Notes under the pieces: generated by a model
Told to the model about the DNA's origin: nothing
Databases searched by the model: none
The model's input: the letters and a program-made list of their open reading frames with translations, nothing else
Virus record (IMG/VR): IMGVR_UViG_3300044482_000112
Location: 1-30,306 of that record
Reading direction: 5' to 3' (one strand)
Length of the DNA stretch: 30,306 nucleotides
Source of the DNA: a virus
Shown here: piece after piece, positions 1 through 30,306 of the stretch
Numbering within the stretch: position 1 is the first letter of the stretch
Layout of the letters: every line of letters starts with the position of its first letter
Made by a program: the position numbers and the translations under genes

Positions 1-126
1 CTCTCCTGCATTTACGGCTTCTGGAAATACGTGACCAACCTGGAGCGGGATGAAACCCGTCGCTACCTGGAAATGTTCTATGGCCTGCAATACCGCCCGC
101 TGGCCGCGGCCGTGCCGTCGGCCTGA
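1..126 (+). CDS. C-terminal end of an unidentified host gene (partial)
   Basis: An open frame runs from the first base to a TGA at 124-126 and encodes the last 41 residues of a protein that starts outside the window. The tail is rich in aromatic residues ([15 protein letters not shown]) and ends in an Ala/Val-rich stretch. I do not recognise the family from so short a piece. It lies in the same direction as the ATPase gene 70 bp downstream. The reading frame, codon use and clean stop support it as a real gene end. It belongs to the bacterial chromosome, not the prophage. Confidence 0.6.
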
Positions 127-196
127 CCGCGGCCATTGTATCCGCCGTGCGCTGCACGTAATGTATCGGCAATACGCCGGTCGGTAAGGGGCTGCC

Positions 197-1942
197 ATGA
201 AGGAACACGAAATCAACACCGCTGAAGATCTGCAGCAGGTGTTTGCAGAAACCCGTCCCCTGTCGGAAATGCACCTGGGCGAGATTCTGGTCAACGAGCG
301 GCATCTGCACGAAGACGTGCTCGACGATGCCCTGTTGGAGCAACGCAAGGCCCCGGGGCGCCGCCTGGGCGATATCCTGATTGAACAGGGCCTGGTCTCC
401 AAGGAACACATCCACTCCGCCCTGGCCCACAAACTGGGCATCCCCTTCATCAAACTGGGCGAGTTCGATATTGAACCGGAAGTGCTCGCGCTGGTGCCGC
501 CGGACATCGCCCTGCAATACGGCGTGCTGCCGCTCATGCTGCACGGCGGCCATCTGGTGGTGGCCATGGAAAACCCCATGGACTGGGAGGCGCTGGAAGT
601 CCTGCGCTTCAATACCAACCACAGCGTCGAACCCGTCATCACCTCCGGCAAGGACATCAGCCAGGCGCTGAGCAAGCACTACCGCCTGCGCGAGGATCGC
701 GAAATCAGCGACATGGCCGACGTCATCGACCTGAGCCCGGAACAGGACAAAAACGACGACATCGCGGTCCATCTCATCGAGCAGGAAGCACAGAAGAAAC
801 CCGTCGTCCGCCTGGTCAACGCCATCATCATGCAGGGCATACTGCACGGCGCCTCCGACATCAACATCAGGCCGGAGCGGAACCGGGTCAACATCTACTA
901 TCGCATCGACGGCAAGCTGCGCTTCTCCCGCTCGCTCAACAAAAGCCTGCTGGCGCCGCTGGTCAGCCGCATCAAGATCACCGGCCGCATGGACATCTCC
1001 GAACGACGCCTGCCGCAGGACGGCCACGCCCGCCTCACCCGCGAGGGCAACTCCATCGATCTGCGCATCTCTTGCATCCCGACCGTCAACGGCGAGAGCG
1101 TGGTGATACGCATCCTCGACAAGAAGGCAGGCCTCAAGCCACTGGACGGTCTGGGGCTGGGCGACTGGGAGCTGACGCAGATGCGCCGCATGTTGAGCCG
1201 CAGTTACGGCATGCTGCTGGTCACCGGCCCCACCGGTTCCGGCAAGAGCACCACCCTCTATGCCCTGCTCAACGAGGTGCGGGCACGCGACCCGCACATC
1301 ATCACCGTCGAAGACCCGGTGGAGTACGACATGGAAGGGGTGGAGCAGATCCAAATCAACCCGGCCACCGGCTACACCTTCGCCGAGGCGCTGCGCCACA
1401 TCCTGCGCCACGACCCGGATGTGGTGATGATCGGCGAAATCCGCGACCTGGAAACGGCGCGCATCGCCAACAAGGCTGCGCTCACCGGCCATCTGGTTCT
1501 GAGCACCCTGCACACCAACGATGCCGCCAGCACCGTCACCCGCCTGCTCGACATGGGCATCGAACCCTACCTGCTCAGCTCGACCCTGCTGGGCGTCATG
1601 GCGCAGCGGCTGATCCGCCTGAACTGTCCCCAGTGCCTGCAGGAAGAGGCCGTCGATGAGGAAATGCGCAGCGCGCTGCAGATCGCGGCAGACGAAGTGT
1701 TTTACCGCGGCAGCGGTTGCAGCGCCTGCAACTACACGGGCTACCACGGTCGCGTCGCGGTCACGGAACTGCTGCCCATCACGCCGGAAATCACGGCGCT
1801 GGTCAACGGCGGCGGCAACACGCAGACCATCAAGGACGCCGCCGTGCAGCAGGGCATGACCACCCTCACCCAAAACGCCATCGCCCTGGCGCGCAGCGGC
1901 AAGACCTCGCTGGAGGAGGTATTCAGCGTGCGCCTGGAATAG
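197..1942 (+). CDS. GspE/PilB/MshE-type secretion or pilus assembly ATPase
   Basis: A 581-residue hexameric motor ATPase of the type II secretion / type IV pilus family, which powers pseudopilus or pilus assembly from the cytoplasmic face of the inner membrane. Residues about 25-160 form an MshEN-type N-terminal domain (RRLGDILIEQGLV near 55 and a following LGIPFIKL), a class known to bind c-di-GMP in MshE. The core carries Walker A GPTGSGKST (344-352), Walker B DVVMIGEIRD (408-417), His box STLHTND (436-442) and the tetracysteine zinc site C477/C480/C508/C511. Length and layout match full-length family members. No other secretion gene is visible in the window, so I cannot choose between GspE, PilB and MshE. 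The N-terminal domain favours an MshE-like protein. It is a host gene, ended by a strong hairpin terminator. Confidence 0.93.
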   Translation: MKEHEINTAEDLQQVFAETRPLSEMHLGEILVNERHLHEDVLDDALLEQRKAPGRRLGDILIEQGLVSKEHIHSALAHKLGIPFIKLGEFDIEPEVLALVPPDIALQYGVLPLMLHGGHLVVAMENPMDWEALEVLRFNTNHSVEPVITSGKDISQALSKHYRLREDREISDMADVIDLSPEQDKNDDIAVHLIEQEAQKKPVVRLVNAIIMQGILHGASDINIRPERNRVNIYYRIDGKLRFSRSLNKSLLAPLVSRIKITGRMDISERRLPQDGHARLTREGNSIDLRISCIPTVNGESVVIRILDKKAGLKPLDGLGLGDWELTQMRRMLSRSYGMLLVTGPTGSGKSTTLYALLNEVRARDPHIITVEDPVEYDMEGVEQIQINPATGYTFAEALRHILRHDPDVVMIGEIRDLETARIANKAALTGHLVLSTLHTNDAASTVTRLLDMGIEPYLLSSTLLGVMAQRLIRLNCPQCLQEEAVDEEMRSALQIAADEVFYRGSGCSACNYTGYHGRVAVTELLPITPEITALVNGGGNTQTIKDAAVQQGMTTLTQNAIALARSGKTSLEEVFSVRLE

Positions 1943-1982
1943 GCCGGCAGCCCCGCCGTCACGGCCATTCCGTGCCGCGCAC

Positions 1983-2023
1983 AAACAAAAAGGGCTCACC
2001 GGAGTGGTGAGCCCTTTTTGTTT
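1983..2023 (+). terminator. Bidirectional Rho-independent terminator after the ATPase gene
   Basis: A perfect 18-bp inverted repeat (arms 1983-2000 and 2006-2023) with a 5-nt loop. The inner stem is GGGCTCACC/GGTGAGCCC, flanked by A5 and T5 runs, so it can act in both directions. It lies 40 bp after the stop codon of the ATPase gene. Confidence 0.92.
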
Positions 2024-2133
2024 AATGGGCGCGCGGAAGCTTATGCGCTTCCTCCGCGGGCCGGCCCGACGGCCAAGTTGTTTCGAACCTGCCATGTATG
2101 TTTGTCGGCAGTTCGAATCCCTGGAAGGAATAG

Positions 2134-2177
2134 ACAAATAAAAAAGCCCACCGCAAAGGGTGGGCTTTTTTATTTGT
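2134..2177 (-). terminator. Terminator of the original tRNA-Arg gene
   Basis: A perfect 19-bp inverted repeat (2134-2152 and 2159-2177) with a 6-nt loop, inner stem AAGCCCACC/GGTGGGCTT and T6/A6 flanks. On the minus strand it starts one base after the CCA end of the tRNA-Arg fragment. It therefore looks like the native terminator of that tRNA gene, left on the chromosomal side of the integration point. Confidence 0.88.
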
Positions 2178-2178
2178 T

Positions 2179-2223
2179 TGGCGCGCCCGGAGAGATTCGA
2201 ACTCCCGACCACCTGGTTCGTAG
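2179..2223 (-). other. Prophage attachment site: 3' half of tRNA-Arg(ACG)
   Basis: Read on the minus strand this is the 3' part of a tRNA. It has anticodon loop CTACGAA (anticodon ACG), 3' anticodon stem CCAGG, variable loop TGGTC, T arm GGGAG-TTCGAAT-CTCTC, acceptor strand CGGGCGC, discriminator G and encoded CCA. The sequence before the anticodon loop (2224 onward) cannot pair to give a 27-31 stem, D arm or 5' acceptor strand, so the gene is cut at the anticodon. This is the usual product of integration into a tRNA gene: the phage carries a 3' copy that restores the gene at the far end, and this end keeps the displaced fragment. The att core is probably within 2179-2225. Confidence 0.85.
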
Positions 2224-2225
2224 CC

Positions 2226-2376
2226 TTACAACTGCGGTGGAGCGTATTTTAAATCAACGGCTTGCGCGGACGCTCACGGCTAATAGTGCTGCACAATGCT
2301 GGACCGTGCGGACCAAGTGTCCGCAGAATGTCCACAGCTGATGATTAACGAATCGTTTCTCGGGAAACTCAAAGAA
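2226..2376. other. Noncoding prophage end beside att, with a 7-bp hairpin
   Basis: About 150 bp between the tRNA remnant and the first small phage gene. I see no gene in it. A dyad TGCGGAC-CAAGT-GTCCGCA lies at 2307-2325, with short repeats of GTCCGCA/GTCCACA beside it, which could be arm-type or excisionase sites. The GTTTC/GAAAC palindrome at 2355-2368 is listed separately. No terminator with a T run is visible for the leftward late operon. Confidence 0.45.
2355..2368. promoter_or_regulatory. Palindrome copy 1 (GTTTC-TCGG-GAAAC)
   Basis: One of six prophage copies of GTTTCnnnnGAAAC. It sits just beyond the stop codon of the last leftward gene (2377), so here it follows rather than precedes genes. 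Confidence 0.55.
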
Positions 2377-2514
2377 TCAGTAGCTCCCGCCCTCGCCAGC
2401 CTGGGCGGGGATATGAAATTCGTCTTCGGTTTCTGGTTGAGGCGCTGTGTGACCAGCTTGGCGGAGTAGCCGCTCCAGGCGATCGGGGTCTGGCTCCTGG
2501 AGCAGCTCGCCCAT
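2377..2514 (-). CDS. Small phage protein, unknown (45 aa)
   Basis: A 45-residue acidic frame (starts MGELLQEPDPDRLERLL, ends GEGGSY) starting 3 bp after the lipoprotein stop codon, which suits the tight spacing of the rest of the late operon. The first half is a likely amphipathic helix and the second half is Pro/Glu-rich and probably disordered. There is no recognisable domain. A hairpin CCCGCC/GGCGGG falls inside it. It would be the last gene before the att site. Support is position, spacing and phage-like composition only. Confidence 0.4.
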   Translation of the reverse strand: MGELLQEPDPDRLERLLRQAGHTAPQPETEDEFHIPAQAGEGGSY

Positions 2515-2517
2515 TAA

Positions 2518-3015
2518 CTACTCCACAAGCTCGAACTGAACCTGCACGACATCCAATACCTCAGCAGGGTCAGGGCCGTATAGGGTGGCGGTCATGGTCC
2601 TCTGGCCGAGGGGCATGTCGCCACAAGAACCACCTACCGTTACGGACCATTCATTCCCAGCGCCAATTGCGGGGGTCGGCTGGACAGGAGCGATTTCCCA
2701 TGTTGGCGCTCCAGAACACCCTGCATCGAATACCATCCCCCAGTATCCTAACCAGTCTGTTCCCGTGGTGTTGCTAACGGCGAGCGTAGCTTCGATCATT
2801 TCGGCGCGGGTAATGATTCCAGCATCGATAATTGTAATAGCGCCCTTTACCGTATTCACCCCAACCGGAGATGAACAGGCGTTTGGATCTCCGTTATTGT
2901 TGAGAGTTGCGCATTTGATTGCCACAACACCTGTCGACGCTGTCGAACTATTTCCGGAGTCACACCCGGATATAATCGCCACACACGCCAGAATTACAAA
3001 AATCGCTTTCTTCAT
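2518..3015 (-). CDS. Phage-encoded lipoprotein (165 aa), probable cargo gene
   Basis: The start at 3015 is preferred over the upstream one because a GGGAGG ribosome site precedes it and it yields a clean type II signal peptide, MKKAIFVILACVAIISGC, with the lipobox IISGC. The residue after the lipidated Cys is Asp, which in enterobacteria keeps a lipoprotein at the inner membrane. The mature part (about 148 residues) has four further Cys and a beta-rich, Thr/Ala/Gly-rich composition. No family is recognised. It lies at the very end of the tail operon beside att, has a lower GC content than the tail genes, and has an AT-rich stretch upstream (3058-3090). Position and export fit a lysogenic conversion or superinfection exclusion factor; this is inference. 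Confidence 0.75.
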   Translation of the reverse strand: MKKAIFVILACVAIISGCDSGNSSTASTGVVAIKCATLNNNGDPNACSSPVGVNTVKGAITIIDAGIITRAEMIEATLAVSNTTGTDWLGYWGMVFDAGCSGAPTWEIAPVQPTPAIGAGNEWSVTVGGSCGDMPLGQRTMTATLYGPDPAEVLDVVQVQFELVE

Positions 3016-3086
3016 GATGCCTCCCTTCGGTTGCTGTCCAGATGAACATGGTTTCATAGCTAATAATAGTATTAAACAAACCCTAT

Positions 3087-3404
3087 TTAAATTACCCTGT
3101 CTGCACCCTCATCAGCCTCAATACTCTGTCTGCAATGCTCGCTGTCGAAGCGTGACAGAATCCAGCATGCAATGCGGCACGGGATGCACCCACTAGATAC
3201 TCCTTTCCCGAGTCGGCTGCTGATTGTTTCGTCGGGATCTCCGCCGGTGGCGGCGTTTGCGGCCTGGTCGCCTGCGATTAGTAGATTTCTGGTATAGCGG
3301 CTGCTTGGCGCGGCCAGAATGGCGCCCAGGCACGCCATAATTCCGAGCAGCGCGCCGAGAGATGCGAACACCCAGAGAGCAAAGCCGACCAAACGGGCAC
3401 GCAC
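3087..3404 (-). CDS. Small membrane protein, phage tail/lysis region (105 aa)
   Basis: A GTG-start gene whose start overlaps the TAG of the preceding gene (TAGTG), indicating translational coupling. The first about 30 residues form one hydrophobic segment (VGFALWVFASLGALLGIMAC onward). After it comes a soluble part with NLLIAGDQAANAATGGDPDETISSR, a pattern I recall from small conserved phage proteins near tail or lysis genes, although I cannot name the family. The C-terminal third has several Cys. The segment probably anchors it in the inner membrane. Function is unknown; a lysis or membrane-accessory role is possible. Confidence 0.6.
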   Translation of the reverse strand: MRARLVGFALWVFASLGALLGIMACLGAILAAPSSRYTRNLLIAGDQAANAATGGDPDETISSRLGKGVSSGCIPCRIACWILSRFDSEHCRQSIEADEGADRVI

Positions 3405-3967
3405 TACCAGGTAACCTCGTTAATCGCCGCGATCTTGTCGACGTCGGCCATGCCAGCATCGGCGGCGATGTCCTGCACCTGGGCTGCCAGCGTAGCGTTT
3501 TGCTCCAGGGCTGCGGTGATGGCCGCCTTGCCATCGACACCGGCCTGCTGGATCTGCGCGGCGGTGTGCGGGCGAAACGCCCAGGCGCCGGCGGCGTCGC
3601 GACACCAGAACGGCGTCACCCAGTCGGCGGGAAGGCCAGGCACCAGCGAGGCGGTCACAGAGGCGACCATGTTGGCCTGGTCCTGCTCCTGAGCAGGATA
3701 GTGGTACATAGCGCCGAGCGCGGCGGAATCGTATCCGTCGACGATCTGCGCCCGGCAGGCGGCGGACAACTCGGCGACCTTCGTCGCGGCCACGTTGGCG
3801 GCGCTCGGCTGCGGCTTGCTGAACGTCACACCGTCGAACACGTCGCCCACTGTCACCGTGTCTGGCGCATCAATGAACTCGGCCTGAATGTGCGGCGGAA
3901 ACAGCGCCAGCTTTGCAGCGGGCAGAACCTTCGCCACCTTGCCATCAACGATGCGTGCCTTGATCAT
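3404..3967 (-). CDS. Tail-fibre-associated protein, DUF4376-like (187 aa)
   Basis: The start at 3967 overlaps the stop of the upstream tail gene by ATGA. The N-terminal half (MIKARIVDGKVAKVLPAAKL) resembles small tail-fibre accessory proteins. The middle has an Ala-rich helical stretch with YDSAALGAMYHYPAQEQDQANM, followed by WVTPFWCRDAAGAWAFRPHT and a helical tail. This is the usual arrangement of DUF4376-type proteins that follow fibre genes in siphophages and myophages. It probably has a role in the fibre or its assembly. The frame remains open upstream to 4111, but that part overlaps the previous gene and has no ribosome site. Confidence 0.65.
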   Translation of the reverse strand: MIKARIVDGKVAKVLPAAKLALFPPHIQAEFIDAPDTVTVGDVFDGVTFSKPQPSAANVAATKVAELSAACRAQIVDGYDSAALGAMYHYPAQEQDQANMVASVTASLVPGLPADWVTPFWCRDAAGAWAFRPHTAAQIQQAGVDGKAAITAALEQNATLAAQVQDIAADAGMADVDKIAAINEVTW

Positions 3968-4872
3968 TGGGTGTTCCTCCACTTCGCGCCGACCACCATT
4001 ACGCCAGGAGGTCCGGCGCGGTTGAGGGCGGTGTTGTCGACGCGCAGATAGCCGTCGTGCAGCAGTCCGTTCGGGCTCTCGCCCTGCTCGTGCATCTCGG
4101 CTAGATGCCACGTCAGATCGGACACTGGGTCAAGTAGAACTATCGTCTTACCTGTAAGATCGTTGCCGATAAATGGATGCGGAATGAGTGGCATGTCTGC
4201 CTGCTTGATCGCTTGTGTAATCTCTATTCTTTGCCGACCAATAACGAGCGTCTGCGGATTTCCGTTCGCATCCCACACCGTTTCCTTGACATCCTCCAAG
4301 CGCCATCCATTTCCGTCCTCATCATAGATATCAGCGCGGATATCGGTTGGACCGTTGTTGTGCCATGGTGCCTCCGGGGCTGCATATGACGACTTGATGC
4401 GCCCATTTTCGTCAACAACGGCAAAGATGAATTGGCCTATCTCGCCATCACCGAGATTGTACGGAGGGCAAGCGTTAATATATCGCTGTTGTGCGTGCGC
4501 ATTGTTGCCGGCGTCATTTGACGCCAAAACTATTTTTGTCGCGTAGGTGGCCCCCCACGCTCTTTTGTTAGAATTATCACCACCAATAGTAGCCGAGCCT
4601 AGTCCTCCGCCGGCGTCACAGAGAATCTGCGGATAGAAACCATAGGAGCCCCCTGGGAGGGTGAATTGTGTTGGCGTCGTTGAGTTGGTATATACAACTC
4701 CTGTTGATGTGTTCAGCATGCCCTGTACGATGTAGTTATTCGAAAGAACAGGGGCACCTGAAGCCTTCTCAAACATTGCTATCGGGTTGTCGCGCAGCAG
4801 TGTAAGCAGTGTCGTCGTCACCGGGCTGTCAGGGTCGATGTCGCCATTTTGGATGGTGGTGTATGTCGTCAT
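3964..4872 (-). CDS. Probable tail fibre/tip protein (302 aa)
   Basis: A 302-residue protein between the baseplate-hub-like gene and the DUF4376-like gene, the usual place of the receptor-binding fibre. Gly, Asn and Thr are abundant (NNYIVQGMLN, LPGGSYGFYPQ, GGDNSNKRAWG), suggesting a beta-rich fibre with no coiled coil. There is no signal peptide or catalytic motif. Base composition is clearly more AT-rich over 4150-4860 than in neighbouring tail genes, a common sign that host-range genes have been exchanged. It starts 18 bp after the stop of the hub-like gene (4891) and overlaps the next gene by ATGA. Fibre assignment rests on position and composition. Confidence 0.6.
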   Translation of the reverse strand: MTTYTTIQNGDIDPDSPVTTTLLTLLRDNPIAMFEKASGAPVLSNNYIVQGMLNTSTGVVYTNSTTPTQFTLPGGSYGFYPQILCDAGGGLGSATIGGDNSNKRAWGATYATKIVLASNDAGNNAHAQQRYINACPPYNLGDGEIGQFIFAVVDENGRIKSSYAAPEAPWHNNGPTDIRADIYDEDGNGWRLEDVKETVWDANGNPQTLVIGRQRIEITQAIKQADMPLIPHPFIGNDLTGKTIVLLDPVSDLTWHLAEMHEQGESPNGLLHDGYLRVDNTALNRAGPPGVMVVGAKWRNTQ

Positions 4873-4890
4873 TTATTATCGCTCGCCAAG

Positions 4891-6702
4891 TTAAGTCGTC
4901 AGATATTGTGGCTCACCAGGCGACCAGTCTGTGCCGTCTGATGCGAACCCATACGCTTCTTTTTCAGCAGCGCTGGCGCTGCCGTAATTCGGCGTCCCGG
5001 CCGGCGCGATGAATGCGTAACGCTTCCCGATATAGATATTGGCTTGGGCGACATAGTCATAGCGATGTCCAGGCTCGCGCTCCATCGCTTCCAGTACCTG
5101 CACCGACTGCGGCTCGTTGGCGCCGGTGATGCCTTGAAACATGCGCGTGTTCATCACGGCGAATGCGCCAGTCCAGATGCTGGTATCGCGCGCATCCAGG
5201 CTGAACTTCATCTGGCGCGGGGTATGACGCAGGCGATTGAGCAGGCGACCGGCCAGGGTTACGACCAGGCCCTGCGTATCAATCCAGTCGGCGTAAATGA
5301 CGCGCACCGACTTTTCGTCGTAGGCGTTGGCGCCTTCCGTGTCGCCATCGGACTGGATGTGCAGGCTGGCATAATTCTCCGGCTTGTCATCGCCGGTGAT
5401 GTCGATCTTGTTGTAATGCACCCACACCTGACTGATGCGCTCGGCCGGTTCGTCCTTGATGGCGATGGAGTCCGCGAGCAGGTGTGAATCGTCGGTGAGT
5501 GTTGGCGGCGCGGCGTTTTTTAGGTTCGGCGCGATGGCCTTGAGCTTGACCTCCTGGTCAATCTCGTTCCACCACAGGAGCAGCATGTTCTGCTCAATCA
5601 CGGCCCCCAGCAGCTCATTGATGCCCGTCGGCTTGGTGATGATGTGCGTCAGGGTGTTTGTCGATAGCCAGTTCGTTTTCTCGTCGTCCCACTCGTCGTC
5701 GGTGCCGGTGGGCGTGGTGCGGCCAGCATCGTAGGGGATGTAGGCCTCGGCCAGGCCGGCGTAGGTCTTGAGCAGGTCATCTATGATGTCGACCACGTTC
5801 ACCGCGTTGTAATACAGGCACTGCTGCACGCCGTCGTCGATGGCGGCGTCGTCGTCGGTGCTGCCGAACTGGCCGCCGACCACGCCGGTGAGGGTGTCGG
5901 TGCTGACGCCGGTGTACTTGAGGACGTTGTCGCCGATGCGCACGTAGCCGGGCACGCTTCCGCTGATGGCGCTTCCGGTGTAGGGGTCGGTGTCGTAGTC
6001 GGCTCCCTCGCCCGTCTGCAACACCAGGGTGGTGCTGACGCCGGCGGTGTAGGCGGCGCTGAGGGTGCCGCTGCTGGGCGCCGGGGCCTGGGCGCGCTTG
6101 TCGTCGGCCAGGGCGAGGATGTCCTTGCCCTTGATGGTGACCGTGCCCTTGCTGTCCGGGCCGTCGATGGCGTCGATGACGTAGACGCGGGACTCGAAGT
6201 TGTCCCAGGAGAAGGTGTCGGTCAGATAGCCGACGCGCAGGCGCATCAGGCGGCCCTTGTAGTATGGGTTGCGCGCCTTGAGCTTGCCGAAGAACGTGCC
6301 CTGGCTGCCGGGGTCGTAGCTGCGCGTGCTGATGTAGGGGTCCATGCCGCGGTCGTGGTGCGGGAAGTCCTGCAGCTTGATGCTGATCGCCCCACGCCAG
6401 CCGAGGCCCTTGTTCGGCGTGATGCGAGTCGGTGCGATCGACGGCTCGCCGACCATGCAGGGAAATCCATCGATGCCTATGGGTAGGTCTGAGCGCGGAG
6501 GGAAAAAGCGCATGGTCTGCGTAGTTCTGCTGTAATTGGCCGGGTCCTGGCAGGTCTTATAGGTGTTGTAGCACTCGCTTCCTGAGCTACCGCTCGCCGT
6601 GCAGGGAGCGACGCCGTAGGTGTTGGCGCAGGTGTCGAGATCCAGCTCCAGCGCCACTATCGGGCGGCGGCCGACGACAAGCTTTTGAGCGGCGTAGGTC
6701 AT
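4891..6702 (-). CDS. Baseplate hub / distal tail protein (603 aa)
   Basis: A large tail-tip protein. The N-terminus is Cys-rich (CANTYGVAPC, then ECYNTYKTC), as in a conserved siphophage tail protein family that reads 'LDTCANTYG...C' near its start. A further segment (residues about 60-210) resembles hub domains that hold the end of the tail tube. The middle has a Gly/Thr-rich insert, followed by helical and mixed regions that may make the central ring. Four genes after the tape measure, it fits a hub or central tail protein that joins tube and fibres. Its start overlaps the end of the upstream gene by ATGA (6702/6699). There is no peptidase motif that I can see. Confidence 0.68.
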   Translation of the reverse strand: MTYAAQKLVVGRRPIVALELDLDTCANTYGVAPCTASGSSGSECYNTYKTCQDPANYSRTTQTMRFFPPRSDLPIGIDGFPCMVGEPSIAPTRITPNKGLGWRGAISIKLQDFPHHDRGMDPYISTRSYDPGSQGTFFGKLKARNPYYKGRLMRLRVGYLTDTFSWDNFESRVYVIDAIDGPDSKGTVTIKGKDILALADDKRAQAPAPSSGTLSAAYTAGVSTTLVLQTGEGADYDTDPYTGSAISGSVPGYVRIGDNVLKYTGVSTDTLTGVVGGQFGSTDDDAAIDDGVQQCLYYNAVNVVDIIDDLLKTYAGLAEAYIPYDAGRTTPTGTDDEWDDEKTNWLSTNTLTHIITKPTGINELLGAVIEQNMLLLWWNEIDQEVKLKAIAPNLKNAAPPTLTDDSHLLADSIAIKDEPAERISQVWVHYNKIDITGDDKPENYASLHIQSDGDTEGANAYDEKSVRVIYADWIDTQGLVVTLAGRLLNRLRHTPRQMKFSLDARDTSIWTGAFAVMNTRMFQGITGANEPQSVQVLEAMEREPGHRYDYVAQANIYIGKRYAFIAPAGTPNYGSASAAEKEAYGFASDGTDWSPGEPQYLTT

Positions 6703-7451
6703 ATGCCCTTCACCGGAATGCTGAACTTTAGGTACATCGGCGAACTGTGCTGCGGCCGCGGAACTTTCTTCGCATTCAGCCAGCAGAACACTGCCTCGCC
6801 CGGGTAGGTCTCGGCGTCCCAGGAGAAGTAGAACGACTTGGTGCGAATGTGCGCAGCCAGAGATTCCCAGTTGGCGTCGATCCAGGCGCGGGTGATCAGG
6901 TCCTGATCGATGGTGAAAGACAAGCCCGCGCGCACCACGGAGCGGCCAACGAATGCGCCGCCGTCGGTCTCGTTGTTGTAGAGCACGTCGTCGGCGGCCA
7001 GGCGCGGCGGGTACCAGCCGTCGCCCATCGGCTCGGGCAGGGCCAGGGCCGGGCCGATGAACAGCGAGCCGATCAGCGAGGCGGCACCGGTGCTGCTGAT
7101 CTCCCAGCGGGCGTAGCGCACGGTTCGGCTGGTAACCTTGCGGAAGATCGGGGAGCCGTCGGCAGGGGTCTGGACGGTGTCGAAGTCAGACCAGTCGCTG
7201 CCGTTGCTGCTGTACTGCGGCTTGATGGTGCCGCTGTTGTCCGGCAGGTTGTGCGCGGCCAGCCCCCAGGAGTCGAAGGTCTTGGCCTCGCCGAAGTCGG
7301 CAGTCAGGTACACCGTGCCGGCCGCGGCGGCCTTCCACCAGTCGGAGGTGAGCCAGTCGTAGGCGTTCTCCTTCGGGTAGCCGCTGGCGGCCGAGGTCAC
7401 CGTGACCGTCGCGGACTCCAGCAGGTTGTTGTAGCCGATGTAGGCGGTCAT
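6699..7451 (-). CDS. Distal tail protein with discoidin-like domain (250 aa)
   Basis: The start at 7451 overlaps the tape measure stop by ATGA; the longer frame upstream only shadows the tape measure gene. Residues about 10-130 look like an F5/8 type C (discoidin) jelly roll: AYDWLTSDWW, then VYLTADFGEAKTFDSWGLAA, then a PQYSSNGSDWSDF strand pair. Such domains bind carbohydrates and occur in tail-tip proteins. The C-terminal half (WESLAAHIRTKSFYFSWDAE) resembles distal tail proteins that follow tape measures. It probably forms part of the tail tip and may touch the host surface. Confidence 0.65.
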   Translation of the reverse strand: MTAYIGYNNLLESATVTVTSAASGYPKENAYDWLTSDWWKAAAAGTVYLTADFGEAKTFDSWGLAAHNLPDNSGTIKPQYSSNGSDWSDFDTVQTPADGSPIFRKVTSRTVRYARWEISSTGAASLIGSLFIGPALALPEPMGDGWYPPRLAADDVLYNNETDGGAFVGRSVVRAGLSFTIDQDLITRAWIDANWESLAAHIRTKSFYFSWDAETYPGEAVFCWLNAKKVPRPQHSSPMYLKFSIPVKGI

Positions 7452-8962
7452 GCCGTTGCCAGGCGCACGCCGTCGCCCACCTCTTCGTTGATGGACTGGA
7501 TCAGCTCGCGCACGGCCTCCTTGCTGTAGCCTGCGCCGTTGAGTGTGATGGTCACGGTCTTGGTGCTGGTGGTCTGCACGGCGGCCACAGGCACCGGCTG
7601 GCTGTTCACCACCGGCGTCGAGCCCGCGGCGCTCGGGGTGGTCCCTGCTCCGCCGCCTCCGCCAAAGCTGGTGGACTGAATCGCGGACACCTGCGCCAGT
7701 CCGGCGGCCAGGTGCAGGCCCGCCATGGGCAAGTTCCACGGGTACGGGTAGGTACGCATCGTTAGGGTGACGCCGGCATAAGTGTTCATGATCGCGTCCG
7801 CGATGGCGGCGACCTTATTGATCTCGAACAGGGTTTTGTTGTGCTGCGCGACGCCCTGAGTGAGGCTTATCATCTCGCCAAGAATGTGTTTCGTTTTCTC
7901 TCGTGCTGTTTTTTCTTCAAAGGCTTTTCGATTAAGTGCGCCCTGAGCCTCCATGTTTCCCATCTTGGCTTGGTGCTCAAGCTCCAGCTGTTGCAGGATG
8001 GCATTGCGATCCTGCTGCGCCAGGGCGCCTTCCTGGAACATCTCCTCGACGAGGAATTGCTGATCTTCGTAGTGGGCGCGAATCCGCTCGTTTTCAGAGA
8101 GCAGGGATTCCTCCAGCTTGGCAAAATCGCCGAACAGCTGGGCGCGGTCCTTGTCTTCCGGGGCCTGTTTCTTTTTCAGGGAGGCGTCGTACAGATCGAT
8201 GGCGGCGCGCATGGCGCGATTGCGCGTGTCTTCATCGATGGCGCCCTGGCGCAGCAGGCTGTTCAGGCGCGCATGTTCGGAGGTGAGCTTTTCCAGCGGG
8301 CTGCGGGTGGCCTCATAGATGGACCGGCCTTCGGCGGCCAGCTTCTCGCGCTCCTTGTTGAGGTCGGACTCGGCCTTCTGGCGTTCCTTGGTGTCTTTCA
8401 CGCCGGCGCGCTGGAGCTGCTTGTTTTCGTCCAGCTGACGGTTCAGCGCGTTGATCAGGGCATTGCCCTGGCGGATGGCCTGCTGGTCTTTGTAATACTC
8501 ATCGCGACTGCCGAACAGATTGGCGCCGGTCTTCCATTTCTCCTGGAGTTCGGCAACTTCCTTTTTGGTTTTGGCTATTTCGTTGGACAGCTCGATGCCC
8601 CTGACGGCAACCATGTTGCCGCGCAGCTGTTGCAGACGCAGGTTGAAATCGGTGGTTTCCTGGACGGCCTTGTTGGTGGTGAACACGTAGCCGGCAATGC
8701 CCGCCACGACACCGAGCAGGATGCCTGCCGGGCCGCCCAGGGCGGACATGGCCATGGTGGTCATGCTGATGCCGGCCGCCGCGGCCTGGCCGGCCTTGCC
8801 GAGGCCGTCGAGGCCGGCAATGGCGTAGCCGCCGGCGGAGGCGAAAGACGTGAACTTTGACGAGGACTCGCCCAGGGCATTGAGCTTCTTGGTGACGGAC
8901 GCGAAGGCGGCGCCGGTCTTGTCCGTCGCGCTGATCGTCAAGCTGGGATCTTTATCCGCCAT
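7448..8962 (-). CDS. Tail tape measure protein (504 aa)
   Basis: The protein sets tail length and is ejected with DNA. The N-terminus is Ala/Gly/Ser-rich with a hydrophobic segment near 75-95 (ALGGPAGILLGVVAGIAGYVF). Residues about 105-370 are charged heptad-like helices (KTKKEVAELQEKWK, DKDRAQLFGDFAKLEESL). The C-terminus has a hydrophobic stretch around 400-430 and a Gly/Thr/Pro-rich linker (FGGGGGAGTTP). It directly follows the G/GT chaperones, which fixes the call. At about 0.15 nm per residue, 504 residues predicts a tail near 75 nm, short for a siphophage. The start overlaps the GT stop by 11 bp. Confidence 0.9.
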   Translation of the reverse strand: MADKDPSLTISATDKTGAAFASVTKKLNALGESSSKFTSFASAGGYAIAGLDGLGKAGQAAAAGISMTTMAMSALGGPAGILLGVVAGIAGYVFTTNKAVQETTDFNLRLQQLRGNMVAVRGIELSNEIAKTKKEVAELQEKWKTGANLFGSRDEYYKDQQAIRQGNALINALNRQLDENKQLQRAGVKDTKERQKAESDLNKEREKLAAEGRSIYEATRSPLEKLTSEHARLNSLLRQGAIDEDTRNRAMRAAIDLYDASLKKKQAPEDKDRAQLFGDFAKLEESLLSENERIRAHYEDQQFLVEEMFQEGALAQQDRNAILQQLELEHQAKMGNMEAQGALNRKAFEEKTAREKTKHILGEMISLTQGVAQHNKTLFEINKVAAIADAIMNTYAGVTLTMRTYPYPWNLPMAGLHLAAGLAQVSAIQSTSFGGGGGAGTTPSAAGSTPVVNSQPVPVAAVQTTSTKTVTITLNGAGYSKEAVRELIQSINEEVGDGVRLATA

Positions 8963-9655
8963 GGCTCTCTATGATCTCCATCGCCTTCAGGTAAGCGGCT
9001 GGCTGGTCACGCAGACCGCCGCCATCCCACAATTTTCCCGCACGGTAATGAATGTTCAGGCGCATCATTTCCCGGGAAAACTGCGTTATCAGCGGCAGCG
9101 GACAGGTCCGCATTTCCTCGCCGTTGATCTCCCACCGCGGGAATCCCGCCGGGCCGATTGAGCCGGGCAGCTTTCCTGTGGCGTCGCAGTTCTTCTGCCT
9201 GCACTTCCCGCAATCGAAGGCGGACGCATTGCGCCCGACCTCGACTGCGATCAGGAGTTTTTTCTTTCGCTCTCCGTAATCTGCGAGCGCATCACCACTT
9301 CCCAGGCCAGGTCGCTGATCGTCGACGGACTCAGGCGCCCGACGTTCTCCCGGCTGTATTCCATCGGCTCGCCGAACCTGTCGCAGACATTGCCGCGCCA
9401 GCCCTTGAGGCCAGAGGCCAGGGCCTTGCGCGCGCCGGTCCCGCTGATGCGCATCTGCTCGTCGTCGGTGCGCGTGATTTCGGCCAGCACGTCCAGCTCG
9501 TCGAAGCCATCCAGCGGCGCGAGGATGTAGGTGGCCGGGTTTGCACTTTTGAGCGTGCGCCCGGTTTCTTTGCCATCCTCGCCGCGCTGAATGTCGTATT
9601 CGGAATCCGGGATGTAGTCCGCCGGGCCGAGCTTCTTTTTGGTTTCGTTGTCCAT
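8952..9655 (-). CDS. Tail assembly chaperone GT, made by -1 frameshift (about 234 aa)
   Basis: Translation begins as gpG at 9655, slips back one base at the heptamer at 9257-9263, and continues in the -1 frame to a TAA at 8952. The product has the gpG part (133 residues) plus a 101-residue T domain. The T part begins LLIAVEVGRNASAFDCGKC and has clustered Cys (CGKCRQKNC) that may bind zinc. In lambda, gpGT brings the tape measure and tube subunits together. The position directly before the tape measure fits exactly. The T part has no good start codon or ribosome site of its own. Confidence 0.85.
9251..9655 (-). CDS. Tail assembly chaperone G (134 aa)
   Basis: The unshifted product, starting MDNETKKKLGPADYIPDSEY and ending at TGA 9251-9253 shortly after the slippery site. 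It is acidic and mainly alpha-helical toward the C-terminus (STISDLAWEVVMRS), as expected for gpG-type chaperones that coat the tape measure. A GAG ribosome site precedes the start. The longer frame to 9754 overlaps the HNH gene and is not used. Assignment rests on position between tube and tape measure and on the frameshift overlap; sequence similarity to lambda gpG is not obvious by eye. Confidence 0.85.
   Translation of the reverse strand: MDNETKKKLGPADYIPDSEYDIQRGEDGKETGRTLKSANPATYILAPLDGFDELDVLAEITRTDDEQMRISGTGARKALASGLKGWRGNVCDRFGEPMEYSRENVGRLSPSTISDLAWEVVMRSQITESERKNS
9257..9263 (-). promoter_or_regulatory. -1 ribosomal frameshift slippery site A-AAA-AAC
   Basis: On the minus strand the G frame reads AGA AAA AAC TCC TGA, giving the canonical X-XXY-YYZ heptamer A AAA AAC two codons before the G stop. 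A -1 slip reads AAA AAA CTC CTG and enters the T frame, which is open for 306 nt. Confidence 0.88.
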
Positions 9656-9666
9656 GTGCGTCTCGA

Positions 9667-10269
9667 TCAGGTGAATGCTTTTTCTGGCGCCCACCCGTAA
9701 ACACGGATGCGCTTCCATATCAGCTTGTAAGGTAGATGCAGAATTTCTGCCCACTCCGCGAGACTCTTTCGCTCGCCGTTAAAGTCAACATGAAATGTGC
9801 TGCGACGGTTTCGCGCCTGCTCTTTGTTTGTGGCCCATCGGCAGTTTTCTGGTTCGTAGCCTTTGTCGTTATTGATGCGCTCAATGGAAAACCCGGGGCC
9901 TGGGCATGCTCCCATGTCACGAATGAATTCCTCGAAATTCATCCATCTTTGGCAAATTTTGATCCCTCTGCCTGCGTACGATTTATAGCGATTGCTGGAT
10001 TCTCGCGTGCATCTTGCGACCATCCCTGCCCAAACCCGATACTCTCGCGTATCAGACAATCCATGAATTGCCGTAGACTCGAATCGACGACATCCACAGG
10101 ATGTTGACGCACCCATAGTCAGGGCATTCGTAGCTATATCGGCCTGTTTTCCGCACTCGCAACGACACAGCCATAACGCCTGGCGGTGCCTGTTTACTCC
10201 AGCGCGCTTGACGACCGTCCATCGGCCGAAGCGCATTCCAGAGATATCTTTGTGGCGCGGCGCCATCAT
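9667..10269 (-). CDS. HNH homing-type endonuclease inserted in the tail operon (200 aa)
   Basis: A free-standing HNH-family nuclease. The N-terminus has a zinc-binding cluster (CRCECGK near 33 and SCGCRR near 57). The core ends with the characteristic FSIERINNDKGYEPENCRWA and KEQARNRR of phage HNH endonucleases. The C-terminal about 40 residues (FNGERKSLAEWAEILHLPY then WAPEKAFT) are a DNA-binding helix-turn-helix repeat typical of these proteins. Base composition is more AT-rich than the flanking tail genes. It separates the tail tube from its chaperones, an unusual place for a structural gene but a common landing site for selfish nucleases. Its start overlaps the tube stop by ATGA. Confidence 0.88.
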   Translation of the reverse strand: MMAPRHKDISGMRFGRWTVVKRAGVNRHRQALWLCRCECGKQADIATNALTMGASTSCGCRRFESTAIHGLSDTREYRVWAGMVARCTRESSNRYKSYAGRGIKICQRWMNFEEFIRDMGACPGPGFSIERINNDKGYEPENCRWATNKEQARNRRSTFHVDFNGERKSLAEWAEILHLPYKLIWKRIRVYGWAPEKAFT

Positions 10270-11423
10270 TGAAAAACGATCTGCAGTTCGTCGTCACCGC
10301 TCGACTCGGTGGCGGCGTAGCCGATCTCGTAGGTGCGGATGCCGTCGCGGTCGCCGGGGCCGATTTCGCGGTAGTAGGCGTAGGGCAGCGACAGGCTGAT
10401 CTTGTTGCCGGCGGTGGTGCCGATGGTGCCGGTGGCGATCGCCTGCTGCTGGCCGCTCTCCCACTCGTTTTCCCAGTCCTTGGTGGCGACCAGGGTGGCC
10501 TCGGGGTCGAAGCTGCCGGCGATGTCGCGGCCGGTGACGCGGATCTCGGCGAAACCGTCGGGAGCGCTCACGTTCGCCGGCATGGCCAGGGTGTTGCCGA
10601 GACTGAGCTCCAGCTTGGTGATCGCGGCGGCATAACCGCCGATGCTGAGCGGCACGGCGACCAGCGGCACGGGGACGGTGCTGTCGTAGGTGGGCGTGAC
10701 CAGGGCGGCATCGATGGGGCCGCCGCTGATCTTGTAGACGCTGGTGTTGTCCGGGGTGGCGACCGACCAGGAGGCGACGGTGGCAACCTTGGTGCTGCCG
10801 ACGTAATCGGTGATCACGGCGGACTGGCCGGCGCCGGTGCCACTGGTAACGGTGACGGTCTGGCCGTTGTAGGTGTCATCCACGGCGCTGGAGGTGCTGG
10901 CCAGGGTGATGGTGGTCGCGGCACCGGCCTGCGCGGTGCCGGCGCACACCTGGTGGCCGGTCATTTCGAAGGCGGCCATCATCTTGCCGCCGGCCTCCAG
11001 CGAGAACGACACGGTGCCGCGGCAGCCGTACAGCTTGCGGAACATGCCGTCCTGGTAGTAGCCGATGGTGACCGACTTGTGCGACGACGGCGTGGAGACC
11101 GGCGCGTAGGTCACCGAGGTGTCAGCGACAACCGTCTCTCCCAGGGCGCAAGCCTGCAACAGGGCGCCGATCTCCGGGGCGTGGCCGGCGGTGCCTGAGC
11201 CCTTCACCTCGCAAGAGAAGCTGATCTTCTTCAGGCTGCCGCCGAAGACCTGCTGCTTCTTGCCGAAGGTAGGCTTGGTGACGGCGCGCTCGATCATGCG
11301 CGCGCCCTCGTTGGCCCAGCTCGGCTGTTCCACAAGCACGGCGTCATCCGATGCACTGAGGCCCGGGTCCTGCTGGTAGGTTGCCTCCAGCTTGACGAGA
11401 ATCACTTCACGACTGGTCAGCAT
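10266..11423 (-). CDS. Major tail tube protein, gpV-like (385 aa)
   Basis: The tube subunit that stacks around the tape measure. The N-terminus (SREVILVKLEATYQQDPGLS) and the segment KKISFSCEVKGSGTAGHAPE match the tube fold of siphophages, and RGTVSFSLEAGGKMMAAFEM gives the paired strands. Residues about 165-235 form a Thr/Ala/Gly-rich insert (TITLASTSSAVDDTYNGQTV) like the extra immunoglobulin-like domains found on tube proteins, which project outward. The start has an AGGAGG site inside the preceding small gene and overlaps it by 17 bp. Length is greater than lambda gpV (246 aa), explained by the insert. Confidence 0.85.
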   Translation of the reverse strand: MLTSREVILVKLEATYQQDPGLSASDDAVLVEQPSWANEGARMIERAVTKPTFGKKQQVFGGSLKKISFSCEVKGSGTAGHAPEIGALLQACALGETVVADTSVTYAPVSTPSSHKSVTIGYYQDGMFRKLYGCRGTVSFSLEAGGKMMAAFEMTGHQVCAGTAQAGAATTITLASTSSAVDDTYNGQTVTVTSGTGAGQSAVITDYVGSTKVATVASWSVATPDNTSVYKISGGPIDAALVTPTYDSTVPVPLVAVPLSIGGYAAAITKLELSLGNTLAMPANVSAPDGFAEIRVTGRDIAGSFDPEATLVATKDWENEWESGQQQAIATGTIGTTAGNKISLSLPYAYYREIGPGDRDGIRTYEIGYAATESSGDDELQIVFQ

Positions 11424-11562
11424 TGCCGGTTTCCTCCTGCTGCTGTTCGGTGGTCACGGCCGCGGGCTTCTTCGCCTTGGTGGCCTGCTTCTTTTCTTCC
11501 TCGGCGCGCTGGTCACTGGTGGTGACCGTGTGGCGCGCGATCTTGCTGGTATCGCGGCTCAT
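11407..11562 (-). CDS. Small charged phage protein (51 aa)
   Basis: A 51-residue frame starting MSRDTSKIARHTVTTSD, followed by a Lys/Glu/Ala/Gln-rich, probably disordered tail (AEEEKKQATKAKK). It starts 3 bp after the gpU-like stop codon, with a GAG-containing sequence upstream, and runs 17 bp into the tube gene, whose ribosome site it contains. Continuity of overlaps supports translation. No family is recognised. It may be a small structural or chaperone protein; its translation could drive that of the tube gene. Confidence 0.6.
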   Translation of the reverse strand: MSRDTSKIARHTVTTSDQRAEEEKKQATKAKKPAAVTTEQQQEETGNADQS

Positions 11563-11564
11563 GC

Positions 11565-11996
11565 TCAGGACTCCATGCTTGCGTAGCTGTGGCGGTAGTG
11601 GACGCGGAAGCGCAATTCCTGCGCGCTCGCCACCTGGTCGGAGGGTTCGCGTTGCGGCTCGCTGCGGCCCATCCAGCGCGTGTCGTGGACGTAGGCCAGG
11701 CCGAGCTGGCGCGAGGCCATCACTGCCGCATAGACCTCGGCGGCGATCTGGTTCAGGGTCGTGTCCGTCGTTCCTTGCGCGCCCTTGGCGTAGGCGGTTA
11801 CCGTGATGTCCAGGTATTCGTCCTGGTAGGCCATGTTCGGATCGCCTGCCGGCACCTCGCCGCCCATGTCCACCGCCAGCGCAGGCTCTGCCGGCACTGC
11901 GTAAGTGCGGCCGCGGGTAACGCGGCTGCCGGTGGTGGTCAGGCCGGTCACCAGCGTGACGACGGCGTCGAGGATGGATTCGGCGCGGGCGGTCAT
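11565..11996 (-). CDS. Tail terminator, gpU-like (143 aa)
   Basis: The protein resembles lambda gpU-type minor tail proteins that cap the tube at the head end. It begins with a helix (TARAESILDAVVTLVTGL), then TRGRTYAVPAEPALAVDMGG, a long strand EYLDITVTAYAKG, a helix (LNQIAAEVYAAVMAS), the segment LGLAYVHDTRWMG and a final strand LRFRVHYRHSY. Length is close to gpU (131 aa). Its place just before the tube gene matches gpU's neighbourhood in related phages. It overlaps the upstream gene by ATGA. Confidence 0.78.
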   Translation of the reverse strand: MTARAESILDAVVTLVTGLTTTGSRVTRGRTYAVPAEPALAVDMGGEVPAGDPNMAYQDEYLDITVTAYAKGAQGTTDTTLNQIAAEVYAAVMASRQLGLAYVHDTRWMGRSEPQREPSDQVASAQELRFRVHYRHSYASMES

Positions 11997-12322
11997 GCGG
12001 CCACCTTGCCGAGCAGCAGCAGGGCGATCAGCGCGCCGATGATCAGCGACGCGGCATGTTCGACCAGCTTGTCCACCAGGCCCACGGTCTTGGCGTGGCC
12101 GGCGCCGCCGACTTCCACCGAACGCAGGCGGTCTTCGTGGTCGTCCACCTGGCGACCGATGCGGGTCTGTGCTTGCTCGATGCGCTTCAGGTCGCCATCG
12201 AGCCGGATCAGGTCGCGCAGCGCCAGGGTCAGGTCCTTGATGTCGGCGCGGACCCCGGCCAGCTGGACGTTCAGTTCCTCGCGCACCACGTTCAAATCAT
12301 CGCGCGTCACGGCGTCGGTCAC
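11993..12322 (-). CDS. Coiled-coil protein with a C-terminal membrane anchor (109 aa)
   Basis: Residues 1-75 are strongly heptad-like and charged (DDLNVVREELNVQLAG, DGDLKRIEQAQTRIGRQ), predicting a coiled coil. The C-terminus has one membrane segment (ASLIIGALIALLLLGKVAA). No family is recognised. It overlaps both neighbours by ATGA, so it is part of the connector operon, yet a tail-anchored membrane protein is unexpected in a virion connector set. Lying one gene from the holin-like protein, it could belong to a lysis function (spanin-like or holin partner). That is inference. Confidence 0.55.
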   Translation of the reverse strand: MTDAVTRDDLNVVREELNVQLAGVRADIKDLTLALRDLIRLDGDLKRIEQAQTRIGRQVDDHEDRLRSVEVGGAGHAKTVGLVDKLVEHAASLIIGALIALLLLGKVAA

Positions 12323-12603
12323 GACTGTGCCTCCAGTACGATGCGGGTCATGCCGGTGCCGTCCGGCTCCAGGGCGCGCACGGTATAGCTGCCCGCGCTG
12401 ACGGTCAGCGTTCCGCCCACCGCCACCGACGCCGCCGTCACGTCCGACGTGCGGCAGGTGAACACCGGCACGGAGCCGGCGATGTCCACCATGTCGCTGT
12501 AGCTGTCGTCGAAGATGCCGGTGATGGTGGACGCGCCATAGGTTGCGTCCTCGCCCCAGTCTTCGAGCAGCATCAGGCGGTCGGCATCGGATTCAATGGC
12601 CAT
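12319..12603 (-). CDS. Head-tail attachment protein, gpFII-like (94 aa)
   Basis: A small beta-barrel connector. The pattern TGIFDDSYSDM, then SVPVFTCRTSDVTAA, then GGTLTVSAGSYTVRALEPDG matches the gpFII family (in lambda GVFDDPE..., LFVRTDEV..., GDTLTIGEENFWVDRVSPDD). gpFII forms the ring at the head-tail joint. Length agrees (lambda 117 aa, often shorter in relatives). The start overlaps the stop of the holin-like gene at 12603. Confidence 0.75.
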   Translation of the reverse strand: MAIESDADRLMLLEDWGEDATYGASTITGIFDDSYSDMVDIAGSVPVFTCRTSDVTAASVAVGGTLTVSAGSYTVRALEPDGTGMTRIVLEAQS

Positions 12604-13139
12604 CAGGACCGCCCCGCCTTGTTAATCATGCTCTGCTGGTCCTTGATCTTCGAACCTACCGATGAGCCGAAGTGGAATCCGGTCACCTCTTTGCGCTCAT
12701 CCAGCAGCGACTTGATGACGATGCCGAGCAGATTGGAGACAGTGGCCAAAACGGCCGCTTCATTCTTCAGGACGGAGATGGCAACGCCGTTGACCACCAC
12801 CAGAGCGAGGATGGCCCACAGGTTGTACGTCATGATGCGTTCGGAGATTTTGTCGGTCTGCTCGTGATGCACCTTGTACATATCGCGGGCGCTGGCCTTG
12901 TCTTGCAGGTACAACTCGTCGAGGCGGTATTTGTCCGCCATCACTGCCTCCTGGAATTCGAGCGCTGCCGCGGGATCTGCCTGGATGGCCGCCAGTGCGT
13001 CTGGGCCCTGCTTGCCGGTGATCTTCTCGGCAATGCCAACCACTTCGGAAGCCGCGGCCTCCGCCTTGTCGCCGCCGAGCCAGCCCGCCACCATGGGCGC
13101 GAACTTGGCCAGGCCGATTGCAATTGTGAGTGGGTCCAC
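12603..13139 (-). CDS. Holin-like protein, 3TM family (178 aa)
   Basis: I choose the GTG at 13139, preceded by GGAG at 7-8 nt, giving MDPLTIAIGLAKFAPMVAGW. The frame stays open to 13391, but that part overlaps the next gene and carries unrelated low-complexity residues. The protein matches the 3TM holin pattern: a weak hydrophobic N-terminus (APMVAGWLGGD), an Ala/Glu-rich helical middle (TGKQGPDALAAIQADPAAAL), and two hydrophobic segments, MTYNLWAILALVVVNGVAIS and AVLATVSNLLGIVIKSLL. These make inner-membrane pores or regulate lysis in phages and gene transfer agents. It lies between capsid and connector genes, not beside an endolysin. A GTTTC/GAAAC palindrome abuts its ribosome site. Confidence 0.72.
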   Translation of the reverse strand: MDPLTIAIGLAKFAPMVAGWLGGDKAEAAASEVVGIAEKITGKQGPDALAAIQADPAAALEFQEAVMADKYRLDELYLQDKASARDMYKVHHEQTDKISERIMTYNLWAILALVVVNGVAISVLKNEAAVLATVSNLLGIVIKSLLDERKEVTGFHFGSSVGSKIKDQQSMINKAGRS

Positions 13140-13150
13140 CGCTGTTCTCC

Positions 13151-13164
13151 GTTTCCCAAGAAAC
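13151..13164. promoter_or_regulatory. Palindrome copy 2 (GTTTC-CCAA-GAAAC)
   Basis: Lies about 12 bp upstream of the holin-like GTG, adjoining its ribosome site. Arms extend by one pair (CGTTTC/GAAACG, 13150-13165). A second overlapping dyad GAAACGTTTC is at 13160-13169. Confidence 0.65.
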
Positions 13165-13179
13165 GTTTCATTCAAAGGC

Positions 13180-13201
13180 CCGGGGCGGCGTACCGCCCCG
13201 G
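13180..13201. terminator. Strong GC hairpin, possible attenuator before the holin-like gene
   Basis: A perfect 9-bp dyad CCGGGGCGG-CGTA-CCGCCCCGG in the 100-bp gap after the 142-aa gene. On the minus strand it is followed by CTTTG, not a T run, so it may reduce read-through or stabilise transcript ends rather than stop transcription fully. Confidence 0.45.
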
Positions 13202-13239
13202 AATGCGCTCCTTGCCCAGGCGTCGTCTTTCGCCTTTCC

Positions 13240-13668
13240 TTATTCCTGCTGCGTCTTCTGATACTCGGCCCACGCGGCATCGCGCTCGGCGGCGGTGACG
13301 TTGCGGTCGAGCAGCGCCTCGATGGCCTTGACCTCCGGCTTGCCGCCTTCGGTGAAGTCCTTGTCGCGATCGAGAGCATCGAGAACATCAATGATGTCGA
13401 TCACGTTCTGCGGGTCGATGGGTTTGGCGGTGGTGGTTGGCTTGATTTTTTCCACATCCACGACTAACGCTGCATGGATCTTCGGGATATCTCCGTCGTA
13501 GCCGATCACCTCATCAGCCTTGAACTGATTGGGCGCGGTGAGTGTGTAGTGATCTTGCTTGCTCTTGATCGGCGCCAGTTTGTAGCCACGCCCCTTGGCT
13601 TGTTCCTTGGTCAGGCGCACGGTGCCGCTTCGCAGGGTGACCGGCGCGAGCATCTTGTAAGTCTTCAT
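13240..13668 (-). CDS. Unknown phage protein next to the capsid gene (142 aa)
   Basis: An AGGAG site 9 nt before the ATG supports the start. The N-terminal half (TYKMLAPVTLRSGTVRLTKE, then DHYTLTAPNQFKADEVIGYD) is beta-rich. The C-terminal half is a charged helix (NVIDIIDVLDALDRDKDF, then ERDAAWAEYQKTQQE). It directly follows the capsid gene and is bordered on both sides by GC-rich hairpins, so it may be transcribed at its own level. Position suggests a head completion or capsid-associated protein. I do not recognise the family. Confidence 0.6.
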   Translation of the reverse strand: MKTYKMLAPVTLRSGTVRLTKEQAKGRGYKLAPIKSKQDHYTLTAPNQFKADEVIGYDGDIPKIHAALVVDVEKIKPTTTAKPIDPQNVIDIIDVLDALDRDKDFTEGGKPEVKAIEALLDRNVTAAERDAAWAEYQKTQQE

Positions 13669-13686
13669 CGTGTTCCGCTCCTTATA

Positions 13687-13712
13687 AGCGGGGCGACGGC
13701 TGCCGCCCCGCT
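13687..13712. terminator. GC hairpin after the capsid gene, possible attenuator
   Basis: A 9-bp dyad AGCGGGGCG / CGCCCCGCT with an 8-nt loop, in the 61-bp gap after the major capsid gene stop. On the minus strand it is followed by TTATAAGGAG (the next ribosome site) and not by a T run. It resembles the hairpin at 13180-13201. Confidence 0.45.
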
Positions 13713-13729
13713 ATCTTTCAGAACTGCCT

Positions 13730-14686
13730 TTAGGTCAAGGTGACCAAGCAGGACTTCTTCCAGTCGCCATAAGCGGCAGCGCGCTCGGTCTCAATGGAGA
13801 CCAGGCAGTGACTGTTCAACTTGTAGTACTCAGACTCTGTCCACAGGGTCTGAAGCAGGATGCCGTCCGCATCGAAGCCGACAGCTTCCTGGTTGGGGAT
13901 GCGCTGTTGTCTGATGATTGCCTTCTGTTCGCCCTGGGTGGCAAAAATGGCGAAGCGGTCGGTCCAGCTCGATGCGAAGCGCGGACTGGCCGCGAACCGC
14001 AGGCGGAAGCTGTCCTGCTCGATCAGAATGTTGGTGTCGCCGGTCCCAACATTGGACTGGCTCAGCGCCCGCAGGCCGGGGCCCAACAGGTTGGTGCCAC
14101 CCATGATCAGGAACTCGGTGAGGTTCTCGTTGACGTATTCGCCGCGGTCATCCTTGAATGCGAGCATCGCTTGTATGCCGGTAAGGATCGCGTCGATCAT
14201 CTCCGTGGCGGTCGGGGCCGTGGTGGTGGTCACACCGTAGGTGATATCGTTGCTCTGCGCGCCGCTATCGCCTTCGCTGTGGTCGGTGTCGTAGTAGTAC
14301 TGGCCGTCGTAGCAGACGGCGGACTCGCCGGCAATGATGAGCGGCGCGATAAGGCTGACCCAGTGGGCCTGGCCTCGGGCGGCCAGTTCATTGACGCGCA
14401 TGCGTACCTGATCGGTCTTGTCGTAGAGCACATGCTTGCCGGGGATCTTGATTCCGGTCTGGTACTCCACGTTTTTCACGTTCCACGGGGTTTCTCGAAG
14501 CTGCGAGAACTTCTTCTCGCCACGCTTCTCGCTCATCTGCGGGACCTGACCAAGCCAGTTGTAGTCCTCGCTGTCCTGGTCGGATTCGAGCGGAACGGTG
14601 GCGATGGCATCAACCCAGGTCTTGCCGTCGTCCTGCGCGAGGCGCTCGACAAACATGCCCTGTACGGCGCGTTCGGTAATGGACAT
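13730..14686 (-). CDS. Major capsid protein, Mu gpT-like (318 aa)
   Basis: The main shell protein. It matches the Mu-like major head subunit family: FVERLAQDDGKTWVDAIAT at the N-terminus, YNWLGQVPQMSEKRGEKKF, KNVEYQTGIKIPGKHVLYDK, RVNELAARGQAHWVSLIAPL, an YYDTDH site and the C-terminal RFAASPRFASSWTDRFAIFAT. It has a good AGGAGA ribosome site. Length agrees with the family (about 300 aa). A Mu-type capsid joined to lambda-type terminase, portal and protease genes is a mosaic arrangement. The decoration-like gene precedes it in the operon. Confidence 0.88.
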   Translation of the reverse strand: MSITERAVQGMFVERLAQDDGKTWVDAIATVPLESDQDSEDYNWLGQVPQMSEKRGEKKFSQLRETPWNVKNVEYQTGIKIPGKHVLYDKTDQVRMRVNELAARGQAHWVSLIAPLIIAGESAVCYDGQYYYDTDHSEGDSGAQSNDITYGVTTTTAPTATEMIDAILTGIQAMLAFKDDRGEYVNENLTEFLIMGGTNLLGPGLRALSQSNVGTGDTNILIEQDSFRLRFAASPRFASSWTDRFAIFATQGEQKAIIRQQRIPNQEAVGFDADGILLQTLWTESEYYKLNSHCLVSIETERAAAYGDWKKSCLVTLT

Positions 14687-14714
14687 CTTCGTATCTCCTT
14701 TCAGTCAGGGCGGC

Positions 14715-15476
14715 TTAGTTGCCGATGGTGATCAGCAGAACGCCCTCGCCTTCGATAAAGGCCGTGGTGCTCGCCGCTTCGATGCTGATGGTGTCGGTGG
14801 CAGTGAAGCCTGCCGCGCCGGTGATAGCAGCACCCGCGACCACGGCACCCAGGGTGGCGCAGTTGGCCGAGGTGAGTGCCACGGTGCCGCCGGTGAGGTT
14901 GGTGGTGCCGATCTCGGCGTTCAGCGTGGTCAGTTTCGCTGCCGTGGTGACCTCGTTGGTGACAGCGAAGTCGATCTTCTTCACGCGGCCGTGGTGGCCT
15001 GGGGTGTAGGTTGTGAGCACATCACCGTCGGCCACAGTGGAGAGCACCACCGGCAGTGCGATGGTGTAGGTGTGCTCCTGAACGTCGGCGTCGAAGGCGA
15101 CGAGCGCCACACCGGAGCTGACGTATCCGGCGACGTAGCCGATCTTCGTGCCAATGCCTGCCAGCGCGAAGGTGTTGTCGTCGGAGGCGTACACCGGGCG
15201 CCCTACGTCGGTGATGGCGACGCTGGCCACCGAAAGCCTGATGAGGCCGCGGCGGCGGCAGGTCACATACTTATCACCGGCAGCACCCGTGGAGTTGTCG
15301 ACCTTCAGGTCGGAAAAACCAAGGAAGCGGTCACCGGAAACCAGCGGGCGGGCGTAGCCGGAGGCGTTGTCGCCGACGGCCGCGCCCTGGTAGATGATGT
15401 CGGTAGCGATTACCGGGAAGTCGTGGTAGTTGCCCTCGTAGTAATCGCGGGGCTGATCAGCGGCAAGAGTGGTCAT
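14715..15476 (-). CDS. Capsid decoration-like protein (253 aa)
   Basis: A Thr/Ala/Gly/Val-rich protein with no charged helices. Residues 1-125 (NYHDFPVIATDIIYQGAAVG, RFLGFSDLKVDNSTGAAGDK, YVTCRRRGLIRLSVA, DVGRPVYASDDNTF) match the DUF2190-type/decoration fold found between protease and capsid genes. The remaining half is a second beta-rich domain (PVVLSTVADGDVLTTYTPGH, EGEGVLLITIGN) that seems to have been added. It probably binds the capsid surface as a cement protein. GAGGA precedes the start. Confidence 0.7.
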   Translation of the reverse strand: MTTLAADQPRDYYEGNYHDFPVIATDIIYQGAAVGDNASGYARPLVSGDRFLGFSDLKVDNSTGAAGDKYVTCRRRGLIRLSVASVAITDVGRPVYASDDNTFALAGIGTKIGYVAGYVSSGVALVAFDADVQEHTYTIALPVVLSTVADGDVLTTYTPGHHGRVKKIDFAVTNEVTTAAKLTTLNAEIGTTNLTGGTVALTSANCATLGAVVAGAAITGAAGFTATDTISIEAASTTAFIEGEGVLLITIGN

Positions 15477-15511
15477 GATTCAGTTCCTCGTTCGTAAGTT
15501 CGTGTCCGCAG

Positions 15512-16072
15512 TTACTTGCGGGCGTTGGCCTTGTGCTTGTTCTTTGCCTTTAGCTGGCAGAATGACCAGTAGGTGGAGAACTCCTTGAACTCGGCGCGCA
15601 CGGCCTCGCTCGCTTCCCATTTTGCTTTTGCCTGATCCTCGGTTTCGGGATCGCCATTGATTTCTGAGACGCCGTTGTCGGGTGCTGCCGGCTGCGGCAG
15701 CGGCTTATGCGCTTCGCCGCGCAGGGCGGTCAGCGTGTTGCCGCGGGCCTTGCTTTCGGCGGACAGGATGGCGTTGGCAAACACGCCCTGCTCCATGCCT
15801 TCGGCGATGGCCTGGGCGAGCAAGTCGCCGTAGGCATTGGCCAGCGGGGTCTGCATCAGAGCGTGGATGCGGGCGCGCTCGGCCTTGACGCCTTCGGCGC
15901 GCAGCTTGACGGCCATGGCGGCCGGCACCTCATCGGCGGGTTCGACTGCCGGTTCCGCGGGCACGCAGGCGCCGTCTTTGACGATGCCTTCGGTGCCGTC
16001 TTCGAGCTGGCAGACGTCGCCCTCTGCGGCATTTTCAATGGCTGCCGCTACGCCATGTTTCTTGATTGCCAT
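15512..16072 (-). CDS. Internal in-frame scaffold protein, Nu3-like (186 aa)
   Basis: A strong internal ribosome site, AAAGGAGGT, lies 9 nt before the in-frame ATG at 16072 (MAIKKHGVAAAIENAA), equal to residue 315 of the protease. This is the lambda C/Nu3 layout, in which the separate C-terminal product is the internal scaffold that directs shell assembly and is later removed. The product is acidic and helical with a basic C-terminus, as expected of a scaffold whose tail binds capsid. The site is stronger than most in the operon. Confidence 0.75.
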   Translation of the reverse strand: MAIKKHGVAAAIENAAEGDVCQLEDGTEGIVKDGACVPAEPAVEPADEVPAAMAVKLRAEGVKAERARIHALMQTPLANAYGDLLAQAIAEGMEQGVFANAILSAESKARGNTLTALRGEAHKPLPQPAAPDNGVSEINGDPETEDQAKAKWEASEAVRAEFKEFSTYWSFCQLKAKNKHKANARK

Positions 16073-17014
16073 CAGCTGGCTACCTCCTTTGAGTTCGCCG
16101 GCGAAACCGGCAATCACGGATTCGAGCGTGGAGACTTCGTCCGCCATACCCAGGCGGACGGCCTCCGCGCCCATCATCACATCGCCCTGGCCGAAGTTGG
16201 CCAGGACGGTTCCAACGTCCACGCCGCGATAGGCCGCGACGTCTTCGATGAATACTTGCGCCAGGGCGTCGATGTTCTTCTGGATCTGCGCGAGGCCTTC
16301 GTCGGTGGTAACGTCAGGGCGCTTCTTCGGGCTCTGGCTGCTCACGATTTCCAGCACGCCGGTCTTTGGGCGCGTGTCGATGGCGAAGAGGGCGCCGATG
16401 CTGCCTACCATGCCGGTCTTGCTGATCACCACCTGCCCGGCAGCGCTGGCGATCCAATACGCAGCGGACGCGGCCGTGCCGTCGACGTAGGCAATCACCG
16501 GCTTTTGTTCGGTGCCGACACGGACCATGTGTGCAAACTCGGCGATGCCGACGGCCTGGCCGCCCGGTGAATCCATCTCCAGAACGATGGCCTTGATATC
16601 GGGATCGGCGACGGCGGCGGCAAAGTCGCGCGACAGCATTTCCAGAGAAGTGGCGCCGCTTATTTCGGTGAACAGGTTGGCGTAGCGCATGATCGGCCCG
16701 GTCACCGGTACGATGGCGACGCCGTCGCGGACGGTGACGCTGCGGGTGTTTTGCAGCGGGCGGCCAAGCTTGGCGGCAACGGCCTCGGGCGATTCGTTTT
16801 CCCGAGAAGCGATCTGCGCGATGGTTTCCAGCATCTGCGGCTGGATGGCCCAGGGCGTGGCGGCCACCAGGTCAAAGGCTGTGCGCTTACGCGGCGCAGT
16901 ATCGGCGGAAGGCGTCTCGGGCTCGATGCTGAGGCCGTCCTCGATGGCGCGCTTCACGGCCGCGGCAACTCCGCTGGTGTCGAGGCGCAAGGTGTATTCG
17001 GGCATTTTCGCCAT
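15512..17014 (-). CDS. Head maturation protease, S49 family, with C-terminal scaffold (500 aa)
   Basis: A SppA-like serine protease (lambda gpC type) that processes the prohead. The S49 domain spans about 95-300: IVPVTGPIMRYAN, MDSPGGQAVG (148-152 SPGG region), and YVDGTAASAAYWIAS with likely catalytic Ser183. SQSPKKRPD (about 227-234) lies where the catalytic Lys is expected. After residue 314 the protein turns into an acidic, Ala/Glu-rich helical region ending in basic KAKNKHKANARK. This C-terminal part is probably scaffold and is also translated alone (see 15512-16072). It overlaps no neighbour but lies 2 bp after the portal stop. Confidence 0.92.
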   Translation of the reverse strand: MAKMPEYTLRLDTSGVAAAVKRAIEDGLSIEPETPSADTAPRKRTAFDLVAATPWAIQPQMLETIAQIASRENESPEAVAAKLGRPLQNTRSVTVRDGVAIVPVTGPIMRYANLFTEISGATSLEMLSRDFAAAVADPDIKAIVLEMDSPGGQAVGIAEFAHMVRVGTEQKPVIAYVDGTAASAAYWIASAAGQVVISKTGMVGSIGALFAIDTRPKTGVLEIVSSQSPKKRPDVTTDEGLAQIQKNIDALAQVFIEDVAAYRGVDVGTVLANFGQGDVMMGAEAVRLGMADEVSTLESVIAGFAGELKGGSQLMAIKKHGVAAAIENAAEGDVCQLEDGTEGIVKDGACVPAEPAVEPADEVPAAMAVKLRAEGVKAERARIHALMQTPLANAYGDLLAQAIAEGMEQGVFANAILSAESKARGNTLTALRGEAHKPLPQPAAPDNGVSEINGDPETEDQAKAKWEASEAVRAEFKEFSTYWSFCQLKAKNKHKANARK

Positions 17015-17016
17015 GG

Positions 17017-18666
17017 TCAGGCCTCCATCACGTTCTGCGGCATGCCGGTCGGGCGGTCGCCGTTGTTGTCGCCTTCTTCGTCTTCTGTCTCATCGACGAT
17101 GGGCGCGGGTGCGGGCGCGGGCTGCGCACCTAGGCCGGCCTCCTTGCGCATGCGGCGCTCCCGGGTGAGCTGGCGGTGTTTCTGTTCCCAATCGCCGCCG
17201 GTGAGTTCGGCGGTGTTTTCCGTGCCGGTCTTCCAGCCGCGGTCTTCCATCAGCGCGGCGGCCTGGGCTTCCTTCATCGGGTCCAGCGCGCCGGGCGCGT
17301 CGCCGACCCATTCGCTGCCCAGGTAGGCGTGGCGGATGGCCGGGTCTTGCAGGAACCCGGGGGCGCTGATGCGTCCCATGGCCACGGCCTCGGTGAGCCA
17401 CATCTCGTAGACCGGACGGCACAGCGCATCGGCCAACCAGAAGCGGCGGGCCTTGAAGAACTTCCACGCCTGGAGCAAGGCGGCACGGGCTGCGCTGTAG
17501 CTGGACTGGAAGTGCATGATCAGAACTTCGAACGGCAGCTCCAGGGCTACGCCGATCTGGCGCAGAATGGCCTGCACGAACGGGTCAAACGCCTGATTGG
17601 GGCGACCGGGGTTGGCGGTCTCGATGGCCTCGTTATCAGCCAGTCCGACGATGGCGCCGGCGCCCATCTTGATGGACTGCTGATCGGCGCGACCGCTATC
17701 GTTCACGTCCGTTGTGAGCCCAGGGAACGGACCATCGCCGTCCGTGGTTTTGATGAACACGGTGAACAGGCCGGAGACCACGGCGGCGGTCAACTCGGCC
17801 TCGGTGTAGTCGCCAAGCTGCTTGAGCGCGGAGATAACGGGAGCGAGATCCGGCACGCCGCGTGATTGCCCGATGCGTATTTGCCGATACAAGTGGAGCA
17901 CATTGCGTCGGCCGGATTGGGTGAACGCCGGAACCTTGGTCCAGCTCATTCCCTTGGCTCCGCGGCGCAACGCGCCCGGGTGCTGATCAAGGAAGTGGTA
18001 CGTCTTCGGCGCACCGGCGGCATCCTTCTCCACGCCACCGGCAAGCGTTTCCGTGTCGGCGACGCGTTTTTCGTTGCAGCAGCGGTCGGCCTCGATGAGC
18101 TGGACGGCAAGCTGATAGACAACACCGGGGCGATCGACGAAGACAGGCAAAGCGAAGGCGTCGCCATTCTCCAGCACGGAGCGGAACGATAGTTCCTGCA
18201 AGCCGTAAAAGTTCAGGGTGCGCCCGGCGTCGCAGTCGGGCGACTCGGCCCACATGCGGAACTCGCGCTCAACGTTGCGCTGCCAGGCCTCGGCCTGTTC
18301 TTCCGAAAGGCCGAGGAAGTCGCGGTCAATGGCGGACTTGAGGGCCAGGCCGGTGCCGACGACGTTGACCACCTTGGTGTTGATCGCGCCGGTGGCCAGC
18401 GGGTTGTTGCGGATCAGGTCGCGGCTGCGCTCGCGCAGGGACGGGAGATCGAACAGGGTGTCGGCGTCGGCGTCGCCGGCGCTGGTGGCCCAGTCGCCGA
18501 ACTGGCGCTTGCTGCGGGAGGCGCCGGTGTAGGCGCCGGCCAGGGCCAGCTGCACGCGGCTCTGGTGGCGGCGCAACGCCCGCTCCGGGGAGAGGATGGC
18601 GATGGCCTTGTCCAGCAGATTCGGCTGGACCGATTGCAGCGCCTTACGGACGGTGGCCCGGCTCAT
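17017..18666 (-). CDS. Portal protein, lambda gpB family (549 aa)
   Basis: Forms the dodecameric DNA entry ring at one vertex. Recognisable blocks are SKRQFGDWATSAGDADADTL, LRERSRDLIRNNPLATGAIN, NVVGTGLALKSAIDRDFLGL, the central ALPVFVDRPGVVYQLAVQLI, GRRNVLHLYRQIRIGQSRGV, and the C-terminal helix with LPFEVLIMHFQSSYSAARAA, typical of the lambda portal family. The C-terminus is charged and disordered (VDETEDEEGDNNGD). It overlaps the gpW-like stop by ATGA and is followed 2 bp later by the protease. Confidence 0.93.
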   Translation of the reverse strand: MSRATVRKALQSVQPNLLDKAIAILSPERALRRHQSRVQLALAGAYTGASRSKRQFGDWATSAGDADADTLFDLPSLRERSRDLIRNNPLATGAINTKVVNVVGTGLALKSAIDRDFLGLSEEQAEAWQRNVEREFRMWAESPDCDAGRTLNFYGLQELSFRSVLENGDAFALPVFVDRPGVVYQLAVQLIEADRCCNEKRVADTETLAGGVEKDAAGAPKTYHFLDQHPGALRRGAKGMSWTKVPAFTQSGRRNVLHLYRQIRIGQSRGVPDLAPVISALKQLGDYTEAELTAAVVSGLFTVFIKTTDGDGPFPGLTTDVNDSGRADQQSIKMGAGAIVGLADNEAIETANPGRPNQAFDPFVQAILRQIGVALELPFEVLIMHFQSSYSAARAALLQAWKFFKARRFWLADALCRPVYEMWLTEAVAMGRISAPGFLQDPAIRHAYLGSEWVGDAPGALDPMKEAQAAALMEDRGWKTGTENTAELTGGDWEQKHRQLTRERRMRKEAGLGAQPAPAPAPIVDETEDEEGDNNGDRPTGMPQNVMEA

Positions 18667-18899
18667 ACCGACGGAACCACGCCGAATATCTTGATGCCGC
18701 CGCCGCTGATGCGCTTGTACTCGCGCTCCAGGGAGAGCATCTGCTCGCGCAGACTCTCCGACTTCGGCCTGGTTACCGAGCGCGATACGCCGGCGCCGAC
18801 GGTGTAGCTCTCGGCCTCAATGGCCTTGAGGTACGCCGCCCGGACGGCGGTGTATTCGGCTTCAATGTCTGCGGCTGTGCGGAGTCCCATGGACGGCAT
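18663..18899 (-). CDS. Head-tail joining protein, gpW-like (78 aa)
   Basis: A short protein directly before the portal gene, as in lambda. Two helices (ADIEAEYTAVRAAYLKAIEA and ESLREQMLSLEREYKRISGG) flank a short beta hairpin (SYTVGAGVSRSVTR), the gpW fold (in lambda RAALHDLMTG..., SDLKKYIAELE...). gpW binds the portal after packaging and permits tail joining. I choose ATG 18899; ATG 18890 is equally possible, and the frame extends to a TTG at 18923 without a clear ribosome site. The gene follows a 145-bp gap with dyads that may contain its promoter. Confidence 0.78.
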   Translation of the reverse strand: MPSMGLRTAADIEAEYTAVRAAYLKAIEAESYTVGAGVSRSVTRPKSESLREQMLSLEREYKRISGGGIKIFGVVPSV

Positions 18900-18915
18900 G
18901 GGACCACAACCGCCA

Positions 18916-18942
18916 TGTAACAAAACAGGGAGAAATGTTACA
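18916..18942. promoter_or_regulatory. Inverted repeat TGTAACA-N13-TGTTACA upstream of gpW-portal genes
   Basis: The two 7-bp arms are 20 bp apart centre to centre, about two helical turns, as for a dimeric regulator. On the minus strand TTGTAA, 17 bp, TTACAT can be read across it as a weak promoter. It lies 13 bp from palindrome copy 3. Confidence 0.5.
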
Positions 18943-18954
18943 AATTTTCAGGAC

Positions 18955-18968
18955 GTTTCTTGGGAAAC
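18955..18968. promoter_or_regulatory. Palindrome copy 3 (GTTTC-TTGG-GAAAC)
   Basis: The longest copy: arms extend to ACGTTTC/GAAACGT (18953-18970). It is in the 145-bp gap, 56 bp upstream of the gpW-like start, opening the head gene block. Confidence 0.7.
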
Positions 18969-19068
18969 GTGACACAGCATAGGCCGGCGGGGAAGCGGCG
19001 GGAATGTCTGCTTGCGGACACTGCCGATTGTCCCTGTTTATCCGTCATGGCGTGTCGGATAAACCTAG

Positions 19069-19620
19069 TTATGCGCCCTTCATGAACGCGATCCAGTGGG
19101 TCTTTTGCTGCTTCCCGCTCCGGTGCCCAAAAAGCGGTTTCTCCGGCGTCAGTGCCAGAATCTGCGAAACCGGGATCTCATCCTCGCACCACTTGAAAAT
19201 CAGCACCCCTTCGTGGCGCAGCACCCGAAAGCACTCAGCAAACCCCTTGCGCAGTTCCTCGCGCCACTCTCCTTTCAGTGTCCCGTACTTGAGCCCAACC
19301 CATCCGGTAGCCCCGTTACGCTCAAAGTGCGGAGGGTCGAGCACCACCAGCGCGAAAGAACCATCCGGAAAAGGGAGGTCGGTAAAGTCGGCTTGGTGGT
19401 CCGGGTCAATCACCAGTTCCCACGAGCCGTCCTTGCTCGAAACATCTGGTAGCGTGTGCCGCTCTCGGCGCTTATCCACGAACACAGCGCGGCTGTCCTT
19501 GCGGTCAAACCAAAACATCCGGGATCCGCAGCAGGCATCAAGCACCGGGCGCATAACAATCGCTTCGAGTGGCGACACGCCTACCGCCGCGGCTTCTTCA
19601 CGTTCATTGGTTTCTCTCAT
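19069..19620 (-). CDS. Phage SAM-dependent methyltransferase (183 aa)
   Basis: A class I methyltransferase of the small phage type. Motif I is RPVLDACCGSRMFWFD (about 24-39), with VFVDKR two strands later. The catalytic motif IV reads VVLDPPHFE, that is DPPH where N6-adenine or N4-cytosine enzymes usually have DPPY or SPPY. ECFRVLRHEGVLIFKWCEDE is the C-terminal strand pair. I chose the start at 19620, which overlaps the preceding gene by 17 bp. No restriction enzyme is nearby, so it probably acts as an orphan that modifies phage DNA against host nucleases. The substrate (DNA base or other) is unproven. Confidence 0.8.
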   Translation of the reverse strand: MRETNEREEAAAVGVSPLEAIVMRPVLDACCGSRMFWFDRKDSRAVFVDKRRERHTLPDVSSKDGSWELVIDPDHQADFTDLPFPDGSFALVVLDPPHFERNGATGWVGLKYGTLKGEWREELRKGFAECFRVLRHEGVLIFKWCEDEIPVSQILALTPEKPLFGHRSGKQQKTHWIAFMKGA

Positions 19621-19861
19621 CTTCTTCGCTTCCCGTGGTTTCGTTCTCGGCGTGCGCCTCAAGCAGGGCGTTAGGCTGAATTCCTGCGGCCTTTACAAGC
19701 CGGCACGCCTTCTCGTTAACGGCGAGTTCTTTGTGGGTACACGCGCCCTCTATAACTCGCTGATATGCCGCCTTTGCGCAGCAGATAGAAAACGTCATGC
19801 CGGATACCCTTCGCGTTTCTCCATCCAGAAAAACAATGTCAATTTCCTGTTCATTTTCCAT
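19604..19861 (-). CDS. Unknown phage protein (85 aa)
   Basis: An AGGAGAG site precedes the ATG. The N-terminus (MENEQEIDIVFLDGETRRVS) resembles a beta-hairpin domain. The middle has CCAKAAYQRVIEGACTHKEL and the end is Glu/Asn-rich and probably disordered. Short phage-like length and 17-bp overlap with the methyltransferase support it as a gene. Function is unknown. Confidence 0.55.
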   Translation of the reverse strand: MENEQEIDIVFLDGETRRVSGMTFSICCAKAAYQRVIEGACTHKELAVNEKACRLVKAAGIQPNALLEAHAENETTGSEEDERNQ

Positions 19862-19942
19862 GGTGCTCTCCTGTGGTTACACCGCCGCCAAACACGACGG
19901 GCAACACGGATCTTCATCCGCATCTCCGTACGTCACCCAATC

Positions 19943-20185
19943 TCATTTCACCGACCGAATCTTTAGCCGGTTGCGTAGCGCATCGACCTCCGAGTTCAGT
20001 CGGTTAATTTCAGCTTGCGCGGCATCGGCAACCGCCTGCATGGCGCTGCGCTCCACCCAGTCACCGCACGCATCTGGTACCTTCATCACCCGACATGGCT
20101 CATCGTCCGGGCCGCGCCAAAAAGGGAATGTCGGAAGTTTGCAGAACTTATCCCACCACTCCATATCTTTACGGTCTTCGTTCAT
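19943..20185 (-). CDS. Unknown phage protein with C-terminal coiled coil (80 aa)
   Basis: The start at 20185 is preferred because GAGGAG lies 7 nt before it. The first half has WWDKFCKLPTFPFWRGPDDE, aromatic and Pro-rich. The second half is a heptad-like helix (AAQAEINRLNSEVDALRNRL) with a basic end. The protein has no recognisable domain. It lies between the Mor-like gene and the 85-aa gene, with gaps of about 35 and 80 bp, looser than elsewhere in the late block. Confidence 0.55.
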   Translation of the reverse strand: MNEDRKDMEWWDKFCKLPTFPFWRGPDDEPCRVMKVPDACGDWVERSAMQAVADAAQAEINRLNSEVDALRNRLKIRSVK

Positions 20186-20221
20186 ATCTCCTCTCCTCAT
20201 CAGGAATGTTGAGCCCCGTGG

Positions 20222-20512
20222 TCATCTTTCGTCAACGCCACGAGAAATCTGGCGCCGGCGGCGATAGATAGTCATCCGCGACACGCCGGTTTCGGAGGCG
20301 ACCACGGAGACCGGCCGGTTGTCCTCCTCGATAAGTTTTGAGCGGTCATCGAAGTTGCGGTGTATCCAGTATTTCTCGCCGCCCAGCCGCGAGCACACCC
20401 GGCGAACCAGCTCGTCGGCCAGGTCGTCTGAGGTTTCCGCCGGCGCACCGGCCTCGTGCAGCACGCTGGCAGCGAGCTCGCGCAGGAGGTCGACGAAGCG
20501 CGGCTCATCCAT
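20222..20512 (-). CDS. Mor-like transcription activator (96 aa)
   Basis: A DNA-binding protein of the Mor/C family, which activates middle or late phage promoters. The N-terminal dimerisation helices (FVDLLRELAASVLHEAG, then DLADELVRRVCSRLGGEKYW) lead to a helix-turn-helix in the C-terminal third (RPVSVVASETGVSRMTIYRR). The layout GG-x-x-Y-(W/I)-I-x-(K/R) followed by the helix-turn-helix is that of Mor. The ATG overlaps the terminase stop (TGATG), giving translational coupling. It is an unusual location: Mu mor is an early/middle gene away from packaging genes. The target is unknown; the phage's palindromic repeat is one candidate. Confidence 0.72.
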   Translation of the reverse strand: MDEPRFVDLLRELAASVLHEAGAPAETSDDLADELVRRVCSRLGGEKYWIHRNFDDRSKLIEEDNRPVSVVASETGVSRMTIYRRRRQISRGVDER

Positions 20513-22521
20513 CAGCCGACGCCTCCAGATAGCTGACGCCGCCCGCGCGTGGGCTTCAGGGCGATGCCGGCTAGAGGCTTCACCGGCGCCGCGGGCGAGG
20601 CAGTGTCGAACAGATCCCGCACTGCCGGCTGCACCTGGGCTTCCAGTTCGTCCCAGAATCGCGGCGGCTTCTTCGCCAGTTCGAAGTAGGTTTCCACCCA
20701 GACGGTGTAGATGGTGCAGTCCCAGGCCTCGACGCGTTTGCGGGTGGCCGTCCAGGCGGACTCCTCGCCGCGGGTGGTGCGGCGCGTTGTCCGCGCCTCG
20801 CCGGTCATCTGCTTGTAAAACTCGCTGGACAGGTCTTGGCTGAAGTGGATGTAGCCAGGCCCAGGCTTCTTGATTTGCAGGCGTCCATAGAACAGGTCCT
20901 TGGCATGGTTGGTGCCGACCCACCACAGCACAAGGCCGTTCTTGCGCAGGCGCCCGCGCCAGTCGATGTCGACCTTGCTGGCGCCGTCCTTGATGTGCTT
21001 CTCGCGGCCGGAGCGACCGGCGATGGCGAACACCTTGCGGCGGGCATGCTTGGCGCAGAAGTTGTAGACGGCGTGGGTGTTGTGGCCTCGCGTGTCGATG
21101 GCCGTTCCGGCGATACTCAGGCGCGCGCCGCTGGCGTGCTCGAACTCGGTTTCGAACAGGAACTCCTCCAGCTCCTCCCACACCTCGTCTTCATCCGGAT
21201 TGCCCCAGAACACGCGGTGCGCGATGGTCCACATCTCGCAGCCGCGGCCGTATCCCCACACGACGCACTCCAGGCGGTTCGGCTGGGTGTCGACGCCGGC
21301 CAGCAGCAGTACGGCGCCCATCGGCACACGTTCCACATGGAACGGTTCGGCGCGGGCAAGCAGCTCGTTCTCGTCCGCCTTCTCGAACTCTTCGGCCCAA
21401 TACTCGCCCAGCGTTGTGTTCCAGAACGTTTGCAGCTTCTCCCGCTTCCCTTCCTGCGCCTCCTGGTAGGCGGACATGAACTCCTTGACGATCGCAATCC
21501 AGGAGACGTTCGGGCTGTAGGCACTCCAGACGTAAAAGGCAACGTGCTTCGGCGGACGGATGACATTGCCGGCGGCATCGCGGAACACGCCGGCACTATC
21601 CAGCGTAATTCCATCGTCTGACTGGAAGCGGCCGACGCGGGCGTCCGCGACCGCCAGGTACTGCGCCTGGGTGATGAGCGAGCCGCAGTGCGGACAGAGG
21701 TGCGCGACGGTTTCCGGCGCGTCGTCTATCCACTTGAAGCCGTGCGGCTCGTCCTTTCCGCCCCAGGTGAGCGGGTGGAACTCGCCGCACTCCGGACAAG
21801 GGATGTGCGGACGCAGGAAGATGTCCGCGTTGCGCTCGCGTTTTTCGATATTCGAGAATCCCTTCAGCTTTGGCGTGGTACCGAAAACCTTCTTGGGGAA
21901 GGTAGCGCCCTCGACGCGCTTCCCGCCCAGCGTGCCTGGGTCGCCCTCTTTCTCGATGTTCGAGTCAAACCCGTCGTATTCATCCCAGTAGGCAGTGTCG
22001 GCGCTCACGCGGCGGTAGTTCTTCGCGGCCTTACCGCCCTTGGTGTGCAGGGTGGAGCCGAGGAACTTTTTCTGTTGCAGGGTATTGTCCTTGTCGCGGC
22101 GCAGGAACGCCGGGAACACGGCCTGCATCACCGGCACATCGCGCAGCATCGGGTCCAATTCGGTCTTGACGAACTCGTCCCGGTCCTCATCGGTGGGCTG
22201 CCACAGGATTTGGTTGCGGCGCTTGTGCTGGGCGAAGTAGCCCATCGCCGCGAGGATGATCTTGGTGTAGCCGACACGGGCCGACTTGCGCCAATTTATC
22301 TCCTCGATGTCGTCATTGCTGATGCAGTTCATAATCGCCGTCTGGAACCACCACGGCGACCACTCCTGCTCAACGTAGGACGATTCTGCCGACAGGTAGA
22401 AATTCGCACGCGCCCATTCGTCCAGCGTCATCGGCTCTGGCACACCGAATGCCGCCAGGCCGCGCGCCAGGTGCTTCTCCAGCGCCGCGCGCGCAGCTTC
22501 ATGGACGCTGGCCAGATCCAT
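20512..22521 (-). CDS. Terminase large subunit, GpA family (669 aa)
   Basis: The packaging ATPase and nuclease of the lambda gpA type. A deviant Walker A, WRKSARVGYTK (77-87), and Walker B region VSADTAYWDEYDGF (172-185) lie in the N-terminal ATPase. A CPEC...CPHC zinc-ribbon site (C242, C245, C276, C279) and VLLLAGVDTQPNRLECVVWG plus AGTAIDTRGHNTH mark the C-terminal nuclease. DLASVHEAARAALEKHLARG is the gpNu1-binding N-terminus. Length fits lambda A (641 aa). The start overlaps the small subunit stop (TGATG). The presence of GpA-type terminase suggests cos-type cohesive ends; I have not identified a cos site. Confidence 0.95.
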   Translation of the reverse strand: MDLASVHEAARAALEKHLARGLAAFGVPEPMTLDEWARANFYLSAESSYVEQEWSPWWFQTAIMNCISNDDIEEINWRKSARVGYTKIILAAMGYFAQHKRRNQILWQPTDEDRDEFVKTELDPMLRDVPVMQAVFPAFLRRDKDNTLQQKKFLGSTLHTKGGKAAKNYRRVSADTAYWDEYDGFDSNIEKEGDPGTLGGKRVEGATFPKKVFGTTPKLKGFSNIEKRERNADIFLRPHIPCPECGEFHPLTWGGKDEPHGFKWIDDAPETVAHLCPHCGSLITQAQYLAVADARVGRFQSDDGITLDSAGVFRDAAGNVIRPPKHVAFYVWSAYSPNVSWIAIVKEFMSAYQEAQEGKREKLQTFWNTTLGEYWAEEFEKADENELLARAEPFHVERVPMGAVLLLAGVDTQPNRLECVVWGYGRGCEMWTIAHRVFWGNPDEDEVWEELEEFLFETEFEHASGARLSIAGTAIDTRGHNTHAVYNFCAKHARRKVFAIAGRSGREKHIKDGASKVDIDWRGRLRKNGLVLWWVGTNHAKDLFYGRLQIKKPGPGYIHFSQDLSSEFYKQMTGEARTTRRTTRGEESAWTATRKRVEAWDCTIYTVWVETYFELAKKPPRFWDELEAQVQPAVRDLFDTASPAAPVKPLAGIALKPTRGRRQLSGGVG

Positions 22522-23036
22522 CAGACAGCAACCTCCTCAACCGCTGCGGCATCGTTGTCGTCGGCATCATCATCGAGGTCGCGCAGCGACATCGAGGAAA
22601 CGCGATTGCGCGCCTTGGAAATCTCGGCAGCGACCAGGTCTATTTCATCGGCGGACAATGCCGGCACGCGACGGCGCACCAGACCGGGGATGGCGTCCAG
22701 GATTCCAGCTATGCGGCTGGCGGCCTTGGTCAACACCTCCTCGATAATCGGCACCGGAGCCAGTTCGCCGCGAGTGACGGCGTTCTGCATCGCCACCTTG
22801 TCCGCCTGCTCCCTCGCCAGGCGCGCCCGTTCGGTGGCCAACTTCAGGTCCCCGCTCGCCTCACGTCCTGCGGCCTGCTCGCGCAGGTGCCCGCAGTAGT
22901 CGATCAGCCACTCGCCGAGCGGGGCGTTCTCGCGCAGCACATCGCGGCGAAGCAAGTCGCTCACCGCCGGCTGGGATATCCCAACCACCTTTCCGAACGT
23001 GGCCTGAGTTACTTCCTGGCCCAGGTCAAGGTGCAT
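22521..23036 (-). CDS. Terminase small subunit, Nu1-like (171 aa)
   Basis: Recognises packaging DNA and guides the large subunit. The N-terminus has a winged-helix/helix-turn-helix (VTQATFGKVVGISQPAVSDL). A middle charged helix follows (LKLATERARLAREQADKVAM), then an acidic tail (SLRDLDDDADDNDAAAVEEV) that probably contacts the large subunit. This matches Nu1/DUF1441-type proteins. I choose ATG 23036, with GGGGG 7 nt upstream; a GTG one codon earlier is also possible. Confidence 0.85.
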   Translation of the reverse strand: MHLDLGQEVTQATFGKVVGISQPAVSDLLRRDVLRENAPLGEWLIDYCGHLREQAAGREASGDLKLATERARLAREQADKVAMQNAVTRGELAPVPIIEEVLTKAASRIAGILDAIPGLVRRRVPALSADEIDLVAAEISKARNRVSSMSLRDLDDDADDNDAAAVEEVAV

Positions 23037-23127
23037 CACATAACCCCCTTAGCAAGTACCCGTGACTAGAGAATGCACGAGGTTCGAATTACCCTTGGCG
23101 GGCGGTTCCCAGGGAGGACCCGTTGCA

Positions 23128-23901
23128 TCATTTGGCCGTCGCCAGCGCTTGCTGTAGCGCGGCATCGAAGTTGGGCCGGAACCGTCGTTCGACGGTCTTC
23201 TGCGCGACGTAATGGAAATCGAATATCGCTTCGTAGCTGGCGCGGCTGACGAAAATCAGCACGGGCTTGATGGCGGAACCAAACCCGAAAGCTGTGCGCT
23301 GCCAGACTCCCTGGGGAAGATGGCTGTGGCGCCTTTCGTGGTTGATGACGAAGTAGGCCATGCCGCGTTTGGTCTTTGTTCCTTTGGCAAGTCTGGCCTT
23401 GGTCTTGTCCAGCATGTTGGCCTTGTAGCCTGCCTCGGGAAACGCCTTGAAGTAGGACAGTATCTGCACGATCTGGCTCGGCTTGATGTTGCCGTAGGTA
23501 TCCAGCTGGGCGCCGGCGCCGGGAACTGCATACATGCCGGACGGCAGAACACCGACGCTGCGCAACGCGCGTTCGAACCGCTTGAGTCGGCGCGCTCCAC
23601 CCTGGACGCTGGCGGCCAGATACTTCTGCGGTGGAGTGGCCTTGCCGCCACCATAACCCAGGCGAACGGTGCGGCGCAGGTTGTGCTTGTTGGCGGCACG
23701 GCGGTCCACCTCAACGCCAAACTTCAGGGTGTAGGCGGTCGGGTTGTTGAACACATCACGAATCTCACGGATTTCCGCTTCGCGCACTTCGAAGATAGTG
23801 GTGTTAATGGCTTGGGCTGTAGCAAACGGAATCTGTTGCCGTTGCATGCGATTGAGATGAGCGATGGCGCCCTTGATGTTTGCGCGGACGTCTATTTGCA
23901 T
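23128..23901 (-). CDS. Minor-tail-Z-like phage protein (257 aa)
   Basis: An AGGAGG site 9 nt upstream sets the start at 23901, overlapping the previous gene by 10 bp. The N-terminus (IKGAIAHLNRMQRQQIPFAT, AQAINTTIFEVREAEIREI) and the basic region with PTAYTLKFGVEVDRR resemble lambda gpZ-type minor tail/neck proteins, whose members share a helix with 'P.A.A.AIN'. GQLDTYGN-like and basic C-terminal regions follow. Lambda Z lies in the tail module; here it precedes the small terminase by about 90 bp. Function inferred from similarity only. Confidence 0.6.
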   Translation of the reverse strand: MQIDVRANIKGAIAHLNRMQRQQIPFATAQAINTTIFEVREAEIREIRDVFNNPTAYTLKFGVEVDRRAANKHNLRRTVRLGYGGGKATPPQKYLAASVQGGARRLKRFERALRSVGVLPSGMYAVPGAGAQLDTYGNIKPSQIVQILSYFKAFPEAGYKANMLDKTKARLAKGTKTKRGMAYFVINHERRHSHLPQGVWQRTAFGFGSAIKPVLIFVSRASYEAIFDFHYVAQKTVERRFRPNFDAALQQALATAK

Positions 23902-24170
23902 TTCTGAACGCCTCCTGGCGCGTGGTGTGATTCGCATTCGGCCTTGGCGGCAGCGAGTGCGTCGTTTCCCCGGAAACAGCCGAGCTGCTCGCGGGAGAGA
24001 GGGACGAATTCACCGACTTCATAACGCGGCTTCATCCTTTGCTTGAGCTCTGCGAACGGTATCTCCGGCGCGAAGGCGCAGTACACCCATTGCCCAGCCA
24101 CCTTGGTGGCGAGCACGGTGTAGCCTTCCGGAGACGTAATGGTGTTGTTTCCCGTCCTGGAGAACATCAT
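23892..24170 (-). CDS. Small unknown phage protein (92 aa)
   Basis: The ATG at 24170 has AGGAGG 8 nt upstream, derived from the last repeat region. The protein starts MMFSRTGNNTITSPEGYTVL and continues with a WVYCAFAP strand and a charged, basic C-terminus (KAECESHHAPGGVQKCK). It may be a small single domain; I recognise no family. Its length and position between the repeat region and the minor-tail-Z-like gene suggest the first gene of the late block. A palindrome copy is inside its coding sequence (23964-23977). Confidence 0.55.
   Translation of the reverse strand: MMFSRTGNNTITSPEGYTVLATKVAGQWVYCAFAPEIPFAELKQRMKPRYEVGEFVPLSREQLGCFRGNDALAAAKAECESHHAPGGVQKCK
23964..23977. promoter_or_regulatory. 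Palindrome copy 4 (GTTTC-CCCG-GAAAC)
   Basis: Within the 92-aa gene, 63 bp upstream of the minor-tail-Z-like start. The arms are perfect but the central bases differ from the CCAA seen elsewhere. Confidence 0.5.
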
Positions 24171-24181
24171 GGGGAGGCCCT

Positions 24182-24268
24182 CCTAACCTTCCCGAGGTTG
24201 GGAAGCAGGTTGGGAACGGTAAGCGCCTGATTCGAAGGGCTCTTCCTAACCTTCCTAACCTTCCTAAC
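24182..24268. repeat. Repeat block A: three CTTCCTAAC units and a GGTTGGGAA hairpin
   Basis: Three direct 9-bp units CTTCCTAAC at 24242-24268. At 24188-24205 a dyad CTTCCC-GAGGTT-GGGAAG is followed by GGTTGGGAAC. The units are variants of the TTCCCAACC repeat in the neighbouring block and stand in both orientations. The whole interval 24171-24424 contains no gene. Confidence 0.8.
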
Positions 24269-24275
24269 GTAAAAG

Positions 24276-24329
24276 TTATGTGTATGTGCAGGCGTGCGCA
24301 CGCACGTGTGCGTGTGTGCGCGGGCGGGT
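24276..24329. other. Alternating purine-pyrimidine (GT/GC) tract
   Basis: Nearly continuous purine-pyrimidine alternation (GTGTATGTGC, GTGCGCACGCACGTGTGCGT, GTGTGCGCGG) between the two repeat blocks. Such tracts can form Z-DNA or melt easily. It lies inside a candidate origin. Confidence 0.5.
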
Positions 24330-24336
24330 GAAAAAT

Positions 24337-24424
24337 GTTGGGAAGGTTGGGAAGGTTGGGAACGCTGCGCAAAATCAGCAACTTAAAGTTCCCAACCTTC
24401 CCAACCTTCCCAACCTTCCCAACC
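24337..24424. repeat. Repeat block B: perfect 27-bp inverted repeat of 9-bp iterons
   Basis: Left arm 24337-24363 (three GGTTGGGAA-type units) and right arm 24388-24414 are a perfect 27-bp inverted repeat with a 24-nt loop. The right side carries a further unit, so TTCCCAACC is repeated four times from 24389 to 24424. The loop holds a small GCTG/CAGC dyad. It ends one base before the stop codon of the primase/helicase gene. Iteron-like repeats beside a replication gene suggest an origin; a very stable RNA hairpin is the alternative. Confidence 0.85.
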
Positions 24425-26767
24425 TCACGAGTGCTCAGCGAATGGGTCATCGCCCACCTCCTGCACGTTTTTTTCGGTCGTCGACGTGGCTGCCTTTCTG
24501 GTGGGCGGCTTGTACCAGTACCGAATTGTTCCGTTGCGCTTCTCTACTTTTGTGCAGCCGAGCTTGCGCAGGGCGATGCCGACGCGCGTCTCCAGCTGCC
24601 GGGTAATCTTGGAGGAGTCCTGCTTCAGGCCGAGCGTGATGGCGTCCGCGATGGAGAAGTCGAACGTGATGCTGTACACCCAGTCATGCAGATAGTCGAC
24701 AATGCCGTCCGGCTGCTCGCGCTTCAGCTGTTCAGGGTCGAACCATTCCTCCTGCTCCTTCTGCTCAGGCCAATAGCGCTGGCCTTTTTTGTACCTGGCA
24801 TAGGCCTCGGCAAAGAGCTGGTCGCGAACGGCTGTAAGGCCCTCAATATCGAGGACCTCCCCCACCTCCACCGGCCAAAACCGGCGTCCGCCTGTGGGGT
24901 CTTTGTTCCACTCCCAATCATTTGTCGTTCCGCCGAAAACCACTTGCCGTGGAGCGCGGATTTCACGCCGGCCATAAACAGGGCGGTACTCATCGACTTG
25001 ACGTGAGAGGAATGATTTCTGTTTGAGCGACTCCGCCTTGGCAAGCGAGCCTAGCTCCGCGAACTCGTACAACATCTTGCCGCGCAGGGCGGTCATGGAG
25101 TCCTTGTTGCCGAGATCAAGGTCGGTGTCGCCATACCATTCACCACCGAGGACAGCGAACACCGCCGACTTCTTCCGGCCCTGCTTGCCCTCCAGCACCA
25201 GGCAGTAGTCAAACTTCGAGCCCGGCCGCATCACGCGGTTGACCATGCCGAGCAGGTACCACATACCTACCCGCTTCGAGTATTCGCTCACCGGGACACC
25301 GAGATAGGTATGCAGCCAGGTTGACGTCCTGACCACGCCGTCCCACTCAGGAAGCCCGCTCAGCCACTGCCGGACGGGATGGAACGTATTCATGCGCGCC
25401 AGCACCTCTATCGCCTCGGCCACCGTCGCCGATGACGCCACGAGGCCCCAGCGGCGCGTGAGCCACATGGCCGTCTGCGAGTCGTCCAGGGACTCCCATT
25501 CGCCGATAGTTGCTTGCGCGTACGGTGGTGGCTTGAGCTTGACGGTACGCTGCGCGAACTCATCGTAGGCCAGCACGCCGCGCCACTCGCGTGTATTACT
25601 GATGATGTCGATGATGTTTGCCAGGCAAGCAACGAGCTCGCCACGCCGCCATAGCAGCGCATCGGTCCACTTTTCCCCGCCGCCCGCGCCAGCGCTTGTT
25701 GCGGTAGGAGCACCATCCGGCTGATACGGCCGCGCGTTGTCGATGATGAACGCCGCGGCATCCATGCCGTCCTCGACGGCATCGGCTATGTCCCAGCCGC
25801 CGGGCTTCTCGCCGGGCGCGGGGATGCGCAGGAGATAGACCGTACAACCGAGATCCAGCAACCGCTGCGCAATGGCCACCATGGCCTTGACTCCAGGCTG
25901 CTCACGCTCCGGCAGAACGGTGCCGAGCTTGTCCACCTGTGCGTCGCAGTCTGGCCACAGGTAAACGGTGCGGCCGGCCAACGGCGAAAAGTCCACCTTG
26001 CCGATCGCTTTCGAGCCACCAGGCCAGGAAACGGTCACATAGTCGGCCAGATGCTCCGTGCCGGCATCGGCGCACTTCTCGCCCTCCACCATCAACGCGG
26101 GCGCATCTGGCGCAGCAGCGAGCCGGTCCAGCCCATAGAGCGGGCGCGGCTCGGCGAACGCCATCCAGCGCCAGTCGCCTTTGCCGGTCTCTTCGTTCAC
26201 CGCCCAGCAGGCCGGGAGCACATCCTTTCCGCCATCCGAGGTACGGAAGCGGTAGACATAACCCAGGGTTGCACCCTCGGCATCACGGTAATGCCAGCGC
26301 TTTTCAGGATGGCCGCGTTTTACGTGCGCAACAGGAGCCTCGGGAGCGTCTGCCGGCGCCGGCAGCTGTGGCACCCAGGGCGAACGCTTCTTCTTGTCCG
26401 GCGGAGGTGTAGACGACGACTGCGACCGCAAACTCGGCTTGGCTTCGCCACCGGAACGGCCTTCGACATCGATACCAAGCTTCGGCCCCAGCTCGACAGC
26501 CGCATCCTTCTGCGAGCCGCGCGTAAACAGATAGGCATAGAGCGATACCGGGTCCGAGCCGCGGTCATCATCGCCGCCGGCAAAATCCGCCCAGACGCCC
26601 GTGTCGATGTTGATGGAGAATGAACCGGCGCGATTATCGCTGCGTGTTGGATTGAGGGCCTTGTATTCCCGCCCCTCCACCTTTCCGCCCGGCAACCAAC
26701 CCAGCAGCAGCTGCTCGAACTGTTGCAGCGCGGCGGCGTTGATGGCGGCAAAATCTATTTTCCCCAT
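24425..26767 (-). CDS. Primase/helicase, toprim plus VapE-type ATPase (780 aa)
   Basis: The start at 26767 overlaps the stop of the zinc finger gene (TGATG). Residues 1-100 match phage primase N-termini (ALNPTRSDNRAGSFSINIDT, GVWADFAGGDDDRGSDPVSL). A toprim-like region has LMVEGEKCADA (about 225-235) and VYLWPDCD (about 268-275). The C-terminal half is a virulence-associated E-type superfamily 3-like ATPase: LEGKQGRKKS Walker A (about 525-534), KDSMTALRGKMLYEFAELGS, and APRQVVFGGTTNDWEW then DPTGGRRFWPVEV. Such fusions prime and unwind phage DNA at the origin. The repeat block lies directly downstream. The frame upstream of 26767 is an unlikely extension. Confidence 0.9.
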   Translation of the reverse strand: MGKIDFAAINAAALQQFEQLLLGWLPGGKVEGREYKALNPTRSDNRAGSFSINIDTGVWADFAGGDDDRGSDPVSLYAYLFTRGSQKDAAVELGPKLGIDVEGRSGGEAKPSLRSQSSSTPPPDKKKRSPWVPQLPAPADAPEAPVAHVKRGHPEKRWHYRDAEGATLGYVYRFRTSDGGKDVLPACWAVNEETGKGDWRWMAFAEPRPLYGLDRLAAAPDAPALMVEGEKCADAGTEHLADYVTVSWPGGSKAIGKVDFSPLAGRTVYLWPDCDAQVDKLGTVLPEREQPGVKAMVAIAQRLLDLGCTVYLLRIPAPGEKPGGWDIADAVEDGMDAAAFIIDNARPYQPDGAPTATSAGAGGGEKWTDALLWRRGELVACLANIIDIISNTREWRGVLAYDEFAQRTVKLKPPPYAQATIGEWESLDDSQTAMWLTRRWGLVASSATVAEAIEVLARMNTFHPVRQWLSGLPEWDGVVRTSTWLHTYLGVPVSEYSKRVGMWYLLGMVNRVMRPGSKFDYCLVLEGKQGRKKSAVFAVLGGEWYGDTDLDLGNKDSMTALRGKMLYEFAELGSLAKAESLKQKSFLSRQVDEYRPVYGRREIRAPRQVVFGGTTNDWEWNKDPTGGRRFWPVEVGEVLDIEGLTAVRDQLFAEAYARYKKGQRYWPEQKEQEEWFDPEQLKREQPDGIVDYLHDWVYSITFDFSIADAITLGLKQDSSKITRQLETRVGIALRKLGCTKVEKRNGTIRYWYKPPTRKAATSTTEKNVQEVGDDPFAEHS

Positions 26768-26946
26768 CAGGCAGGCACCATGCAGGCGGAGCACACGGCA
26801 AAACCCGAGCGGCGTCGGTCGTTGTCGTCGCCGCACTTGACGCAGAGCTCAGGGCCTGGAAGCGGTGGAGGCGCTGCCAGCGCGGCGGCTATGGCCTGGT
26901 CGCGCTGTTCCTGTTCGGTGATGCTGGCCTTGTCGATGTTCGTCAT
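26767..26946 (-). CDS. DksA/TraR-like C4 zinc finger protein (59 aa)
   Basis: A very small protein with the CxxC-x15-17-CxxC site of the TraR/DksA family (CVKCGDDNDRR ... VCSACM) after a helical N-terminus (ASITEQEQRDQAIAAALAAP). TraR-type proteins enter the RNA polymerase secondary channel and alter promoter choice, replacing host DksA and ppGpp. The start at 26946 lies 22 bp after the previous stop; earlier codons in the frame overlap that gene. Its stop overlaps the primase start, so both are coupled. Family evidence is the Cys pattern and the downstream Arg/Ser. Confidence 0.68.
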   Translation of the reverse strand: MTNIDKASITEQEQRDQAIAAALAAPPPLPGPELCVKCGDDNDRRRSGFAVCSACMVPA

Positions 26947-26968
26947 TGTTATTGTTTTTCTCGCTGGG

Positions 26969-27529
26969 TCAGGCGGCCGTGTTCTCATCCAGTTCGCGGA
27001 TGGCCGCCAGGTGCGCCTCCACGCTTTCGAGCAACTCTTCGCGCGTGCGGGGCTGATCCAAACGTCCGTTATCGGCTAGGTCCGACACCATTGCCGAGTT
27101 TGCCTCTGCGAACTCGCACAACATCTTCGAATACACCAGCGACGCTGAGCCGCTGGTATCGACCGGCATATGCAGCAGCCCACAGTTGTGCAGCATCTGC
27201 TTTTGCAGCGCCTGACCCAGGCCAACCCGGATGCGCTCCAATGCCGCGATCAGCGGCAGCTTGTATGCCAACGGAAAAAACGTCGCGCCATCGATGGCGC
27301 GCCACAGCTTCTTGAGGTTCGCCTGGCCCTTCTTGCGCGCCTGGTCCACCGAATCATGACGGTGCACAACCTCAAATGCCGGTGCATCCTCGCCAGGCGG
27401 AATCATCTCCACGTAGGCCGGCACGAACGCATCGCACAGCCCTTCCTGCGTGATCAGCTTCTGGTCCCGCAGCTGTTGTACGTACTCACGAATAATCAGA
27501 TGCTCAGGTCTCTGTACTACGGCAGACAT
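26969..27529 (-). CDS. Unknown early phage protein (186 aa)
   Basis: AGGAG 6 nt before the ATG supports the start. The sequence has an N-terminal helical part (EHLIIREYVQQLRDQKLITQ), a middle with KKGQANLKKLWRAIDGATFF and LAYKLPLIAALERIRVGLGQ, and a C-terminus rich in acidic helices (TREELLESVEAHLAAIRELD). There is no catalytic motif, zinc site or membrane segment. In position it matches cII-like or replication-accessory genes of lambdoid phages (first gene after the early terminator), but similarity to either is not visible. It may be a regulator or toxin-like protein. Confidence 0.6.
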   Translation of the reverse strand: MSAVVQRPEHLIIREYVQQLRDQKLITQEGLCDAFVPAYVEMIPPGEDAPAFEVVHRHDSVDQARKKGQANLKKLWRAIDGATFFPLAYKLPLIAALERIRVGLGQALQKQMLHNCGLLHMPVDTSGSASLVYSKMLCEFAEANSAMVSDLADNGRLDQPRTREELLESVEAHLAAIRELDENTAA

Positions 27530-27560
27530 ACTCAGCTCCTGGTGATTGCCCTACGCTTCA

Positions 27561-27597
27561 AAAAAAAGCCCGCGGGCGAGAGAGAGAACCCGCGGGC
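27561..27597 (-). terminator. Early leftward terminator
   Basis: On the minus strand GCCCGCGGG, a 12-nt loop of TTCTCTCTCTCG, CCCGCGGGC, then seven T. It lies between the YdaS/Cro-like gene and the 186-aa gene, so the replication operon needs read-through or antitermination, as with lambda tL1/tR1. Confidence 0.88.
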
Positions 27598-27690
27598 ATC
27601 AACGGCCGACAAGGGCACAGGGGGAAAGATGGAGCGCCGCCGCGTAACAGGGTTGAGTTTCCACACACAACTGGCGCACAACGGAGGCCC

Positions 27691-27912
27691 TTATCCGCCG
27701 CGCGCCGATGCACAATGGCATTCGCGCCCTTCTCCAGGGGCGCCAGACAGCTTCCCAAGGCGCAGCGCTGCACCCATGACTAAATCCGCCTGTTTCTGCG
27801 TCAAAAGCTCCGGCCATTGCGAAATACGTCCAGCAGACAGCCCAACCGCCCGAGCCAACCCGGCCTGGGTATCAAACAATGCAACAGCCGATTTTTTGGT
27901 CATGGCGCTCAT
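27691..27912 (-). CDS. YdaS/Cro-like helix-turn-helix protein (73 aa)
   Basis: A small DNA-binding protein with an early-helix-turn-helix FDTQAGLARAVGLSAGRISQ followed by WPELLTQKQADLVMGAALRL, the YdaS/Cro pattern. It diverges from the repressor gene and is first in the leftward early transcript, so it should repress the lysogenic promoter and permit lytic development. The -10 of its promoter ends about 10 bp before the ATG at 27912, so the message would be nearly leaderless; ATG 27903 is another possible start. The C-terminus is basic and probably disordered. Confidence 0.78.
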   Translation of the reverse strand: MSAMTKKSAVALFDTQAGLARAVGLSAGRISQWPELLTQKQADLVMGAALRLGKLSGAPGEGRECHCASARGG

Positions 27913-27921
27913 GGGGACTTA

Positions 27922-27950
27922 TGTTTAGCGATCTGAACAAACGATGTCAA
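27922..27950 (-). promoter_or_regulatory. Early leftward promoter with operator over the -10
   Basis: On the minus strand, TTGACA (27950-27945), a 17-bp spacer and TAAACA (27927-27922). An operator-like dyad GTTCAG-ATCG-CTAAAC lies at 27938-27923 over spacer and -10. Binding of the repressor there would block the early operon. Confidence 0.8.
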
Positions 27951-27969
27951 GCCTAATAAACAATAAAAT

Positions 27970-27985
27970 GTTTAGACTGCTAACC
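27970..27985. promoter_or_regulatory. Second operator-like dyad at the repressor start
   Basis: GTTTAG-ACTG-CTAACC is the same dyad with one arm mismatch. It directly abuts the repressor ATG (27986), and a TAAAAT -10-like sequence is at 27964-27969. It could bind repressor or the Cro-like protein to control the repressor gene. Confidence 0.65.
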
Positions 27986-28369
27986 ATGACAACCCTGCAA
28001 GACCGCATCAGGCAAGCCCTCGAAGTGGCAGGGATAAAGCCGATAGAGCTGGCGAAGCGCGCGCGCGTGAGCCGGGCTACGGTATCGCTTTGGGTAAACG
28101 GACCAACGCAAAAGCTGGAAGGGGAAAATCTAACGCGAGCCGCCGCTGCGCTTGGCGTAGACGCGCACTGGCTGGCGACAGGGGACGGAAATATTAAATC
28201 CGGCGTATCGGAGTCCCGCGCCAGCTACGGGTCAGAGGACGAACGCCGACTGATCAACGAATACAGGGCGCTGGGATATGATGACAAACGCCGTATTCTG
28301 GCCATAATGAACGCCCTGACCGACTTGGCCGCCTCAAAGCGTCAGGACACACCACCGCAAGGGAGATAG
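27986..28369 (+). CDS. Short CI-like repressor (127 aa)
   Basis: A helix-turn-helix repressor. Residues 1-65 form an HTH_3 domain (IKPIELAKRARVSRATVSLW) followed by helices (LTRAAAALGVDAHWLATGDG). The remaining about 55 residues are a charged helix with no S24/LexA self-cleavage motif, so induction by RecA cleavage is not expected. Longer starts from 27944 lie inside the operator region, so ATG 27986 is preferred, but no ribosome site precedes it and the transcript may be leaderless. The overlap with the membrane gene downstream (stop 28367, next start 28372) suggests they are cotranscribed in the lysogen. Confidence 0.8.
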   Translation: MTTLQDRIRQALEVAGIKPIELAKRARVSRATVSLWVNGPTQKLEGENLTRAAAALGVDAHWLATGDGNIKSGVSESRASYGSEDERRLINEYRALGYDDKRRILAIMNALTDLAASKRQDTPPQGR

Positions 28370-28371
28370 CG

Positions 28372-28890
28372 ATGAGCAAAAAAAGCGTTCCACTGGCCGC
28401 CATTCTGGCAATTTTGTTAGGCCCGATCGGGCTACTGTATGCCAGCATCACTGGCGGCCTCGTGCTGATCGGTGCCGGTCTTGTCTCGGGCATTATTCTC
28501 GGCAACCACGCCATCATCGGCGGCATGATCATCTGGCTGATCTCCATTGGCTGGGCGTTCATGGCCGCTGGCGCGGCCAATGCCGAAGCCGCCATCGCCG
28601 AAAACGACGCAGGCAACGACAGCGACTGGCAGGCACTCGCCAAATACGACCCGGACGCCAAGGAGGCCATTGAAATCGTCGCACCACTCGGAGACGGTGC
28701 AGTAAATGAGCTGTATCGCGCCCACCGCGCTATGAAAGACCCCAAGAAACTCCCCCAGGTCGCGGCACAGATCGCCGAAGAACACAAAGCGGCGGCCACG
28801 TCCAACGACGGCACCAGACGCTGCCCGAACTGCAAAACGGCCACCACCGCCGCCGTCTGCCCAGACTGCAACACCTGGATCGGCGCCTAA
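28372..28890 (+). CDS. Membrane protein with C-terminal zinc ribbon (172 aa)
   Basis: A GGGAGA site precedes the start, 3 bp from the repressor stop. Residues 1-80 have two or three hydrophobic segments (PLAAILAILLGPIGLLYASI, GGLVLIGAGLVSGIILG, GGMIIWLISIGWAFMAA), with LGPIGLLYASITGG resembling a bacterial small-membrane-protein family. A cytosolic helical region follows, and the end is a CPNC...CPDC zinc ribbon. It is expressed with the repressor in lysogens and ends at a strong terminator, so it could exclude superinfecting phage or sense membrane damage. That role is inferred from position. Confidence 0.65.
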   Translation: MSKKSVPLAAILAILLGPIGLLYASITGGLVLIGAGLVSGIILGNHAIIGGMIIWLISIGWAFMAAGAANAEAAIAENDAGNDSDWQALAKYDPDAKEAIEIVAPLGDGAVNELYRAHRAMKDPKKLPQVAAQIAEEHKAAATSNDGTRRCPNCKTATTAAVCPDCNTWIGA

Positions 28891-28908
28891 TCGGCCGTCT
28901 GAACACAA

Positions 28909-28934
28909 CAAAGCCCGCTTCGGCGGGCTTTTTT
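28909..28934 (+). terminator. Terminator of the repressor operon
   Basis: AAAGCCCGC-TTCG-GCGGGCTTT with a UUCG-type loop and a T6 run, 20 bp after the stop of the membrane/zinc-ribbon gene. Confidence 0.93.
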
Positions 28935-28956
28935 ACGCTCGCGATGTTTAGTCTTC

Positions 28957-28985
28957 TTGACACTTCTTGTTCACCCTGCTAAACA
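28957..28985 (+). promoter_or_regulatory. Rightward promoter of the DGR target operon, with operator
   Basis: TTGACA, 17-bp spacer, TAAACA, with a dyad GTTCAC-CCTG-CTAAAC (28969-28984) over the -10. It is a near-copy of the early leftward promoter: both have TTGACA, TTGTTCA in the spacer and GCTAAACATA at the -10. Another GTTTAG half-site is at 28946-28951. Confidence 0.8.
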
Positions 28986-29038
28986 TATGCCCCATCGCCA
29001 CCCCTCACCGCCAACCGGGCCGTGATGGTTACGAACCC

Positions 29039-29052
29039 GTTTCCCAAGAAAC
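29039..29052. promoter_or_regulatory. Palindrome copy 5 (GTTTC-CCAA-GAAAC)
   Basis: In the leader of the DGR target operon, 18 bp before the ATG at 29071 and just before the AAGGAGA ribosome site. This is the same arrangement as copy 2 before the holin-like gene, with identical core bases. Confidence 0.68.
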
Positions 29053-29070
29053 CGCCAAGGAGAGCAACCC

Positions 29071-29751
29071 ATGCCGCATGCCTTCATCACGGTCCCAGAG
29101 ACCACGCTACCGAACGGCACGGTTGTGCCGAAATTCCAGGTCGGCCAGTACGCCTGCTCGCGCGACACCGATGGTCAGCTGGCCATCACCGCCTCCGGCA
29201 CGCCCTGGGTGCGCATCAACTACCACGAGGCGCGCGCGGCCTGCGAAGCCGCCGGGTTCCGCCTCATCACCGAATTGCAATGGTTGGCCATCGCGCACAA
29301 CGCCGCCCAGCAGGACTGCAACTGGACGAAAGGCGAGGTCGGCAAGGGCAAGCTGTTCCGCGGCATCCGCAAGGGCCTTGTCAGCAGCGCGCAGCCTGGC
29401 AGCTACGAGCCTGAGGACGCCAAGGAGCGCCGCTGGCTGACGCTCTCCAACGGCGAGCGCATCTGCGACATGAACGGCAATGTTTACTCCTGGGTCTTCG
29501 ACGATGTGCAGGGCGATGAAAACGGCGTCGTTGCAAAGGCATTCGCCGACGATTCGCCGTCCATCACCGCACCCTTCCCCTCCATCAAGAAGGGCATGGG
29601 CTGGCGCCCTGGCAGCGGCGCCAACTGGTCTGGCAATGCGCTCCTGCGGGGCGGCTACTGGTACTCGGAGTCCTATGCCGGCGTCTTCTGCCTCAACAAC
29701 GACGGGCCCGGCTTCGAGTACGACTACGTCGGCTTCCGCTGCACCAAGTAA
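29071..29751 (+). CDS. DGR variable target protein, C-type-lectin/FGE fold (226 aa)
   Basis: Residues about 20-226 form a formylglycine-generating-enzyme/C-type-lectin fold: WVRINYHEARAACEAAGFRL, ITELQWLAIA, ICDMNGNVYSWVFDD and the C-terminal LLRGGYWYSES ... VGFRCTK. The end has the layout of a diversity-generating retroelement target. An invariant AGVFCLNN lies between two clusters of residues likely to be varied (Y196, Y198, S199-Y202; D211, G212, G214-Y219), and GFRC closes the protein. Many of these codons are NNC with Tyr, Ser, Asp, Gly and Phe, as adenine mutagenesis of AAC would give. It has no signal peptide or membrane segment. The promoter and palindrome above control it; the fold is sure, the DGR role very likely. 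Confidence 0.88.
   Translation: MPHAFITVPETTLPNGTVVPKFQVGQYACSRDTDGQLAITASGTPWVRINYHEARAACEAAGFRLITELQWLAIAHNAAQQDCNWTKGEVGKGKLFRGIRKGLVSSAQPGSYEPEDAKERRWLTLSNGERICDMNGNVYSWVFDDVQGDENGVVAKAFADDSPSITAPFPSIKKGMGWRPGSGANWSGNALLRGGYWYSESYAGVFCLNNDGPGFEYDYVGFRCTK
29647..29748 (+). other. Predicted DGR variable region (VR)
   Basis: The 3' end of the target gene, from the CGGGGC (Arg-Gly) codons at 29647 to the GC-rich GGCTTCCGCTGC, which ends at 29745 and resembles the initiation-of-homing element of known DGRs. Boundaries are estimated; an exact definition needs the template repeat, which is not in the window. Confidence 0.7.
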
Positions 29752-29778
29752 CGGTCCCTGGTCACAGGTCACCGGCGC

Positions 29779-29804
29779 CTGGCCGCTGCGATAGCGGCGA
29801 CCAG
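29779..29804. other. Hairpin/cruciform downstream of the VR
   Basis: GCCGCT-GCGAT-AGCGGC (6-bp stem, 29782-29798) with outer CTG/CAG pairing, 30 bp after the target stop. Hairpins at this place promote DGR homing in the Bordetella phage system. There is no T run, so it is not a typical terminator. Confidence 0.6.
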
Positions 29805-29841
29805 GCCGACCGAGGCACGAAGCACAGGGAGGATAGGACGC

Positions 29842-30219
29842 ATGACAACCACCACTGACCCAGTTTCCCAGGAAACGCCTGACCTGAACGACGCCGAAGC
29901 CCTGTTCCTGGACGTCTGGAAAGCCGGCGTTCAGGTAGCTGGTGCCGGCCTGTTCGGCTGCCAGGTAGCCCACCCGCGGGACGCCACCCATTGGCGCCAG
30001 CTCACGCCGAAGCTGGACGTGATGCGTCGCGAACTGCCGAACCGCGGCCAGGTGGACGCCGTCTTCGCTGCCGCCATGGCCAGCTTCTTCAACCCCGAGG
30101 AGGGGCAAAAGCTGATGGTCAAAGCCGGCTGCCACGGCTTCGGCGGCATCGCCGTCATTCTCGACGCCCGCCGGCGCGCGCTCCTCGCCTGCCTGCTGGC
30201 CAACTTCCGGGGGTGGTGA
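29842..30219 (+). CDS. Unknown protein following the DGR target (125 aa)
   Basis: GGGAGG precedes the start. The protein is largely helical: NDAEALFLDVWKAGVQVAGA, ATHWRQLTPKLDVMRRELPN, QVDAVFAAAMASFFNPEEGQ and ARRRALLACLLANF. Its length is close to Avd-type DGR accessory proteins, which are small four-helix bundles, but I see no clear sequence match, and the basic charge typical of Avd is not evident. It could be an Avd analogue or an unrelated early phage protein. It lies in the same operon as the target, 90 bp after it. Confidence 0.55.
   Translation: MTTTTDPVSQETPDLNDAEALFLDVWKAGVQVAGAGLFGCQVAHPRDATHWRQLTPKLDVMRRELPNRGQVDAVFAAAMASFFNPEEGQKLMVKAGCHGFGGIAVILDARRRALLACLLANFRGW
29863..29876. 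promoter_or_regulatory. Palindrome copy 6 (GTTTC-CCAG-GAAAC)
   Basis: Within codons 8-12 of the 125-aa gene (Val-Ser-Gln-Glu-Thr), 22 bp after its ATG. The arms are perfect. Confidence 0.55.
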
Positions 30220-30221
30220 TC

Positions 30222-30306
30222 ATGGAGCATCAATGCCAAGCACGCACCCGCGCCGACACTCGCTGCCGCTGCCACGGCTCCGAGCGCGTCCGCGTCCTGT
30301 ATACGG
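30222..30306 (+). CDS. Start of a Cys-rich protein (partial)
   Basis: The frame opens 2 bp after the previous stop and runs off the window. The 28 visible residues start MEHQCQARTRADTRCRCHGS, a Cys/Arg-rich pattern that suggests a small zinc-binding N-terminus. No upstream Shine-Dalgarno of its own is needed if coupled; GGGGG lies 10 bp upstream. Function cannot be given from this piece. Confidence 0.5.
   Translation, partial: MEHQCQARTRADTRCRCHGSERVRVLYT

Follow-up and report, generated by a model that had tools for sequence, protein, structure and literature searches.

A probable early, repressor-controlled target protein of a diversity-generating retroelement in a lambda-like prophage

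The window analyzed here is the whole of the IMG/VR record IMGVR_UViG_3300044482_000112 (30,306 b), and it appears to represent an integrated lambda-like siphophage. Its left end is probable host DNA with a gene for a PilB-like ATPase (197 to 1942), followed by leftward tail, head, portal, and terminase genes together with a primase/helicase and then by a cro-like gene, from which the cI gene, a gene for a zinc-ribbon membrane protein, and the gene of interest, VP1, diverge. The PilB-like ATPase was rejected as a means of naming the host, its identity to genes of five hosts of relatives being only about 35 to 48% over most of its length, and no tRNA gene was found in the window. The features of the region around VP1, a variable (target) protein of a diversity-generating retroelement (DGR), are as follows.

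27691 to 27912, minus strand: Cro/DicC-like small HTH protein, divergent from cI (NCBIfam DicC-like, E 5e-4, under the curated cut-off)
27921 to 27940, plus strand: putative operator copy at the cro-like promoter (word search)
27968 to 27987, plus strand: putative operator copy upstream of cI (ATGTTTAGACTGCTAACCAT; word search, inverted repeat)
27986 to 28369, plus strand: CI-like repressor (HTH_3/Phage_CI_repr), ORF open from 27944, likely start ATG 27986
28372 to 28890, plus strand: membrane protein with a zinc-ribbon tail, between cI and the terminator (sequence, weak DZR match)
28910 to 28935, plus strand: intrinsic terminator between the cI transcript and VP1 (stem AAAGCCCGCTTCGGCGGGCTTT and a T run)
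28944 to 28963, plus strand: putative operator copy (ATGTTTAG...) running into the -35 of the VP1 promoter (word search)
28957 to 28985, plus strand: VP1 promoter, TTGACA-17-TAAACA (sequence; twin of the cro-like promoter)
28967 to 28986, minus strand: putative operator copy covering the -10 of the VP1 promoter (word search)
29071 to 29751, plus strand: VP1, DGR variable protein of 226 aa with a single FGE-type C-lectin domain (ORF, Pfam, PHROG, AlphaFold, PDB fold matches)
29627 to 29748, plus strand: variable repeat (VR) of VP1 with the IMH at its 3' end (about 29734 to 29748), by alignment to the TR at 3860 to 3981 of contig L037
29773 to 29812, plus strand: GC-rich hairpin downstream of the VR, where DGRs have their homing hairpin (-27.0 kcal/mol for the best local fold)
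29842 to 30219, plus strand: ORF of 125 aa downstream of VP1

The tail operon of the window spans 2.5 to 24 kb and has fibre genes of its own, and no VR was found in it; a candidate second VR at 17079, a 35-b match of only 80% lying antisense in the portal region, was judged to be due to chance. The gene order thus bears out the initial annotation, made from the sequence without database searches, which had put VP1 next to the repressor, away from the tail operon. For the 125-aa ORF downstream of VP1, no relatives were found in viral contigs or by profile and domain searches.

VP1 matches the Pfam FGE-sulfatase profile (E 3e-9) and phrog_2889 (E 5.6e-36), "FGE" being used here as the Pfam name and for the fold, with no claim of FGE enzyme function. 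An AlphaFold model built from 55 family sequences reached a pLDDT of 97.3, and its top structural matches included three DGR variable proteins, namely, TaqVP (Z 17.6, 3.2 Å, 209 residues; the closest solved fold), TvpA (Z 15.7, 3.3 Å, 176 residues), and Mtd (Z 14.8, 3.3 Å, 158 residues), plus true FGE enzymes (Z about 15). Searching the PDB by sequence with the VP returned weak FGE matches only, and the viral matches obtained with Foldseek include many tail collar fibres. The model thus assigns to VP1 an FGE-subtype C-lectin fold with a C-terminal VR. No signal peptide or transmembrane segment was seen in a hydropathy scan of 112 family VPs, a single one of which exceeded a Kyte-Doolittle value of 1.6 over a 19-residue window; the N-terminal extensions of family VPs are unlike signal peptides, the commonest being a domain of about 75 aa that also occurs in phrog_9572. 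Furthermore, Pfam and PHROG searches found no tail-attachment domain in the 226 aa of VP1.

A search of the 30,306 b confirmed that neither a reverse transcriptase (RT) nor a TR lies within the window, which ends 555 b after VP1. However, the last 123 b of the window (30184 to 30306) are identical to the first 123 b of another public contig, IMGVR_UViG_3300044482_000111 (L037), in a suffix-to-prefix arrangement. Given this overlap, L037 very probably continues the window to the right; the two were compared as separate contigs, linked by the end overlap and not joined. The genes of interest on L037 are listed below.

L037, 1291 to 1974, same strand as the DGR genes: VP2, further variable protein, same TR
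L037, 2050 to 2913, same strand: VP3, further variable protein, same TR
L037, 2985 to 3836, same strand: Avd-type protein (profiles and fold match)
L037, 3860 to 3981, same strand: TR of 122 b (alignment to the VP1 VR)
L037, ending at 5122, same strand: DGR-type RT (RVT_1, PHROG, motifs)
L037, 5149 to 6897: ParB-like protein, after the RT

The TR, the Avd-type protein, and the RT are therefore situated about 4 to 5 kb to the right of VP1. DGR-type RTs carry the motif (I/L/V)GxxxSQ, and the translation of the L037 RT, which matches RVT_1 (E 2e-23) and phrog_1423 (2e-101), contains IGNLSSQ and YVDD. Thus, the RT and the adenine-specific TR that the initial annotation had expected to the right of position 30306 were found by way of L037. 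In the Avd-type protein, the part related to Avd is C-terminal: the bAvd and DivGenRetAVD profiles fall on residues 190 to 277, below cut-off, with values of 6e-6 for NF033474 and 4e-4 for PF22296 (both under the curated cut-offs), and phrog_3206 (Avd) matches at 6e-4. The fold resembles that of BPP-1 Avd with Z 14.5 to 15.1, a level at which matches between helical bundles can be unspecific, and here position and profiles agree with it; a PDB sequence search with the Avd alignment gave nothing relevant. The model of this protein is poor (pLDDT 68.5), and its helical part fills the list returned by the structural aligner. In L037 and 11 homologues, the protein has about 283 aa, and the Avd fold is confined to the last 110 residues or so. 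The N-terminal 170 residues or so gave weak Foldseek matches to MutS (E 0.08 to 0.5 over 76 to 114 columns), which we set aside as a lead only.

It could be argued that the window and L037 are different phages with a common 123-b stretch, as they are two separate public contigs with a short overlap. We regard this as the least probable of the alternatives considered here: the overlap is exact and runs end to end, the GC content is 0.62 in the window and 0.63 in L037, strand and order are as in related phages, and among 39 TRs, that of L037 is by far the best for the VP1 VR, with a non-A mismatch of 1/96 compared to 5/94 for the next best.

Comparison of the VP1 VR with the L037 TR revealed, upstream of the IMH, 8 differences, all at TR adenines (7 A to T and 1 A to G), and none at other bases, which means that 8 of the 23 adenine sites in this part are changed. 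Over the whole repeat, mismatches affect 9 of the 26 adenines and 1 of the 96 other bases, one of each belonging to the IMH/IMH* marker, a 2-base difference (TGACCC in the TR and TGCACC in the VR); with a Fisher p of 2e-6, a chance origin of the pattern is excluded. The altered residues, in seven codons (196, 198, 202, 212, 215, 217, and 219), are N or E in the TR and Y, F, or G in VP1. Moreover, upstream of the IMH, the VR departs from the TR at no base other than A, while the DNA identity of the gene body to its sister VP2 is only 74%; the VR has thus been overwritten from the TR recently. The initial annotation had located a variable region in the last 35 residues: this region is real but longer than claimed, as the TR alignment covers 29627 to 29748, and the GFRC said to close it is present but belongs to the IMH end. 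Its "invariant" AGVFCLNN holds in part, with A203, G204, F206, and L208 conserved in at least 90% of 55 VPs, whereas the two asparagines (residues 209 and 210; TR codons AAC AAC) are targetable, being unaltered in VP1 and altered in sister copies. A hairpin is found 15 to 35 b downstream of nearly every family VR examined, with differing stem sequences.

The limited number of altered adenine sites in VP1, and the fact that seven of the eight changes are A to T, would suit a relic, that is, an FGE-like gene with a VR no longer diversified. We consider this very improbable in view of the identity of the VR to the TR at non-A bases next to a diverged gene body, and of the intact IMH, hairpin, and RT motifs. 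The adenine specificity, together with the Pfam, PHROG, and fold matches, instead upholds the original proposal of a prophage-borne DGR target with an FGE/C-lectin fold, and on the sequence evidence, it is as good as shown that the ORF at 29071 to 29751 is such a target.

VP1 has relatives at about 65 viral and 14 genomic loci, with 54 to 72% identity; the latter were retrieved by a genome scan with an alignment as the query (14 loci, versus 0 with a single VP), and tblastn detected no VP in deposited phage genomes. The order VP(s)-Avd-TR-RT, on one strand, occurs in most loci with enough downstream DNA, and no Avd, TR, or RT was found within 10 kb downstream of the VP in L027, L045, L056, L077, L080, and L086. 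Over the family (about 80 VP/TR pairs), 1,382 of 2,290 TR adenines are altered versus 104 of 7,417 other bases, 79 of these 104 being C, mostly the IMH marker. The DGRs of the family appear to be active, since in three pairs of near-identical phages (L041/L042, L062/L087, and L067/L075), the VP bodies show 0 differences over 493 to 553 b, while the last 125 b differ by 8 to 20 b. VP loci were present in 1 of 399 genomes of the order to which the Aromatoleum host belongs, and the cultured lysogens that carry them are Aromatoleum toluclasticum, Methylotenera oryzisoli, Thauera butanivorans, Solimicrobium silvestre, and Pseudoduganella rivuli.

Some loci of the family showed peculiar arrangements. 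One metagenome-assembled genome (Rhodocyclaceae BROCD002) contains two VP loci, L026 and L027. In L027, neither an RT nor a TR was found in the 10 kb downstream of its two VPs; as one of these is almost the same as a VP of L026, where both RT and TR are present, diversification in trans is possible. L045 (a 41.5-kb record) and L056 are phage records with a VP gene in which no RT was found. In three large DGR records, behind L005, L008, and L011, a second, more distant RT lies on the other strand (G005:70583, G008:21587, and G011:43614). An Avd gene and TR are apparently duplicated in tandem in L066 (8500 to 10545), and the RT frame appears to be split near its start in L022/L036 and L031, which may reflect decay or a late true start.

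In the window, VP1 is the first gene after the terminator and its own promoter, and L001 and L002 have terminators in the corresponding position. The VP1 and cro-like promoters share the arrangement TTGACA-17-TAAACA, with an operator half-site over each -10, and are paired by a 49-nt inverted repeat (27914 to 27962 and 28945 to 28993; 71%). The word ATGTTTAG has 4 copies in the 30-kb window, two between cro and cI, two at the VP1 promoter, and none elsewhere, against 0.2 expected, and none of 100 shuffles contained as many. The shared operators overlap the -35 and -10 of the VP1 promoter, as they do at early promoters of the lambda PL/PR type.

This arrangement recurs in related loci. The repeated operator word is GTAACNATNGTTAC in L001 and CACCATTTGGTG in L002, and blastn against upstream DNA detected a twin of the VP1 promoter in L024, L039, L041, L042, L046, L049, L065, and L078, each twin lying between divergent genes, CI-like on the right and YdaS/Cro-like on the left (the flanking genes submitted to Pfam gave S24 peptidase or HTH, and YdaS). 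In L024, the Methylotenera oryzisoli locus, the repressor is of the S24 type and the putative operator is located at 9666 to 9695; DNA damage would be expected to release the VP there. In 11 of 11 loci, selected for a recognizable VP1 promoter, none of the 183 to 981 control windows per locus matched this promoter as well as the cro-cI region did. The operator sequences mostly differ among the 11 loci, which amount to about 9 independent ones, as L039/L042 and L046/L065 have an operator type in common. Since the operators change together across loci, repressor control of the VP1 promoter through these putative operators is strongly supported. No twin was found for the promoter-like sequence in L028 and L056/L092 or, in the regions tested, upstream of VP2 or VP3, and the first VP of L022 and of L057 lies kilobases into the operon.

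The same evidence bears on the three roles that the initial annotation had left side by side for VP1, namely, an early product, a lysogenic product, or a separate virion protein: it favours the first, under repressor control, makes the second less likely, and leaves some room for the third. A lysogenic-conversion product made in the lysogen, such as a surface or superinfection-exclusion protein, would fit a gene that adjoins cI on the same strand. Nevertheless, we deem it improbable, because a terminator separates the two genes, operators covering the -35 and -10 as at the cro-like gene predict silence in the lysogen, and neither a signal peptide nor a transmembrane segment was seen.

The position of the family leads to a similar picture. 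An integrase or its arm-binding domain follows the RT at about 5 to 6 kb or less in six loci (L024, L025, L029, L032, L035, and L041), and the neighbourhood of family DGR loci contains genes for ParB, HNH, YqaJ, RNase T, RdgC, or C5 methylase. With the lambda PL operon as the reference for early-region placement, the VP-to-RT block is, by analogy, in the place of that operon and not of the tail genes. Hence, judging from sequence and gene order, VP1 is most likely an early, repressor-controlled gene between repressor and integrase and not a tail gene. We hold it to be highly probable that VP1 is diversified by a DGR and subject to repressor-type control, whatever its partner.

The sequence evidence points to a full set of DGR components within the early region of this lambda-like prophage, with one TR serving VP1, VP2, and VP3. 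In DGRs, Avd, the IMH, and the hairpin have roles in the transfer from TR to VR. By comparison with known DGR biology, the RT and Avd would copy the TR RNA with errors at adenines, and the cDNA would replace the VR up to the IMH and hairpin, rewriting up to 14 codons of the C-lectin binding face. The phage repressor would silence VP1 in the lysogen and release it on infection or induction, and the same repression would probably span the operon through the RT towards the integrase. VP1 would then be an early, soluble product, and its promoter, its position, and the lack of export signals suggest that it acts early inside the cell.

Early transcription of VP1 does not imply an early function, as the protein could be stored and packaged. 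VP1 to VP3 may be virion proteins, for receptor binding or decoration, whose genes lie outside the tail operon and which would serve a classical tropism-switching DGR. This is consistent with the fold common to VP1 and Mtd, with the tail collar fibres among the Foldseek matches, with a survey in which viral DGR targets are mostly tail proteins (PMC8144416), and with P2-like ACA phages, where the antireceptor is a separate polypeptide (PMC10612066). We find it rather unlikely, given the absence of a detected tail-attachment domain, the placement of the family between repressor and integrase with recombination and ParB genes, the early repressor-type promoter, and a tail operon equipped with VR-less fibre genes. 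An intracellular or cell-associated partner, that is, a host or rival-phage factor involved in counter-defence, host takeover, or superinfection control, seems to us more likely than a receptor-binding role in the virion, at a little under an even chance. More tentatively, we propose that a widespread family of proteobacterial temperate phages employs its DGR, in place of tail tropism switching, to vary a group of two or three intracellular binding proteins expressed early under repressor control. These would amount to a hypermutating arsenal for counter-defence or host takeover, kept silent in the lysogen.

Phage DGRs have been read almost entirely as tropism switches. The DGR of Bordetella phage BPP-1 (Mtd, Avd, and bRT) shares with the present one the order VR-IMH-hairpin, TR, Avd, and RT, the adenine-specific changes, and an FGE-type C-lectin target. 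However, the BPP-1 target is a tail protein and a trimer, whereas here, three single-VR targets lie outside the tail operon with a repressor-type promoter; the long N-terminal extension of the Avd-type protein also differs from BPP-1. The Thermus aquaticus prophage DGR has in common a single-domain FGE-type VP (TaqVP), the order VP-avd-TR-rt, and the prophage setting, but it has one VP instead of three, and the accessible text of its report does not state a promoter or immunity context (PMC6328139). The DiGReF survey of 2012 lists multi-VR DGRs in Ralstonia, Burkholderia, Collimonas, Sideroxydans, and Pseudogulbenkiania and names FGE-sulfatase paralogs for Marichromatium (PMC3521204). Its multi-VR DGRs, which can be likened to the VP family by description, likewise combine one RT with two to four paralogous targets and are in many cases from Betaproteobacteria, but the entries are bacterial, prophage association could not be demonstrated there, and in the accessible text, promoter control is not described (PMC3521204). 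In the temperate hankyphage, silencing of the CI-like repressor RepCHP induces DGR activity; however, the target is a tail fibre, and control concerns the whole lytic program, with no operator pair shown at the target's own promoter (PMC12135933). In the large survey mentioned above, the viral DGRs of clades 1, 4, and 6 have mostly tail proteins as targets, and nonstructural targets are mentioned as well (PMC8144416). In the open literature searched, we found no report of DGR targets under phage immunity-region operators.

The novelty lies in how the gene is controlled, with a VP promoter that is the twin of the cro-like one in the immunity region. Compared with the systems above, a family of small, soluble C-lectin targets between repressor and integrase, including the first target under putative immunity-switch operators, would indicate that hypermutation in some phages is directed at a product made as infection begins, and what the non-tail viral DGR targets bind becomes testable in named cultured lysogens.
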